Source: Bdellovibrio reynosensis (lineage in GTDB: Bacteria; Bdellovibrionota; Bdellovibrionia; Bdellovibrionales; Bdellovibrionaceae). Taken from it: a stretch of DNA of 64,000 bases. The stretch spans positions 2,356,001 through 2,420,000 of the forward strand of contig NZ_CP093442.1 of NCBI RefSeq assembly GCF_022814725.1, read 5' to 3'. The notes under the pieces were generated by a model. It was not told the origin of the DNA. It did no database searches and worked only from the letters and a program-made list of their open reading frames with translations. Position numbers and translations under genes: made by a program. Below, in pieces: positions 1 through 64,000 of this stretch (positions are counted from its first letter, which is position 1; the number at the start of each line of letters is the position of its first letter).

Positions 1-188
1 ATAAAATTGCTTATGATGGTGCTGCGGCTGTAACTCCAACTGTTGCTGGTGTTGAAGTTAAGAACGTAACTTCTCTTAGCGGTTTGACAAGCGATTCTTC
101 AAACGTAAACGTTGATGTAACTGCTTACCCAACGGCTCCTGCTGGTACTTATTCTGATACTTTGACTATCGCTATCGAAGCTAACTAA
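1..188 (+). CDS. Spore coat U domain pilin-like protein, 3' end only
   Basis: This is the C-terminal 61 residues of a protein whose start lies before the window; the frame begins at base 3 and stops with TAA at 186-188. The end reads PAGTYSDTLTIAIEAN. This is the closing strand pattern of spore coat protein U (SCPU) domain subunits, which form Csu-type chaperone-usher pili. The tip-like protein encoded convergently at 240-1163 ends with the matching PSGTYKDTITLTV, so both belong to the same pilus family. I infer a major or minor pilus subunit exported to the surface. The gene shares a terminator with the opposing pilus operon. Confidence 0.7.
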   Translation, partial: KIAYDGAAAVTPTVAGVEVKNVTSLSGLTSDSSNVNVDVTAYPTAPAGTYSDTLTIAIEAN

Positions 189-210
189 TAATTTTTAGTT
201 CAAAGTTTAA

Positions 211-237
211 AAAGGCTCACCCGAAAGGTGGGCCTTT
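211..237. terminator. Bidirectional terminator between two convergent pilus genes
   Basis: An 11-bp stem (211-221 with 227-237, one G-T pair) closes a CGAAA loop. A T-run follows on the plus strand, and a T-run is also read on the minus strand. It can end both the pilin gene at 1-188 and the minus-strand pilus operon that stops at 240. Confidence 0.85.
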
Positions 238-239
238 TT

Positions 240-1163
240 TTATTCTGCGGATTGAACCGTTAATGTGATGGTGTCTTTGTATGTGCCTGAAGGTTTGACT
301 CCGAAGCTGCCGATGGTTGCAGAAATTGGCACCACGCGACCACTTGCCGGAGAAACTCCGAGTTCACGAGCGATTTCCACTGGAGAACTAGCGCTACTGG
401 AAAGATTGAATGACGTATTGTTAAATTTAATTGTGTAAGGAATCGTTGCACTACCCGAATCTTGCTTTAAAGAACTATTATTTGATGAAGAAGCGTAAAG
501 AATATAACCGGCATTATATTTTAAAATTGCATCACAGCTGCGCACTGTTCCTGGAGATAACGTTCCAAAATTTAGAGTTTCAGTAAAATCGTTCACATCA
601 AAGCTGCCGCCACTATTTGAAATCGAAATATCGACTTTTTTGGGTGCGGTATATTGGAAGGTCAAAGTTTTTGATTCTATAAATGTATAACTGCCACTTG
701 CGGAACCAATATATAAGCTTGCAGTGAATGTGTCAGAAAATAAGCCATAATAAAGCCATGGGTTTTCCACGTTAAGAATACCAAAATAATTCACGTTGAC
801 CTGGCGATTGCTGCTTCCTGCAGTCAATGTCCCTGACAAAACATCATTGGGCCCTGCTACATCAGGAATTTTTTTTAGAATCTGAGTACCAGTGGAATTT
901 TTTGAAAGAGTAAACGGCCATGAATGAGGGCTGCGTCTTAGCGCCCGTCCTGTATAGGAACTTGCAAGCCCATAATCAAAAGTAATAAAGAAGTCACAAC
1001 CACCCGGACTGGTATTCGCTCTGACTGTGATCGTTGGGTTCACCGTCGTATTCGATGATAAATCGAACGTCGTCTGAGCTATTAACATCGTTGGATTATT
1101 ACAAACCGTCGCAAAAGTATCTAAGGAAAACAAAAATATAAATGCCATGATAAAGCTTTTCAT
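240..1163 (-). CDS. Spore coat U domain pilus tip/adhesin-like protein
   Basis: A 307-aa exported protein with a signal peptide at residues 1-18 (MKSFIMAFIFLFSLDTFA). The C-terminal 130 residues have the SCPU pilin pattern, ending PSGTYKDTITLTVQSAE. The N-terminal 150 residues form a second beta-rich region, a two-domain layout like CsuE tip proteins of Acinetobacter Csu pili. It is the last gene of the chaperone-usher set, starting just after the usher stop. By family knowledge it would be assembled by the PapD-like chaperone and the usher encoded upstream and sit at the pilus tip. The receptor-binding role is inferred from position and size, not from a recognised binding motif. Confidence 0.7.
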   Translation of the reverse strand: MKSFIMAFIFLFSLDTFATVCNNPTMLIAQTTFDLSSNTTVNPTITVRANTSPGGCDFFITFDYGLASSYTGRALRRSPHSWPFTLSKNSTGTQILKKIPDVAGPNDVLSGTLTAGSSNRQVNVNYFGILNVENPWLYYGLFSDTFTASLYIGSASGSYTFIESKTLTFQYTAPKKVDISISNSGGSFDVNDFTETLNFGTLSPGTVRSCDAILKYNAGYILYASSSNNSSLKQDSGSATIPYTIKFNNTSFNLSSSASSPVEIARELGVSPASGRVVPISATIGSFGVKPSGTYKDTITLTVQSAE

Positions 1164-1164
1164 T

Positions 1165-3567
1165 TTAGTTCTCCTTTCCTACCGTAATAGTGCCCAGGTT
1201 CAGTTGGTTTGAAGATACTTCTTCAACTTTAAATTGCACTGACTCTAGATTAGGTTCTGATGTCGTCAAAGTGTAACTGCCAGGTTCAAGTCCTTCAATC
1301 ACGAAGCCACCATTTTTATTGGTGAAGAAGCTATTGTCGACAAGCTGGCCCTGGGAATTCACGATATCACCGGCGATAAATTGCAAGCCTTCGCCTTTAG
1401 CATCAACCAGTCTGCCTTTGACCAGGATGCGCTTTTTAAACACTAAATCCAACGCAATACCACTGCGATAAGTCGGTTGAGTGCCAAAATACTCGCGATC
1501 TAGTAAATAACCCATCGGCAAAGAGGTCGTATCAACACTTAGAAAATGTTTATAATAAGCAGATTGATCTCTTAAAACGACGGACGTGCCTGGACCTAAC
1601 TGCGCTTCCCCTTTTTCACCCGAAGGATTAATGACAATACTTCTGCCTGGCGGAAGTGAGTTCGTTCTTAGTAAAACGAAGCTATCATAAATTGGCTGGG
1701 TAAATGCTGCAGAATTACCTACCCACGCTAAACCCGTATTTAATCCCAAGCCCGTGGTATTTAAGTTGGCTTGTGAATAATGATCTAATCTTAAACTGAA
1801 CGCCTGGGATAGGTATTCGCCGGATAAAGACCCGGTAGTTTCATTATCTTGATTATGAACCGAGGCATTAAGCCTATAGTCGTCATACTTATAAATATTA
1901 TTGCGACTGACCGACACCGTAGAATTGCGTTGCGAACTATCATAGTAGGCGCTTGCGCTTAAACGACCTTGTCTTTCCGTCCAATAAAATGAAATCAGTC
2001 CGCGATCTTCTTCAGTTTCAGCAACTGTTCTATTTAAACTAAATTCCATGCGCGTCTGTGGATTTAAAGTGAATAACACGTTCGTGCGATAGCTTCTTAA
2101 GTTTTCACCGGTGGTAACTTCATTAACCCCAGTCCCAATCCCCCATACCCATTGGGCTGGTGAACGGTAATTAAGTTGCCCGTCATACCTTCTTAGGAAT
2201 GAAGAAGTGATCGGAGCAGGAGAAACTGGAAGGAATGCAGAATCACGATTTTCCGTTTCCAGTGCCAAAGTAACTGGAATGTCTTTGCCAAACATTCTTT
2301 CAATCGAACGATAGCGGAATCGTTGCGCCGACGCTTCTTGCTGGGCTTCATTCGTAGCGTAAGAACCTTCTAAGGACATGTAACCTAACGTGGAAATACC
2401 TGAAAGTTCTAAGCCCGTCATGGCTTGGCTTAAATAGTTTTGGTAATTAAAACCAAATGTGACTTCGTTAGTTAAGCCCACGCGGTGATAAAACGTCGTC
2501 ATCGCAGCTGTATTATCATAAGCACGATCCGCACCGGAAACTTCCCAGGGGAAGCCGGCAGCATAGGAAAACTCATGGACACCTTTTCCTAGCAACGTGT
2601 TTTCAAAAAGAATTGAAAAGTCAAAAATCTCTACTTGTCCAAGATCGTCGGTGATTTTTACTTTTACGCTGTTTTGTCCCACCGCCAGCGGATAATCACG
2701 GATGTTGAATACGCCTGGAGCCAGGCGAAGCTGACTGTATAAAAATCCATTCACAAAAATTTCAACTAGCGAAGGCCTTTTAATAACGATTTCGCTATTA
2801 CTAAGAGGTCGAAGAGTTTTATAGGGCTGAATTGAAAAATCACGAACCAGGGAAGCACCACCAAGATTCGGAGACTGTTGAAAGCCGCGACCTAACAACG
2901 TTAGATCACCCAAGGTGAAACGAAGCATCTTGTCTTCATTATCGAAGCGCAGACGCGTGTCCTGGCGTTGCCATGGATATTCATCACTTTCTAAATATTC
3001 AGCCATGGTTTCAAAAGTAAAACCGCGAATATTTTCTACCAGATCTACATGGGCCGTCAGTGGCATTTTTTCTTCTGCCGGAACATCTGCACCGTATTGA
3101 TAGGCTTGTAAAAGACGAAGGTTGATATATCCGCTATGCGCTGAAGGGCGAAGATACTTTTGATTAGCACCTTCCGCATAATTTAAATCCAGTTCATTGG
3201 TTCTTCTTTGAGATAATGGAACATCCAATTTTAGCTCTAATGTTTTTTCATCAAAGCGTACGGAAATACCCACCGCTTCAAGATCATAAAGGGATAATAC
3301 ATTTTCGGGCTGAACACGACGTTCTAGCTCCTTATATTGAGGCTCTTTTAAAATGTTTTCTAAGGTTTGCAAAAGGGGTTTTGATTCTACGACAAATTGT
3401 TTTCTGTCGTCGCGTGGAAAAACCCAAGCTTCTGCCACTACTTTGTTATCGAGAATAAAAGGCGCGACAAAATACGGCTTAGGCAATGCAGGGCGAACAC
3501 CAGCAAAAGCATTTGTGCTGTAAAGCAGAGTAATAAAGCTAAATAGAAGAACTAAAAGGAACTTCAA
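1165..3567 (-). CDS. Outer-membrane fimbrial usher (FimD/PapC/CsuD family)
   Basis: An 800-aa exported protein with a signal peptide ending near residue 22 (STNAFA). The usher pattern is clear around residues 260-320: SLVEIFVNGFLYSQ, then PGVFNIRDYPL and GQNSVKVKITDDLGQ. A long alternating beta-barrel region follows, with a C-terminal plug/CTD-like section around residue 720 onward (KGRLVDAKGEGLQF). It forms the outer-membrane pore through which pilins are secreted and joined. The length fits the family, at the short end, as in Csu-type ushers. The start overlaps the chaperone stop by 4 bases, so the two are translationally coupled. Confidence 0.88.
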   Translation of the reverse strand: MKFLLVLLFSFITLLYSTNAFAGVRPALPKPYFVAPFILDNKVVAEAWVFPRDDRKQFVVESKPLLQTLENILKEPQYKELERRVQPENVLSLYDLEAVGISVRFDEKTLELKLDVPLSQRRTNELDLNYAEGANQKYLRPSAHSGYINLRLLQAYQYGADVPAEEKMPLTAHVDLVENIRGFTFETMAEYLESDEYPWQRQDTRLRFDNEDKMLRFTLGDLTLLGRGFQQSPNLGGASLVRDFSIQPYKTLRPLSNSEIVIKRPSLVEIFVNGFLYSQLRLAPGVFNIRDYPLAVGQNSVKVKITDDLGQVEIFDFSILFENTLLGKGVHEFSYAAGFPWEVSGADRAYDNTAAMTTFYHRVGLTNEVTFGFNYQNYLSQAMTGLELSGISTLGYMSLEGSYATNEAQQEASAQRFRYRSIERMFGKDIPVTLALETENRDSAFLPVSPAPITSSFLRRYDGQLNYRSPAQWVWGIGTGVNEVTTGENLRSYRTNVLFTLNPQTRMEFSLNRTVAETEEDRGLISFYWTERQGRLSASAYYDSSQRNSTVSVSRNNIYKYDDYRLNASVHNQDNETTGSLSGEYLSQAFSLRLDHYSQANLNTTGLGLNTGLAWVGNSAAFTQPIYDSFVLLRTNSLPPGRSIVINPSGEKGEAQLGPGTSVVLRDQSAYYKHFLSVDTTSLPMGYLLDREYFGTQPTYRSGIALDLVFKKRILVKGRLVDAKGEGLQFIAGDIVNSQGQLVDNSFFTNKNGGFVIEGLEPGSYTLTTSEPNLESVQFKVEEVSSNQLNLGTITVGKEN

Positions 3568-4295
3568 TCGTGGAACTCCGCTAATTCTAATTCAGCCTTT
3601 AAATTTCCTTCGACGATATCTTTAGCGGAAGCCACAGGGACACTGTGTTCCGCCCCTGCTAAGATATTAACGCCGTCAAAGGATTTGCCTGGTTCCAACG
3701 ATGTCAGCAGTTTATCGCCAGCAAAGATTTTAATTTGTTTAACTCTAAGAACTTGGTGGGCCGTGCCTTCGTTTTTAATTTTTAAAACAAGGTTGCGATT
3801 TGATTTCTTTTCTACACTAGTCACCCGGATCTTAGACACCGCATCTTGAGGTGTGACGTAAGCTGAAGCCACGTACTGAAGAAGGAATTTTAAATTTACA
3901 GAGGCTTGCTGGGCTTTCGCATTTTTTTCGTGAAACTCGATCGGCAGCTGGGCCGCGACAATACGATAGGCTTTTTCGGTGTTACCGTTAAGTTCGCCTG
4001 CCCAGGTAACACGGATATTTCTTTTTTCTTTTGGTAAAAGCACTAGCTGCTCTGGATAGATGGTGAAGTCTTCCGTTTTCTTGCGCACCTCTTCGCCTTT
4101 TGCATCCGTTGTGCGTGTGAAAGCTTCAATCTGTATTGGGATTTTATCAGTGCCCGTATTTTCTACCGTTAGAACCTGCGTTGATTTTGCTCCGCTTGGC
4201 GCGAAATGAACGACCATCGGGGTTAAGCGAAAAGCAAAGCAAAACGTCGGAAACAAGAATAGAAAGATCGCGAATTTACTGAATTTTCCAGGCAT
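3564..4295 (-). CDS. Periplasmic pilus chaperone (PapD/CsuC family)
   Basis: A 243-aa protein with a signal peptide (about residues 1-21). It shows the PapD N-terminal Ig fold: FRLTPMVVHFAP at the first strand, TVENTGTDKIPIQIEAF, then LLPKEKRNIRVTW and AYRIVAAQLPIEF. A second Ig domain follows. Chaperones of this family hold unfolded pilins by donor-strand complementation and deliver them to the usher. The gene is followed with a 4-base overlap by the usher. There is no strong ribosome site before the start; the gene lies 82 bases after the 70-aa exported protein, possibly on the same transcript. Confidence 0.88.
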   Translation of the reverse strand: MPGKFSKFAIFLFLFPTFCFAFRLTPMVVHFAPSGAKSTQVLTVENTGTDKIPIQIEAFTRTTDAKGEEVRKKTEDFTIYPEQLVLLPKEKRNIRVTWAGELNGNTEKAYRIVAAQLPIEFHEKNAKAQQASVNLKFLLQYVASAYVTPQDAVSKIRVTSVEKKSNRNLVLKIKNEGTAHQVLRVKQIKIFAGDKLLTSLEPGKSFDGVNILAGAEHSVPVASAKDIVEGNLKAELELAEFHD

Positions 4296-4377
4296 ATATC
4301 AAGATTATGCGATGAAAATACGTGGTGGAATTCAAGAATGATAAAAGAAATTAACAACTAGTCTTTAGACAGCGAGC

Positions 4378-4590
4378 TTAAGGAGCAGAAACTGTGACTA
4401 CAGAGGCTGGGCCCCGCTTTTGGACTTTTACCTTTAAGTCCTTTGAGCCCTTGTTTACAACGCTTCCATTATCAGCGATAACCACCTCCGCAGCCATGGG
4501 AACGACACCAGAAAGTTTCACGCCGCCTTTGCCCTTTGCAAATACGCTTGATGACATCGTTAATAGAGATAAAGCCAATATAGTTCTCAT
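4378..4590 (-). CDS. Small exported protein, possible reduced pilus subunit
   Basis: A 70-aa protein with a clear signal peptide (MRTILALSLLTMSSSVFA) and a mature part of only 52 residues, basic and beta-prone (VKLSGVVPMAAEVVIAD, SKDLKVKVQKRG). It starts 34 bases after the sensor kinase stop, with a GAAGAG ribosome site, and precedes the pilus chaperone. The opening 'SGVVPMAAEVVIAD' loosely resembles the start of mature SCPU pilins, which would make it a minor or truncated subunit. That is an inference from context; no family is recognised with certainty. Confidence 0.6.
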   Translation of the reverse strand: MRTILALSLLTMSSSVFAKGKGGVKLSGVVPMAAEVVIADNGSVVNKGSKDLKVKVQKRGPASVVTVSAP

Positions 4591-4624
4591 ACTTAAAACT
4601 CTTCGGCGGACCTAGACTAAAGCT

Positions 4625-6592
4625 TTAGGTTAGTAACGATGGGCTCTTCTCTTGAATTGGGGGGAAAACTGGGATAATCACGATAAATTCAGTCCCCACG
4701 CCCACTTCCGAGCGCGCTTGAATTTCTCCCCCGTGATTTTGGATTATTCCATAAGAGATACTAAGTCCTAAACCTGTACCTTGGCCAACACCCTTAGTAG
4801 TAAAGAATGGATCGAAAATCTTTTCTAAAGTTTCAGCAGACATGCCCTTGCCACTGTCTTGAATTGAGATTTGTACAAAGCCCCGTTTGTCTTTTGAGCC
4901 TTTGAAATCTTTAAGTGGTGTCGTTGAAATCCAAATATGACCACTTCCATCAATTGCCTGCACCGCGTTTGAAAGAATGTTCATGAAGACCTGATTAATC
5001 TGGCTGGCATAACAGTGAATCAACGGAGTCGGCTCATACTGTCTATGAATTTCAATTCTATTTTTAATTTCACCTTGTAAAAGATTAAGAGTGGTATCCA
5101 AGCTTTGCTGCACATCGATCTCTTGCAGTTTTGCTTCTTCTAAGCGCGAAAAGTTTCTTAAACCTAAAACGATATCACGCGTACGGCGGGCACCATCCTG
5201 GCAAGAAGCCACAAGTTTCGGTAAATCTTTAACGATATAATCAAATTCAAATTCTTCTTTAAGCGCGGGCAGTTTCGGTGGATCTTTTTCAGCTATTTCA
5301 GCAAGGGTAATCAGTTTTTCTGAATATTCTTTAAGATGAGTCATGTTGCTATAAATAAAACCAATTGGGTTATTTAGTTCATGAGCAACGCCGGCCACGA
5401 GCTGCCCTAGGCTTACCATTTTAGCTGAGTGAACAAGTTTCGTTTGTGTGTCTTTAAGTTCTTTATTTGCGGATTCTAGCTCGCTGATTTTCTTACGTAG
5501 ATCAGAACGGGCTTGCCAGATCTTTTTACTCATTTCATTAAACGACTCAGTTAATAGACCGATTTCTGTGTCATTTTTTACTGGAATGGTAACGGCTTGT
5601 TCTTGGGATTCGAATGATTGTAAAGCGTCCACCAAGTCATATAAAGGTTTTAATACCCAGTTGGACGTTACAAAAATGGTGAAGATAAGAAGAACGACGA
5701 CCGCGCCAACAACTGTTATGAATGCGTAGTTTACATTCTTTAAAACAGCTTTCGCTTCACTTTTTGAAGCGCCCAATGCTACTGAAAATTTTGTGATTCC
5801 CCAAGAAAGTGGATAGATCAAAAAACCATAGGGTACAGAGCGAATATTTAAATCAAAGAAGGGCTCCCCACCTGGTTTTACATAAGGGCGGAAGAAATCT
5901 TTTTTATAAAGATAAAAATCCGGGTGGCTGGCGACGACTACTTGCCCGTTATCTTTAAAGAAAATCAATTCAAGCTTCAGGCGATTTTTTAATCTCATCG
6001 CAAAGCTTTTATTTAAATCAACGACTTGTTCAACGTAACCCACTAAGCGACCGCCGGGGCCAGTCACCTTAGAAATTAAAATCAAATTGTACTTTTGGTT
6101 TTCTCTAGCTTCTGAAAGGGCGATTTCTTTCTGCTCTTTAAGTTCAGCCATGTATTTCGCTGATAAAAAGACGGCATCCTGCACAGGCAAAAAACTTCTT
6201 AAAACTTCTTTGTCATCCCTAAATACCGAAGCCAACATGCGGCCTTCACGATTAAAGAAAGTCAGACTTGAAATGCCGTCCGTCTTCATCCATTGCGAAG
6301 CAATCGAACGAATCGTCGCACCATCACCGACTGTAAGGTGATAAAGAAGACTTGGATCACGGGAATAACGATCACGCTTTTCCTGCAAATTTGTACGGAT
6401 ATCTTTAAGAACTAAATCGATCTCTCGAGCATTACCACTTAAACGCTGTGAAAGTTCATAGTCGATGGCCTTTTCGTATTTCAACATCGAATAGCCAGTA
6501 ACGAATGCTAACGGAACCACCGTAAAAAGCACAAACCAAACTATTAAAATAGTTCGTAGTGATCTTTTAGGTTTCCGTCTTAAAATTTTCAC
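4625..6592 (-). CDS. Membrane sensor histidine kinase with extracytoplasmic sensing domain
   Basis: A 655-aa kinase. Helices at about 14-34 and 290-311 enclose a 250-residue periplasmic region of Cache-like character. A HAMP linker (312-364) and a coiled coil to about 385 lead to the dimerisation domain. His404 lies in [12 protein letters not shown]. The ATPase domain shows the N box ([11 protein letters not shown]), G1 (DSGKGMS), F box (FDPFFTTK) and G2 ([13 protein letters not shown]). No receiver domain and no adjacent response regulator are present. The start overlaps the stop of the anti-sigma-like gene by 4 bases, so this kinase is part of a sigma/anti-sigma-type operon that may also control the pilus genes downstream. 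Confidence 0.88.
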
Positions 6593-7530
6593 TTTTCATC
6601 CACGGTGATAATCATACGCACAATACCGTCAGGCATGACACGCGGATGTTTTTCTTTGCCCATTCTTGGTGAACCATAGGTTCCAAGGAAGGTCATAAGA
6701 TCTTGGTATTTCGCTTCAGGAATTGTGAAGTGATAATAAAGTGAGTTCGGAGTTTTCTTCCAACCTAATTCCACGGAACCGGCTTTACGGCCACCCAGCT
6801 CTCTGATTTTTTCATTAATTTTCGGGGCAGCATCATCGATATTCGTAAGAGCGATCGTTCCACGATATAAAAATCCGCCCCCCATTGCAGACGCTGTTGT
6901 TGATGCATCCGCTTTCGTATCAGCTACTTTCGCTGTAGGCGAAGGGGTTGGAGTTGGTGCTGCCGTATTTGTCGGAGTTGGAGTAGCGGTAACTTGTTTT
7001 GCCGCAGTTGAAGAGTCTTTCGGGCTTACACCTTCATCGACGAACTGAGGCGTATCTTCAACAACCAGAGTTGTTCCCGTTTTTTCAACTTCAGCTAAGA
7101 TGACTTCTTTTGAACCTGTGTTAGAACCAATCTCCATTACTTTTTGCCATGGAGTGATGGATAAAACAGTGACGATGGCAGCAACAACTACCAAAGCTTC
7201 AAGCCCCCATTTTAAACCTTGGGGCCACTTTTCAAAATTCGACTTTTGCATCAAGACAGATAAATAACTAGAAGGTGTATTGATCTGGGTGATGATGGGC
7301 TGAGATACCACCGTATCTGCTAACTTTTCAGCATACAGTTGGCCGCTTTGAATTTTTGATAAATCAAGTTGCGCGTCTCTTGAAAACTTCACGTGATCTT
7401 CAACGGCACTGCGACGCTCTTTATCTAAGCTTCCCGTTAGATAGTCATAAAGAAGTTCATGCCCGATGAAAGGCGAAACGTCTCTGCGACCCTTTTTTGA
7501 AAGAGGGATCTTATTGTTTTCCTGTGCCAT
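6589..7530 (-). CDS. Single-span membrane protein, anti-sigma-like, DUF4349-like C-terminus
   Basis: A 313-aa protein. Residues 1-105 are cytoplasmic-type and helical (FIGHELLYDYLTGSLD, KERRSAVEDHVKFS), like the N-terminal arm of anti-sigma factors, but the usual zinc-binding His/Cys set is not seen. A membrane helix lies at about 108-127. A Thr/Pro-rich linker (about 178-205) leads to a C-terminal periplasmic domain, residues 215-313. This has the pattern of DUF4349, a domain often attached to membrane anchors. It overlaps the sigma-like gene by 20 bases. I infer an anti-sigma role from topology and gene order; direct sequence proof is lacking. Confidence 0.6.
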   Translation of the reverse strand: MAQENNKIPLSKKGRRDVSPFIGHELLYDYLTGSLDKERRSAVEDHVKFSRDAQLDLSKIQSGQLYAEKLADTVVSQPIITQINTPSSYLSVLMQKSNFEKWPQGLKWGLEALVVVAAIVTVLSITPWQKVMEIGSNTGSKEVILAEVEKTGTTLVVEDTPQFVDEGVSPKDSSTAAKQVTATPTPTNTAAPTPTPSPTAKVADTKADASTTASAMGGGFLYRGTIALTNIDDAAPKINEKIRELGGRKAGSVELGWKKTPNSLYYHFTIPEAKYQDLMTFLGTYGSPRMGKEKHPRVMPDGIVRMIITVDEK

Positions 7531-7981
7531 GCTTAAATTTACTCACACTTTGAGTCATGCTACCTAACTTGCGAAGGGCTCTTCCCAAACGATAGCGGAT
7601 AGTTCCTTGAGTGATACCCAGTCCCTCTGAAATATCATCATCATCAATTCTTAAAATTTTAGACCAGATCACCGTTAACAATTCATCTTCAGAGGCTGAC
7701 TTCTGAAACTCACGCCAAGGACCTAAATCAGTTCCTTCGGGAATTAGCCAGCCAGATTCTACGGTGGTATTGGGGCGACCTCTTGAAACGCGCGATTTAT
7801 ACTTATCCCAGACAGTTTTTGTTGCAGCGACAATCGCCACAGAGCTTTTTAATTCAGGATTTCTTTGCTGGCGTGCTCGACCAATGGCTAAAGCCTGCGA
7901 CGAAGCTTCGATCGCTTTTTGATCATCCAATAAAGAAAAATAGAAAAACAATGCAATGGATTGCACATCTGCTTCAGTCAT
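7511..7981 (-). CDS. Small sigma-70-family (ECF-like) protein
   Basis: A 156-aa protein. The C-terminal part resembles sigma region 4: DDDDISEGLGITQGTIRYRLGRALRKLG, a helix-turn-helix with the 'GxTxGTIRYRLxRA' spacing of ECF sigma factors. The N-terminal part (residues 5-75) is helical and only weakly like region 2. It is first in a minus-strand series with an anti-sigma-like membrane protein and a kinase. ECF sigma factors are normally held by an anti-sigma encoded just downstream, as here. It could instead be a LuxR-like or non-sigma regulator. The stop overlaps the next gene by 20 bases. Confidence 0.6.
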   Translation of the reverse strand: MTEADVQSIALFFYFSLLDDQKAIEASSQALAIGRARQQRNPELKSSVAIVAATKTVWDKYKSRVSRGRPNTTVESGWLIPEGTDLGPWREFQKSASEDELLTVIWSKILRIDDDDISEGLGITQGTIRYRLGRALRKLGSMTQSVSKFKHGTGKQ

Positions 7982-8062
7982 ACTGGGATATCTTAATGGA
8001 TCAAAAACTAGTTGGGCAGCTTTTATGATTTGTCAGTCAACGAACTATCTGGAAGGCCGGAA

Positions 8063-8088
8063 ATAAAAAAGGCCCCGTCAGGGGCCTC
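8063..8088 (-). terminator. Rho-independent terminator of mreB
   Basis: The inverted repeat GGCCCC / GGGGCC (8071-8076 and 8081-8086) has a 4-base loop. Read on the minus strand it is followed by a run of six T. It lies just after the mreB stop and separates mreB from the sigma-like operon. Confidence 0.88.
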
Positions 8089-8102
8089 TTCATGCGAGTG
8101 GC

Positions 8103-9155
<1,053 letters not shown>

Positions 9156-9193
9156 TCACTTCAGAAGTCAATTCATGTGGCTTAAACACCTCA

Positions 9194-9222
9194 AGTCTAG
9201 GTTCTATAAAAACCAGAGTCAA
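9194..9222 (-). promoter_or_regulatory. Candidate sigma-70 promoter of mreB
   Basis: On the minus strand, TTGACT (9217-9222) and TAGACT (9194-9199) are separated by exactly 17 bases, about 48 bases before the mreB start codon. The -35 box matches the consensus at five of six positions and the -10 box at four. Confidence 0.5.
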
Positions 9223-9248
9223 TGCAGATATTTAGACCAGCAAGCGAG

Positions 9249-10283
9249 TTATTTTGACGCGGGCGCACAGATGACAAAGAAGTCGGTCTTGTTTTCATGA
9301 CCTCGGTACCGAAGCTCAAGACCTTCATCGATGGCACTTTCTGCAACGATGGTTTTTTCACCGTCGATATCAGAAGCGTGAAGTTCGATACGGGATTGCT
9401 GAGATAAAGATCCAGGCTTTAAAGTCATCATCACTGACTCGCCGGAGCGAGCACTTAGAATTTCTTTTCTTAAGTTAGCTTGACCATCCCAGTGAACTGA
9501 AAACTCTTGTGCCCTGCGGTTTTCACCGATTTTTCCAAGATGGTAAGAGCAGCGAATCAGATTCGACGGAGCGGTTTTTCTTCTAAAAGATTTATCAGAA
9601 AGACAAACTGTTTCGACTTCTTTTTGAGTATAATGATTGGTTACTACCGTTCTCAGTTGCGAACCCAAACCGGCGCGCACCGAAAAGCTATCGATACCTT
9701 TATTTTGAGAAAGCTGCACTTCGCCCAATGCTGAGTGTTCAGCCCTAGCCGGGGTTGCAATAAAGCGAGAACGACCATATTGCCCACCCAATAGAGACAT
9801 TAACCCAAACTCTTCTGATTTTCTTCCATTCCAAGGCATGTCAGTGAAACTTTGCTGGCGTTGCGGGTTAAAAATATTGAGTTTGCCAAAAAAAGAACGG
9901 TCTTTTAGATCCATGGCGTTCACAACACAGCGAATGGCGCTATAAGCCGGTAAAGTTTCAATGCGTGTCGGTTGAGTCCCTGAACATTGCGCCGAATACG
10001 CGTGGGAGCGTTCATTTCTTGCGCAGTTCTGGTTGCGAGCATCATCTAAAAGAGCGTTACAGAAGTCTTTTTTGTTATTGAACTTGTGCGTGCCAGTCGT
10101 GCAGCGATTGGCTTCTGTAAAAGTATAGCTTAGTTCCTCAAAGGTACCTGGGACCGCTGGCGTGGCTGGAGTCGGAGTTGCCACGGGTTTAATTGGAGTT
10201 AAAGGAGAACCACCGCCACCATTAGAGCAAGCGCCCAATGATAGAGCTAAAAGTGTAAAAGTGATGGTTGATTTGAATTGCAT
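9249..10283 (-). CDS. Lipoprotein of unknown function
   Basis: A 344-aa protein with a lipoprotein signal peptide; the lipobox is LSLGAC with Cys19, followed by a glycine-rich and a Pro/Thr-rich linker (residues 20-45). The mature domain has several cysteines (for example in ANRCTTGTHKF, DFCNALLDDARNQNCARN, YSAQCSG and FVICAPASK), so disulfide bonds are likely in the periplasm or at the outer membrane. I do not recognise a family. It is a single gene with an AGGAGG-type ribosome site just before the start. It points away from the promoter region shared with nothing else. Confidence 0.75.
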   Translation of the reverse strand: MQFKSTITFTLLALSLGACSNGGGGSPLTPIKPVATPTPATPAVPGTFEELSYTFTEANRCTTGTHKFNNKKDFCNALLDDARNQNCARNERSHAYSAQCSGTQPTRIETLPAYSAIRCVVNAMDLKDRSFFGKLNIFNPQRQQSFTDMPWNGRKSEEFGLMSLLGGQYGRSRFIATPARAEHSALGEVQLSQNKGIDSFSVRAGLGSQLRTVVTNHYTQKEVETVCLSDKSFRRKTAPSNLIRCSYHLGKIGENRRAQEFSVHWDGQANLRKEILSARSGESVMMTLKPGSLSQQSRIELHASDIDGEKTIVAESAIDEGLELRYRGHENKTDFFVICAPASK

Positions 10284-10408
10284 GGCAAATCCTCCTTACG
10301 AACCAACTGCCGTTGTTTCAAGGATCCTGCCAGAGTTAAAAAGATTTAAAGAAGTCTATAGACTTAACAACTATCAAAAAGTTAGACAGCCTGCCAAATC
10401 AGGGCGTC

Positions 10409-12040
10409 CTAAAAATGTCTTTTCCATTCGATTTCTTTAGCCATGTATTCAGAAAGCTGATGCTGCTCTTCCTTCAAACGAGCTTCACTCCATCCTAGCT
10501 TTTCTTGGAAAACAGCACCGATTTCATCAAGGTTATGCAACCCGTGGTTTCGGTCGGCTAAGAATAACGGAACTCTGCGCGCATAAAAATCCGTAAGATG
10601 TAAGCACATCGTTGCATCGATGGCCTGGGCAGCTTCAAGTTGCAAATAACTGTAAGCAGAAGAGTATTTATTTAAAATCTGCTCCCCTTCCATTCCATAG
10701 CGTTCAGCTAGTAAAGTCATATCTGCACTGGATTTGCCTGTTTCACTTGCCCATACATCAGCAAAACTTAAAGCTTGCTGGAAAGATTCAGGCGAAGTGT
10801 ACGAGTTTAATGGGACGGCTGTATTAACCGCGGAAAAACGAGCGCGATCTTCGATTGAAAAATAATGAAGAGCTTTATCCACCGTCTGCTGGCACATCAA
10901 ACGATAAGTTGTGTATTTTCCACCAGCAACAAAAGTCACTCCGCGAGGATCGTTGATAATCGTATGTTCGCGGCTGGTTTTTCCTTCACTAGAAGAGCCG
11001 TCATGCACTAGCGGTCGTACGCCCGCGTAACTTGCAATCACATCATGGGCTGTCAGTTCAGCTTGAGGGAAATAGTGATCGATAATTTTAAGCAAATAAA
11101 CCACGTCTTCAGGCGTGGTCGTCACTTCCTCAGGCGTTTCTTTAAAATCTGTATCTGTAGTTCCGATAATGATCATTTCATGGCGAGGAATACCAAAGAC
11201 AATACGTTCACTTTTTTCTGCGCCCATCACCACCGCACTTGAAAGTGGCAGGCGATGTTTTGGTAAAGTTAAGTGAATACCTTTGGTTGGACGAAGAATC
11301 TTTTTCCAATCATAAAATAAACTTTGTCCTAGTTCATCAGTCCACGGTCCCACACTGCTAATCACGTGACGACATTTGATAGTGAATTTTTCCTTAGAAA
11401 CCTGGTCAATACATCTTACGCCGGTGATGTGACCATGATCGAAATCTGCACCGATGCCCTTAACGTAATTTACGCATGTAGCACCAAGTTCATTTGCTGA
11501 ACGCAAAGTTTCATGCACCAAGCGATCATCATCCATGTAAGCATCAGAATAAATGTAAGAACCTAAAAGGTTCGTCGTGCGAATTGCAGGCATACGTTCC
11601 GCGGTCATGCGCGGGTTTAAGCGTTCGTGCATTTCAGGAGCTTGAAATAAGGAAAGAGCATCATATAACCACATGCCCATTCCCATTTTTGCCATGCCGA
11701 CACGGCTTTCTTCATAAAGCGGAATCATAAATCTTAATGGGTGCACTAGGTGCGGAGCCATTTCAAATAGACGTGTTCGTTCATTTAAAGCTTCAAACAC
11801 TAATTTGAATTCCATGTTTTCTAGATAACGAATTCCACCATGAATGAGCTTGCTCGATTTTGAAGAAGTCCCTGAAGCAAAATCGCGGGCTTCAATTAGG
11901 GCCACCTTCATTCCGCGGGCAGCGGCGTCTCTTGCGACTCCTGCTCCGTTAATTCCTCCCCCGATGACGACCAGATCAAATTCTTGATTTTTCATCTTAT
12001 TGATATTCTGGATGCGATTAGCGAAAGAGAAATTTTTCAT
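10409..12040 (-). CDS. glpD: Aerobic glycerol-3-phosphate dehydrogenase
   Basis: A 543-aa FAD enzyme. The dinucleotide-binding motif VVIGGGINGAGVARDAAARG is at about residues 25-44, followed by the family signature SSKSSKLIHGGIRYLE and, further on, VRPLV and GGKYTTYRLM. It oxidises sn-glycerol 3-phosphate to dihydroxyacetone phosphate at the inner membrane and passes electrons to quinone. The chosen start has a good AAGGGA ribosome site; a second ATG 15 codons inside (11995) lacks one. It lies 1 base after an acetyltransferase gene, so the two are probably cotranscribed. No glpF, glpK or glpR is nearby. Confidence 0.95.
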   Translation of the reverse strand: MKNFSFANRIQNINKMKNQEFDLVVIGGGINGAGVARDAAARGMKVALIEARDFASGTSSKSSKLIHGGIRYLENMEFKLVFEALNERTRLFEMAPHLVHPLRFMIPLYEESRVGMAKMGMGMWLYDALSLFQAPEMHERLNPRMTAERMPAIRTTNLLGSYIYSDAYMDDDRLVHETLRSANELGATCVNYVKGIGADFDHGHITGVRCIDQVSKEKFTIKCRHVISSVGPWTDELGQSLFYDWKKILRPTKGIHLTLPKHRLPLSSAVVMGAEKSERIVFGIPRHEMIIIGTTDTDFKETPEEVTTTPEDVVYLLKIIDHYFPQAELTAHDVIASYAGVRPLVHDGSSSEGKTSREHTIINDPRGVTFVAGGKYTTYRLMCQQTVDKALHYFSIEDRARFSAVNTAVPLNSYTSPESFQQALSFADVWASETGKSSADMTLLAERYGMEGEQILNKYSSAYSYLQLEAAQAIDATMCLHLTDFYARRVPLFLADRNHGLHNLDEIGAVFQEKLGWSEARLKEEQHQLSEYMAKEIEWKRHF

Positions 12041-12041
12041 T

Positions 12042-12500
12042 TTAAGATCCCTTTGTCGTCTTGACAGAAAGTGTTCCCGGCTGCCAGCCTTCGGGTTTAA
12101 AACCTTTTACTGAATTCGGGACTCCGTTTTCATTCGGGAAGTATACGCGTTGCAGATTTTTTTCGCGGCCTAACTTATACGCCAATTCACACAATTCATC
12201 GCGAGCCTGCAAAGAGTTGTGCTGAACATGTTCGACCCACAAAGATTGGGTGTGGCCATCAAAGAACAACAAAGGTTGTGCGATAAAATAACCCATCAGT
12301 TGATTGGTTTCTTTATCTAGAGCTAGAAAACTCCATCCCAAAGCGATGTAATGATTTAAAGCTTCAACTCTATGTTTAGAGTTCCAGCTTGCTATCATGC
12401 GTTCCATTTCATCCGGATAGGCTTCGGTAAGCTTCTTAGTTTCTAAGTCCAAAATATTTTGCAAATCTTCCGGCTGAATCACGCGGCAAAAAAGGGTCAT
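12042..12500 (-). CDS. GNAT-like acetyltransferase
   Basis: A 152-aa protein with the layout of a small GNAT domain: an N-terminal strand and helix (RVIQPEDLQNILDLE), a central strand pair (WSFLALDKETNQLMGYFIAQ) and a C-terminal NGVPNSVKGFKPEGW. The acetyl-CoA loop (R/QxxGxG/A) is not well conserved, so the substrate and even activity are uncertain. I place the start at 12500 rather than at the ATG 7 codons upstream, because an AAGGAG ribosome site lies between the two, 10 bases before the inner ATG. It is directly followed by glpD. Confidence 0.6.
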   Translation of the reverse strand: MTLFCRVIQPEDLQNILDLETKKLTEAYPDEMERMIASWNSKHRVEALNHYIALGWSFLALDKETNQLMGYFIAQPLLFFDGHTQSLWVEHVQHNSLQARDELCELAYKLGREKNLQRVYFPNENGVPNSVKGFKPEGWQPGTLSVKTTKGS

Positions 12501-12551
12501 TGCCTGGGGTCTCCTTGTCATTTTTCTTTTCTTATTTCATACTATGCGCCT

Positions 12552-13295
12552 ATGAAATACAAAGACTATTCCACAGACATCTGGAGCCGCATAAATACAA
12601 CACTGGACCAAGTTTTAAAAGAAGATCCCAACCCCGTAGCAGCTTTTGATGCGGATGGAACTTTGTGGGATATCGATCTTGGCGAAACTTTCTTTCATTA
12701 TCAAATCGACAATAAACTTGCACCGTTGCCCCCACATCCGTTCGAACACTATGAGGATATGAAGGCTGAAAATCCGGAGAAAGCCTACCTTTGGCTAGCT
12801 CAAATTTGCAAAGGTCAAAGCCTGCAGCAAATTCATCAATGGGCTGTTGAAGGCGTTAAAGAGCAGCATCCCCTTCCGATCTTCTTAGAGCAAAAAAAGC
12901 TGATCGATTTGTTTCTTTCAAAAGGCGTCAAAGTTTATGTCGTAACCGCCTCAGTGAAGTGGGCTGTCGAACCGGGTGCTGAGATTTTGGGTTTAACCAA
13001 AGATAGCGTGTTAGGTGTGGAAACCCATGTGGAAAACGGGATTATCAACGATCAACAAAAAGGCATCATCACTTATCGCCAAGGGAAGGTCGACGCTTTG
13101 CTTGCGGCAACGAATGGCAAAAAGCCATTCTTTGCTTCGGGTAACACGATGGGTGACTATCAATTACTGCAAAATGCCACGCATTTAAGCTTAGCGGTCA
13201 GCGCCGCAGCTCGTGATGATAAGTTATTTAAAACTGAATTTGAACTTCAGCAGAACGCTGAAAAATTCGGATGGCTTTCTCACCGTTTTATCTAA
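12552..13295 (+). CDS. HAD-superfamily phosphatase (phosphoserine-phosphatase-like)
   Basis: A 247-aa cytoplasmic protein with the HAD motifs in order: motif I AAFDADGTLWDID (Asp nucleophile and general acid), motif II VVTASVKWAVEP, and motif IV SGNTMGDYQLL. The cap between motifs I and II is helical, as in the SerB-like subfamily. It would hydrolyse a phosphomonoester; the substrate cannot be read from the sequence. The start used is the ATG at 12552; an in-frame start at 12459 would run into the divergent acetyltransferase gene and adds 31 residues that do not look like this family. Confidence 0.8.
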   Translation: MKYKDYSTDIWSRINTTLDQVLKEDPNPVAAFDADGTLWDIDLGETFFHYQIDNKLAPLPPHPFEHYEDMKAENPEKAYLWLAQICKGQSLQQIHQWAVEGVKEQHPLPIFLEQKKLIDLFLSKGVKVYVVTASVKWAVEPGAEILGLTKDSVLGVETHVENGIINDQQKGIITYRQGKVDALLAATNGKKPFFASGNTMGDYQLLQNATHLSLAVSAAARDDKLFKTEFELQQNAEKFGWLSHRFI

Positions 13296-13321
13296 AAAAA
13301 AAAGCCCGCATTTCTGCGGGC
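13294..13321 (-). terminator. Rho-independent terminator of the UbiB-like gene
   Basis: Stem GCCCGCA / TGCGGGC (13304-13310 and 13315-13321) with a 4-base loop. On the minus strand a run of ten T follows it. It lies between the convergent HAD phosphatase and UbiB-like genes. Confidence 0.85.
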
Positions 13322-13334
13322 CCGTTAATCTAAT

Positions 13335-15437
13335 TTAGAATACCATTTCGCAGCGAACACCCATTAAAGCTTCTGGGGCTTTTTCCACCGCTTTAGCGGC
13401 TTCCGTGACTTTTGGCGATGAAGACCACATGTCTTTTAATTCTGCCCAACCAAGTCTTACTAGATCCTTATGAGAGATCTTTTCTTGAATCACTAAACGC
13501 TTATACATAAGCATCGGGTGAGACTTCGCCAGTGACTTCATAAGTTGAGAAATCGATAAAGAGCTTCCGCTATCTGCTAAAAGCTTATTCACGATCACCA
13601 TGCCGCGATTTAAACTAATAAACTCATAGGGAAGTTTTAAACCGTGATCCATGGCCCACGCGGTCCAATGTTCGATGGAAGCATTCTTTTCTTTTCCAGA
13701 AAGAATGTTCTTCATGCGCTCTTGAACCAAAGATTTAAATTGAGTTTCATTCACGGTATTTTGCGCCTGATTGCTCATTCTCCAGAAGGCACGAGCGATC
13801 AACTCAGGATTTTTTAATTCAGTACCCGCACCTAATACCATCACCTGACGTTGCAAATGTTCTGGCAAAACACCGCCCATTCCGTAATCAAGAATGTTTA
13901 CGCGAATTTTTGGATCCGTCAGCTGAATCATGAAGTTACCTTGGTGCAGATCTGAGTGGTAGAAACCACCACCAAATAAAACTTCGCTAGCCCACACGCG
14001 CGCCATGGCTTCAATCACGCTCTTTTTCAAGCCCGGTGCCACAGATGCGTAAGTCGCGACTTCTTTATCAAGTTTTCTGCCGATAACCATTTCTTGAACC
14101 ATGAACTCTGATTTGCCTTTACCTTCATAAAGAGCCGGTACATGAAACTCAATCCAGTTTTTATATTCTGGAGTGTTCATTAAAACAGTTTTTTCGTAAC
14201 GAGTCTTAGCGATCTTTTGTCTTTCAATTGTATCTTCTTGGTTAAGCTCTGCCGTCACCGTGGCGGTGATATCTTCAACTACTGGAGCAAGCTTCGGCGC
14301 CCCTGTTTTTCTAAATTCAGGATTGCTATCTAGAATTTCAGCTACTGCAGTAAGGATTCTTTTATCTTCTGCTACACGGTCTTCAATATTTGGTTTAATA
14401 AAGCGCACAACCACGTCTTGGCGTTTTCCATCTAAAACGATTTTTGCACGGTGAACTTGCGCCATTGTGCCCACGCCCAACGCCTTTCTTTCAAAGTACT
14501 CGAATTGATAGTTTTTCTTTTCAGCATCGACCATGTCGTTGACCTGAACCCATGGTACTGGTCGTACTGAGTTTTCAAGACGTCTGAAGACTTCAAGCAT
14601 CTCTGGATTCAAATCAGCCTGGCGAGCAACAACCTGCAAAAGCTTTTGCAATTGCGGACCGCTATTTTGCACCATGATTTCAAACTTCTGCATGTCTGTA
14701 AGATTTAAATTTCCACCTAAATAAGAGGAAACGATAAGTTTCTTAGAAGCTGGGCTTAGACGAGAGAAATATTCACTGAACATCGTCTGCATGAAAATAC
14801 GCATCGTCGCATCTTGTTGTTGGGCAAAACTTGATTCCGCCATTTTTTCACCAACGCGGTCTAATTCTTTCATACGGTCCGTTAAAAGAGCGTCAGTTTC
14901 ATTCATCGCCCATTTTTCAGCGATCTTCATTCCATCTGGATTTTGTGCTAACGCCAGAATCTGACTGCCGATGGCTTCTAATTGTAATTGCGAAGCCCCA
15001 CCGTTTTTTTCAACCATGGCTTTAAGCTTGTTTTGTTGCCATTCAATATATTGATCAATTTGTCTTTGCACGCGTGGGCTGTCAGATTTGAAGGTCATCA
15101 TCGCGCGCGGACCGCGTTTTTCAATCAGATCTAAATCAAGTGCAACACTGTGGGTGTCAGGCCATTCGCCACGAAATTGCGCCATGAACTCGCCAAAGTT
15201 TTTCACTTTAACTTCTTTGACTTCAGCTTTATAAACGCCACCAAAATATTTTTTAGCGCGATCTAGGATTTCCTCTTTCTTAGCTTCGCCTTCACCTTGC
15301 GCTACCAAGGCATAGGTCATTGCCAAGCGTTGTTCGAACGACAAATAAAGCTCGCCACCCGAACTTGCCGGTGCGGCCGACGCAAATCTTAGGACCAAAA
15401 ACAGAGCTATGACTGCAAATTTAATTTGTCTCAACAT
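13335..15437 (-). CDS. Exported AarF/UbiB-family atypical kinase-like protein
   Basis: A 700-aa protein with a signal peptide (residues 1-21, ending ASAAPA) and a 280-residue helical N-terminal region. A UbiB/ABC1-type kinase fold follows. Landmarks are the A-rich loop ALGVGTMAQVHRA (319-331), the region of the ATP-binding strand VVVRFIKP (342-349), the catalytic loop HSDLHQGNF (494-502) and the metal motif LDYGMGG (516-522). Canonical members have AxVKVxxP and DFG; here the lysine position reads Arg345 and DFG reads DYG, and the KxGQ motif is KLLQ. Known UbiB proteins act in quinone synthesis and lipid transport inside the cell or at the inner membrane. A secreted copy would have no ATP, so function is open. 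It is a single gene with its own terminator. Confidence 0.75.
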   Translation of the reverse strand: MLRQIKFAVIALFLVLRFASAAPASSGGELYLSFEQRLAMTYALVAQGEGEAKKEEILDRAKKYFGGVYKAEVKEVKVKNFGEFMAQFRGEWPDTHSVALDLDLIEKRGPRAMMTFKSDSPRVQRQIDQYIEWQQNKLKAMVEKNGGASQLQLEAIGSQILALAQNPDGMKIAEKWAMNETDALLTDRMKELDRVGEKMAESSFAQQQDATMRIFMQTMFSEYFSRLSPASKKLIVSSYLGGNLNLTDMQKFEIMVQNSGPQLQKLLQVVARQADLNPEMLEVFRRLENSVRPVPWVQVNDMVDAEKKNYQFEYFERKALGVGTMAQVHRAKIVLDGKRQDVVVRFIKPNIEDRVAEDKRILTAVAEILDSNPEFRKTGAPKLAPVVEDITATVTAELNQEDTIERQKIAKTRYEKTVLMNTPEYKNWIEFHVPALYEGKGKSEFMVQEMVIGRKLDKEVATYASVAPGLKKSVIEAMARVWASEVLFGGGFYHSDLHQGNFMIQLTDPKIRVNILDYGMGGVLPEHLQRQVMVLGAGTELKNPELIARAFWRMSNQAQNTVNETQFKSLVQERMKNILSGKEKNASIEHWTAWAMDHGLKLPYEFISLNRGMVIVNKLLADSGSSLSISQLMKSLAKSHPMLMYKRLVIQEKISHKDLVRLGWAELKDMWSSSPKVTEAAKAVEKAPEALMGVRCEMVF

Positions 15438-15579
15438 GATACACTCCCGAATTTTCCGAATTCACGGGATTAAATATGCATGCCTTGGGCCTTACTAATC
15501 GCCACTATATGGGGTTCTAAGAGGGAAATGCTTTTACAGTGCGCAAGAATGGCACTTTGATTTGTGATGCTAAAATAAA

Positions 15580-15607
15580 AAAAGGCGCAAGCTTCCTCGC
15601 GCCTTTT
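15580..15607 (-). terminator. Terminator after pepP
   Basis: AAAAGGCGC (15580-15588) pairs with GCGCCTTTT (15599-15607) around a 10-base loop. The minus-strand reading ends in a T-rich run. It lies 22 bases after the pepP stop. Confidence 0.75.
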
Positions 15608-15628
15608 AAGAATGAAATTCTAAATTGA

Positions 15629-16948
15629 TTAAGCTTTGCCAACGACTTTTTCTAGATCCGCAATCTCTTTAGGAACTGATGAAGTCATATTCTCACAGCC
15701 GCTTGAAGTAACACGGATGTTATCTTCGATACGAATACCGATACCGCGATATTTCGCTGGAGCTGAAGAATCATCTGCAGGAATGTACAAACCTGGTTCT
15801 ACAGTAAAGCACATGTTGGCTTCAAGTGGACGTGGTTCGTTCTTTTTATAGTACAAACCAGCATCATGCACATCCATACCTAACCAGTGACCGATGCCAT
15901 GTGGGTAGTATTTTTTCTGTGCAAGGGCTTGAATCAAATCATCTTTACGACCTGACAACAAACCAAGATCAAGCATCGCATCGGTTAAAAGCGAAGTGCC
16001 CATATCGTGTAAATCTTTAAACACGATTCCTGGTTTTACGTAATCAAGGATCGCCTTTTGTACTTTTAGTACAGCTTCATACACACGCGCTTGTTCATCA
16101 GTGAACTTTCCGCTGACTGGGAAAGTGCGAGTGATGTCACCTGTGTAGTAATTGTATTCAGCACCAGCGTCGATTAATAAAAGATCGCCGTCTTTGCAGA
16201 CTTGATCGTTAAAGTTATAGTGCAAAGTCGTTGCTGCATTTCCTGATGCAACGATTGGGTGATAACCTTCACGCGCTGAACCCTTCATATAGAAATGATG
16301 GGCAAGCACACCTTGAACTTGTCTTTCAGTAACACCAGGACGAGTAAAGCGCATTGCCGCCAAGTGACCTTGGGCAGAAATCTCACACGCCTCACGCATT
16401 TGCGTCAGTTCGTATTCTGATTTAATCAAACGTTGTTCACCCAGTAAGGTGTCAGCGTCATGAATAGACAGCAAACCATAACCAGTACGGCCGCTCATCT
16501 GTTTCACAGTTTGCAGGATGCCCGCCATTTGTTCATCAAGCTCTTTATTTTTATAAAGGCGATAGTAAACGCGATCGACTTCCTTTAACAATTGCGGGGC
16601 CACTTTCGTGAACTCATCAATTGGATAGGCTTTGTCGATTTTAAATTCGCGCTCGCAACCTTCTGGTCCATAGCGGAAGCCATCCCAAGTTTCTCTTTCA
16701 GGATCGCGACGGCGTACGAACATCACTGATTCTGGATTCATGCCAGGACGAAGAATCAAAATAGATTCTGGTTCTTCCCAACCTGTTAGATAAAACAGGT
16801 TTGAATCCTGACGATAAGGGTGGTGCACATCGTGATTACGAATGTGCTCGGGGTGAGCAGAAACCACTAAAGCTCCGCCGGTAATTTCTTGACCGACTTT
16901 TTTTCTACGTTCTGCAAAAATACTCATATCAAAAGTGGGTTTTCTCAT
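15629..16948 (-). CDS. pepP: Xaa-Pro aminopeptidase (M24B)
   Basis: A 439-aa cytoplasmic metalloprotease. The N-terminal aminopeptidase-P domain carries the HPYRQDSNLFYLTGW segment. The C-terminal pita-bread domain has metal ligands in LLIDAGAEYNYYTGDITRTFP (two Asp), the His of HGIGHWLGMDVHD, and the two Glu of FTVEPGLYIP and GIRIEDNI. It releases an N-terminal residue before proline using two Mn ions. Length and motifs match E. coli PepP. It is the last gene of a minus-strand run with the patatin-like lipoprotein, tlyA, ispA and xseBA; 9 bases separate it from the lipoprotein gene. Confidence 0.95.
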   Translation of the reverse strand: MRKPTFDMSIFAERRKKVGQEITGGALVVSAHPEHIRNHDVHHPYRQDSNLFYLTGWEEPESILILRPGMNPESVMFVRRRDPERETWDGFRYGPEGCEREFKIDKAYPIDEFTKVAPQLLKEVDRVYYRLYKNKELDEQMAGILQTVKQMSGRTGYGLLSIHDADTLLGEQRLIKSEYELTQMREACEISAQGHLAAMRFTRPGVTERQVQGVLAHHFYMKGSAREGYHPIVASGNAATTLHYNFNDQVCKDGDLLLIDAGAEYNYYTGDITRTFPVSGKFTDEQARVYEAVLKVQKAILDYVKPGIVFKDLHDMGTSLLTDAMLDLGLLSGRKDDLIQALAQKKYYPHGIGHWLGMDVHDAGLYYKKNEPRPLEANMCFTVEPGLYIPADDSSAPAKYRGIGIRIEDNIRVTSSGCENMTSSVPKEIADLEKVVGKA

Positions 16949-16957
16949 TGTGCTCTC

Positions 16958-17971
16958 CTAAAGGCCCCATTTGCGCGTAAGAGTTTTTAATTGGCGAGCG
17001 GCTGAATCAGCACCCTTCGCCATGATCTCACGACGTTTTTCAAAATCCATAATATCATAACCTGATGTCTCAAGGGAAATGACAGAATCAATTCCTGGCA
17101 AAGGCTTACTATATGATCCCGCGATCTCAGCCCATAAGACGTTATCGGTCCCCGAAGGATCAGGGACATAGGCTTTACCCGCAGAAGGTGGCTGCAGGAC
17201 GTTAACGAAAACGATGAAGTTCGCCCCTTTAGATCTTAGGTAATTAGCTAAAGCCGTGATATCGCGAACCCCGGCAACAACACCCTCATAAGGTTTAAAG
17301 AACGGCGGATAAGCCATGCACTGATACATGACTTGATCCACACTGCCGCGATTCATCAGATACACCTGGTTTTTCTTTAAGCTATTTGCCGGGCAAGCAA
17401 ATGGAACTCTGAAGTCTTCAGGTTTAATACGGTTGAATGCCACGTTTAAGAAATCGCGAAGGTTGGTGACGTCGACATTTTTGCTAGCAGCACCTAACAG
17501 TGACTTTTTTAAAATCTCTTCATCCTTTAACTTAAACATCTGCCATTCTACATCGTTAGCAAGTCCCTTATTGGCATAGAGTGCTGCCATAGGTGCTGCG
17601 AACTCTACGCCCCCAATTGCTTGCACAGGAACTTTCGCGCGAGTCAGCTCGTGCAAAAAACCAATGTGCGCAAAAGTCTTTGCTCCCCCGCCGCCTAAGA
17701 TAATTCCGATTCTAGGCATCGTGGGAATCACAGGTGCTGGTGGAGGTGGCGGTGCAGGTGGAACTTCCGCAATTTCCTCTTCATCATCACGATCCGGAAT
17801 TGGCGCTTGCCCCACTGGCGCGCTCGGTTGACCCGGACGAGGCACAGGTTGCTTAGGTACATCTTTTCTAGTGCGGATCGTTTGACAACCCACCATGAAT
17901 AACAGAGCTAGCGCCCCGCAAGTAGCTCGCATCACAGGAGATTTATTTTTGCGCGAAGATAAAGAACTCAT
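16958..17971 (-). CDS. Patatin-like lipoprotein lacking the catalytic dyad
   Basis: A 337-aa lipoprotein: lipobox LLFMVGC with Cys29 (Cys16 if the inner ATG at codon 14 is used), then a Pro-rich acidic linker (residues 36-82) and a patatin fold. The oxyanion-hole motif GGGGAK (93-98) is intact. The nucleophile elbow, normally GxSxG in IAGTSMGA, reads IGGVEFAA, so Ser is replaced by Glu123. The DGG/DGA motif, expected before the LRSKGANFIVFVNV strand, reads VVAGV, so the Asp is Ala233. I infer a non-hydrolytic binding or scaffold protein. The gene overlaps tlyA by 29 bases. Confidence 0.75.
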   Translation of the reverse strand: MSSLSSRKNKSPVMRATCGALALLFMVGCQTIRTRKDVPKQPVPRPGQPSAPVGQAPIPDRDDEEEIAEVPPAPPPPPAPVIPTMPRIGIILGGGGAKTFAHIGFLHELTRAKVPVQAIGGVEFAAPMAALYANKGLANDVEWQMFKLKDEEILKKSLLGAASKNVDVTNLRDFLNVAFNRIKPEDFRVPFACPANSLKKNQVYLMNRGSVDQVMYQCMAYPPFFKPYEGVVAGVRDITALANYLRSKGANFIVFVNVLQPPSAGKAYVPDPSGTDNVLWAEIAGSYSKPLPGIDSVISLETSGYDIMDFEKRREIMAKGADSAARQLKTLTRKWGL

Positions 17972-18710
17972 TATTTCCGTCCTTTCCTTGAATCGGCGAA
18001 GAAAAATAATCCAGCACTTTTAAGTTTTGTTCTAAACAGATCTTTTTAATTTTATTTTCAACGTCCTTAAACAGTGAGGCATCTTTGACTATACCCCCCT
18101 TTGCAAGGCCGTCAACGCCGACCTCAAATTGGGGCTTAACAAGACTTAAAAGACAGCCTTCAGTCTTAAGAAAGCCAATCAGTTCCGGGATGATTAAAGA
18201 AATGGAAATAAATGAAACATCCATCACGATCAGATCGAATTTTTCTTTCGGAACTGCAGCAGCGACAGTGGAATCTTGGGAAAGGCCTCTGGCATTAATG
18301 CCTTCGATTACTTTTAACTTGGGATCAGATAACAGACTTGGATGAACTTGGCCGTGACCAACATCCACACCCAGGACGAACTCAGCACCATTTTTTAAAA
18401 GGCAGTCCGTAAATCCACCAGTCGAAATCCCCACATCTAGTGCTTTTTTTCCGGCAACAGACAGTTTCAAATGCTCTAATGCACCTTCGAGTTTTAGTCC
18501 CCCACGGGAAACGAACCGATTGGCAGGACCTGAAGTCACTTCAATAAACATATCGGCCGTGACTGCAAAACTAGATTTCTTTAAAACTTTTTTTTGCGTT
18601 CCTTGAACAAGAAACACCTGCTCAGATTCAATAAGTTCTTGAGCATGGGTGCGCGATTGAGCCAGTCCCTTTTCAACAAGATGGACATCTAAGCGCGACT
18701 TTTCAGACAT
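17943..18710 (-). CDS. tlyA: TlyA-type rRNA 2'-O-methyltransferase
   Basis: A 255-aa protein with an S4 RNA-binding domain (residues 5-65: RLDVHLVEKGLAQSRTHAQ) and an FtsJ-like SAM methyltransferase domain (KALDVGISTGGFTDCLL, LIVMDVSFISISLI, LVKPQFEVG). TlyA methylates 2'-hydroxyls of rRNA cytidines; the older name is hemolysin A. It follows ispA by 2 bases. In many bacteria the order is xseA-xseB-ispA-dxs-tlyA; here dxs is absent from between ispA and tlyA. Confidence 0.93.
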   Translation of the reverse strand: MSEKSRLDVHLVEKGLAQSRTHAQELIESEQVFLVQGTQKKVLKKSSFAVTADMFIEVTSGPANRFVSRGGLKLEGALEHLKLSVAGKKALDVGISTGGFTDCLLKNGAEFVLGVDVGHGQVHPSLLSDPKLKVIEGINARGLSQDSTVAAAVPKEKFDLIVMDVSFISISLIIPELIGFLKTEGCLLSLVKPQFEVGVDGLAKGGIVKDASLFKDVENKIKKICLEQNLKVLDYFSSPIQGKDGNNEFFIFAQK

Positions 18711-18712
18711 GA

Positions 18713-19582
18713 CTAAACCTTACGGGTTTGATTGTAGGTAATTAGATATTCAAGCATCGGTGCTTCAGCAGAGACTTTGTGAAGTTCAGCTAAAGTATTT
18801 TTACTAAGCTCGTTAAGGTACTGCTTAGTTTCTTCTAAACCGATGATGCCAGTGAAGCTGCGGATGTCTTGTTCTTTTTCACCGTGATCTAATACATCAT
18901 CAGCGACTTGGAACGAGATCCCCAAACCTTCACCGAACTTTTTTAAAGCTTCGATTTCAGAAGGTCTTGCGCCTGCGATGATTGCGGCACCTTCCACGGA
19001 AACGCGAATCAATGCTCCCGTTTTTAACAGATGCAAATGCTTAAGTTCTTCTTTCGTGAAACGACGATCACCCGCGCGAAGATCAATGGCTTGGCCACCC
19101 ACCATGCCGCGAATACCGGCAGCTTCTGAAAGAAGACGAGTTAATTGTCCGACTAGAACTGTAGTATCGCTATAACCTTCTGCCACTAGCAAGAAAGCTT
19201 CCGTCAATAAAGCGTCACCCGCAAGCAAAGCAAAGTCTTCACCGAAGACTTTGTGGTTAGTCGGTTTACCACGGCGAATGTCATCGTTATCCATGCATGG
19301 CAAATCATCATGGATCAAAGAATATGTGTGAATAAATTCAACCGCAGCAGCAAAAGGTAACATCTTACTTGGGTCACAACCAAAAAGCTCTCCCACTAAC
19401 AAAGATAAAACCGGACGGAATCTTTTTCCGCCATTGGTGCCTGAATAAACCATGGCCTTGCGTAATTCTAAAATGGCATCTCCCATGGGAAGCTGCATTT
19501 TTTCAAAGTACTGCTCTACATACTGATTCACAGCGTGTGTGCGGGCGGCGATTTCTTGATCAAGCTGAATGGCGAAATCCAA
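18713..19582 (-). CDS. ispA: Polyprenyl (farnesyl/geranylgeranyl) diphosphate synthase
   Basis: A 289-aa trans-isoprenyl diphosphate synthase. The first aspartate-rich motif is IHDDLPCMDNDDIRRGKPTNHK, the second FQVADDVLD. GGKRFRPVL near residue 55 binds the allylic substrate. It condenses isopentenyl diphosphate with allylic diphosphates. Residues before the first DDxxxxD set chain length and suggest C15-C20, but I cannot fix this. It is cotranscribed with xseB (2-base gap) and tlyA. Confidence 0.93.
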   Translation of the reverse strand: MDFAIQLDQEIAARTHAVNQYVEQYFEKMQLPMGDAILELRKAMVYSGTNGGKRFRPVLSLLVGELFGCDPSKMLPFAAAVEFIHTYSLIHDDLPCMDNDDIRRGKPTNHKVFGEDFALLAGDALLTEAFLLVAEGYSDTTVLVGQLTRLLSEAAGIRGMVGGQAIDLRAGDRRFTKEELKHLHLLKTGALIRVSVEGAAIIAGARPSEIEALKKFGEGLGISFQVADDVLDHGEKEQDIRSFTGIIGLEETKQYLNELSKNTLAELHKVSAEAPMLEYLITYNQTRKV

Positions 19583-19584
19583 AA

Positions 19585-19809
19585 CTAGTTTTCCTCTGGG
19601 GTAAAGTCAGCCACTACGGGTTTACCGTCGGCACCTACTGACATCAAAATTTTAACTTTTGCTTCAGCATCTGTAAGACGTTGGTTGCACTCTCTAGAAA
19701 GTTTCACGCCCTCTTCAAAAAGTTTCAGGGATTCTTCTAATGCCAAATCGCCTTTTTCCATTTTTTGCACAATCTCTTCAAGACGGCCTAATTTTTTTTC
19801 GAAATCCAT
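19585..19809 (-). CDS. xseB: Exodeoxyribonuclease VII small subunit
   Basis: A 74-aa helical protein with the XseB signature FEKKLGRLEEIVQKMEKGDL followed by ALEESLKLFEEGVKLSREC. It binds XseA to form the enzyme that degrades single-stranded DNA to oligonucleotides. One base separates it from xseA and two from ispA, so the genes are coupled. Confidence 0.95.
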   Translation of the reverse strand: MDFEKKLGRLEEIVQKMEKGDLALEESLKLFEEGVKLSRECNQRLTDAEAKVKILMSVGADGKPVVADFTPEEN

Positions 19810-19810
19810 T

Positions 19811-21217
19811 TTATTTTCCCTTCACGCTGTCGACAACAGCAGTCAGTGATCCTTCAGCCAAGCGAATATCGATAAGGTCTCCCTTTTTCACCTGACCACC
19901 TGCCTTAATTACTTCGCTATTTTTGGTTACAATCGAATAACCACGGTCCACTACTTTCAATGGGCTTAGGCTATCTAAAATAGCCATATACTTAGAAAGG
20001 CTGGATCTTTTACGATCTAAAGAGTGCACAAGCGCTTTATCTGCGCGAGCCATTAGGAATTCCAGATCTTTTCTTTTTTCATCGATCAGATCTTCTGGCG
20101 TTCCCAGTTTTTCCGTTAACAATTCCACTTTGTGATGACGAACTGAAAACAATCTTCTTAAGGCAAATTCAAGACGATTTAAAAGATCGTCGTTACGCAG
20201 ATTTAAATCCTGCAAACGTCTTTGAGGATCAATTAAGCCTTTTGATAAACCTAAGATTCGTTGATGCAAAAGCTTCATCTTTTTTTCAAGACTGAAAGCA
20301 AGCAAGCGCTCGAAGTTTTTAATCTTAGCACTTAGCTCGCCAGAGCTTTTCGCGACTAGCTCTGCCGCTGCTGATGGCGTTGGCGCTCTTAAGTCAGCGA
20401 CGAAATCGGCAATGGTAAAATCAATCTCATGGCCTACGGCCGAAATGATCGGAATGGGACTTGCGGCAATTTGTCTTGCTAGCACTTCGTTATTAAAGCA
20501 CCACATGTCTTCAATGGAACCTCCACCGCGACCAACAATGATTGCATCAACATCCGGAAGATTGATGGCCTTTCTTAAAGCCTCCCCAATCAGCGGAGCC
20601 GCAGATTCACCTTGAACGATGGTTGGCACCACAGTCACTTGAATGCTTGGAGCGCGTCTTGAAAGAACATTTAAAATATCGCGGATCGCCGCACCCGTCG
20701 GAGAAGTAACAACCGCAATATGACGAGGGAAAGTTGGTATCGGTTTTTTACGAGCCGATTCAAACAAGCCTTCGGCTTTTAATTTCATCTTCAGTTGCTC
20801 AAAAGCTTTTTGCAAAGCTCCAGCACCGACAGGCTCCATCATGTCACACATTAGCTGATAGTTACCGCGCGGCTCATACACAGAAATGCGACCGCGAACG
20901 ATCACTTCCATGCCGTCCGTCGGTTTAAATTTTAAACGCGCGTTGTTCCCGCGAAACATCACCGCTGTGATTTGCGATTTAGAATCTTTTAAACTGAAAT
21001 AGAAATGCCCTGAGGTGTGAGCTTTGAAATTTGAAATCTCACCCTTCACCCAAATCACACCGACTTGGCCTTCAAGCAGTTGTTTGATGTAAACATTCAA
21101 CTGTTCAACAGAAAGAACTGAAGGCTCATTGCTTTTTGTGGAAACTTCATTGGCGCCAAGGCTTAGTTGCGCAGAAATTTCGGATTTTCTAAGGGCTTGA
21201 TTAGAGACGTCAGACAT
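19811..21217 (-). CDS. xseA: Exodeoxyribonuclease VII large subunit
   Basis: A 468-aa protein with an N-terminal OB fold (SVEQLNVYIKQLLEGQVGVIWVKGEISNFK..., TSGHFYFSLKD). The catalytic region has IAVVTSPTGAAIRDI, DAIIVGRGGGSIEDMW and ISAVGHEIDFTIADFVAD, then a coiled-coil region that binds XseB. It heads the xseA-xseB-ispA-tlyA run. The N-terminal 30 residues before the OB fold are longer than usual; an internal start is possible but no other ATG with a good ribosome site was found. Confidence 0.95.
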   Translation of the reverse strand: MSDVSNQALRKSEISAQLSLGANEVSTKSNEPSVLSVEQLNVYIKQLLEGQVGVIWVKGEISNFKAHTSGHFYFSLKDSKSQITAVMFRGNNARLKFKPTDGMEVIVRGRISVYEPRGNYQLMCDMMEPVGAGALQKAFEQLKMKLKAEGLFESARKKPIPTFPRHIAVVTSPTGAAIRDILNVLSRRAPSIQVTVVPTIVQGESAAPLIGEALRKAINLPDVDAIIVGRGGGSIEDMWCFNNEVLARQIAASPIPIISAVGHEIDFTIADFVADLRAPTPSAAAELVAKSSGELSAKIKNFERLLAFSLEKKMKLLHQRILGLSKGLIDPQRRLQDLNLRNDDLLNRLEFALRRLFSVRHHKVELLTEKLGTPEDLIDEKRKDLEFLMARADKALVHSLDRKRSSLSKYMAILDSLSPLKVVDRGYSIVTKNSEVIKAGGQVKKGDLIDIRLAEGSLTAVVDSVKGK

Positions 21218-21287
21218 ACGCGCCCAAGGCTAATCCTGGGGGCCGTTTGAGTCAAGTCACGCAGACTTTATTCTTAGGTTTTCACTC

Positions 21288-21512
21288 TTATAAAGAGGAG
21301 TACCAAACGTTTTGTGCGGCCCATAGCCCGCCGACAAAGAAACACACCCAGCCAAGGGATTTATGGCGCGCTAAGTTCTGATACATCTCTCCCATGCGCT
21401 CTTGGCCAATCCGCACCAGGAAAGGATTTTCCAGCACAACTACCATAAGTAGTCCATACAAAAAAACGACGAAAGGAAAAATAAAATCTAACTTTTCAGG
21501 TGTCATATTCAA
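21288..21512 (-). CDS. Small two-helix membrane protein, unknown
   Basis: A 74-aa protein with two hydrophobic segments (about residues 9-27, FIFPFVVFLYGLLMVVVL, and 54-70, LGWVCFFVGGLWAAQNVW) joined by a charged loop. No family is recognised. It lies 70 bases before xseA in the same direction and could be its first cotranscribed gene. The plus-strand 6S RNA promoter begins just beyond its 5' end. Confidence 0.6.
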   Translation of the reverse strand: MNMTPEKLDFIFPFVVFLYGLLMVVVLENPFLVRIGQERMGEMYQNLARHKSLGWVCFFVGGLWAAQNVWYSSL

Positions 21513-21551
21513 TTTATCGGAGTTTTGCGGGAAAGTAAGAGTCTTGGATTA

Positions 21552-21579
21552 TTGACGGAAATAAGAGACGTGATAATAT
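21552..21579 (+). promoter_or_regulatory. Promoter of the 6S RNA gene
   Basis: TTGACG (21552-21557) and an extended -10, TG-A-TAATAT (21571-21579), are 16 bases apart. The expected transcription start is about 21586-21590, matching the 5' end of the 6S-like RNA. Confidence 0.65.
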
Positions 21580-21586
21580 TATGAAA

Positions 21587-21764
21587 TAGGGTTCGACGGC
21601 GTAAAGCTCATCGAAAATAAACCTTACAAGCATATAATTGGGGACCGTCCCTGACAATGGTGAGCAAGCTCAGCTCGTACTGAGAAGCCTAAAGTTGTTA
21701 TCATGGTGACCCACCTTAGCTAAAACAGGTTTAGGTTTCAGAGTAGCCATCGGGCCTTTTTTTT
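21587..21764 (+). ncRNA. ssrS: 6S RNA
   Basis: The segment GGTGAGCAAGCTC...GAGAAGCCTAAAG (21659-21704) matches the conserved 3' core of proteobacterial 6S RNA, where E. coli has GGTGAGCATGCTC...GAGAAGCCTTAAA. The 5' side contains GGGACCGTCCCT (21640-21651) flanking the central bubble. The ends pair: CGACGGC (21594-21600) with GCCATCG (21746-21752) apart from one mismatch. A T-run at 21757-21764 ends it, and a promoter lies just upstream. 6S RNA mimics an open promoter and binds sigma-70 RNA polymerase in stationary phase. The family is recognised by eye; ends are approximate. Confidence 0.85.
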
Positions 21765-21807
21765 ATTTCTACGCCCGATCGCTTTTGTGTCTCAGATTGA
21801 GATTTCC

Positions 21808-22293
21808 CTAGCGAGCATTAATAATCTGAATATATTTTTCAAGCCTGACTGGAGTTAACATTCCGTTAGCGTCTTCGGTAAAACCAAGAAGTTCCAAAGT
21901 CGCAGTCACTGATTCTTTTGAACCAATCTTTAAGCCGCCACACTTCATCGTGCAACCTAGGTCTAAGATTTCATTTGGCTTCATCTTGCTAGGAATTCCT
22001 AAAGCCGCCAATTTATAATCATGGTAAACGCACTCGTTTGCTCCCAATGACGAAGAGAATTTCAAAGTCAGCATGATCGGTAAATAAGGAGTCGCAGTTA
22101 AATTAGAAATACGAATCTGCGGAATATCAACGTAGGGCGAAAGAATGTCAGGCACAGTCGATCCATCTTCAAAAGCCATGCAGCTTAAGGAATTGCCGTG
22201 AATCACAAAAGCATCTTTTTGTGACGCAAATTCGACGGCTGCAAAACTTGTAGAAGACCATAGAAGTAATAAACCCAAAGTGAATAATTTCAT
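21808..22293 (-). CDS. Exported protein of unknown function
   Basis: A 161-aa protein with a signal peptide (MKLFTLGLLLLWSSTSFA), predicted to be periplasmic or secreted. The mature part has three or four cysteines (SLSCMAFED, ANECVYHDY, DLGCTMKCGG) and beta-strand character. The ATG at 22293 is used because it begins the signal peptide and is preceded by an AAAGGA ribosome site; a longer frame from 22386 would add 31 residues unlike a signal. No family recognised. It stands alone between the 6S gene and a divergent lipoprotein gene. Confidence 0.7.
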   Translation of the reverse strand: MKLFTLGLLLLWSSTSFAAVEFASQKDAFVIHGNSLSCMAFEDGSTVPDILSPYVDIPQIRISNLTATPYLPIMLTLKFSSSLGANECVYHDYKLAALGIPSKMKPNEILDLGCTMKCGGLKIGSKESVTATLELLGFTEDANGMLTPVRLEKYIQIINAR

Positions 22294-22532
22294 AGAAGTG
22301 TCCTTTCGCGAATACGAATAGCATAGTTCCGCTGAGACTGAATTCAATCTGCAAGTTCTCAATATGCTCCACAAGATTTCGTTCAAAGAAATTTACCGGG
22401 ACTTAGCAAGCTCTTTCCCCGTTTCAAGGTGATACAAGCTGTTTAGAAGTTCGACGCTTTCACCAAGACTTTTAGTAACATTTTAGCCCTCGAATCGTTC
22501 AGTCACATATCCTTAAGTCCGATAAGCTCAGT

Positions 22533-24508
22533 ATGAGTTTAGTTAGGAATATCAGGGCTTTTGTTATAGCTCTCTCTCTAGTTTTATCAGCATGTGGTGG
22601 CGGCTCCTTTGAGAGTAACGACTCATCTTCCAATTCTCCAGCCGCAACAGAACCAACTTACTACGGCACCCCGACTGACATTGCTGACCCTGTCACTGTA
22701 ACTATCGCAGCAAAGTTCCTTTATCGCCACAATTAGACTTTACACCTGGTGGAGTAAATAACGGATTAGGAAGTGTTGTAGCCGCAGGAAATGCTGTAGC
22801 GATTCCTTTTGCTGAATTCCACGTTTATGATTCTGCTGGAAAACGTGTGCAACAAGGTGAAACGAATACTTCGGGCCATGCGATTTTTGAAATGCCAAAA
22901 ACTGCTGGCACCTACACTTTGAAAGTGTATTCACGTTCATTTAATGATTACGCAAAGATTAGCGTTTTAGAAAATATTTATTCGAATACACCTTATTCGA
23001 TTTCCAAATCCTTTACGATCTCTAGTTCCGATATCGCATCTGGAACTTTAGATTTAAGTGCTAGCCCTGTCTATGCAGAAGCTAATGAAAGTGCTTCAAC
23101 GAAGATTGAAGGTGGCGCCTTTAATATCATGTTTAACGTGTTAATTGCGAATGAATATATTCGTCGCAATATTCACAAAAACGGGGCTTCAAATGATGGT
23201 ACCCCATCTTTAGATTCCGATGAGTGGTGGGTCGCTGATAAGGTAACAGTCTATTGGAAAGCGGGCTTTAATCCTTATACTTATTTTGGATCTTCAGCGC
23301 CGTTGTCATTTTATTCACCTGGCGAAAAGAAATTATATATTCTAGGTGGCAGCAGCGGCGACGTGAAGTCCGCTGATACTGATCACTTCGATGATTCAGT
23401 CATCCTTCATGAATATGCCCATTTCTTAGAAGACACTTATGGAAATTCCGCTTCACCAGGCGGTTCACATACTGGAAACTTCGTCATTGATGCCCGTCTG
23501 GCATGGAGTGAAGGCTTTGCTAATTATTTCCAAGGCGCAGTGCTAACTGGTGCTGACGCTTTTGATAACTCAGCTAGTGAAACACGCATTCCTGCAGCTA
23601 AAAGATATCATTATTACGTTGATACCTACGGCTACAAGGGTGGCGGTTCGGCGGGTATTGGGGTTCAATTCAACCTTGCTGCCGTTGGAAGTGATATTTC
23701 AGAGCCGGATAGTACGTACGGCGACCTTGCGGGTACTGGCACTTTCCGTGAGGTTTCAATTTCTAGAACTCTTTATAAATCCACTCGCGCAACTACAGAA
23801 AGCTATGCACTGACGAAGGCTGGCGGTGGCGTGTCGTTTGAAAATATTTGGAAAGTTTTTGCAGGTGAAAACACGAACGGTTACAGTCGTTCAAATCCAC
23901 TTCCTTACAGTCTAAATAAAACAACTTCTTTCCCAATTCCGAACTCTGGTCTTTTCAACTGGCTTCTTACTAAAAATGGCGTAGCTGGGGCCGAGTGGAA
24001 TAGCATTTTAAGTGAAGAAAAACAGAATAAGACAACTCATGATTATGCTTATCTTTTAGCTGCGGCGACCTGTGCCGGGACTACTTTTAACGGTGGTGCC
24101 GTTGAAACCGGAAACAGAATGGGCAGCGACCCGATCAATCGTTCTCACCAACAAATGAACAATGATTTCTATTTGTATTACCATGATGGCACCGGCACGA
24201 ATTTAAGTATTAGTTATTCGACAACTGGCAATGCTCCCGATTTAGATTTGATTCTTTACCGTAAATCTTACGTCTACTTTGAAGATGACCACTGGTATGG
24301 CGGATACTCATCTAATTATGTGGCGAAATCCAGCCGCACTGTCGGGGGGACTACTGAATCCGTGAGCTTAAGCGGCTTGGCCGCTGGTTACTACGTATTG
24401 AACGTAAAGATCAACGCTTACGGAAAAACTCAATCCCAGATGACCGGAACCTCAACTTACAAGGTTTATAAAACTGGAGTACAACTATGTGGAACAGAAC
24501 AACCTTAA
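22533..24508 (+). pseudogene. Frameshifted lipoprotein metalloprotease (HExxH) with C-terminal PPC-like domain
   Basis: Two frames make one gene. Frame 1 (22533-22736) gives a lipoprotein start (lipobox VLSAC, Cys21, then GGGS) and reads VTVTIAAKF before a stop at 22734-22736. The other frame is open from before 22712 (KVPLSPQLDFTPGG) to 24508. A one-base loss near 22711-22720 would explain the break. The joined protein has a regulatory-like beta domain (FAEFHVYDSAGKRV), the zinc protease motif VILHEYAHFLED (23402-23437) and a C-terminal pre-peptidase-like domain (PDLDLILYRKS, AAGYYVLNVKINAYG). A GTG at 22847 has no ribosome site, so an independent start there is unlikely. The defect may be real or a sequencing error; no obvious slippery heptamer is present. 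Confidence 0.75.
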
Positions 24509-25038
24509 CAGTTTTATCCTTAGGATTAGCGGTTGGAGTTTTCGGGGGGAATTTTTTCCTTTCTAAAAATCAATCTGAACGCAAACCTTCTTCTGTGACG
24601 CATTGGAAGCCTGCTCCGATGGGGAAGCATCTTGCCTTATTAAAAGTCGAAATCGCGCAGCCAGAAATTATTCCAGAAGAAGGCAGTGAAGAAGTGACTT
24701 TGCTTGGAAGAATTCTTGTAAATCAAAAAATGGATTCTGATCTTACTTACTCTTGGACTTTACCAGAAGGTGTTGAAGTCATAGAAGGAAACATCTCTGA
24801 TACTTTATCTTCCGTGCATACAGGCCAGATCGTAGAAGTCAGACTTGTTGTTTCTGGCTTTAACCGTGAAAAACAAAGACTGATTTCTTTAGAAGCAAAC
24901 GGTGCACAAGGCACTCGCGCTATGGGGAACTCGGCTGTTCTAGCTAGCCGCCCAGAAGAAACTTTCGAGGCCGTAGCCCCGGAACTTAAAAAATCAGCCG
25001 AAGAACAGCTTGGGACAGAATTCAAATCCCGCCGCTAA
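24487..25038 (+). CDS. Membrane-anchored protein of unknown function
   Basis: A 183-aa protein with one N-terminal hydrophobic helix (residues 7-25, LTVLSLGLAVGVFGGNFFL) that can be an uncleaved anchor, and a beta-rich extracytoplasmic part (residues 50-150). It overlaps the end of the metalloprotease gene by 22 bases and has a GGAG ribosome site inside that gene, so the two are coupled. This suggests it works with the protease, for example as partner or inhibitor; that is a guess from position. No family recognised. Confidence 0.65.
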   Translation: MWNRTTLTVLSLGLAVGVFGGNFFLSKNQSERKPSSVTHWKPAPMGKHLALLKVEIAQPEIIPEEGSEEVTLLGRILVNQKMDSDLTYSWTLPEGVEVIEGNISDTLSSVHTGQIVEVRLVVSGFNREKQRLISLEANGAQGTRAMGNSAVLASRPEETFEAVAPELKKSAEEQLGTEFKSRR

Positions 25039-25042
25039 GCCA

Positions 25043-25167
25043 GAACCGTTCAAAAATGGTCAGATGCAAGGCGGAGGTTGTTTTGCGAAACGGAGGCGTG
25101 GCAGCGCCACGTCGGAGAGTAGTAAAACGGCCGACAACGCAGTCAGATGGCCGTTTTTCAACGGTTC
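25043..25167. repeat. Structured intergenic element (long imperfect palindrome) between convergent genes
   Basis: The arms GAACCGTTCAAAAATGGTCA (25043-25062) and TGGCCGTTTTTCAACGGTTC (25148-25167) pair with few mismatches. Inside lie CAGATGCAAGGCGG, a GTTGTTTT/AAAAC pairing zone and a central hairpin CGTGGC-AGC-GCCACG. From memory this pattern (CCGTTCAAAAAT...CAGATGCAAGGC...CAACGCAG...CCGTTTTTCAACGG) is a dispersed intergenic element found in many proteobacterial genomes, including Geobacter-type bacteria. It fills the whole gap between the two convergent genes and could end both transcripts. Confidence 0.65.
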
Positions 25168-25727
25168 TACATCGGAATTACTTCGATTTCTGGGTTGAAT
25201 TGATCTCTTAAAATCCCTTCAATCGCCATCAGTGTGCCAGATGTAGCACTTGGGCAAGTACCACAAGCACCTTGGTAAAATACGTAAAGCTTGTTGTCTT
25301 CGTACTTCACCACATCCAGGTCACCACCGTCACCTTGCAATCCAGGACGAACCGTGTGATCAAGGATCTCTTCAATCTGCTGAACTTCCGGTGGCAGACT
25401 TGCTCTGCGCATTTTCTTTTCATCCACTTGGGTGACGTTCGGATTATGTGCCGCCATTCTTGTTTGAATCACAGCGCACACGTTCTTTTGCACTTCTTCA
25501 GGATCAGCATCAAAGTTATGAGTGATCGTGATAACGTTTTGAAAGAAGTGAACTTGGCGAACGTTTTCAACTTGGAACAAAGCTGAAGCCAGCATGCTCA
25601 TCTCTGCTTCCTTAGCATCAGCATAAGTCGCTTTGCCTTCGTTAAGAACAGGACGATCCAATACGAACTTCCAAGCGTTCGGATTAGGTGTTGCTTGAAT
25701 ACGAATTAGTACATCTTGCGCGTTCAT
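25167..25727 (-). CDS. nfuA: Nfu-type Fe-S cluster carrier protein
   Basis: A 186-aa protein with an N-terminal Nfu domain (residues 7-90, IRIQATPNPNAWKFVLD) and a C-terminal NifU-like scaffold domain (110-186). The cluster-binding CxxC is Cys155-Gly-Thr-Cys158 in ACGTCPSATSGTL. It receives clusters from the SUF system and hands them to target proteins. It is the last gene of the suf operon, with a 4-base overlap with sufS. The symbol is by domain type; the E. coli NfuA N-terminal domain is different in kind. Confidence 0.85.
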   Translation of the reverse strand: MNAQDVLIRIQATPNPNAWKFVLDRPVLNEGKATYADAKEAEMSMLASALFQVENVRQVHFFQNVITITHNFDADPEEVQKNVCAVIQTRMAAHNPNVTQVDEKKMRRASLPPEVQQIEEILDHTVRPGLQGDGGDLDVVKYEDNKLYVFYQGACGTCPSATSGTLMAIEGILRDQFNPEIEVIPM

Positions 25728-26956
25728 AATAACATCTCCCGGGCTTTCACCACGGCCTTCACTAATGCATCAATATCATCGTGATTATTATACACTGAAA
25801 ACGAAGCTCTGACTGTGCCTGGGATACCAAGTCTTGCCATCAATGGCTGAGTACAGTGGTTTCCGGCGCGAACAGCGACCCCTTCACGGTCAAGAATTTG
25901 ACCAACGTCAGAGTGGTGAGCCCCTTTTAAATTAAAAGAAACAATCGGACCTTTATTCGCGGCAGTTCCGAATATTTTCAAATCCGGAATAGCAGAAAGT
26001 TTTTCTGTCGCTACTTTTAATAGATCCATTTCATAAGCATGGATTTTATCAAAACCGATCTTTTCGATAAAATCGATAGCCGCATGCAAGCCCACGGCAC
26101 CTTCGACGTGTGGCGTTCCCGCTTCAAATCTAATTGGCACATCATTAAATGTCGTACCTTCGGTAGTCACTTTAGAAATCATCGCCCCGCCACCTTGGTA
26201 AGGAGGCATGTGATCTAAGATTTCTTTTTTTCCGTATAAGATACCAAAACCGAATGGCCCAAAAAGTTTATGCGCAGAGAATACAAAGAAGTCACAATCA
26301 ATAGCTTGAACGTCGACTTTGCCTTGGGAAACGATCTGAGCGCCATCAATTAAGACTTTGGCGCCAACATCGTGGGCCAATTTTGTTAATAGCGGCATAT
26401 CCGTGTTAGTGCCAAGTACATTGGAACTAGCCGTGAATGCCACCATCTTGGTTTTAGAAGAAAGTTTGCTTTTGAAGTCTTCGACGTTCAATTCGCCGTT
26501 ATCATGAATAGCTGCGAATAAAACTTTTGCTCCTACCTTTTCAGCAACGATTTGCCAAGGAACGATGTTCCCATGGTGTTCCATTTCGGTAACCAAGATC
26601 TCGTCACCTTTTTGTAGGTTCGTTAAACCCCAAGAATGAGCGACAAGGTTAATACCTTCTGTAGTCCCACGAACAAATACAACTTCTTCTTGTTGGCGAG
26701 CACCAATGAACTGCGCGACTCTATGACGAGAAGATTCAAAGAATCCCGTCGCCACGTCACCAAGATAATGAGCACCTCTGTGCACATTTGAAGTTTCAAA
26801 AGAATAGAAATGAGAAATACGATTTACTACGGAAACAGGCTTTAAAGTCGTTGCAGCACTATCAAGATAAATCAAATCCTTGCCATACACTTTTTGTGTT
26901 AGCGCCGGGAATTCCCCACGAACATCAGCAAAGATTTTATCTAAAGCACTACTCAT
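25724..26956 (-). CDS. sufS: Cysteine desulfurase SufS
   Basis: A 410-aa PLP enzyme of the SufS/CsdA group. It has the PLP-lysine motif FFVFSAHKLFGPFG, the group II signature AGNHCTQPLM with the catalytic Cys near residue 368, and the start YLDSAATTLKP. It removes sulfur from cysteine and forms a persulfide for cluster assembly. No SufE gene is next to it; whether SufU/SufE occurs elsewhere cannot be seen. It lies 2 bases after sufD. Confidence 0.96.
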   Translation of the reverse strand: MSSALDKIFADVRGEFPALTQKVYGKDLIYLDSAATTLKPVSVVNRISHFYSFETSNVHRGAHYLGDVATGFFESSRHRVAQFIGARQQEEVVFVRGTTEGINLVAHSWGLTNLQKGDEILVTEMEHHGNIVPWQIVAEKVGAKVLFAAIHDNGELNVEDFKSKLSSKTKMVAFTASSNVLGTNTDMPLLTKLAHDVGAKVLIDGAQIVSQGKVDVQAIDCDFFVFSAHKLFGPFGFGILYGKKEILDHMPPYQGGGAMISKVTTEGTTFNDVPIRFEAGTPHVEGAVGLHAAIDFIEKIGFDKIHAYEMDLLKVATEKLSAIPDLKIFGTAANKGPIVSFNLKGAHHSDVGQILDREGVAVRAGNHCTQPLMARLGIPGTVRASFSVYNNHDDIDALVKAVVKAREMLL

Positions 26957-26958
26957 AC

Positions 26959-28224
26959 TTAATTACCTACATGAAGCTTTTTAAAAGCTTCATCCAAATG
27001 ACGAGTCAGCCATTTTTGGATGCCGTCGTCAGAAATTTTGTAAATCACTTCAGATAAGAAACCATAACTTAACATCGGAATAGCTACCGATTTCGGGATG
27101 GCTCTTGACTGAAGATAGAAAAGCTCTTCACGGTTTAACTGTCCTACAGTTGAACCGTGGGCCGCTTTCACATCGTCAGCATAAACCTGCAAACAAGGTT
27201 TGCTGTCAGCCTCAGCTTTTGAACTTAACAACAAGTTGTTATTAAGCTGGGCTGAATTAGCCTTTTGCGCACCCTTTTGGATTAATACTTTACCTACGAA
27301 GGCAGCTCTTGATTCATCATCAAGAATACCTTTGTATAATTGATTGGTATTGCAATCGCCCACTTGGTGATCGATCACAGACGTATTATCCACGTGCTGA
27401 GAACCCTTCACAGCGTAAACGCCTAGGATCTCAGAATTTGAACCAGGTCCGGTTAACAACACTTCTAAAGAGTGACGAGAAAGGCCGGCACCGGTTGCAA
27501 ACGCTAAACTTTCTAAAGTCGCATTCTTAGCAACATGGATACGAGTTCTACCGATGTTGATCGCATTTTCTGATTCAGCCTGCACGCGTGTGTAGCTAAC
27601 TTTTGCATTTTCCGCGATTTGCAAATCCAAAACGGAATTTACAAAATATGAAACGCCGGTTTTACCGTAATAGCTTTCAAGAATTTTAACTGAAGATCTA
27701 GTTCCCACTTCTACGCGAATGCGTGGGTGCACCATTAAAGCAGGTCCACCTTCAACAGAAGTGAAAAACACGAAATTCACAGGTTTTTCCACAGAGGTTT
27801 CTTTAGCTAAGGCCACGACAAAGGGTTTTGCTAAGTAAGCTCCGTTTAAAGCATCAAAAGTGTCATCAAAGTGATTTGGATACTCTGAAAGCTCACGCAA
27901 TGTGAAACCGTGAGGAAGCTCCGAAGATAATGTTTTATTTAAAACACCATTAAAGAACACTACATTGGTGAATTCAGGATTTAAGATCTTTTTAATTTCT
28001 AAAATAGTGTCATGGCTTGGCTCTACCGGATTAAAAGCGCTTGGCATGAAGTTCACATCAGCCAAAACTTTTACATTCGTATAATGCCAGTCTTCATCTT
28101 TACGGCTTGGCAACCCCTTATGAAGAGCATAGTCATACCCAGCCTGACGGAAAGAAGCTAACGCCCCTTCTGCCGGGTAGGCTTGACTGAATCTATCGTA
28201 GGTAGAAAGTAAGTTCATAGCCAT
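26959..28224 (-). CDS. sufD: Fe-S assembly protein SufD
   Basis: A 421-aa protein with the SufB/SufD beta-helix core: HVDNTSVIDHQVGDCNTNQLYKG and LSSKAEADSKPCLQVYADDVKAAHGSTVGQLNREELFYLQSRAI. In the family SufD pairs with SufB and SufC2 as the cluster scaffold. The first codons read MAMNL; the second ATG at 28218 is also a possible start, and the ribosome site is weak, as expected for a gene 3 bases after sufC. It lies in the suf operon. Confidence 0.94.
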   Translation of the reverse strand: MAMNLLSTYDRFSQAYPAEGALASFRQAGYDYALHKGLPSRKDEDWHYTNVKVLADVNFMPSAFNPVEPSHDTILEIKKILNPEFTNVVFFNGVLNKTLSSELPHGFTLRELSEYPNHFDDTFDALNGAYLAKPFVVALAKETSVEKPVNFVFFTSVEGGPALMVHPRIRVEVGTRSSVKILESYYGKTGVSYFVNSVLDLQIAENAKVSYTRVQAESENAINIGRTRIHVAKNATLESLAFATGAGLSRHSLEVLLTGPGSNSEILGVYAVKGSQHVDNTSVIDHQVGDCNTNQLYKGILDDESRAAFVGKVLIQKGAQKANSAQLNNNLLLSSKAEADSKPCLQVYADDVKAAHGSTVGQLNREELFYLQSRAIPKSVAIPMLSYGFLSEVIYKISDDGIQKWLTRHLDEAFKKLHVGN

Positions 28225-28227
28225 AAC

Positions 28228-28980
28228 CTATTTTTCCAACCAGTCGTAACCTTTTTCTTCAAGCTTCAGGGCAAGGGAACTATCACCAGTTTCGATGATT
28301 TTTCCGCCCAATAAAACGTGAACGAAGTCAGGCTTAATATAATCTAAAAGTCTTTGATAGTGAGTCACTAGAACAATCGCGTTGTCTTTGCGGCGAAGTT
28401 TATTAACACCCTCAGAAACAATTCTTAAAGCGTCAATATCAAGACCAGAGTCAGTTTCATCAAGAAGTGCCAAACGCGGAGCAAGCACCGCCATTTGCAG
28501 GATTTCATTTTTCTTTTTCTCACCGCCCGAGAACCCTGTGTTCACAGGACGATCCAAGTATTCTGGCTTCATACCGACAAGTTTTAACTTCTGAACTAGG
28601 AATTCACGGAACTCCCCTTCAGGCATTGGTTCAGAACCTTGATGTTGCAAGATCGAGTTAAAAGAAGTGTGAAGGAATGTGAAGTTAGAAACCCCTGGCA
28701 CTTCAATTGGATATTGGAAAGCAAGGAAGATACCTTCTTTAGCGCGCTCATCCGGCTCAAGCTCTAAAAGGTTTTTCATCATGAAGTTGATTTCATAATT
28801 CACTTCACCAGAAGTCACTTCGTACGCTGGGTGACCAGCTAGTACTTTAGATAAAGTAGATTTACCAGAACCGTTAGGTCCCATGATCGCGTGAACTTCA
28901 CCTGGCTTGATTGTCAGGTTTAATCCTTTAAGGATTTCTTTTTCTTCAACTCTTGCGTGTAAGTTTTTAATCTCTAACAT
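28228..28980 (-). CDS. sufC: SUF ATPase SufC
   Basis: A 250-aa ABC-type ATPase without membrane partner. Walker A is [10 protein letters not shown], the signature [15 protein letters not shown], Walker [17 protein letters not shown]. The doubled-Lys signature and DETDSGLD are typical for SufC. It powers conformational change of the SufBC2D scaffold. It lies 50 bases after sufB, the largest gap in the operon. Confidence 0.97.
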
Positions 28981-29030
28981 CTTTAATACCTTTTCTAAAC
29001 TTGCCTACTTCGACGAAGTCGAAGTGCAGA

Positions 29031-30488
29031 CTAGCCAACTGAGTTTTCTAATTTCATCTCAATAAGTTTTACTGCTTCCACAGAAAACTCTAGAGGCAAC
29101 TCTTTAAAGACCTCTTTACAGAATCCGTTTACAAGCATTGAAATGGATTTTTCCATATCAAGACCGCGGGATTGCAAATAAAAGATCTGATCTTCACTGA
29201 TGCGTGAAGTGGTTGCTTCATGCTCAATCGTTGCAGTTTTATTTTTTACTTCAATATAAGGGAATGTGCTTGCTGAACACTTATCACCCACTAGCATGGA
29301 ATCACACTGTGAATAGTTACGAGCGTTTTCAGCTGAAGGCATGATCTTCACTTGGCCACGGTAAGTGTTTGAAGACTTATCCGTAGAAATACCTTTAGAG
29401 ATGATCGTGCTTTTCGTGTTCTTACCGATATGGATCATCTTAGTTCCAGTATCAGCTTGCATAAGATCGTGAGTCAGCGCCACAGAGTAAAACGCACCTT
29501 CAGAGCCATCACCCATCAATACGCATGATGGATATTTCCAAGTGATCGCTGAACCTGATTCAACTTGGGTCCAGGAGATTTTAGAGCGTTTACCTTTGGC
29601 ATTACCACGTTTAGTAACGAAGTTATAAATACCACCACGGCCTTCTTTATCGCCCGTGTACCAGTTTTGCACTGTTGAGTATTTAATTTCAGCATCATCA
29701 AAGGCCACAAGCTCTACCACGGCGGCGTGAAGTTGATTTTCATCACGTTGTGGAGCTGTACAACCTTCTAGATAATTTACGTATCCACCTTCATCACACA
29801 CAAGCAAAGTTCTTTCGAATTGGCCGGTGTCTTTGGCGTTGATACGGAAATAAGTTGATAAATCAATCGGGCAACGCACCCCTTTAGGGATGTAGCAGAA
29901 AGATCCATCAGTAAAGACTGCTGCATTTAAAGCGGCATAATAGTTATCTGTGTATGGAACAACAGAGCCCAAATATTTTTTTACTAATTCAGGATGTTTT
30001 TGAACCGCTTCAGAAATAGAGCAAAAGATGACTCCCGCTTTTTCTAAAACTTCATTATGACTTGTACCAACTGATACAGAGTCAAACACCACGTCTACCG
30101 CAATACCAGAAATACGTTTTTGTTCTGATAAAGGAATCCCTAGCTTTTCAAAAGTTTTAATTAGCTCTGGATCTAAATCATCCAAAGATTTTGGTTTATC
30201 AGCTTCAGCTTGGTTTTTCGGAGCAGAATAATAAACGATATCTTGGAAATCGATTTTTGGATAAGAAACATGCGCCCACTCTGGCTCAGTCATTGTTAAC
30301 CAGTGACGGTAAGCTTTTAAGCGGTACTCAAGCATCCATTCAGGTTCGTTTTTCTTTCCAGAAATCAAACGAATGATATCTTCGTTTAAACCTTTTTGAA
30401 CGGCGTCGGTTTCGATCTCTGTCGTGAAACCGTATTTGTATTCGTAGGACTCTAGTGGATTGCTAGAAGATTTATTGTTGTTATCCAT
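29031..30488 (-). CDS. sufB: Fe-S assembly protein SufB
   Basis: A 485-aa protein with the conserved SufB segments [19 protein letters not shown], the site of [35 protein letters not shown] and [24 protein letters not shown]. It forms the core of the SufBCD scaffold. It overlaps the upstream Rrf2 regulator by 8 bases, so it is translated from the same transcript. Confidence 0.96.
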
Positions 30489-30936
30489 GGAAGTCTACCT
30501 CCGCTGATTTTTTGAAACCAGCTTGGGATTTTTCGACAAGCAGATCTTTTAAGCTTAAGCCTTTATAAAATTCAGTAAGTCGATGATTTAAATTCGTGAT
30601 CGGAGAAACGATGTTGCAAGTGCCTTTGATTTCACAAGGTTCTTCCTTGTGCAGGCACTTCACTAGCGCTGTGGGACCTTCGATAATTTCTAAAAGATCT
30701 TGCATTGAAACTTTCGCAAGGTCTTTCGTGATTTGGTAACCACCATTAGCACCATATTCAGCGCGAAGAATGCCGCCTTTTTGTGCCATTTGTTGCATCA
30801 CGCGGGCAGTAGCATCAAAAGGAGTATGAAAAGAATCAGAAACCTCTTTTGCCGAGGTTAATTCGCCTGGAATCTTTTGGCTCATGTGCTTTAAAGCCAT
30901 GAGGGCGTATTCTAATTTACGATTGATTTTATTCAT
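30481..30936 (-). CDS. Rrf2-family Fe-S regulator at the head of the suf operon
   Basis: A 151-aa Rrf2-type transcription factor. The winged helix-turn-helix covers residues 1-75 ([35 protein letters not shown]). The three cysteines C94, C101 and C107 ([14 protein letters not shown]) have the spacing used by IscR/RirA-type proteins to bind an Fe-S cluster. It should repress or activate the suf operon according to cluster supply, binding near its own promoter. It is the first gene of the operon. A 10-bp perfect inverted repeat just upstream is a good operator candidate. Confidence 0.85.
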
Positions 30937-30989
30937 AAATTCTCAATTTCAGCTTTCAAGCTTTCGCTATAAGCACAGTGTGTCTTGGC

Positions 30990-31018
30990 TTTCTAAACGA
31001 AAGTGTAATGAAAAACAA
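30990..31018 (-). promoter_or_regulatory. Candidate promoter of the suf operon
   Basis: On the minus strand TTGTTT (31013-31018) and TAGAAA (30990-30995) are 17 bases apart, about 55 bases before the Rrf2 start. Both boxes are weak matches. Their value comes mainly from the adjacent operator-like repeat at 31021-31049. Confidence 0.35.
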
Positions 31019-31020
31019 GG

Positions 31021-31049
31021 TTAAATACGCCATATTTTAGCGTATTTAA
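31021..31049. promoter_or_regulatory. Perfect inverted repeat, candidate operator
   Basis: TTAAATACGC (31021-31030) and GCGTATTTAA (31040-31049) are perfect complements separated by 9 bases, in the divergent region between the Rrf2-suf operon and the GDPD-like gene. It adjoins the candidate suf -35 box. An Rrf2-protein binding site is the simplest reading; a Fur-like or other regulator is possible. It has no T-run on either side, so it is not a typical terminator. Confidence 0.55.
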
Positions 31050-31127
31050 GGTAATGACAGAAAACTTTGTGCTGGTTCCAGAAAAATATGCTGATTTCAA
31101 TAATTTAGGGTGCTATACGAAAGGCTT

Positions 31128-31994
31128 ATGAGAATCTTTTTCATCACGCTTGTAAGCTTTATTGTCCTTGGTGTCCTTATCTTGATGGCCCGTATTTGGG
31201 GCATGGGTCAAACCTTCCCTAAATTTGAACACGCCTTTTTTAACGGCCCGGCTCCGCTGATTATCGTTAAAGTGGACACTCTTGATAAAGCGAAACAGGT
31301 TCTGGCGCAGAAATCAGATGCGATTCTATGGTTGGATGTGCGTCTTTCTAAAGAACGTACTCCTTATATTTTAGTGGCATCCCGCGATCAGGAATTTTTG
31401 ACTTTTAAACAAAAGCAACAGGAAGAAAATCCTTCCGCTCCGATTTTTACAGGCGGCAGACTTTCAGAATATACCTGGGAGCAGATCAACGAGTTTTATA
31501 AAACGACTCCTGCACTTAAAGAATTTTACGAACAATTTCCGACGACGCGTTTTGTGTTAAACATCGTTGATAACGTTTCTGATGCGCATACTGCGATTAT
31601 GAATACAATTGAAGGATTTAAACCTAACGACAGAACTCTTATTCAGAGTGATGCTCTTATTATAATGACTTCAATCAAAGAATTAAAACCGCAATTCGTG
31701 TATGGGACGAGCACTCCTGATTTGATGCGACTTTTGAGTTTTGATTCAATGTGGATTCTGCCTTCGACACAATTTAAAGGTGACGTTTTTATCGCGCCGT
31801 TTACTCTAAAAAAACGTCCTGCGTTTAACGATGAAATCATCGCAGAAATGCGTCGAAGACACTTAAGAATCTTTTTGGGCCCAATAAGAAATCAAGAAGA
31901 GTTAACAATTGCGACTCGTCATAAAGCAGAAGCGTTGATCACAGAAAATCTTTCTGAATTGCTTCTTCTCCTCGGCGAAGGTCCTGCACAATAG
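31128..31994 (+). CDS. Membrane-anchored, degenerate GDPD-like protein
   Basis: A 288-aa protein with one N-terminal helix (residues 3-23, IFFITLVSFIVLGVLILMA). The rest resembles a glycerophosphodiester phosphodiesterase barrel: SDAILWLDVRLSKERTPYIL occupies the place of GADxIExDVxxTKDGxxV, and a Ser/Arg-Asp replaces the HD motif. The opening HRG is not seen and the metal-binding Glu is lost. I therefore call it a non-catalytic relative, with modest certainty. The ATG at 31128 with a GAAAGG site is preferred over a GTG 18 bases upstream. It precedes tolQ by 59 bases. Confidence 0.5.
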   Translation: MRIFFITLVSFIVLGVLILMARIWGMGQTFPKFEHAFFNGPAPLIIVKVDTLDKAKQVLAQKSDAILWLDVRLSKERTPYILVASRDQEFLTFKQKQQEENPSAPIFTGGRLSEYTWEQINEFYKTTPALKEFYEQFPTTRFVLNIVDNVSDAHTAIMNTIEGFKPNDRTLIQSDALIIMTSIKELKPQFVYGTSTPDLMRLLSFDSMWILPSTQFKGDVFIAPFTLKKRPAFNDEIIAEMRRRHLRIFLGPIRNQEELTIATRHKAEALITENLSELLLLLGEGPAQ

Positions 31995-32053
31995 GTTGAA
32001 CTCGCCTGCATTTGGGCATATCGTTTTAGGGAACCCCAACGGAGGTCCTAGAT

Positions 32054-32791
32054 ATGTCCGCAATGTTTGTAAACGTGGCCGAGGCCGCACCCTCTGTATC
32101 AGTGAACACGAGCTCCATTGATGCGATTTTTCAAGCTAGCCCTGTTGTCCAACTGACTTTATTAATCCTTATCGTTTTATCTGTTTTCTGCTGGGCGATT
32201 GGTTACACGAAATATCAAACTTTCGTGAAAATGAATCATTCCGATAGCTTGTTCTTAAGCAAGTTCTGGAAAGTAAATTCGCTAGATACTTTGTATGAAG
32301 ATATCGATCAATATAAAGACTCTGCAATCGCGCGCGTCTTTAAAACGGCTTACCTAGAAATGAAAAAGATTTCTGAGTCCCCGCTTCTAGCAAAGTCTGA
32401 AGGTGATAAGCCAATTCTTTCTGGCATTGATAACTTAGAACGTGCTTTGAACAAAGCCTCTGAAAATGAAATCGCGAAACTTGAATCAAGACTTACCGTA
32501 CTTGCAACAACCGGAAGTACAGGTCCTTTCATCGGTCTTTTTGGTACCGTCTGGGGGATCATGGGTTCTTTCCATAAAATCGGTCAAACTGGTACAGCTA
32601 GTTTAGCAGTTGTGGCGCCTGGTATTTCTGAGGCATTGATCGCAACAGCGATTGGTCTAGCGGCCGCGATCCCAGCAGTTGTCTTATATAACAACTTTAT
32701 TTCTCGTATTCGTAAGCAAGAAGTTGTGCTGATGAATTTCAGCTCTGACTTCTTAAACATTGTTAAAAGAAACTTCTTCCAAGGAAACTAA
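32054..32791 (+). CDS. tolQ: Tol-Pal proton channel subunit TolQ
   Basis: A 245-aa MotA/TolQ/ExbB-type protein. A membrane helix lies at about residues 30-50 (VVQLTLLILIVLSVFCWAIGY), two more near 155-180 and 190-215. The signature is TTGSTGPFIGLFGTVWGIMGSFHKIG followed by APGISEALIATAIGLAAAIPAVV. With TolR it uses the proton gradient to drive TolA and keep the outer membrane constricted at division. A good GGAGGT site precedes the start. First of the tolQRAB run. ExbB is the alternative, excluded by TolB downstream. Confidence 0.93.
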   Translation: MSAMFVNVAEAAPSVSVNTSSIDAIFQASPVVQLTLLILIVLSVFCWAIGYTKYQTFVKMNHSDSLFLSKFWKVNSLDTLYEDIDQYKDSAIARVFKTAYLEMKKISESPLLAKSEGDKPILSGIDNLERALNKASENEIAKLESRLTVLATTGSTGPFIGLFGTVWGIMGSFHKIGQTGTASLAVVAPGISEALIATAIGLAAAIPAVVLYNNFISRIRKQEVVLMNFSSDFLNIVKRNFFQGN

Positions 32792-32793
32792 CA

Positions 32794-33216
32794 ATGGGTA
32801 TGGGAGCTAGCGGCGGCAAATCTAAAAGCCGCGCAACACTAAGTGAAATCAACGTTACGCCTTTAGTGGACGTGATGTTGGTGTTACTTATTATGTTCAT
32901 GGTGACGACACCATTGATGCAGCAAGGGATTTCTGTGGATCTTCCTAAGACAGCAGCATCCGGTGTTGAAATGAAAGAGGAGCCTTTCGTTTTAGTGATT
33001 GGGCCTGATCAAAAAATGACGATCGCTAAAGCTCGCATCACCATGGAACAACTTCGTCCTAAATTAAAAGCGATATTTGAAAATCGTAAAGATAAACAAG
33101 TGTACATCCAAGCGGACCGCAAAGTGGATTATGGCTTCGTCGCGGAAGCCATGGCAGAAGTTCGTGCCGCTGGGATCTTTAACATTGGCTTAATCACGCA
33201 ACCTAAAGATCAGTGA
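32794..33216 (+). CDS. tolR: TolR, channel partner
   Basis: A 140-aa ExbD/TolR protein with one helix (about residues 24-44) carrying the proton-binding Asp in INVTPLVDVMLVLLIMFMV, and a small periplasmic domain. It lies 2 bases after tolQ and its TGA overlaps the GTG start of tolA. Confidence 0.93.
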   Translation: MGMGASGGKSKSRATLSEINVTPLVDVMLVLLIMFMVTTPLMQQGISVDLPKTAASGVEMKEEPFVLVIGPDQKMTIAKARITMEQLRPKLKAIFENRKDKQVYIQADRKVDYGFVAEAMAEVRAAGIFNIGLITQPKDQ

Positions 33217-34049
33217 ATCATCTTGAGCTTGAACCACAGAAAAATGAGCAACTTTCCCGCGGCTTAGGGATTTCCTTTGCCATTCACGCGGTGCTATTGT
33301 CGTTTTTTGTATTAAAGGCGGCGTTATTTACGCCGGAAGCGATTGATTTTTCCCAAGCCATTCGTGTCGATATGGTGGGTTTGCCTGATAAGGTTGAACC
33401 AAAACAGTTAGCGCCACCGACAGCCGAAGAAGCAAGACCTGCGCTTCCTGAAAAAGAACCACCAAAGCCTGTTGCGAAGCCAGAACCTGTACCAACGCCA
33501 CAGCCAAAGCCTCAGCCAAAACCTGAAGCTCCGAAACTTCCGCCGGTGGTGAAAAAAGAAGACGGCATTAATTTAGAAAAAGTAAAAGCTAAGCAGCAAA
33601 GTGCGATTGAAAAACTAAAAGCCATGGCGGCATTAGAAAAGATCAAAGACGAAGTTCAGGCAGAAAGAGCTAAAACTCCCCCTGGTGCTGGCAAAGCTGA
33701 TTCGGGAACGCAAAAAATTAAGGGCAATGTTTTGTCTCCTGGCACTTCGTTAACGGGTTTATCAAAACTGCAGCATGATAACTATGCTGGAACACTTGAT
33801 CAGCATATTAAACAAAACTGGTCGCTTCCAGAATGGTTAGCAAAAAGAGATTTTAAAGCCCAAGCGCGCGTGTTTATTGATTCGCGTGGCAATATTTTGG
33901 GAAGAAAAATTGTTAAATCTAGTGGTAATCAAAGCTACGATGAAGAAGTATTAGCAACTATTGATCGCTCTGCTCCTTTCCCGGCTCCGCCAGAAAAGTT
34001 TTTAGCGATTGTGTCTGTCGATGGAATCTTAATTGGATTCCCCGAATAG
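33213..34049 (+). CDS. tolA: TolA/TonB-like energy transducer
   Basis: A 278-aa protein starting at GTG, overlapping tolR by 4 bases. One helix (about 19-39) anchors it in the inner membrane, then a Pro/Lys-rich extended region (about 70-120) and a charged helix (120-160). The C-terminal domain (195-278) resembles the TonB/TolA C fold: KQNWSLPEWLAKRDFKAQARVFIDSRG, KSSGNQSYDEEVL. It should couple TolQR to the outer membrane. The spacer is much shorter than in E. coli TolA, so the reach across the periplasm differs. TonB is an alternative name; position supports TolA. Confidence 0.8.
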   Translation: MNHLELEPQKNEQLSRGLGISFAIHAVLLSFFVLKAALFTPEAIDFSQAIRVDMVGLPDKVEPKQLAPPTAEEARPALPEKEPPKPVAKPEPVPTPQPKPQPKPEAPKLPPVVKKEDGINLEKVKAKQQSAIEKLKAMAALEKIKDEVQAERAKTPPGAGKADSGTQKIKGNVLSPGTSLTGLSKLQHDNYAGTLDQHIKQNWSLPEWLAKRDFKAQARVFIDSRGNILGRKIVKSSGNQSYDEEVLATIDRSAPFPAPPEKFLAIVSVDGILIGFPE

Positions 34050-34058
34050 GAGGACCCT

Positions 34059-35441
34059 GTGATAAAGAATCTGTTAGCGCTGTTGATCGTTTTAAATCTT
34101 ATTCCGATTTTTGCTAAAGCTCAAGAAAGCGGCATTTACATTAAGCTTGGTGAAGCTCGCACGAAAAAAAGTTTGATGGCTTTACCGGCTTTACAATATT
34201 TCGGTGCGCCTTCTTCAGCGTCTAAGTATCAATCCGTCGGTGTTGAGATTTTTAATACCATCACTAATGATTTATCTGTTTCATCTTATTTTCAGTTCAT
34301 TAGCCAAACGGCTTTCTTAGAAGACACTTCTAAAACGGGACTTATGCCAGCTCCGGGTCAACCTAATGGTTTTAAGTTTCAAAACTGGTCCGCGATTGGT
34401 GCTGACTTTCTTATCCGCGCTGGTTTTTCGATTGTTGGGAATGAGCTGACTTTAGAAACTTATGTTTATCATGTACCGCGCGCAAGCTTAGTGGCTGGGA
34501 AAAAATATAAAGGGCCATTAGGCAGTGCTCGGCGTATTGCCCATACTTTTTCTAATGATGTGTTAAAAGCGTTAACTGGTAAAGAAGGTCCGTTCCTTTC
34601 TCGCGTTGTTGTTTCTAGTGACCGTGACAATTCAAAAACAAAAGAAATTTTTGTGATGGATTGGGATGGTGCGAATATGGATCAAGTAACGAACCATAGA
34701 ACGATCTCGATTTCGCCAGCGTGGTCACCAGATGGTAAAAAGATTGCTTACACTTCTTATGTAAAACGTGTTGGTGCTAAATTTAGAAATGCTGACATGC
34801 TTTTATTGGATCTTGCTTCCGGAAAACGCAATTTAGTTTCTTACCGCCAAGGTATGAACTCTGGCGCTGCGTTTGCTCCGGATAATAAACATATTTATCT
34901 AACGATTTCCCAAGGGACTAATCCTGATATCTATAAAATGACTTTTGACGGCGCACTGGTGGCAAAAATCACGAATGGTCCAGCCGGAGCTATGAACGTT
35001 GAACCGACGGCTTCAAATGACGGACAAATTGCTTTTTCATCAGATCGTGCGGGCCGCCCGATGATTTACACAGCTGATGCAAATGGGAATGGTGTTAAAC
35101 GTATTACTTTTGCGGGTGTGTTTAACTCTTCGCCTTCGTTTTCTCCAGATGGAAAGAAAATTGCTTTCTCTGGCCAAAGTGAAGATCACTTTGATGTGTT
35201 TGTGATGAATGCAGATGGAACTGGCATGATTCGTTTAACTTCAGCGAAAAAAGCTAATGGCAGATTCGCGAACAACGAAGATCCAAGCTTTTCACCTGAT
35301 GGCCGTTTTGTGATGTACACAAGTAACCGCACTGGAAAGAATCAAATTTATATTTCCACGGTTGATGGCACTGAAGAACGCCGCGTAACTAAAGATAGTT
35401 ACAACTACTATAAACCGCGCTGGTCTAAGAACATTGAGTAA
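34059..35441 (+). CDS. tolB: Periplasmic Tol protein TolB
   Basis: A 460-aa exported protein (signal peptide to about residue 22) with an N-terminal alpha/beta domain and a C-terminal six-bladed propeller made of WD40-like PD40 repeats: [55 protein letters not shown]. TolB binds Pal and is displaced by TolA. The start has an AGGAGG site 9 bases after tolA. No pal gene follows, which is unusual. Confidence 0.93.
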
Positions 35442-37740
35442 TCTTCCTTTCGAGGAAAATCTAAGAAAAGAGCGAAACGAGATCTGGTCTCGCTTCGCTC
35501 TTTTAGCTAAAAACAACTCTGAAAATCCCTATGAGATCTGCCGGCAATGGAGTTTGGCTGCGGATGATCTTTTAACCCGCGCTTTTGATTACTGTTTTGC
35601 GGGTCAAAAGGTAGCCTTGTTTGCTTTAGGTAAGCTTGGTTCTTTAGAGCTGAATTTAAGTTCTGATGTCGATGTGCTTTTAGTTTGTGAAGAAGAGTCT
35701 TCGCAAGCTCTTTCAAGTCTGCGTAAGTTTCAAAAGATTTTAAACGAACGAACCGCCTTGGGTTTTGTGTTTCGCGTAGACTTTGATTTACGTCCCGGTG
35801 GTAAGCAAGGGCCTTTGCTTCCGACTTTAGATCAATTTAAAGACTATTATGGTAATTATGGCGAAACTTGGGAGCGTCTAGCGTTTGTTCGCTTGCGTGC
35901 GATTTGTGGTGATGCCGGGATTCAAAAAGAAGTTTTAGGCTTTGCTAAGAAATTTTCTTTTAGACGCCATTTAGATTTTACTTTGCTTGAAGACTTAAAA
36001 AGTCTGCGTACGAAAATCCAAGGTCATTACTGGGCACGAACTTCTGAAAACACGATTGATTTGAAACTTGGTTTGGGTGGCATTCGCGATGTCGAATTAT
36101 TTGCTCACGCCCTTCAAGTCATTCACGGGGGTAAAGATCCTTCACTGCAAGTGAAGGGCACAACTGAAGCCTTTGGTCTTTTAAAAGATAAAAATCTTTT
36201 ACCTTCCCATGAAGCTGACTTTTTAATTCGTCATTATTGGAATTTACGGATTTTAGAAAACTACGTGCAGGCTTTGCATGATGAACAAACCCATCAGCTG
36301 GATACAAGTTTGTTGCATCCTGATTTTGTTGTGGATGCTTTAAAGACATTAAAATCTGAAATGCGTCAGTGTGAACAGATCGTTAAAAGTCTTTTAGGGG
36401 AAGCACCGAAAGAAGTGGCTTTAGAAGAGGAACTTTCTAAAGCAGGCTTAAATGAAGCTGACATTGAAGAATTGTGGAAAGAAATCATTGGCCAAGAAGT
36501 CCTTTCTCGTAACAAAGGCCGCGATGAACTTTCACGCAAAGCTTTCTTAGCGGCGTTCCTTGAAACTTTGCAGGAGCAAAAGGGCGATATTCGCCGGGCT
36601 TTGTTGCTCTTAAAAGATTTCATTCATAGCACTCGTGCAAAAGCTAGTTTCTTTGCAATGCTATTACGGGAAAAAGATTTATTAAAACAACTGGCTTGGT
36701 TGTTTGGGCATTCTCCGTATCTTTCGCGCATTCTATGTAATCGACCTGAATTATTAGATAGTATCGTTTACCGTTCACAGAATGAACACTCTGATGATCT
36801 TGGGACTTTGTTAGAGGAACTTGCTGAAAAGCGTCTGTTATCAGAGATCATTAACGGGATTGGGTTTTTAGAAGATAAGAATGTTCCGACTCTTTTAAAA
36901 AATCTTTCTTCGGTTGCTGATTCGGTCGTTGTGGCTTTGCTTTCTGCTTTAAAAAAAGAATATACATCTGACATTGAAGTTCTAGCTTTAGGTAAATGGG
37001 GCGGGAAAGAATTGGGTTTCAGATCTGATCTTGATTTCATTTTCGTCGTTAACGATGAAGCCACTGAAAACGATCTGAAGGTTGCTAAACGTTTTATTAC
37101 TCGTCTGACTGAATCACATCGCGGGGGAAATATTTATTCCATCGACATGCGCTTAAGACCATCTGGCAAAGCGGGCCCCTTAGTGATGGCGAAAAAAGAT
37201 TTAGATGAATACTTCACTAAGGAAGCAGCGGCATGGGAACGTCAGGCTTATCTTAAAGCTCGTTGGGTGCTAGCAAATTCTACTCCCCTACCCGTTTCTA
37301 AATTTATTCAGCGTGGACTATCGATTGATGAGTTGGCGGAGCTCGAGCGCATTCGTTTGCAGTTATTATCCCAAGGTCCGAACGTGAATTTAAAGTACAG
37401 CGAAGGCGCTTTGGTGGATCTTGAACTTGCTGTGCAGACCTATTTACTTTTTCATAAGATCACTCCGCAGGATGCTTCGACTGCAGGTTTTTTTGCGGAA
37501 TTGCAGAGTGAAGGCGCTGTTCTTTTGCATAACTATGAACGACTGCGTCAGATTGAACAGATGCTTCAGCTAGTTGCGTCAGAGGCGGTCGTCGAAGTGT
37601 CTTTAAATCATGAGTCTTTCCAAGCTCTTGCCTTAGCGCTTCAAGTGCCTCCGCCGGATCTTCTAAATGAGATTCATTCTTTGCTTGCGGACAATATCGC
37701 CATTTTGAAGAACCTTGACCCTCGCAGGCAGCCTCACTAA
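35434..37740 (+). CDS. glnE: Glutamine synthetase adenylyltransferase/removase GlnE
   Basis: A 768-aa protein with two nucleotidyltransferase motifs: [19 protein letters not shown] (about residue 66) and [19 protein letters not shown] (about residue 515). Each is followed by a second acidic site: [14 protein letters not shown] and [14 protein letters not shown]. These are the paired domains that de-adenylylate and adenylylate glutamine synthetase. Length is about 180 residues less than E. coli GlnE, mainly at the N-terminus. The TTG start overlaps tolB by 8 bases; no strong ribosome site, so coupling is likely. The link to tol genes is positional. Confidence 0.9.
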
Positions 37741-37837
37741 TAGTGGTAGAAATGTTTTTGAATACTAGCTTTAGTCGAGGGGCCTAACGGTGCTTTGGAT
37801 GATGGCTCATTCGATTACAACAAAACCAGGAGTAAAA

Positions 37838-38467
37838 ATGTCGAAGAATATCGATATTAAAAAGGTTTTTTGGATCTACCTATTTGCATTCTTACTAGCG
37901 GCTTTTAGCTTCCGCGCCGATGCAAAGACTGAGAAAAAAGCGACAACGAAGGGAAAAGAAATGTTCGCACTTTTTGAAACAAACAAAGGAAACTTCAAAG
38001 TAAAACTTCTTGCTGATAAAGCTCCGAAGACTGTTGAAAACTTCGTAGGCCTTGCTGAAGGCACTAAAGAATGGACTGATCCTAAAACGGGCCAAAAAGT
38101 TAAAAAGCCTTTCTATGACGGTCTAACTTTCCACCGCGTGATCAAAGATTTCATGATTCAAGGTGGTTGCCCACTTGGAACAGGAACTGGCGGCCCAGGC
38201 TACCGTTTTGACGATGAATTCCCAGCTGGCCAACAAAAGCACTCTAAGCCAGGCATCCTTTCAATGGCGAACGCAGGTCCTAACACTAACGGATCACAGT
38301 TCTTCGTAACGACTGTTCCAACTCCATGGTTGGATGGCCGCCACGCTGTTTTCGGAGAAGTTGTTGAAGGCATGGACGTAGTTCACGCTATCGAAAACTC
38401 TAAAACAGGCGCAATGGACCGCCCGGTTGAGCCTGTAGTTATTAAGCACGTTACTATCACTAAGTAA
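37838..38467 (+). CDS. Exported cyclophilin-type peptidyl-prolyl isomerase
   Basis: A 209-aa protein with an N-terminal hydrophobic segment (residues 9-29, ending ADAKTEKK), probably a signal peptide. The cyclophilin domain has [38 protein letters not shown], and the active-site segment [30 protein letters not shown]. It speeds proline isomerisation in exported proteins. The ATG at 37838 with an AGGAG site is preferred to an earlier in-frame start at 37790. A clear terminator follows. Confidence 0.9.
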
Positions 38468-38492
38468 CTTGTTTTTAAAATTTGGATTTGTG

Positions 38493-38522
38493 AAGGCTTC
38501 CCGGTGACGGGAGGCCTTTTTT
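38493..38522 (+). terminator. Terminator after the cyclophilin gene
   Basis: AAGGCTTCCCG (38493-38503) and CGGGAGGCCTT (38508-38518) pair around a GTGA loop, followed by a T-run. It ends the tol-glnE-cyclophilin direction of transcription. Confidence 0.88.
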
Positions 38523-38765
38523 ATTTTTGAGTACCAGGATCTAGAAGAAATGCAGATTCGACACATCGCTATTATTGCTAACTCATTCACTCCACATCAA
38601 AGAATGAAAAAATAATGACGCTAAAATTAACATTCTCTGAATTCAGAATTTTTCTAAGAATTAAGAAGTAAAGGGCTTCAAAACGAAATAGCTACCTTTT
38701 GACGCGAAAAAGAATGGCATCATCCTTGGAACAAGAGGGCACATCGCTTCAACCAAGGAAAAAAA
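38523..38765. other. AT-rich gap, no gene found
   Basis: The 243 bases before the next gene hold no convincing reading frame. A near-palindrome ATTCTcTGAATTCAGAAT lies around 38629-38646 and a TTGACG at about 38699-38704 could be a -35 box, but no matching -10 box is clear. The end of the gap supplies an AAGG ribosome site for the following GTG start. Confidence 0.4.
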
Positions 38766-40289
38766 GTGAACTTAATAAAATATTTTTTTGTAAATTTAAA
38801 TCGTGGAATCACATGTGCTGCTTTCATTGGTGGCACGCTCTTACCATTTACTGCCAACGCATCCCAGGCTTCAGAGAATATAAGCCTCAGCTTTAAAATT
38901 GCTAACTATTGGGCTTATTATGGCGAATATTCAACAGACGGCAGAGACCTTCAAGAAAGTCTTTCTAGGCTGAGTGATTTGACTTCGAGAATCTATTCAG
39001 TAACTTCTGAAGAAGCCTACGAGCTGCTTAAAAAAGATGTTCTTTCTCAGGGCGGTCCCCAATTCCTACTTAGCACCGTCGGAACTGAGCGCATAAATTT
39101 AGGTACCCGACTTGGATTGCATAATGAAGTAGATGCGTATGTTCAAGCAGTTAATAAACTGAACCCCTCATTTGGTAAAAGCCTGAGTAATTTGGCGGAT
39201 GAGATCCAATTTGGTCCAAACTATGAAATTCAATCTGCTTTGATGCCCCAAAGATTCGACGATATCAAAAAATGTTTTGATTATTGTGGGCTTTTTTTCC
39301 TTGGTCTCCAAAATAACAGAGTCGCAGAAGATATCTTTAAAGGAGTTTTAAAAAATCCAGGTGATTATTCGGAAAACGAATGGACACAAGTTCATAACAG
39401 ATTTCCACAAAGTCGCAATAATACAAAACATTCCTTTCGCCAAGGTGTCGACGTTAAACTCGTATCAGCTTCTAACGAATGTGTAACAACCTGTATCAGG
39501 GATGTTGCTGTAGGTGCTGCGGGAGGTTTTTTCGGAGGATTGAAATTGGGCTCAGCACACCTTGCGGTCGCTGGAGGTGTATTAGGAGGCTCTTTAGGAG
39601 CACTGACTTGTTCGTCAACTATGGGATGCAACAAATCAAGAGAGCAAGAAAGGCTCGAACAAGAGACTTCGAGAATTAACGCTGAAAAAAACAAACTTAA
39701 AGCTGAAAATGACCTTAAAGAGGAAAGAATGAGGGCACAGGAGCTTCGAAAAAAAAATGAACTGAATGATAAGGCTCAACAAGAAAAAGAGGATAAAGAA
39801 TCGAGAAATAGAATTAAAGAACACCATGAAAGAATAGTAGAGGATAAAATTAAAGAAGCTTCCGATCCAGGTAAAAATAAGGACGCCAGAAGTGATTCAT
39901 CTGCATCATGCGAAACAACCAAAACATGCGATAACACTGCGAACGCACTAGTTATCCCAGGTTGGGAAAGAGAAAAAGAATTTAACGAGTACGACAGACC
40001 GGGTAGCACAAAGCCATGGGAAATTCCGCATACCTCAAACGATTTGATGGATTATCATGGAAATGACATTGGAATCCCCGAGAGTGAAGAGCAAATCGAT
40101 AAAAAAGCAATCCGAATCATAAAGACTTCCGATAACGACGGTTATCTTGGAGGGATTTTAGATAGAAACGGTAGAATAGTTACACCGAGAGATATGTCCA
40201 GTACACCGATGCCACATATATTAAATGAAAGATCCGGTAAACTTCCCCAGCCAGTTCCGGGTATAAACATGCATTCTTTTGGAAGATAA
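38766..40289 (+). CDS. Large exported protein with glycine zipper and coiled coil, unknown
   Basis: A 507-aa protein, GTG start with an AAGG site. A signal peptide ends near residue 33. A mainly helical region follows. Residues 248-280 form a glycine-rich membrane-insertion segment (GAAGGFFGGLKLG, AGGVLGGSLGAL). Residues 290-365 are a Lys/Glu coiled coil. The C-terminal 130 residues are polar. Cysteines come in spaced pairs: 170/174, 239/243, 282/288, 382/388. No family is recognised. Codon and base use are AT-richer than in the housekeeping genes. It is followed after 6 bases by a membrane protein and may form a pair with it. Confidence 0.65.
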   Translation: MNLIKYFFVNLNRGITCAAFIGGTLLPFTANASQASENISLSFKIANYWAYYGEYSTDGRDLQESLSRLSDLTSRIYSVTSEEAYELLKKDVLSQGGPQFLLSTVGTERINLGTRLGLHNEVDAYVQAVNKLNPSFGKSLSNLADEIQFGPNYEIQSALMPQRFDDIKKCFDYCGLFFLGLQNNRVAEDIFKGVLKNPGDYSENEWTQVHNRFPQSRNNTKHSFRQGVDVKLVSASNECVTTCIRDVAVGAAGGFFGGLKLGSAHLAVAGGVLGGSLGALTCSSTMGCNKSREQERLEQETSRINAEKNKLKAENDLKEERMRAQELRKKNELNDKAQQEKEDKESRNRIKEHHERIVEDKIKEASDPGKNKDARSDSSASCETTKTCDNTANALVIPGWEREKEFNEYDRPGSTKPWEIPHTSNDLMDYHGNDIGIPESEEQIDKKAIRIIKTSDNDGYLGGILDRNGRIVTPRDMSSTPMPHILNERSGKLPQPVPGINMHSFGR

Positions 40290-40295
40290 TTACAT

Positions 40296-40985
40296 ATGAA
40301 AGATTTGATAAAGCAAAATGGACTGTTAAAGATAGCGATCTTTGTGACGTTAGTTTTCTTATCCTCTAGTCTGACTATTTACTTAGGTTTTATTTCAATT
40401 GAAAGCATTTATGTTTCAGCTCTAAATAAGGATTTGAAACTTTTTATTTCCAGCGTGTTCTATCCCATATTGTGCGTGATCTTTTTCGGCGTTAGTTATA
40501 AGGACTTCTTTGGAAAAAATCGCAGACCGCACTTAAATTATAAACATGTGTTAATGCTTCTCACTTTAATAATATTAATCGGAATAGGTTTCGCGATTGA
40601 AAATAACGGAGTTTATTCTTTTATTGGACTCGCCGTAATTGTTCTTTTTGTACTTAAACTTCTTGTGGATTACTTAAAAGACAATATTGATAGTCCTTAT
40701 TGGGAAAAAGAAATTGCTATAGAGAGCCTTCAGTTAGAAAACTTAATTGAATGCATCAAAAAAGAATTCTTTATAGTAAAAATCACCACTAATACTGATT
40801 CAACTATCGTGTCTGGTTTTGGGTTATGGTCGGTACAGGCGACTGTTAAACTTTACAAAACCAAGGCAATCATCCGTGTTCATCCCATGAATTCGGCAAT
40901 TACATTTTTTTTGTTTTTAAAGATTATGCCTGCCCCTTTAGGGAAAATTTACGGGAACCGACTGATCAAGAAACTAAACATTTAA
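40296..40985 (+). CDS. Four-helix inner membrane protein, unknown
   Basis: A 229-aa protein with four predicted helices (about residues 12-32, 46-66, 83-101, 104-124) followed by a 100-residue cytoplasmic-type domain (ENLIECIKKEFFIVKI...TVKLYKTKAIIRVHP). Six bases separate it from the 507-aa gene, so they share a transcript. It could be a partner or protective protein for that product. This is only a proposal from order and size. AT-rich. Confidence 0.6.
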   Translation: MKDLIKQNGLLKIAIFVTLVFLSSSLTIYLGFISIESIYVSALNKDLKLFISSVFYPILCVIFFGVSYKDFFGKNRRPHLNYKHVLMLLTLIILIGIGFAIENNGVYSFIGLAVIVLFVLKLLVDYLKDNIDSPYWEKEIAIESLQLENLIECIKKEFFIVKITTNTDSTIVSGFGLWSVQATVKLYKTKAIIRVHPMNSAITFFLFLKIMPAPLGKIYGNRLIKKLNI

Positions 40986-40991
40986 ATTTAT

Positions 40992-41444
40992 TTACTTACA
41001 AAACTGCTTAGCCTTAATCCAGTAAGCTGGTGAACAATAGTCATCTTGCCAGTGGTTTTTTATATTTGTGGTGTAAGCGTAAAACCACGTCACATGGTCT
41101 TTCTGCGAAGTCAGTTGAACTTGATCAGGCATGATATCTGGTACTTTACCGTTTAAAGAATAACACCAGCCGTAAGCGCGAAGTTCTGTTTGTGAAACGA
41201 TTTCCATGGCATCAATGCCTGTTGGCGTGTTGATGATCGAATTAAATCCGCTTTCTGTACCGATAAAAGGAATTTGATTTTGCGTAAGGATTTCGACCGT
41301 CAACGTGCCTAGGGATTTAGAAAGGTCTACTTCAGTTTTACCTTGATGAACGGGCTTCGTGTCACAAGGACCGAATACTTGCCAAGTGATGGCGTGAGCG
41401 TGAAAAGCAAATAAAGATAAGGCTAAAAAGACGACTGATTTCAT
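40992..41444 (-). CDS. Exported protein with DUF4430-like domain
   Basis: A 150-aa protein with a signal peptide (MKSVVFLALSLFAFHAHA) and a domain resembling DUF4430, a small beta-grasp fold related to cobalamin-binding transcobalamin tails. LTVEILTQNQIPFI, YGWCYSLNGKVPDIMPDQVQL and HVTWFYAYT follow its pattern of a core strand, YxWxYxVNG and a Trp-Tyr pair. Four cysteines suggest disulfides. Ligand unknown. It is convergent with the AT-rich genes before it. Confidence 0.6.
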   Translation of the reverse strand: MKSVVFLALSLFAFHAHAITWQVFGPCDTKPVHQGKTEVDLSKSLGTLTVEILTQNQIPFIGTESGFNSIINTPTGIDAMEIVSQTELRAYGWCYSLNGKVPDIMPDQVQLTSQKDHVTWFYAYTTNIKNHWQDDYCSPAYWIKAKQFCK

Positions 41445-41484
41445 GGCCCAACCTCTACCCTAGAGGTCGGCCATGCGCAAGCTT

Positions 41485-41853
41485 CTAGCGATCTTCGGGG
41501 CTTTCTGGGTTCTGTTTGCGAACTTCTTCCATATCGACTTCTTTGGCTCTTTTTACGATTTGCTCAAAGACTTCTTCGTTCACGGCCCCGGGCTGCATAA
41601 AGATGATATCGCGGTCTTTAATCACAGCAAGCGTCGGGATAGATTTGATATCAAAAGTCGCAGAGATTTCTTGTTCTAAATCAGTGTTGATTTTACCAAA
41701 AAGAACCTCTGGATATTTCTTAGCAACCGATTCAAAAATCGGAGCAAAACGTTTACATGGTCCACACCATTCAGCCCAGAAATCTAAGATGATAAGTTCG
41801 TTTTGTTCGATGGTATCTTTGATGTTGTCTTTAGTGACATCAATAAGGGACAT
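41485..41853 (-). CDS. trxA: Thioredoxin
   Basis: A 122-aa protein with the active site WCGPC (Cys30, Cys33) in DFWAEWCGPCKRF, the cis-Pro loop SIPTL and the usual end. It reduces disulfides in the cytoplasm. There is no signal peptide. The last 15 residues (DMEEVRKQNPESPEDR) are an extra charged tail. Single gene with a possible promoter in the adjacent 150-base gap. Confidence 0.92.
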   Translation of the reverse strand: MSLIDVTKDNIKDTIEQNELIILDFWAEWCGPCKRFAPIFESVAKKYPEVLFGKINTDLEQEISATFDIKSIPTLAVIKDRDIIFMQPGAVNEEVFEQIVKRAKEVDMEEVRKQNPESPEDR

Positions 41854-41963
41854 AAAGACTCCTTTTTTCCTAAATTCTGTCTTAGCTGATCCAGCCAGTT
41901 ATTCAATCCTTAAAACCCGTCATGTGATTACAGTACCGACAGGGGGGTGCCCACAAGCGGCTC

Positions 41964-42051
41964 TGTCTCATCTTGAGATGGGCCTTCTTCTGTATATTTC
42001 AGCTGAAGGGCCCAGAGCTTGCTTCTATTCACTGTGAGACAAAGTGTCTCA
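41964..42051 (+). promoter_or_regulatory. Structured leader before the 942-aa membrane protein
   Basis: Three hairpins lie in the 100 bases before the ribosome site. The first, TCTCA-tct-TGAGA, is at 41966-41978. The second runs 41979-42014 (TGGGCC with GGCCCA, extended by TTC/GAA around an inner CTG/CAG). The third is TGAGAC-aaagt-GTCTCA (42035-42051), only a few bases before GGAG at 42053-42056. GTCTCA in the first can also pair with TGAGAC of the third, so two exclusive folds exist. This is the layout of an attenuator or translational switch; the signal is unknown. Confidence 0.45.
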
Positions 42052-42063
42052 TAGGAGTAGTCC

Positions 42064-44892
42064 ATGACTTGGTTTAAAAAGATTCTAACTTTGATTGCCC
42101 TTATCAATCTAGTAGTTTCACCAGCCTTTGCTGGGGCCGCTCCTCAATGGTCTGAAAAAGAAAAAGCGCAGCTAGAGCAATATCGTAATTATCTGGAACC
42201 TCTTGGGTACCGCATGACCCTTGATTCTGAATCTAAAAAAGCCTTAGTCTATGACAAGAACACTAATAAATTGGCGATGGAAGTACCATTTGCTAAGGAA
42301 TCCCAACTTAGAAAGTTCTCACCGAATTCTTTAAATAAGATGCTAATGGACGAGATGGTCCGTGTTAAAGCAGCCTCGAAATCTTCCTGGTCACACTCCG
42401 TCAGAAACCTTCCTACTGAATCGGCGATTTTCTTCGTCGCTATGGGTGCGGTGGTTGCTGGTCAATTAATTACTAATTATTCGCAAAATCCGACGGCTAT
42501 GCAGCAACACATTGATCATTCCCTTTCGCCACTTGGAGTTTTTGGCTTTTTTACCTTCATGTATTCACAAGGTGTAACTTCAAACGTACTAGCGATGTAT
42601 ATGAAGAACCCAAAGTTTCATCACATGATTCCTTATCTTGGAATGACGGTTGGTGCTTTCTTACAAACATATCTTTCACAAGTAGTGTCAGATCCAAATG
42701 TTATGGCTTGTGCGAAAGTTATGATAGGCGGAAAAGTTTCGGATAAAGCGCTAGCTGCTGGTGCTGACCAAGATCCCTGCTCAAAAGCTTATGAGTATCT
42801 TGTAGTACATAAAAAAATCTGGGAGTTCGCACCAGGTATCGTTTCAATGCTAATCTCTTCTGGCCTTGCTGGTATGGCGCAATCAATAGTTACAAAGACC
42901 GTATTGCGCATTACTGGAGTTGATATTGCTCTATGGTTGGTTCCAGGTTCAATGCAGCTAAAAGGTATCAGACTATTACTAGTAAAAGGTCTTCAAATTA
43001 CTGCGTTCGTAGCACTTGATATGTGGTTGAACCGAATTGTCGTTTCCACATGGAAAAATATGTACGATGGCGCTGCCTTCTATGATGTTAACGACAGAAT
43101 TAATGAACAAGTTAACAACCTAAAGAAAAGCAAATGGTCAGGAAGCGATAAAGATCTTCAGGCTGAGATTAAAGACTTCAGAAAGAAAATGACTGATTGG
43201 CGTATGATGAATATGTCAGAGATTTATGAGGCACATCAAAATTGGACAAACGCCCTTCAGCAGCTAACTTCAATGTTTAATACAAGTCACAGCTTTTATA
43301 ATGCTTTCGTTAATGAAGTAAGAAACACTCACGACGAAAATAATCCTTATAAGTTCCTTAAGGTGACTTATCCACTTAATGGCGTGACGGCTAAGAACCT
43401 TTCCGACGATCGCAAAGACTTATACTTTATTAAGCCTCAGTATATTGAAAGTATGCAGATTGAAACTGTAAAAGACACAGTTACTTTAGCTGAAGGTATT
43501 TTAGCCTCAGCTGATAGCAAATACATTTTCGAACCAGAGAAGAAAAGATTGGCTTCAATCCTTGGTAAACTTCGCTCAGACAATCGGGATGTAATTGGAA
43601 CTGGGTTAATTGAGCTAAATCAGGAAATTTTCCATGCAGTACAGAACCTTTCGGCATCCACGCAATATCGTGACGCACTTAGAACTATCCAACAGTCATT
43701 AGGCAAACCTGATCCAATGATGGAACCGGGACGCGGATGGTTGGAATCTTATGCTCAAGCTCCAATGAACGAGGAAACTGTTAAAGGTGCGAGATACTAT
43801 CGCCAAGTGGGCATCTTCATGACACCGAAGGTGACAGACTATCTTGTCATGCAGATGATTTGCGGTCCAGATATCGAAAAAGGAGAAAAAGTAGTAAAAA
43901 ACTCTGTTGGCTTTCCATCTGTTTTCCTTCCACCGCAGATTAAGAACAGCAGTGACACTTTTACGGTGTGTGATCATCTAGGCATGGCGCCTTTAAGAGC
44001 GAAAGACATCTATAAATACAGTCTTCAAACTTCTTCTTCTAAAAAATATGAAGGAGCAATTGATTATCTTTCTAATGAAATTCGTCCTACAGTTTTAAAT
44101 TCAGACACAGAGTCTTTTCAAAACTGGTGGAAAAATAAAACCGAAGCGCAAATGCAACAAGCATTTGAAGAATACGGCAAAAGCTATGACCAGATCGTTG
44201 CAAAAATGGTAAAAGCTATTTACTACCCTGGCCGTACCTTCTTTAATGGGCGCCCCCTAGTAACAAATCCGGTTAAGACTGTTAAAATCTACTTTGATAA
44301 GATAACTCGAGATCGTTATCTTGAGGGTGGACCTATCTTTAATGGTGGCATGAACGCTTCCTTCCAGGAAGAGCGCGTTTACCTTGCGCTTCTATCAGAA
44401 CTTCTAAATCCATCAGAAAAATTTGATGTTGATATGGCTAAGATTCTGGAAAAAGAAGTTACACATCCAGTTCTTAAAGAAGTGGATACACAGTTTGCAG
44501 TATTAAATGGACTAATTAAGAGAATTAAAGTTGTTCAAGTCGAAGGACGTGAGGCTGTTGAATCTGATCTCGAAAACTATCAACTGGAAGAACAGCTAAC
44601 TCACATTCAAGCCTCTTTAAAAAAGGCTTCAGATGCTTTAGGCGTTGGCGACTCAGAATCAACTGCATCAATTAAGCTTAACAAGCAACAAAGAGATCTC
44701 GCTGTCACTGCACTTGAGCAACTGCAAAGTTTAGCAACAGAAGTGATGATGTATGGATCGATGGCGAACGCTGTAAGCTGGAGCAAAATTAGAAATATTA
44801 AGAAAATGGATATCGAACAGCAGAAGTTTAACAATGAAATTCAAGCTCGCTTGAGCGCTTTAAGAGGCGTTGCAATGCCAGGGAATCACTAG
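42064..44892 (+). CDS. Large polytopic membrane protein, unknown family
   Basis: A 942-aa protein with a signal peptide (residues 1-24, ...VVSPAFA). Hydrophobic segments follow at about 117-137, 155-178, 188-208, 255-278 and 285-325, then a long soluble, mostly helical region (about 340-942). ATG is preceded by GGAG. Motifs of enzymes or transporters were not found. The C-terminal half has heptad-like stretches (about 800-900). It is the first of three tightly linked genes; the next two encode lipoproteins. The arrangement suggests an envelope complex. Function cannot be assigned. Confidence 0.7.
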   Translation: MTWFKKILTLIALINLVVSPAFAGAAPQWSEKEKAQLEQYRNYLEPLGYRMTLDSESKKALVYDKNTNKLAMEVPFAKESQLRKFSPNSLNKMLMDEMVRVKAASKSSWSHSVRNLPTESAIFFVAMGAVVAGQLITNYSQNPTAMQQHIDHSLSPLGVFGFFTFMYSQGVTSNVLAMYMKNPKFHHMIPYLGMTVGAFLQTYLSQVVSDPNVMACAKVMIGGKVSDKALAAGADQDPCSKAYEYLVVHKKIWEFAPGIVSMLISSGLAGMAQSIVTKTVLRITGVDIALWLVPGSMQLKGIRLLLVKGLQITAFVALDMWLNRIVVSTWKNMYDGAAFYDVNDRINEQVNNLKKSKWSGSDKDLQAEIKDFRKKMTDWRMMNMSEIYEAHQNWTNALQQLTSMFNTSHSFYNAFVNEVRNTHDENNPYKFLKVTYPLNGVTAKNLSDDRKDLYFIKPQYIESMQIETVKDTVTLAEGILASADSKYIFEPEKKRLASILGKLRSDNRDVIGTGLIELNQEIFHAVQNLSASTQYRDALRTIQQSLGKPDPMMEPGRGWLESYAQAPMNEETVKGARYYRQVGIFMTPKVTDYLVMQMICGPDIEKGEKVVKNSVGFPSVFLPPQIKNSSDTFTVCDHLGMAPLRAKDIYKYSLQTSSSKKYEGAIDYLSNEIRPTVLNSDTESFQNWWKNKTEAQMQQAFEEYGKSYDQIVAKMVKAIYYPGRTFFNGRPLVTNPVKTVKIYFDKITRDRYLEGGPIFNGGMNASFQEERVYLALLSELLNPSEKFDVDMAKILEKEVTHPVLKEVDTQFAVLNGLIKRIKVVQVEGREAVESDLENYQLEEQLTHIQASLKKASDALGVGDSESTASIKLNKQQRDLAVTALEQLQSLATEVMMYGSMANAVSWSKIRNIKKMDIEQQKFNNEIQARLSALRGVAMPGNH

Positions 44893-44893
44893 A

Positions 44894-45976
44894 ATGATAA
44901 ATCTCAGGCTTTCTTATTTAATTTTCCTGCTTGTATTCTTAGGAATGCAAGCTTGCACATTTAAGAAGATGCCTGCGTCTAAAACTGAACAAATTAAAGT
45001 AAATGAAAGCGGCAATTCCTCCGCCAAGTCCCTGAATGAAATTATAAATAATGGTAGTAATGGTGAAGTAATCGCTGCTTTAGAGGCGACTTCTAGGGAA
45101 TCTCTAAAAGGTTTTATACACAGGGGCGACAGCATTCTGGATTTAATAATAAAACGCGGAGATGATGGCTTACTTTCTCTAGTACTCACTAAATATCTGT
45201 CGCCGATGAATTTTAATGAAGCGTCCGAATCTATTTTAAATAAAAACGTAAAGCTTAAAGAGATACACGATAGCTTTCTGAATAACACCATCAACGATCT
45301 TTTCTATGATTATCTTGGTTCTGAAGCGGTAAGCCGCGTGGAACTTGCCTTTGATGAGTTACAGGTAACAACTTCGGCATGTAAGGCAATATTCAATTCT
45401 GCAATTGGCAATAGATTCTATTCCATTACCGGGAAATCAATTTATGTCTACATGCGAGTGACAGATGATGCAGCATCCATTTTAAATAAGATTTTATCCA
45501 CAAAACAATGTGCCAGCCTAAAAAGTAATTTTGCCTCCGACGAGGTTAGGAATTTGTTTGAGCTTGAAATTATTCGCCAGGCAAGGAACAGATTCGAAAG
45601 CTCCAGTCTTTTACAGTTTTTTGCGACTCTAAATACCGTAAAAAACGCCTCAATTAATATTAATCAGGAATATCAGGTTAAAGCTGACCCTAGAATTCTG
45701 CTTTTCCTGTCTGATATGACCGATGACGAGTGGAATGAAAAGGTTGATAAATGGTGGCCATTTCTAACACAGTTTGTGAATTCGGAAATCACATCATTCT
45801 ATTTTTATCAATTAGATGACAATCCAGATATTTGTAACAGTAGGAAAAGAAAAGTCCATTCTAAATGTATAAACTCTAAAACAATTGTTCAGGAAATTTG
45901 TGCACCATTAGGTTTGAAATGTTATATTGAGCCCTATGATGACACTTGGCCTTCGCCTCCAGAGGTTATTCGATGA
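44894..45976 (+). CDS. Lipoprotein A of a related pair, ankyrin-like helical repeats
   Basis: A 360-aa protein starting at the ATG one base after the 942-aa gene stop, with an AGGGAA site. The signal peptide ends in LGMQAC, a weak lipobox (Cys21). The N-terminal part has short helix pairs like ankyrin repeats (IHRGDSILDLIIKRGDDGLLSLVLTKYL). Later segments, for example ELEIIRQARNRFESSSLLQFFATL, match the next protein (LEVQRQFQSEFSEPHLLNYLLNNY), so the two are paralogues. Function unknown. It overlaps the following gene by 4 bases (ATGA). Confidence 0.65.
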   Translation: MINLRLSYLIFLLVFLGMQACTFKKMPASKTEQIKVNESGNSSAKSLNEIINNGSNGEVIAALEATSRESLKGFIHRGDSILDLIIKRGDDGLLSLVLTKYLSPMNFNEASESILNKNVKLKEIHDSFLNNTINDLFYDYLGSEAVSRVELAFDELQVTTSACKAIFNSAIGNRFYSITGKSIYVYMRVTDDAASILNKILSTKQCASLKSNFASDEVRNLFELEIIRQARNRFESSSLLQFFATLNTVKNASININQEYQVKADPRILLFLSDMTDDEWNEKVDKWWPFLTQFVNSEITSFYFYQLDDNPDICNSRKRKVHSKCINSKTIVQEICAPLGLKCYIEPYDDTWPSPPEVIR

Positions 45977-47172
45977 GCCAATTAATTTTGCTGACAATAT
46001 TTATTTCATTAGTTGGTTGCTCGTTTTCTAAAAATAAGCCGCAAGATCCAACCATTTATGAAACTATAAAAACACGCAATTCAGAAGTTAAAGAACAACT
46101 AATTAGTTTGAGTTATAATGCCGATCTAAAGTTAATAGAATCAAAATTAAATAAGTTCACTGCTAAAGACCTTAATTTGCCTTGGGGAACTGATGAAAAT
46201 CTTTTACAGCTTTTAGTTAATCTAGGCAGTGAATCCCACTTGGATATTTTCCATAAGCATGGTCTTTCTCTTTATCTTCCGATTAAAAACGGAAACGCTG
46301 CCGAATATTTGTTAAAGCGGATTCATGACAAATTGAATAGAACTGGAAACTTCTCTCCTCAAGTTGAATTGGAAAATAAAGCTTTAACTTATTTGCATAA
46401 TCGACAGACCAACGACTATGAGATTCTAAAGGAAAGCATTAATAGAAATGATTTTGTAAGTGCCGCCATAGCCGTTAATTCCAAAGATATCTCGTGTGAG
46501 TTTTTGAACGAGGCCTTAATTTTAGGTGTCGTATCAGAAGAAGTTCTCACTCCACTGAATCGAATTCTTCAGTTTATTAATGATGTGGGATGTAAGGCAA
46601 ATTCAATAGCTCCTGGAAGGGCTGTTCAACTTTATCACCTTGAAGTTCAGCGCCAATTTCAATCAGAATTCAGCGAACCCCACCTATTAAATTATCTTTT
46701 GAACAACTATCCGAATCTAAGTTTAATGATTCCTGTTGGACCCAGTGGCTCACTTGTACATATCGGCGCATTGTATCGAATCTCAAAAATTTGTACTTTT
46801 GCTAATGAAGAAAGGTTTAAAAAAGGCCAGCCAAGCTGCTATATCGACCCAAACAGAATAGAAAAGGTAGAAGGCGTTACAGAGCAAGTCTTTGCTGTCT
46901 CCCAAAGGTATATCCAGTACTATTCACCTCCGAATCAGCTCGCTGAAGGATTTGATAATAAGGCTGATGTTTTTTTGAAAGAGATCGGCGCTAAAGAGAT
47001 TGAAAAATTTGATCTAGTGATTATCGAAGACGGTAAGCTAAAGTTCAGTCTAAGAACATTAGCTGTCGATCAATCTAGAAATGAGGATTTTACCAGTCCG
47101 ATTGTGTCCATCTATAGAGAGATGTTCGGGCAACCATTCGATTATAATCCGGATGCACCTGTCTCAAAATGA
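45973..47172 (+). CDS. Lipoprotein B of a related pair, ankyrin-like helical repeats
   Basis: A 399-aa protein with a good lipobox, SLVGC (Cys16), and an AGAGGT ribosome site inside the preceding gene. It shows the same layout as the preceding lipoprotein: repeat-like helices (DENLLQLLVNLGSESHLDIFHKHGL), a cysteine region (SKDISCEFLNEALILGV) and a shared LEVQRQF segment. A gene duplication is the likely origin. The stop codon lies inside a GTCTCA-AAA-TGAGAC palindrome. Function unknown; it should be attached to the outer or inner membrane facing the periplasm. Confidence 0.65.
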   Translation: MSQLILLTIFISLVGCSFSKNKPQDPTIYETIKTRNSEVKEQLISLSYNADLKLIESKLNKFTAKDLNLPWGTDENLLQLLVNLGSESHLDIFHKHGLSLYLPIKNGNAAEYLLKRIHDKLNRTGNFSPQVELENKALTYLHNRQTNDYEILKESINRNDFVSAAIAVNSKDISCEFLNEALILGVVSEEVLTPLNRILQFINDVGCKANSIAPGRAVQLYHLEVQRQFQSEFSEPHLLNYLLNNYPNLSLMIPVGPSGSLVHIGALYRISKICTFANEERFKKGQPSCYIDPNRIEKVEGVTEQVFAVSQRYIQYYSPPNQLAEGFDNKADVFLKEIGAKEIEKFDLVIIEDGKLKFSLRTLAVDQSRNEDFTSPIVSIYREMFGQPFDYNPDAPVSK

Positions 47173-47175
47173 GAC
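47161..47175. repeat. GTCTCA/TGAGAC palindrome overlapping a stop codon
   Basis: GTCTCA (47161-47166), AAA, TGAGAC (47170-47175), a perfect 6-bp inverted repeat that contains the TGA stop of the lipoprotein B gene. The same arms occur in the leader of the 942-aa gene at 42035-42051. Confidence 0.6.
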
Positions 47176-47307
47176 GTCTAACAAAAATTGTTATACCGTC
47201 TGAAGGTTTACACCTCAGTTCTAACCTGTAATATTTAAGAGATTTATAAGCTGGCGAGGATCTTGCTCTATATAAAACTATAATAATAACTATACTTGGA
47301 GTGAATT

Positions 47308-47970
47308 ATGAAAAAAGCCTTTGTATTTGGAGCAATATTCTTAGCTTCTTCTATTGGCATGGCTGCGCCGGTCAAAACTTCACGTGAACTATTGAAAGAC
47401 TACACTAAACAAATTAAAGAATTCATGTATAAAGGTGGAACAGCCAAATCGCTCGAGTCTTCATCAGCAGCACACAAAGAAATAATTAAGCAGATAAATA
47501 TTCCAGGTAAATCATTTGATCTCGAAAAGTCACTGAGCAATTCAGGAAGTGCCTCGAGAATTGAATCTATGATGACTGTTTTAGCGGCTAAAAAGCTAAG
47601 TACAGAGATTATTAAGACTGATGCTGTTGAAGGAAAATCAATGCTGGAATCAGCAGATGCAACCGCTAAGCTTATTGCTAACAATTACTTAAGAGACGCA
47701 AACAAGCCTTCAGAGTTAGGAACAAATCTAGAGTTGGTAACGAAAACTTTAGATAAAATGGAAAATGAATTACCGGCAAAAATTCTAGTAGACTTTTCCG
47801 TAACCGAAAGAGCTGCTTATGTTAAAATTATTGAAAAATATGACCTTTTAAATAACTCTCCTGGAGCTAAAAGAGCAGAAGACAACTTTGTTCAAGCGAT
47901 CATGGAAGTTAAAAAGGTTGATAGAACCAAAGCTCTTGAGTTAGTTAAAAAATTAAAAGAGTGCGTTTAA
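47308..47970 (+). CDS. Exported helical protein of unknown function
   Basis: A 220-aa protein with a signal peptide (MKKAFVFGAIFLASSIGMA). The mature part is almost wholly helical with many Lys, Glu and Ala and one C-terminal Cys (KECV). A GGAG site precedes the ATG. A 135-base AT-rich gap separates it from the lipoprotein pair, so it probably has its own promoter (for example around the TATAAT-like run near 47278). No family recognised. A strong terminator follows. Confidence 0.65.
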   Translation: MKKAFVFGAIFLASSIGMAAPVKTSRELLKDYTKQIKEFMYKGGTAKSLESSSAAHKEIIKQINIPGKSFDLEKSLSNSGSASRIESMMTVLAAKKLSTEIIKTDAVEGKSMLESADATAKLIANNYLRDANKPSELGTNLELVTKTLDKMENELPAKILVDFSVTERAAYVKIIEKYDLLNNSPGAKRAEDNFVQAIMEVKKVDRTKALELVKKLKECV

Positions 47971-47994
47971 AAATTTAAATAAAGTCTAAAAACT

Positions 47995-48026
47995 AAAAAG
48001 CCAAGGTCTGATCACCTTGGCTTTTT
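47995..48026. terminator. Bidirectional terminator
   Basis: AAAAAGCCAAGGT (47995-48007) pairs perfectly with ACCTTGGCTTTTT (48014-48026) around a 6-base loop. It serves both the exported-protein gene (+) and motB (-), whose stop lies within its right arm. Confidence 0.9.
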
Positions 48027-48777
48027 ATATTTCTACCTTCTTATCATCGGTAATTATGAAGATTTCAATTCTGCGGTTCATGGCCCGATGTTCTTCATTG
48101 TCATTCGGAACAATCGGCTTTTGATCACCATAGGAAATAGCTAGGAATCTTTTAGGATCAATTTTGTGATACTTAACGAAATAACGAACAACCGCAGTCG
48201 CACGGCCCCCGGCCAGTTCCCAGTTACTAGGAAAATACGAGTCCTCAATCGGTAAATCATCTGTATGACCTTCAATGATCACACGTTTTTGATGGGACTT
48301 TAAAACCTCAGCCACTTTATCTAACGAATTTAAGGCAGACATTTTTAACTTCGCCGAACCTGCAGGGAAAAACGTCGAAGCGGCTAGTGCAATGCGCACT
48401 CCTACGGAATCATGATAAACATCTTGAATTGATTTCTGTTTTTGTTCCCCGTTCATGGACTTATCCAGAGATCTTTCCACATAGTCTTCAACTTCTTTAG
48501 GTCCACCTTTACGTGGGAAGCCTGAAACGGGAGCTTCTAATTCTGCCATGGCTTCTTCTAAGATACTGCCACGGCCTGCAGCATCAGCTTTCGCTGCGGC
48601 TAAATGAAGATTTAGCTTAATTGATTCTTCAAATTGTTTTTGCTTACCTTCGTTAGCTTCAGACGTAGCATACATCACCACAAAAAACGCAAATAGAAGA
48701 GTAATGAAATCCGCATAAGAGACTAACCATCTCTCGTGATTTTCATGCTCTTCGTGTTTCTTGTGTTTCCTAGCCAT
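48025..48777 (-). CDS. motB: Flagellar stator protein MotB
   Basis: A 250-aa protein. One helix near residues 20-40 holds the proton-binding Asp (SYADFITLLFAFFVVMYA). A C-terminal OmpA-like domain binds peptidoglycan (VIIEGHTDDLPIED, NWELAGGRATAVVRYF, RRIEIF). With MotA it forms the proton-driven stator. It follows motA by 7 bases. The Asp-type helix suggests proton rather than sodium use. Confidence 0.93.
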   Translation of the reverse strand: MARKHKKHEEHENHERWLVSYADFITLLFAFFVVMYATSEANEGKQKQFEESIKLNLHLAAAKADAAGRGSILEEAMAELEAPVSGFPRKGGPKEVEDYVERSLDKSMNGEQKQKSIQDVYHDSVGVRIALAASTFFPAGSAKLKMSALNSLDKVAEVLKSHQKRVIIEGHTDDLPIEDSYFPSNWELAGGRATAVVRYFVKYHKIDPKRFLAISYGDQKPIVPNDNEEHRAMNRRIEIFIITDDKKVEI

Positions 48778-48784
48778 TTAGTTC

Positions 48785-49537
48785 CTAGCGTTGTTCAGAA
48801 TCTAAGAATGAATAAAGTTTCTGCTCTAAAACCACTGGGTTCATACCGCTTGCGATAAGAATTCCACCTTCAAGCACCATCATCTTTTCGCGCGACAAAG
48901 CCTGAACACGGCGTTTTAGTTTATTTCCCATTGGCAGGAATAAAAGATTGGCAGAGGCAACACCGTAAACTGTGGCAACGAACGCCACTGCGATACCAGC
49001 ACCTAATTTACTAGTGTCAGTTAAATTTCCCATTACGTGGATCAATCCTAGTACCGCACCGATAATACCAATCGTGGGTGAAAAGCCCCCGGCATCAGTC
49101 CAAACTTTTGCTCCACCTAAGAGCTCTTCTTCTTCAGTGGCGATTTGGTTTTCAAAGATATCGCGAATTGTTTCTACCTCAACACCGTCAACGACATTAC
49201 GGAGAATGCTTTTAAAGAATGGATTTTCGATGCGATTGATTCTTGGCTCTAAAGCTAACAAAGATTCTTTTTTTGCTAAGCGCGCGCAATCGACGATTTC
49301 TTGGATTACTTTTTTAGTTGGGCTTTCTTCTTTTTTGAAAGCTTTCTTTGCAAGACGTAAACCAACTTTTAAGTCTTTTTCAGAACTTGATACCATCACT
49401 GCACCGATGGTTCCTGCAAGAACGATAATAAATGCGGTAAGTTGCATGAGCGAGCTTGTATGGCCCCCTTCAAGAACGTTCCCAAGTAATATCCCACCGA
49501 AGCCCACCAGGAGCCCTATCAATGTAGCTTTGTCCAT
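48785..49537 (-). CDS. motA: Flagellar stator protein MotA
   Basis: A 250-aa protein with four membrane helices (about 3-21, 27-45, 145-170, 180-203). The TolQ/ExbB-like signature is DAGGFSPTIGIIGAVLGLIHVMGNL, followed by GAGIAVAFVATVYGVASANLLFLP. I place the start at the ATG at 49537 (MDKATLIG), the usual beginning in this family; an upstream ATG at 49582 adds 15 residues without support. It generates torque with MotB. Confidence 0.93.
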   Translation of the reverse strand: MDKATLIGLLVGFGGILLGNVLEGGHTSSLMQLTAFIIVLAGTIGAVMVSSSEKDLKVGLRLAKKAFKKEESPTKKVIQEIVDCARLAKKESLLALEPRINRIENPFFKSILRNVVDGVEVETIRDIFENQIATEEEELLGGAKVWTDAGGFSPTIGIIGAVLGLIHVMGNLTDTSKLGAGIAVAFVATVYGVASANLLFLPMGNKLKRRVQALSREKMMVLEGGILIASGMNPVVLEQKLYSFLDSEQR

Positions 49538-49625
49538 GTACAAAATGATGCCACAGGGAATCACGCATGACACTTGGACCAATCGAAGACCTAGACTTTC
49601 TGCGAGCGAAAATCTAGGGTAAGTT

Positions 49626-50216
49626 TTGATGATGTTGGATTATATACTGAACTTAGATAGGTCTCTTTTTATTCTTATAAATTCTAAGTGGACTGCACCC
49701 TGGGCCGACCAGTTTTTTCCCTTCGTAACAGACTTGCACAAGACCCCGCTTTTTAAATTTGTTTTAGTTCCCTTGCTAGCTGCGATTTTCATGTGGCGCA
49801 GAGGACTTAAAAAAGGTCTTACAATCTTTTTATTCTGCCTACTTTCAGTGGGCATATCTGATGGCTTTGGTAATTACGCACTTAAAAAAACTGTTCAGCG
49901 CCTAAGACCTGGCGACACTGTTGGTTTAGAAGTTGTGAATCGCTCTCCGTACGGTGGTGGTTTTAGTTTCGTATCTAATCACGCAACGAACATGTTTAGT
50001 TTTGCTAGTTTTACGAGTGCTATTTTTCCTCCTGCCACAATTCCTTTATACGGATTGGCTTCAATCGTCGCTTATAGCCGCGTCTATAACGGCGTTCACT
50101 ATCCAGCAGACGTGATCTGCGGCGGTTTACTGGGAATGGCCTTTGGACTTTTATTCGCTACCCTTTGTTTAAGATTGTTATCGCGATTACCACAGCAAGG
50201 AACTAAGTCAGCATGA
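49626..50216 (+). CDS. PAP2-family membrane phosphatase
   Basis: A 196-aa protein with several membrane helices and the three PAP2 motifs: KKTVQRLRPGD, a degenerate second motif SNHATN in place of PSGH, and SRVYNGVHYPADV. Enzymes of this family remove phosphate from lipid phosphates, among them undecaprenyl diphosphate. The start has three candidate codons (TTG, ATG, ATG) in the first nine bases after 49626; either ATG is likely used. The last codon overlaps the next gene (ATGA). It heads a four-gene envelope operon. Confidence 0.85.
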   Translation: MMMLDYILNLDRSLFILINSKWTAPWADQFFPFVTDLHKTPLFKFVLVPLLAAIFMWRRGLKKGLTIFLFCLLSVGISDGFGNYALKKTVQRLRPGDTVGLEVVNRSPYGGGFSFVSNHATNMFSFASFTSAIFPPATIPLYGLASIVAYSRVYNGVHYPADVICGGLLGMAFGLLFATLCLRLLSRLPQQGTKSA

Positions 50217-51199
50217 AAATTCTAGTAACAGGCGCAAACGGTTTTTTAGGAAGTTGGGTTACTAAAGCCCTAGTAAAAGAAGGCCACGAAGTTTTTGCGT
50301 TAGTAAGACCAAAGAGCGACCTTTCTGAACTTAAGGGAGTTGACTGCAAATTCGTCCATGGCGATGTGACAGATGTTCACTCGTTATATGAGGCTGCAAA
50401 GGGAATGGATTATATTTTCCACCTTGCTGGCGTCATCGCTTACAAAAAATCACAACGTCATCAAATGGACAAAGTGAACGTTGAAGGTACTGCCAACATA
50501 ATTTCTGTCTGCCGTGAACATAAAATCAAACGTCTAGTATATCTTTCTTCTGTCGTCGCCATTGGCGCCGGATTCACAACTTCTGACGTTTTAACTGAAG
50601 ATTCTCACTACAACATTTCTGATTTGAATCTTGGTTACTTTGAAACTAAACACCAAGCAGAAAAGTTAGTTAAGAAGGCTTGTGATAGCGGTGAAATAGA
50701 TGCCGTCATGCTAAACCCCTCCACTATTTATGGGGCAGGCGACGCGAAAAAAGGCAGCCGTAAAATGCAGCTGAAAGTCGCGCAAGGAAAATTAAAATTC
50801 TACACTTCAGGCGGCGTGAATGTCGTCGCTGTTGAAGACGTTGTCGAAGGCATTTTAAGCGCATGGAAAAAAGGCAAATCAGGTGAACGCTACATCTTAG
50901 CTGGTGAAAACATGCTGATTAAGGATCTTTTCAAAATGATCGCCGAAGAAGCGGGGGTAAAACCTCCAACTATTCAACTGCCTGATCAAGTTCTGCATGT
51001 GGTTGGCAGCCTAGGTGATGGTATGGAAAAAATGGGCCTTAAAGGTCCAATGAGTAAAGAAAACGCCTACACCGCGACCATGTACCACTGGTTTGATGCT
51101 TCAAAAGCAAAAAAAGAACTCGACTTTAAACCCCGTCCCGCTAGAGAGGCGATCCATAACAGTGTACAGTGGATGAAAGATCAGGGATTACTTTCGTAA
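50213..51199 (+). CDS. NAD-dependent epimerase/dehydratase (extended SDR)
   Basis: A 328-aa extended short-chain dehydrogenase. The Rossmann motif is MKILVTGANGFLGSWV; the active-site region shows LVYLSSVVAIG and NLGYFETKHQAEKLV (a YxxxK-like element). DVTDVHSLYEAAKGMDYIFHLAG fits sugar- or sterol-type dehydrogenases of this group. The substrate is not readable. It sits between a PAP2 phosphatase and a transglycosylase, with overlap on the 5' side, suggesting an envelope precursor. Confidence 0.85.
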   Translation: MKILVTGANGFLGSWVTKALVKEGHEVFALVRPKSDLSELKGVDCKFVHGDVTDVHSLYEAAKGMDYIFHLAGVIAYKKSQRHQMDKVNVEGTANIISVCREHKIKRLVYLSSVVAIGAGFTTSDVLTEDSHYNISDLNLGYFETKHQAEKLVKKACDSGEIDAVMLNPSTIYGAGDAKKGSRKMQLKVAQGKLKFYTSGGVNVVAVEDVVEGILSAWKKGKSGERYILAGENMLIKDLFKMIAEEAGVKPPTIQLPDQVLHVVGSLGDGMEKMGLKGPMSKENAYTATMYHWFDASKAKKELDFKPRPAREAIHNSVQWMKDQGLLS

Positions 51200-51208
51200 G
51201 GGTTTGAA

Positions 51209-52024
51209 TTGAAAAAGGTTTTGTTCTTCATCCTAGGTGTTGCGACGTTGTTGACGGGAGCCGTGGGTTGTCTTTGGAATTGGCTTCCAACTAAAGAGAC
51301 TATCAAGGGATGCCTGACAACCAAAATGTATCAGGTCGAACTTTGCCCTACTTCTAAAAATTACGTTCCATTAAAACAGATTTCCCCGTACTTACAAAAG
51401 GCCATCATTCTTACTGAAGACTCGAGCTTTTATACCCATAAAGGTTTTGATTGGGAGTCGATTGAGAAAAATGCCCGTGAAGGCTGGGAAAGTGGTGTCT
51501 TTAAAAAAGGCGGATCCACTATCACTCAACAGCTAGCAAAGAACATGTTTCTTTCTAAAGACCGCACATTCATTCGTAAAGGTCTTGAGGCTTTGATTAC
51601 CGATCGCATTGAAAGCACTTTAACGAAAAAAGAAATCTTAGAGCGCTATTTAAACGTGGTTGAATTCGGAAAAGATATTTACGGCATTAAAGCCGCTGCT
51701 AAATATTATTTTCAGAAATCACCAGCGGAACTTAACATCGTAGAAAGTTCCTTCTTAGCGATGGTTCTGCCTAATCCAGTTAAGTATTCGAAGTCTTATT
51801 ATCGTAAAGAGCTAACTCCGTTTGCGAGTAAACGCTTAAACAATATTATCGACAATATGTATCGCTATCATCGCATTAATGATGATGAGTACAATCAGGC
51901 TATTTTAGATCTTTCTTACTTCTTTCAACCGCAACCTCCCCCGGAAGATTTGCAGTTAACCGAAGAAACGATTCCCACTTTGCAGGAACTTGAAACTGCT
52001 GATTTAGAAGGGGAAGAAGAATGA
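51209..52024 (+). CDS. mtgA: Monofunctional peptidoglycan glycosyltransferase (GT51)
   Basis: A 271-aa protein with one N-terminal helix and a GT51 domain: motif 1 TEDSSFYTHKGFD with catalytic Glu, motif 2 GGSTITQQLAKNMFLS, motif 3 ERYLNVVEFGKDIYGI, then KSPAELNIVESSFLAMVLPNP. It polymerises lipid II into glycan strands without a transpeptidase domain. The TTG start has an AAGGG site. It overlaps the DUF523 gene by 4 bases. The N-terminal anchor and acidic C-terminus (about 250-271) are typical of the window's membrane proteins. Confidence 0.92.
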   Translation: MKKVLFFILGVATLLTGAVGCLWNWLPTKETIKGCLTTKMYQVELCPTSKNYVPLKQISPYLQKAIILTEDSSFYTHKGFDWESIEKNAREGWESGVFKKGGSTITQQLAKNMFLSKDRTFIRKGLEALITDRIESTLTKKEILERYLNVVEFGKDIYGIKAAAKYYFQKSPAELNIVESSFLAMVLPNPVKYSKSYYRKELTPFASKRLNNIIDNMYRYHRINDDEYNQAILDLSYFFQPQPPPEDLQLTEETIPTLQELETADLEGEEE

Positions 52025-52428
52025 AGATAGTTTCAGCGTGCCTTGCTGGCGTTCACTGTCGCTACGATTGCAAGGCACAAACACGACCTGAAATTGAAGA
52101 AATGGTTGGTAAAGGCGAAGCAATCCCCGTTTGTCCTGAGCAGTTGGGTGGGCTTTCTACGCCACGCCCACCGGCTGAACGCATTGGTGAGCAAGTTCTT
52201 ACGAATAAAGGTGTTGATGTTACTGACCAATATAAAAAAGGTGCTGAAGAAGCCTTCCAAATTGCCAAACTGTGTGGAGCAAGCGAAGCGCTTTTAAAGT
52301 CCAAGTCCCCTATGTGTGGCTCTGGAAAAATATATGACGGAACCTTTACTGGCAGCTTAAAAGAAGGTGACGGAGTCTTTGCTGAGCTATTAAAGAAAAA
52401 TGGCATTAAAGTAAGCCCTGTTGATTAG
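52021..52428 (+). CDS. DUF523 protein
   Basis: A 135-aa cytoplasmic protein with the DUF523 cysteines: SACLAGVHCRYD, PVCPEQLGGLSTPRPPAER and SKSPMCGSGKIYDG. The function of this family is not established; metal or Fe-S binding is suspected from the conserved Cys. Its start overlaps mtgA (ATGA), so it is part of the PAP2-SDR-mtgA operon. No terminator is seen after it. Confidence 0.88.
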   Translation: MKIVSACLAGVHCRYDCKAQTRPEIEEMVGKGEAIPVCPEQLGGLSTPRPPAERIGEQVLTNKGVDVTDQYKKGAEEAFQIAKLCGASEALLKSKSPMCGSGKIYDGTFTGSLKEGDGVFAELLKKNGIKVSPVD

Positions 52429-52531
52429 TTTACCAGGACCTTTACCCTGTATTTTTCCCTTCGTTCTTCCCAAATCTTACAGTAATGAGAGAATTCTTTA
52501 TATTTACTAATCTAGAGCCGATAGGGTTTCT

Positions 52532-53014
52532 ATGCGCAAATATAAATCTAAAATTCTATTTCTATTGATGTGTTGTCCTTTTGCTTCCTTGGCTGCTCCG
52601 GTTTGCGTGAGTAACTTTAAAGAATTTGAGCAAAAGAAATCAGGTTTTCCAAAAGCCGTTCAATCAATGCCGACTGTCTTCACCATTGATTCTTTCGTCG
52701 CCAAGGGTGGCGTCAGAGTACGCGTGGTTGAAAACAAATTTAAACTTGAGGGAAGTGTCGACACTCTTAAGGGATTTTATAATGATGATGCTTATGTGAA
52801 ATCCATTTGTTCTAGCGGCAACCTTTTGGTTTTAACGTTTGAAAACGGAAAGACCCAAGAAGTCGAAATCAATGGTAATAAAGCTAAAATTGAAGGTGGC
52901 ACTTTCACTAAAAGTACCCCGGCTGAGTTTGCAAAATTAGTAAATGAAGTTCGTAGAAAAAAGAAACTGCCAATGATGCCTGATGTAGAATCAGTCAACC
53001 CAGGTGTGAGATAG
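52532..53014 (+). CDS. Exported protein of unknown function
   Basis: A 160-aa protein with a signal peptide (MRKYKSKILFLLMCCPFASLA). The mature part is beta-rich; no family recognised. It lies 9 bases before the next gene, which also encodes an exported protein of similar size, so the two are cotranscribed. The start has a weak ribosome site. Confidence 0.65.
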   Translation: MRKYKSKILFLLMCCPFASLAAPVCVSNFKEFEQKKSGFPKAVQSMPTVFTIDSFVAKGGVRVRVVENKFKLEGSVDTLKGFYNDDAYVKSICSSGNLLVLTFENGKTQEVEINGNKAKIEGGTFTKSTPAEFAKLVNEVRRKKKLPMMPDVESVNPGVR

Positions 53015-53023
53015 GAGCCGACC

Positions 53024-53563
53024 ATGAAAAACAATTTTAGAAAATTCGTTACTGCGGTTGTTCTTATCACAGGTCTTTATGGATCATGGGTTATTGCTAA
53101 AGAAAAAGCTTTGCCTTTAACTTCTTCTGAGGAAATCACTTTCCTTGATACAAAAGATCAAGCTTTGTTCAAATTAAATAAATCCCAAGATTTCATTGGA
53201 GTCTTACACAGAACTTCTATCAGCGATGAAGACCAAGCCATGATGGACCTTTATCACTTTAAAAACGTTTCTATTAAAAAAATGGATAAAGACCAATGCG
53301 TAAAGCTGGGCGAAGTGATCTATGGTCCTTTTAAGGACATCACCTTAAAAGCTAAAGAACCGGAACTTTTCCAGTCTCCACGCAGTGGAATGGTGTGCAA
53401 AATTGTTTTCGAAGATCCGGATAAGGAAGCGCAATTTAAAGAACGTCACTTGTTTGTATTCGTAAACAACAACCGCACTTTCGCTTTGTCTAGCCGCTTT
53501 AAAAAGCAAGCTGCAACGGAAGATACTGAAGACCTTCATAAGTTTGTAAAAAGCTTACGCTAA
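53024..53563 (+). CDS. Exported protein of unknown function
   Basis: A 179-aa protein with a signal peptide or anchor (residues 1-25, KFVTAVVLITGLYGSWVIA) and a beta-rich mature part. A GGAG site precedes the ATG. It probably works with the preceding exported protein, which ends 9 bases upstream. Not recognised. A strong terminator follows. Confidence 0.65.
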   Translation: MKNNFRKFVTAVVLITGLYGSWVIAKEKALPLTSSEEITFLDTKDQALFKLNKSQDFIGVLHRTSISDEDQAMMDLYHFKNVSIKKMDKDQCVKLGEVIYGPFKDITLKAKEPELFQSPRSGMVCKIVFEDPDKEAQFKERHLFVFVNNNRTFALSSRFKKQAATEDTEDLHKFVKSLR

Positions 53564-53587
53564 TAAGTGCCGAACATTCTGGAAAAT

Positions 53588-53615
53588 AAAAAGCCTGCGA
53601 TAAGCAGGCTTTTTT
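53588..53615 (+). terminator. Terminator after the exported pair
   Basis: AAAAAGCCTGC (53588-53598) and GCAGGCTTTTTT (53604-53615) pair around a GATAA loop with a T-run following. Confidence 0.9.
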
Positions 53616-53658
53616 TCGTTTTAACTAATATCGGTTGACGCATTGTAGACCCAAAAAA

Positions 53659-53725
53659 GCCAAAAATGCCAGGAAGGCATTTTTGGGCGTTAGCCCGAAG
53701 GGCAAGGGCAGGAGCCCGCAGCAAC
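53659..53725. repeat. GC-rich multi-hairpin intergenic element
   Basis: Three hairpins follow one another: GCCAAAAATGCC / GGCATTTTTGG (53659-53686), GCCC-GAA-GGGC (53693-53703) and GGGC-AGGA-GCCC (53706-53717). The element lies between convergent genes, 11 bases before the ABC permease stop. Read on the minus strand it could end that operon. Its GC content is above the surroundings, which suggests a dispersed repeat. Confidence 0.5.
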
Positions 53726-53735
53726 CAGGCACCTT

Positions 53736-54524
53736 TTATTTTAGGAGTTTTTTGCGAATTCTATAGAAGCTTACGTTCATGCAGATCCAGGTCGCTATTA
53801 GTAGGACTAGCACGTGAACTCCGACCATCAACGTTGGGCCTTCGTGAAGGATCGCTCTTGTTGCCGCTACTGCGTGTGTTAGTGGGAATAGGTATGCCAC
53901 ATATCTTAATGCTGTAGGCAGTTGCTCTAGTGGGAAATAGGTTCCGCTAAGTAAGCTCATTGGAACGATCAATCCCGATGTCGAATAGATAAAGGAATCG
54001 TAATTTCTTGCAAAACTTGTAAAGATCATTCCGATACAAGAAAACAAGCACGACAATAAAAATAAAATCGGCAAAGCTAGCAGAATTCGATACGAATCAA
54101 TCAAACCAAAAAATCCAGCGACGATAGTTACACCCATCACGCCGAAGAAGCCCTTACTTGCTGCCCATAATAATTCGCCTGCTACGATTTCTTCAGGGCC
54201 CACGCGTGTAAGCATGATTGTTGCGTAGGTTTTTTGGTGGGTTAGTTTTGTGTAGTTCCCATAAGTACCTTCAAAGAACGCCACCATCATCGCTGTACTT
54301 GATAACAGAGCTGGGAAGAAGAATTCGATGTAAGACATCCCACCCATGTTATTTACGAAAGCGCCTAAGCCAAAGCCCATAGCACCCAAATAAATAACCG
54401 GCTCTAGAACAATCCAGAATAACGAAACCATCCAGGTCTTTTTAAAATATAAAAAGTTGCGCGACCAAACTTGAGTAGCACCCGGATCAACTTTAGGAAG
54501 AGAAAAATAATCCTTAAATTTCAT
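53736..54524 (-). CDS. ABC-2 type transporter permease
   Basis: A 262-aa protein with six predicted membrane helices, the ABC-2/NodJ-type arrangement (FLYFKKTWMVSLFWIVLEPVIYLG, LSGTYFPLEQLPTALRYVAYLFPLTHAV). It forms the export channel for a lipid, polysaccharide or drug with the ATPase encoded upstream. Its start overlaps the ATPase stop by one base (TAATG). The substrate is unknown. Confidence 0.9.
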   Translation of the reverse strand: MKFKDYFSLPKVDPGATQVWSRNFLYFKKTWMVSLFWIVLEPVIYLGAMGFGLGAFVNNMGGMSYIEFFFPALLSSTAMMVAFFEGTYGNYTKLTHQKTYATIMLTRVGPEEIVAGELLWAASKGFFGVMGVTIVAGFFGLIDSYRILLALPILFLLSCLFSCIGMIFTSFARNYDSFIYSTSGLIVPMSLLSGTYFPLEQLPTALRYVAYLFPLTHAVAATRAILHEGPTLMVGVHVLVLLIATWICMNVSFYRIRKKLLK

Positions 54525-55450
54525 TACTCATCCCTCAACTGGTGACCAGCTAGTTTTAGGAACACGTCGTTCAACGTCGGTTTACGAATAAAGATTTTAT
54601 CACTAGCAATAAGATCAACGACCTTACGCCCTTCTTGGTTATCTTTAATTAAAACTGAAACTGTGTCTTTAATAACCTGGTAAGAATAGCCTTCTGAGCG
54701 TAAGCGACCCAGGTAATAGTTAAGATCGACAGGGTTCGTATCAAATTCGACAACTTCCTTACCGATCAATTCGCGAATCAAATCTTTAGGTTTACCAACA
54801 GTCAGAATCTTACCGTTATCAATGACCGCCACACGATCACACATCTGCTCGGCTTCTTCCATATAGTGCGTCGTTAAAACTAACGTGCTTTTTTGCGATT
54901 TTAAATTCTTAAAGAAATCCCAAATCCAGATACGCGCCTGCGGATCAAGACCTGTCGTCGGTTCATCTAGGAAAATCACTTCAGGAGAGTTAATAAGGCC
55001 TCTAGCAATCGCGAGGCGACGTTTCATACCACCACTAAGTGTTTCCACTGAGCGGTCCTTGTACTCTTCTAATTTCATTAAACGCAACAATGCCTGAGCA
55101 CGCAACTCAGCGTCGGCCTTTGGGATGTTATGAAAGCTAGCGTAGACTAAAAGATTTTCTAAAACGGTGAAGTCCGGATCAAGCCCGTCTTCTTGAGGAA
55201 CGACCCCGATGCGGGTCTTAATTTCGCGGTAGTTTTTCTTTACGTTTAAACCAAGTACGTAAAGTTCCCCACTTGTAACGAGGGCTGAGCAATACATCAT
55301 TTTCATGGTTGTAGATTTGCCAGCCCCGTTGGGACCAAGGATTCCGAAACATTCGCCCTTAAAGATTTCCAGACTGATTCCATCTACGGCGATTTTGTCG
55401 GCGTATTTTTTAGTCAGGTCCTTAATTTCAATGGCGACGTTGGTGCTCAT
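54524..55450 (-). CDS. ABC transporter ATP-binding protein (NodI/DrrA type)
   Basis: A 308-aa ATPase: Walker A GPNGAGKSTT, signature TLSGGMKRRLAIARGL, Walker B VIFLDEPTTGLDP, then the H-loop THYMEEAEQMCD. The C-terminal extension (about 225-308) is typical for exporters of this type. It forms a complex with the ABC-2 permease downstream. The start is 43 bases before the typA stop, on the same strand. Confidence 0.92.
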   Translation of the reverse strand: MSTNVAIEIKDLTKKYADKIAVDGISLEIFKGECFGILGPNGAGKSTTMKMMYCSALVTSGELYVLGLNVKKNYREIKTRIGVVPQEDGLDPDFTVLENLLVYASFHNIPKADAELRAQALLRLMKLEEYKDRSVETLSGGMKRRLAIARGLINSPEVIFLDEPTTGLDPQARIWIWDFFKNLKSQKSTLVLTTHYMEEAEQMCDRVAVIDNGKILTVGKPKDLIRELIGKEVVEFDTNPVDLNYYLGRLRSEGYSYQVIKDTVSVLIKDNQEGRKVVDLIASDKIFIRKPTLNDVFLKLAGHQLRDE

Positions 55451-55493
55451 TCTTCCCTACCCCGGCAGTGCCGGAGTAGTTCAGAAAAAAGGA

Positions 55494-57308
55494 CTACTCC
55501 TTAGATGCCTTTGCGCGTTTGTGCGGATCAAGTTCTTTCAAACGAAGACGGATGTTCTTCGGAGTCACTTCGATCAGCTCAGATTCTTTGATCCATTCCA
55601 TTGCTCTTTCCAAGGTGAATTTTTTCACTGGAGTAACACGGATAGCTTCATCAGAACCCGAAGCACGTACGTTCGTCAATTTTTTCTCACGGCAGATGTT
55701 TACTTCTAGATCGTTATCTTTAGCATGCTCACCAACGATCATGCCTTCGTAAACTTCGTCACCATGTTCAACCATCATCACACCGCGCTCTTGAAGATTC
55801 CAGATCGCGTACGCAGTTGCCATACCTTTACGGTCAGAGATCATCGCACCGTTCAGACGTGTTTCGATTTCACCACGGAAATCATCCCAACCGTCGAACT
55901 GAGTGTTCAATAAACCAGTACCGCGAGTGTCAGTTAAGAACTCAGAACGGTAACCGATCAAACCACGTGAAGGAATACGGAATTCCAAACGAGTACGGCC
56001 TGAACCTTTTTGAACCATGTTCGTCATTACACCTTTACGTTTACCGATTTTCTCAGTAACCGCACCAACGTAAGCGTCTTCGATATCGATGACCGCGATT
56101 TCCATTGGTTCCATTTTCTTGCCGCCTTCTTGTTTGAAGACAACTGTAGGTTTAGAAACTAGAAGTTCGAAGTTTTCACGGCGCATTTGTTCGATCAATA
56201 CACCCAATTGCAACTCACCACGACCAACAACTTTGAAAGCGTCAGTAGAGTCAGTTTTTTCTACGCGGATTGCCACGTTATACAAAAGCTCTCTTTCAAG
56301 ACGCTCAAGGATTTTACGTGAAGTTACGTTTTTACCTTCAAGACCTGCGAATGGTCCGTTATTTACTGAAAACACCATACCTACTGTCGGCTCTTCAACG
56401 CGGATACGTGGAAGTGGACGAGGATCAAGGACAGACGTGATAGTGTCACCGATAGTGAAGTCTTCCATACCCGCGATAACAACCATGTCCCCGGCGCCAA
56501 CTTCTTGAGCTGGAACTTGCGAGTTCACTTTGTATTGGAATAGTGCAGATACTTTTACTTTCTTTTGTTGGTTCGCTTGAACGCAAAGAACTTCGTCACC
56601 AACTTTGATTGTTCCCGCTCTCATACGACCGATCGCTAGACGACCTACGTAGTCGTTGTATGAAATGTTAGAAACCATAACTTGAAGTGGAGCGTTTTCT
56701 TCGATCACTGGAGGTGGAACTAGATTTACGATTGCATCGTAAAGAACTTCCAAAGAACCCGTGTTTACTTTTGGATCAAGAGTCGCCATACCTTCACGCG
56801 CGATAGCGTAAACAGTGTGGAAATCACATTGTTCTTCAGTTGCATCTAGATCGATGAACAAATCGAAAAGTTCGTTGTGAACTTCTTGGATACGAGCATC
56901 GGAACGGTCGATTTTATTGATACAAACGATAACTTTTTTGCCACCCTCTAACGCTTTTTTCAAAACGAAACGAGTTTGTGGAAGTGGACCTTCGGAAGCA
57001 TCACAAAGAAGGATACAACCATCAACCATGTTCAAGATACGTTCAACTTCACCACCGAAGTCACTATGTCCCGGAGTATCTACGATATTTACTTTAATAT
57101 CTTTGTACATGAACGAAGCATTCTTCGCCGCGATAGTGATACCGCGTTCTCTTTCAAGATCCATCGAGTCCATCAAGCGTTCTTCAACTTGCTCGTTGTC
57201 GCGGAATGTACCGGCTTGTTTGATTAAGTGGTCAACCAGAGTTGTTTTACCGTGGTCAACGTGCGCGATAATCGCGATATTTCTAATTTTCTTTGGATCT
57301 TGAATCAT
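55494..57308 (-). CDS. typA: Ribosome-associated GTPase TypA/BipA
   Basis: A 604-aa translational GTPase. G1 is AHVDHGKTTL, switch region DSMDLERERGITI, G3 DTPGHSDFGGE, G4 NKID. The C-terminal domains (PTVVFKQEGGKKMEP, RIPSRGLIGYRSEFLTDTRG) are the TypA signature. It aids ribosome assembly and stress tolerance. Full length and secure. A candidate promoter lies in the 100-base gap before it but is not clear enough to place. Confidence 0.97.
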   Translation of the reverse strand: MIQDPKKIRNIAIIAHVDHGKTTLVDHLIKQAGTFRDNEQVEERLMDSMDLERERGITIAAKNASFMYKDIKVNIVDTPGHSDFGGEVERILNMVDGCILLCDASEGPLPQTRFVLKKALEGGKKVIVCINKIDRSDARIQEVHNELFDLFIDLDATEEQCDFHTVYAIAREGMATLDPKVNTGSLEVLYDAIVNLVPPPVIEENAPLQVMVSNISYNDYVGRLAIGRMRAGTIKVGDEVLCVQANQQKKVKVSALFQYKVNSQVPAQEVGAGDMVVIAGMEDFTIGDTITSVLDPRPLPRIRVEEPTVGMVFSVNNGPFAGLEGKNVTSRKILERLERELLYNVAIRVEKTDSTDAFKVVGRGELQLGVLIEQMRRENFELLVSKPTVVFKQEGGKKMEPMEIAVIDIEDAYVGAVTEKIGKRKGVMTNMVQKGSGRTRLEFRIPSRGLIGYRSEFLTDTRGTGLLNTQFDGWDDFRGEIETRLNGAMISDRKGMATAYAIWNLQERGVMMVEHGDEVYEGMIVGEHAKDNDLEVNICREKKLTNVRASGSDEAIRVTPVKKFTLERAMEWIKESELIEVTPKNIRLRLKELDPHKRAKASKE

Positions 57309-57411
57309 TCAGTTTACCCTTCGTTATCTTCTCTTAAAAAACTTAAAAAATTATTCTACTAAACTCTCAACAAAAACTCTCTCAAGCTTTTGTTAAGATA
57401 TCGATCACGGT

Positions 57412-58425
57412 CTAACCGTGACCTCCCATCAGAAATTCTTCTGAACTAGTATCTTCTTGCTCTACGTTGCCAAGGCTTGCAAAAAACTCGTGAGCCAAAG
57501 CCACGACTTCTTCATTGCTTTTAGACTGAAACAGATTTTTACGAAATTGAGCTGCCCCAGAATACCCTGTAGAGAACCAAGCTGCAAACTTTCTGAGCTG
57601 GATCCCTGTAATGTGCTCATCACAATGCGCCGTGATTTCAGACCTAAGGCTTTCAAACAGGCTCACATAATCTCTCTTCACATCTTTGGGTGCTTCACCT
57701 CTAAATAATGAGAGGGCATCCATGAAAATGAAGGGATTCTTTAAACAGCCCCGGCCGATCATTACACCGTCAACTCCGGACTGAGCTAGTCTTAGGTTAG
57801 CCTGTCTAGGAGTGAGGATATCGCCATTCCCCAAGATAGGAACTTTGGTCTTTGATTTTACGTCAGCGATAAAATCCCAGTCCGCTAAACCTGAATAGGC
57901 TTGAGCACGAGTACGGCCGTGAATAGCCACCCATTCGATCCCTTCGTTGTAAGCGATATTGCACACTTCAACGGCGTTTCTGGAACTTGCATCCCAGCCC
58001 GTACGGATCTTGATTGTCAGAGGAATTTTAATTGCGGATTTAACCGTCGATAAAACTTTTTGCAAAGCCACTGGGTCTTTTAACATCGCAGAGCCAGCGC
58101 CTTTTTTAACTACCTTCGGAACAGGACACCCGAAGTTCAAATCTACGAAATCACAACCATCCGCTTCAGCAACTTGGGCTGCGCGTGCGATAGTTTCTGG
58201 GTCTTCTCCAAAAAGTTGAATGCCAATGGGTCTTTGTATTTCATCAAAGCTCATCAGTTTTAAAGTACGCTCCGACTTATACTCAATACCGGTTGCGCTG
58301 ACTAATTCAGTAACAACAACGCTGGCATCAAGTTTTCTCATGAAGGTGCGAAAAGCGTGATCCGTGATTCCAGCCATAGGGGCTAGAACAAAGGGATTTT
58401 TCTTTAAAGCTTCAACTGGATTCAT
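57412..58425 (-). CDS. dusB: tRNA-dihydrouridine synthase
   Basis: A 337-aa FMN enzyme: APMAGITDHAFRTFMR at the start, DLNFGCPVPKVVKKGAGSAMLKDP with the catalytic Cys, HGRTRAQAYSG and GNGDILTPRQANL. It reduces uridines in tRNA. The DusB subgroup is chosen from overall similarity; the exact subgroup is uncertain. Single gene; the C-terminal 20 residues are acidic and variable. Confidence 0.88.
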   Translation of the reverse strand: MNPVEALKKNPFVLAPMAGITDHAFRTFMRKLDASVVVTELVSATGIEYKSERTLKLMSFDEIQRPIGIQLFGEDPETIARAAQVAEADGCDFVDLNFGCPVPKVVKKGAGSAMLKDPVALQKVLSTVKSAIKIPLTIKIRTGWDASSRNAVEVCNIAYNEGIEWVAIHGRTRAQAYSGLADWDFIADVKSKTKVPILGNGDILTPRQANLRLAQSGVDGVMIGRGCLKNPFIFMDALSLFRGEAPKDVKRDYVSLFESLRSEITAHCDEHITGIQLRKFAAWFSTGYSGAAQFRKNLFQSKSNEEVVALAHEFFASLGNVEQEDTSSEEFLMGGHG

Positions 58426-58564
58426 AAGTGCAGCGGTATATCAAAGTCCCGAGTCTTACGGTAGAGAAAAGGTCGAAAATAGTTCAAATAAATCGAGAAC
58501 TTAAACCTTTTTTCAGGTTTGTCTAAGCCAGATACGATATAGGAGCTTTGAAGGATACCGGATG

Positions 58565-58589
58565 AGCCTTTTAGTTTAAATAAAAGGCT
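58565..58589. terminator. Hairpin, possible terminator of the nitroreductase gene
   Basis: AGCCTTTTA (58565-58573) pairs perfectly with TAAAAGGCT (58581-58589). It lies 40 bases beyond the nitroreductase stop on the minus strand but has no T-run there, so the terminator role is uncertain. Confidence 0.35.
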
Positions 58590-58630
58590 AAAATATCAAT
58601 AGCTTATGTTTAGCTGCAAATTTCTAGAGT

Positions 58631-59230
58631 CTATTCCATCCAAGTCACGCGGCCGTCAAGTTGGCGCGGAGCTTTTGGGGGATTGTGATCGGGATAACCA
58701 CAAACCATGGCGCAAAGAAGTTCTAACTCCCCTTTTTGGTATTCAGGAAGTTGATCAACCCCCAGGAATTTATCCACTTCTTCTTTGATTTCTAGTGGGG
58801 CCCCCATGGTGCAAGAACCTAATCCTTCAGCCAAACAGGCAAGATTCATATTTTCCACAGCCATATACACAGAGCCGATGCTGGTATGATAGCGTTCTTC
58901 CATGTCGTTATGTGAATACGCAAAAATAATCACCGGCGCATCACCCAAGGTATAAAAAAATCTTTCTGTGAAATCGTATAAAGAAGGCTTTAACCGTTTA
59001 GCGAGAACGTCTTTAAGATTAAGCCAAGATTTTTGCGAGTACTTCAAATACTCATCACGTTTTGCACCGGTCACCACGAAGAATCGCCAGTTTTGGCGAT
59101 TCTTTCCTGATGGCGCCTGCATGCCGGCCATTAAAATTTTTTCGATCAATTCTTTAGGAACCGGTTCGGCTTTATATTTACGAATGGATTTTCTATTTTC
59201 AAGCAGCTGATAAAAATCTTCTTTGTTCAT
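58631..59230 (-). CDS. Nitroreductase-family FMN protein
   Basis: A 199-aa protein with the family start LENRKSIRKYKAEPVP (FMN-binding Arg/Ser), MAGMQAPSGKNRQNWRFFVV, and the C-terminal ELLCAMVCGYPD. Members reduce quinones, nitro compounds or flavins with NAD(P)H. The substrate is unknown. It follows lysC by 27 bases and may be cotranscribed. Confidence 0.85.
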   Translation of the reverse strand: MNKEDFYQLLENRKSIRKYKAEPVPKELIEKILMAGMQAPSGKNRQNWRFFVVTGAKRDEYLKYSQKSWLNLKDVLAKRLKPSLYDFTERFFYTLGDAPVIIFAYSHNDMEERYHTSIGSVYMAVENMNLACLAEGLGSCTMGAPLEIKEEVDKFLGVDQLPEYQKGELELLCAMVCGYPDHNPPKAPRQLDGRVTWME

Positions 59231-59257
59231 AAATCACCAAACTGTTCCTAAAGAACC

Positions 59258-60640
59258 TTAAGCCATTTCTTCTGCGTTTTCTTCAATGAAACTTCTATGC
59301 AGACGAGTGATCGCTTCGCTGCTTGCATCTTCTTTTACTAAAAAGCAGAAGTTGTGTTTACTAGCGCCCAAACAAATCATGCGCACGTTAATATCAGAGA
59401 TCGCCTCAAAGATTTGTTTACCAAGACCTGGCGTGTGGTTGATGTTGTTACCGATTAGCGAAACTAACGCTAAGTTTTCTTCAACTGCAACTTCCGCAAT
59501 CGTTGAAAGATCCGCAATCAAGCGTTTGTTCAATAAAGTAGAATCATCTAGCGTAACGCTGACTGAAATTTCCGAAGTGGTGATGGCATCGATACTGACT
59601 TTGTGGTCATTAAAGATTCTGAAAACTTGGAACAAAAAACCGTGGGCATGAAGCATTTCCGGAGTGGAAAGTGTCACTAAAACTTGTTTTTTTCTAACTG
59701 CCATAGCGCGAATCAGCGGATGATCATCAACGTCTTTTCTAACCCAAGTTCCCTTTGCTTCAGCATCAAAACTAGAGCCAACAAAAACCGGAATGTTTTT
59801 ACGAATCGCTGGCAGTAAAGTTGCCGGATGCAAAACTTTTGCTCCGAAAGTGGCAAGCTCTGAAGCCTCTTTAAATGAAATTTCTTTGATTGGTTTTGCT
59901 TTGGGGCAAATTCTTGGATCCGTTGTCGCAATACCCGCTACATCCGTCCAAATCTCTAAAACGTCAGCGTTAATTCCTTCTGCTAAGATCGCCGCAGAGT
60001 AATCACTGCCACCGCGACCCAGAGTCGTCGTCATGCCTTCATCGGTCATACCGATATAACCTTGCGTGCACACGATATGCTTACCGTCTTTTAAGAACGA
60101 CAAGTGTTCACGGCATAAAGCTGCAACTTCAGAAGTTAATGGTTTTGCCTTTCCAAAATTATCGTCTGTACGTAAAACGGTGCGTACATCAAAAAGTTCT
60201 GCCGTTTTTGATGAACCATTTTTCTTCAAAATTTGCGACATCGCTTCAGTAAATAAAACTGAAGACATGCGTTCGCCCAAACTCATCAAAGCATCCATCG
60301 CTTTGACTGAGCAGTCTTTTAACAGGTGAACACCTTTTGCCAACGAGTTCATTTCGTCAAAAAGAGTATGCAATTTGTCTTTAGCACCCTGAGAGATAGT
60401 TAGATCGTTAGCGATCTTGATGTGCTTATCTTGAATTTTACAAAGAATTTTTTCAGCCTCTGGCCAGCTTTGCGATTCTGAAGTCTTACCCAAAGCAATT
60501 AAGTCATTGGTTGTGCCTGAAGTTGCCGAAACCGCAATTAGACTGGATCCCTGCTTAAAACTCACTTCAGCACTGCGAAGCATGCAGGCTGCATCACCCA
60601 TAGAAGTTCCGCCAAATTTTGAAACAATCAATTGTGCCAT
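59258..60640 (-). CDS. lysC: Aspartate kinase
   Basis: A 460-aa monofunctional kinase: VSKFGGTSMGDAACM at the N-terminus, GRGGSDYSAAILAEG and WTDVAGIATTDPR in the kinase domain, then two ACT domains (about 315-460) that would bind a feedback amino acid, likely lysine. It catalyses the first step of lysine, threonine and methionine synthesis. The arrangement is like E. coli LysC. No lysine riboswitch is seen in the 74 bases upstream. Confidence 0.93.
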   Translation of the reverse strand: MAQLIVSKFGGTSMGDAACMLRSAEVSFKQGSSLIAVSATSGTTNDLIALGKTSESQSWPEAEKILCKIQDKHIKIANDLTISQGAKDKLHTLFDEMNSLAKGVHLLKDCSVKAMDALMSLGERMSSVLFTEAMSQILKKNGSSKTAELFDVRTVLRTDDNFGKAKPLTSEVAALCREHLSFLKDGKHIVCTQGYIGMTDEGMTTTLGRGGSDYSAAILAEGINADVLEIWTDVAGIATTDPRICPKAKPIKEISFKEASELATFGAKVLHPATLLPAIRKNIPVFVGSSFDAEAKGTWVRKDVDDHPLIRAMAVRKKQVLVTLSTPEMLHAHGFLFQVFRIFNDHKVSIDAITTSEISVSVTLDDSTLLNKRLIADLSTIAEVAVEENLALVSLIGNNINHTPGLGKQIFEAISDINVRMICLGASKHNFCFLVKEDASSEAITRLHRSFIEENAEEMA

Positions 60641-60714
60641 AAAAACTCCTTGCGACTTAGGATCTTATGCCTTTTCTAGTTTTTCATTCAATGACTTTAT
60701 GGCAGAATTCTTCC

Positions 60715-61206
60715 ATGACATCAGCAGATTCGGCATTTAAGAAAAAAGAACTGATCTTCCTAAGCGTCCTAGCACTAGTAGCAATGACTCTAATTACAGT
60801 TGCAGTGATTCCATCGCTTAAAAACTCTGTTAAAGAAGCGCTCATTCCTGATAAACGGACTGTTCTTGCCAAGGTTAGCGGAAAATTGTCCGCTGAAGGC
60901 CCCAAATTAGTAATCCTTAAAATCCGCACCCAGGATACAATCAATCTTGAAGTTTATACTTTGGAAGATGATGGCAGCATGAACTTGCTAACCAAGCTTC
61001 CTCTGTACAGCACCCGCGATGGATATTTCCATCTGCAAGGAAGTGCCACGAACTTAGCAGTCACGGATGTTGATAAAGATGGAACGCTAGAGATCGTAGC
61101 GCCCACTTACGATGAACAAATGGTACCACGCTTAAATATTTTTCGTTTCAATGAAGAATCTAGATCATTTGATCGAGCGACGGCACCCGAAGGCTTTGAA
61201 CACTAA
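60715..61206 (+). CDS. Membrane-anchored protein with FG-GAP-like motif
   Basis: A 163-aa protein from the ATG at 60715; one helix (about 14-34, LIFLSVLALVAMTLITVAVI) then an extracytoplasmic domain. AVTDVDKDGTLEIVAPTY is the calcium-loop pattern of FG-GAP/VCBS repeats. An in-frame ATG at 60667 with an AGGA site would add 16 residues but leaves only 26 bases to lysC. It is divergent from lysC and converges with the hybrid kinase at a 2-base gap. Function unknown. Confidence 0.6.
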   Translation: MTSADSAFKKKELIFLSVLALVAMTLITVAVIPSLKNSVKEALIPDKRTVLAKVSGKLSAEGPKLVILKIRTQDTINLEVYTLEDDGSMNLLTKLPLYSTRDGYFHLQGSATNLAVTDVDKDGTLEIVAPTYDEQMVPRLNIFRFNEESRSFDRATAPEGFEH

Positions 61207-61208
61207 GA

Positions 61209-63308
61209 TCAAGTCGCGCGGCTTTTTAAAATCTGTTTAAGCAAACTTAAATCAACCGGCTTACTTAAATATCCGTCAAAGCCCATTTTATAACTCATCT
61301 GTTCGCCATCGACACTGGCTTGGGCTGTTAAAGCGACAATGGGTTTATCATAACCCTTCGCTCTTAGCGAAGCTGTCGCTTTGTAGCCATCCATCACAGG
61401 CATCTTAATATCCATCAACACGACGTCAAAGTGATTGGCCATAGCTTTTTCAACAGCGTCCGCGCCGTTTTCACTGACTTCAACCGTGGCTTTTTCGCGT
61501 TGTAAATAACGGCGCATAAGGTTGCGCAGATCTTCTGAATCATCCACTACCAAAATGTGTTTTCCCTCCAGAAAATTGCTTTCTTTTTCGGGGTGAACTT
61601 TTTCACGAGTGTTTCTTTTAAATTCTTCTGCTTTAACGAGTTCTAAGTTTGCGATGGGCCCTATATCTAGATTCATTTCAAAAGTAGTACCTTGACCCGG
61701 AGTAGAAGAGACTAGCTTCAGATCACCACCCATACGTCGCATTAGATTCAATGATAAAGCTAAGCCTAATCCTGAACCTTGTACTCTTTGAACTTTGGGA
61801 TCTTCCCCACGCACGAACGGCTGAAATAAATTACTTTGCGTAAGCTTATCCATGCCAATTCCAGAATCGGTAACCTTGATCGACAAGGTCGCTTGGTTAT
61901 TGGTGTCCGTTGTACAAGCTACATCTAAAATGATTGTGCCATCAGCTGTGAACTTAATAGCATTGGATAATAAATTAATTAGTACTTGGCGAAAGCGAAC
62001 CGAGTCGGATTGAATAATCTTTGGCACTAACGTGTTATAGTTAATTTTTAAATGCAGACCCTTATCTTCCATTAGGTATTTAACTACAGCCAAAGAATCT
62101 TCAATTTCACGCACAGGATCCATCGGCGCTTGTTGCACATACAGGCGATTGGTTTCAATCTTTGAAAGATCCAATAAGTCATGAATTAGTGAACCCATAT
62201 AGTTACCTTGGCGGTATATGGATTCAACATCATGCCTATCATCCTTTGTTAAATCAGGACTGCGTAAAAGCGCATCGGTAAAACCTAAAATCGCTGATAG
62301 CGGAGTTCTAATTTCGTGGCTGGCATTAGCTAAGAACACCGACTTCGCCTGATTGGCCGCTTCGTGCAGATCTCTTTCACGACGAAGGATGTCTTCATTT
62401 CTTTTTGCGGTCACATCCCAACAAATCCCCGCCATACGCAGGACTTTACCTGATTTACTTTTTATTGGTTTTCCGCGAATGGCAATGTGGTGATAGGTTT
62501 GATCATTTTCTTGAACAATATGCTCTACATCCAAATCCATTTGTTTTTCGATAGCGGGACGAAGAAGAGTTTTTAATTGTTCAGCTCCGCCGGGAAACAA
62601 ATTCATATTTCCTTGGCAGTGAAATTCATCGTTCGCTACATCCCAATCCCAGGTTAAAGCTTCGGAAGATTCCATCGACATGCGAAGACGCTCTTCACTG
62701 GTTTTTAGTTCCACATCCAAAGCTAAAGAATTCAATACTGAGAAATTTAAATTCCTACTTAAGAAGGTCAGCAAACTTGCATACCCCAAAACTAAGACAC
62801 CTAAAACAAGGTGATGAGGCTGATCCGAAGATAAGTATCCAAAGGTCCATCCAAAACACGCCGGCAAAATCACACAAGCTACAGCACGCCGATACGAAAC
62901 GTATGTGATCAGTGCACCCGCCATCATACAAGAAAGTACTAGCGCTGTCGTAATTTGCACGACGACTGGCTTGTTTCCAACAATAGCCCCTAAAGCTCCC
63001 CAGCTAAAGCCGGAAATCAGTAGAAAGAAAAACATCAGGTAAAGCCAAATTTTTGTTTCTGCGATGGTGCGAATCTGATCTTTGGTTTTGTGCCACCTTT
63101 TCATTGTGACAACACGAGCGATAACCGAAGAAAGCAAAATCGCAAACCAAATCCCTAAGAACAAAGGACTGACTGAAGTTCGCGAAATGTAAATGTATAC
63201 GAATGAGTTAAGCAGGACCGCAATAAGGCCGCCGACGTTTTGCTGATAAAGCAAATCGACCTTACGAATTTCGAGCTCCAAAGATCCCAGTTTCGTGTTA
63301 TTCGCCAT
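61209..63308 (-). CDS. Hybrid sensor histidine kinase/response regulator
   Basis: A 699-aa protein. An N-terminal membrane domain with about six helices (26-185), a PAS-like domain (about 205-305, ending in the AGICWDVTAKR pattern), HisKA with His331 in NASHEIRTPLSAI, and an ATPase domain (INLLSNAIKFTADG, DSGIGMD, GSGLGLALS). The C-terminal receiver runs from about 585, with the phosphoacceptor near Asp633 (DVVLMDIKMPVMDG). No output domain is attached. It probably passes phosphate to a separate phosphotransfer protein. No partner gene is adjacent. Confidence 0.92.
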   Translation of the reverse strand: MANNTKLGSLELEIRKVDLLYQQNVGGLIAVLLNSFVYIYISRTSVSPLFLGIWFAILLSSVIARVVTMKRWHKTKDQIRTIAETKIWLYLMFFFLLISGFSWGALGAIVGNKPVVVQITTALVLSCMMAGALITYVSYRRAVACVILPACFGWTFGYLSSDQPHHLVLGVLVLGYASLLTFLSRNLNFSVLNSLALDVELKTSEERLRMSMESSEALTWDWDVANDEFHCQGNMNLFPGGAEQLKTLLRPAIEKQMDLDVEHIVQENDQTYHHIAIRGKPIKSKSGKVLRMAGICWDVTAKRNEDILRRERDLHEAANQAKSVFLANASHEIRTPLSAILGFTDALLRSPDLTKDDRHDVESIYRQGNYMGSLIHDLLDLSKIETNRLYVQQAPMDPVREIEDSLAVVKYLMEDKGLHLKINYNTLVPKIIQSDSVRFRQVLINLLSNAIKFTADGTIILDVACTTDTNNQATLSIKVTDSGIGMDKLTQSNLFQPFVRGEDPKVQRVQGSGLGLALSLNLMRRMGGDLKLVSSTPGQGTTFEMNLDIGPIANLELVKAEEFKRNTREKVHPEKESNFLEGKHILVVDDSEDLRNLMRRYLQREKATVEVSENGADAVEKAMANHFDVVLMDIKMPVMDGYKATASLRAKGYDKPIVALTAQASVDGEQMSYKMGFDGYLSKPVDLSLLKQILKSRAT

Positions 63309-63405
63309 GACGCCTTCGTCAACTTTAACAAGATAGTATGTCTTTGTTTATGTTGGTGAAGGCCCTAAATTTCAAGTCTTAATCGGAGCTATTGAAATTC
63401 TTAAC

Positions 63406-64000
63406 CTAGTTCTGGCTAGTAGGAGATGCGGTTCTTTTTTTAAGGTCTCTCCACGATTTTCCCTCGCGGGCTTTGCGATCTAACTGAAATCTTTGAACAG
63501 CTTGATTGTGTCCTTTGTAGTCCTCAGAAAACACATGGGTTCCATCGTTTTGGCTTACAAAGAACAGATAGTTACTAGTCTCAGGCTTAAGGGCAGCCAT
63601 GATTGCTTCTTTCCCAGGATTAGCAATCGGTCCTGGAGGCAAACCGTAAATGACATAGGTATTATAGCGAGTCGGTGTAAGAAGATCAGAGCGAGTGATA
63701 TTGATCTCGATTTTACCCGTTGATTCAGCTTTACCGTATATTACGGTTGGATCTGTTTGTAAGCGCATCTTTCTGAGCAAACGATTATGGAACACAGATG
63801 AAATGCGTGGTCGCTCTTCTGGAGCACCGGTTTCTTTTTCAATGATACTTGCTAAAGTCACCACCTGGTGACGATTCCAACCTTGCACCAAAGCATCTGT
63901 TTTTACTTCATCATAAACACGCAGAAAACGTTTCACCATGTTTGAAATTAAAGTACGAGTGTCTGTGTACTTAGTCAGCATGTAGGTTTCAGGGAACAAA
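63406..64000 (-). CDS. mltG: Endolytic murein transglycosylase MltG, 3' part
   Basis: The last 197 residues of a YceG/MltG-type protein; the 5' end lies beyond the window. LFPETYML, LASIIEKETG with the catalytic Glu, VFHNRLLRKMRLQTDPTVIYG, and YNTYVIYGLPPGPIANPG are the family's strongest motifs. It cleaves growing glycan strands at the inner membrane. The C-terminal tail (GKSWRDLKKRTASPTSQN) is basic. Confidence 0.93.
   Translation of the reverse strand, partial: LFPETYMLTKYTDTRTLISNMVKRFLRVYDEVKTDALVQGWNRHQVVTLASIIEKETGAPEERPRISSVFHNRLLRKMRLQTDPTVIYGKAESTGKIEINITRSDLLTPTRYNTYVIYGLPPGPIANPGKEAIMAALKPETSNYLFFVSQNDGTHVFSEDYKGHNQAVQRFQLDRKAREGKSWRDLKKRTASPTSQN

Follow-up and report, generated by a model that had tools for sequence, protein, structure and literature searches.

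A promoter dependent on sigma-54 is marked by a GG-N10-GC box in a TGGCAY/TTGCW context and requires an AAA+ activator, and the ompA mRNA has a stabilising stem-loop at its 5' terminus. The control of genes for bacterial predation is poorly mapped. Beyond the attack-phase sigma factor FliA, one third of attack-phase promoters have no reported motif, none having been found in them by Karunker et al. 2013 (PMC3627812). The uncharacterised Bd1238 was described as an HTH protein similar to sigma-54 regulators and, among the DNA-binding proteins of attack-phase nucleoids, as the only other one of notable abundance; its binding site, regulon and function are all absent from that report (Hocher et al. 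2023, PMC10627809).

Here we analyse a 64,000-nucleotide stretch of the 3.58 Mb genome of Bdellovibrio reynosensis (the window; G000:C1:2356001-2420000). The sequence evidence points to GTCTCANNNTGAGAC as the operator of a Bdellovibrionales-specific regulon, most likely bound by a small Fis-family dimer, that serves the genes for a 942-aa and a 220-aa protein in the window (Table 1). We give this reading a probability of about 0.68.

Table 1. Coordinates of the features discussed, as positions in the window
Feature	Position	Strand	Remarks
Operator 1 (putative), GTCTCATCTTGAGAT (one mismatch to GTCTCANNNTGAGAC)	41965-41979		85 bp before the 942-aa ATG
Sigma-54-type -24/-12 promoter, GGGCCCAGAGCTTGCT	42008-42023	+	GG 42009-42010, GC 42021-42022
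TGAGACAAAGTGTCTCA hairpin	42035-42051	+	Predicted mRNA 5' end; stem extendable to 42032-42054
942-aa exported/membrane protein gene	42064-44892	+	Family-wide in Bdellovibrionaceae, without known family
Lipoprotein 1 gene (360 aa)	44894-45976	+	Lipobox LGMQAC; first of inserted two-gene cassette
Lipoprotein 2 gene (399 aa)	45973-47172	+	Paralogue of lipoprotein 1; always second of the pair elsewhere
Operator 2 (putative), GTCTCAAAATGAGAC (exact)	47161-47175		Overlaps lipoprotein 2 end; 133 bp before the 220-aa gene
Sigma-54-like box before 220-aa gene, TGGCGAGGATCTTGCT	47252-47267	+	GG-N10-GC
220-aa exported protein gene	47308-47970	+	Directly follows the 942-aa gene in nearly all loci of the genus

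Two palindromes built from the hexamers GTCTCA and TGAGAC lie where the original prediction had placed them, TGAGAC-N5-GTCTCA at 42035-42051 and GTCTCA-N3-TGAGAC at 47161-47175, and each pattern occurs once in the window, where shuffled sequences give an expectation of 0.00-0.01. A related TCTCA/TGAGA pair at 41966-41978 is also present and forms the core of operator 1. The palindromes had been taken as one shared element, a view that we abandon: they differ in orientation, in spacing and in conservation. TGAGAC-N1-10-GTCTCA has a single occurrence in the genome, the one at 42035-42051. The reverse arrangement, GTCTCA-N1-10-TGAGAC, has 15 genomic copies, of which 14 have exactly N3, against 1 copy in the reversed control. 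On the sequence evidence, GTCTCA-N3-TGAGAC is best described as a putative 15-bp operator.

The exact motif is present in 14 copies in the genome and 0 in the reversed control, and the one-mismatch motif in 63 copies against 7. Most of the 14 exact copies precede genes whose products are envelope or exported proteins. Counting palindromes genome-wide, as had been suggested to probe a link to this locus, therefore gives a result far from random (14 copies against about 0.2 expected from 3.58e6/4^12 for twelve fixed bases), but it places the motif at many unrelated promoters, so that it defines a regulon. Among 100 relatives, 94 carry the exact motif, frequently 5-25 times, while the controls stay near zero. 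Within a set spanning the phylum, enrichment is confined to the order to which the window genome belongs, Bdellovibrionales, and other classes are at the level of the controls. An open-licence literature search combining the motif with Bdellovibrio returned nothing relevant.

We collected 113 distinct exact sites. They share a sharp-edged 15-bp core with a preference for T/C one base outside it and no conserved flank beyond that base. By placing, 56 sites are tandem, 21 divergent and 3 convergent, and 32 lie inside called ORFs, where several of the ORFs are spurious or the site falls in the 3' terminal part of the gene upstream; the median distance from site to start is about 85 bp. This distribution bears on the possibility that the palindromes work as RNA hairpins, either terminators or elements of mRNA processing or stability, and not as protein sites. 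They are able to form hairpins, and one genomic copy (L081) sits in an extended, A/T-flanked stem that resembles a terminator. However, the arms are fixed in sequence, whereas the spacer is free and its length almost always 3 nt; the T-run (U-run in RNA) of an intrinsic terminator is lacking after most sites; and the sites occur at promoters of divergent and tandem genes, hardly ever in the interval between two convergent ones. We therefore regard an RNA role for this motif as very improbable, position and fixed arms having led us to reject both terminator and processing hairpin. A chromosome-organising site of the matS type was also considered and rejected, the copies being spread around the genome near promoters, unclustered.

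The commonest target of the operator is the 942-aa gene. An operator with at most one mismatch lies within 190 bp of its start at 23 of 39 family loci, where shuffles lead one to expect 0.03, and in most of the genus it is found at -84 to -87. The 220-aa gene is the second commonest target, with six orthologues carrying the exact motif at 107-167 bp. The second palindrome, a flank of the gene unit in the original prediction, goes with the 220-aa promoter and does not mark the end of that unit. The other targets, as read from their sequences, are mainly lipoproteins, secreted enzymes, fibre-like adhesins, HD-GYP, PilZ and chemotaxis proteins.

The gene layout proposed for the locus is exact, with a 1-base gap between the 942-aa gene and the lipoprotein 1 gene and a 4-base overlap between the two lipoprotein genes, and the paralogy of the lipoproteins is borne out (BLASTP E = 3e-6, 23% identity). 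As had been stated, none of the four proteins can be assigned to a named family, there being no match above cut-off in Pfam or NCBIfam. The 942-aa protein, described as polytopic, is only weakly so: besides a signal peptide and about four hydrophobic stretches (118-136, 258-293, 302-322) it has a large soluble part. A sequence search of the PDB gave no match to the 942-aa protein. AlphaFold modelling with five sequences produced no usable fold (mean pLDDT 43). The protein was detected in 74 of 100 relatives, including every member of the genus. A connection of this locus with Bd0173, an uncharacterised entry-phase protein (PMC12546842), is possible.

Comparison of gene order across 40 loci gives the usual arrangement DUF3015 - Lnb_N/DUF4105 - 942-aa gene - 220-aa gene - motB/motA, with the 220-aa cluster directly 3' of the 942-aa gene in nearly all loci of the genus. 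The window genome lacks the DUF3015/DUF4105 pair here and has the lipoprotein pair between the 942-aa and 220-aa genes, an interval from which the lipoprotein pair is absent in all other genomes examined. The pair occurs at other places in about ten genomes of the genus, always in the same gene order, and the window genome has a second copy elsewhere; two other species have different insertions at the same spot of the 942-aa locus. These observations weigh heavily against the original view that the 942-aa protein and the two lipoproteins form one envelope complex under private control. The tight spacing of the genes in the window genome speaks for such a complex, but the lipoprotein pair is a cassette that occurs at unrelated positions, absent here in all relatives examined, and so the three genes do not make up a conserved unit; the conserved partner of the 942-aa gene is the 220-aa gene. 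With the motif found genome-wide, we hold the envelope complex to be very improbable, and an interaction of the 942-aa protein with the lipoproteins that is private to this strain to be possible. The idea of dedicated control at the DNA or RNA level fares better: the 942-aa gene is preceded by a conserved putative operator, a conserved sigma-54-type promoter and a conserved 5' RNA hairpin, although the operator motif is shared with many other promoters.

The sigma-54-type promoter of the 942-aa gene predicts a transcription start near 42034, 12 nt past the GC, and a GG-N10-GC box with CTTGCT is found upstream of its orthologues at about 35 of 40 family loci. Before the 220-aa gene, boxes of the similar form TGGT..TTTTGCT occur at the same distance in four relatives. 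Over all targets, the association of sigma-54 boxes with operators is strong relative to shuffles and weakened relative to real neighbouring promoters (7 of 67 targets against 7 of 165 neighbouring promoters, p = 0.07). Because of this weakening under the stricter control, we claim the sigma-54 link just for the 942-aa and 220-aa genes. FliA promoters, scored with the consensus of Karunker et al. 2013 (PMC3627812), lie beside the operators of 6 of 67 targets against 1 of 165 controls (p = 0.003), usually with the FliA box 3-40 bp downstream of the operator.

The palindrome at 42035-42051 lies just before the ribosome site AGGAG (42053-42057). Its folding energy in the window is -11.7 kcal/mol (z = -3.4), and a hairpin is kept at the same place in 15 of 19 distinct leaders, where shuffles lead one to expect 1.6; it is missing in HD100-like species. 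The arms of the stem vary among relatives through compensatory changes (GAGAC/GTCTC, GATAC/GTATC, AAGGC/GCCTT, GAGGT/GCCTC), and since they differ in sequence yet pair, it is the pairing that is conserved and not the sequence. MAFFT misaligned the 3' arms of the leaders, and covariation was accordingly judged by a direct search with shuffles. Single leaders other than that of the window mostly fold just modestly better than shuffles, so that the case for the hairpin rests on the whole leader set. We infer that the element is a stem-loop that protects the 5' end or tunes translation. The RNA-hairpin reading does suit this separate element. An Rfam search of 41000-48100 gave no match near the gathering score.

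One target of the operator is itself the gene of a DNA-binding protein. The gene at G000:C1:1469974-1470402 encodes a Fis-like protein of 143-144 aa with an HTH_8 domain (PF02954, 49.8 bits, E = 2.7e-13, cut-off 22) and no match to PF00158, the AAA+ sigma-54 activation domain; among PDB entries, phmmer places Fis (1fip) and a protein resembling Fis (6m10) nearest to it. One copy of the gene is found in each of 96 of 100 relatives, and the protein is present in about 100 of 104 genomes of the order in the phylum set, elsewhere giving only weak hits to longer activators, so that its range matches that of the motif. In members of the order whose orthologue is weak or lost, the site counts are 0, 0, 0, 0, 2 and 0, compared with a mean of 8.2 (p = 1.4e-4, uncorrected for relatedness). 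The promoters of the Fis-like gene in 30 genomes hold 27 sites with at most two mismatches, mostly with two, where 0.3 are expected. In both the window genome and HD100 the operator fills the 15-nt spacer of the FliA-type promoter of this gene (TAAA-TTCTCAGCGTGATAC-GCCGATAG in HD100), and this position between -35 and -10 of its own promoter suggests that the Fis-like protein probably represses itself. The length and symmetry of the motif also fit the predicted binding of a Fis-type homodimer to a 15-bp dyad site. The correspondence has exceptions: some species with many sites show no operator at the Fis-like gene (G024, G029), one genus (g6) has 0-1 exact sites although the protein is retained there and its HTH is intact, and four genomes of the order with 3-11 sites gave no orthologue match, possibly because the assemblies are fragmented.

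The palindrome could alternatively be the upstream activating site of an AAA+ sigma-54 activator, with the Fis-like protein unrelated to it. Ten such activators are found in the genome, their Fis-type HTH domains bind similar palindromes, and sigma-54-type promoters lie downstream of the site at the 942-aa and 220-aa genes. We consider this unlikely, since no site is found upstream of the ten activator genes, save one with two mismatches, whereas operators cluster at the Fis-like gene; moreover, the sites also flank FliA promoters, where an activator of this kind has no role, and the association with sigma-54 over all targets is weak. The Fis-like protein remains our preferred candidate for the binder, although the 942-aa gene must have another activator if it is activated by this protein at all, because sigma-54 needs an AAA+ activator and the Fis-like protein is not one.

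In the genome taken as HD100, the Fis-like gene lies at 1174418-1174852 (about 144 aa), five genes before the endonuclease I gene, which we take to be Bd1244 (PMC2797640), and of the ten genes up to the endonuclease gene that were scanned with Pfam, it is the only one with an HTH. The Fis-like protein is very probably Bd1238, a mapping made by gene counting and not by locus tag; strict counting from Bd1244 gives Bd1239, and for this reason the tag is only probable. Odds of about even attach to the broader proposal that Bd1238 is a sequence-specific global regulator whose operator controls an envelope and secretome regulon and, in predatory bacteria, connects transcription driven by FliA with that driven by sigma-54.

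Taken together, the data suggest a model in which the gene of the Fis-like protein would be transcribed from a promoter of the FliA (attack-phase) type and the protein would bind GTCTCANNNTGAGAC as a dimer. Elsewhere, the putative operator is positioned about 50-130 bp before the start codons of genes whose products are envelope, secreted or signalling proteins. At the 942-aa gene it would act with the sigma-54-type promoter, to give a transcript that opens with the conserved stem-loop, which would probably shield the mRNA 5' end or tune ribosome access; operator 2 would serve the 220-aa gene. What is gained is a putative operator, a list of its targets and an order-wide, single-copy candidate regulator, and an abundant nucleoid protein that lacked a function now has a probable one.

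The system described here shares features with several known ones. Like the ompA-type stabilising stem-loops, the leader hairpin is predicted to sit at the extreme 5' end of the transcript, immediately ahead of the ribosome site; it is a short element (20 nt), and a stabilising role for it is possible. Some operator-bearing genes and the Fis-like gene share the TTAAG-N16-CCGATA / GCCGATA promoter of the FliA (sigma-28) attack-phase regulon, in the description of which the GTCTCANNNTGAGAC motif is not reported (PMC3627812). At the 942-aa and 220-aa genes the palindrome precedes a -24/-12 promoter, as NtrC-type enhancer sites do; NtrC-type systems differ in that most GTCTCANNNTGAGAC sites have no sigma-54 box and the candidate binder has no AAA+ domain. 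A further likeness is to E. coli Fis (factor for inversion stimulation), which has the same C-terminal HTH_8, is abundant and able to act at promoters, and whose consensus site is likewise a 15-bp dyad bounded by a G and a C. The N-terminal 85 or so residues of the Fis-like protein have no match in Fis, and its candidate site occurs at few places and is strictly palindromic over 12 bases, whereas the sites of E. coli Fis are loose, AT-rich and number in the hundreds. Unlike E. coli Fis, the Fis-like protein is specific to one order, has a FliA-type promoter and carries operators within that promoter.

The two-gene lipoprotein cassette that separates the 942-aa and 220-aa genes in the window recurs elsewhere in the genus (L269-L279), where it is often followed by genes for an ankyrin-repeat protein or other exported proteins. 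At exactly the spot occupied by the lipoprotein pair in the window, a different insertion of two genes is found in two other species (L037 and L038), comprising a DUF1254/DUF1214 lipoprotein gene and one further gene. The position between the 942-aa and 220-aa genes is therefore an insertion hotspot.

Most promoters of the 942-aa gene in the genus contain a further conserved block (approximately TAGACAgnncnGTGcCC), located 15-35 bp upstream of the operator GTCTCA-N3-TGAGAC. In two species, a transposase-like gene (431-434 aa) lies immediately upstream of the 942-aa gene (L040 and L048).

In three species the exact operator motif also occurs within flhG, at a distance of about 170-200 bp from the downstream fliA gene. 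Conservation of the protein sequence could account for these copies, but as operators they would bring fliA under the control of the regulator that acts on the other motif-bearing genes.

Coordinates of the conserved promoter block and of the flhG copies of the motif
Feature	Locus	Position	Sequence
Conserved block upstream of operator, window form	window	41930-41952	...CGACAGGGGGGTGCCC...
Exact motif within flhG	L086, L139, L198	site at 1501 or 2001	

In the model strain B. bacteriovorus HD100, gene counting places Bd0173, an entry-phase signal-peptide protein (PMC12546842), near the corresponding locus (L046), and Bd0173 might be the product of the 942-aa or the 220-aa gene.
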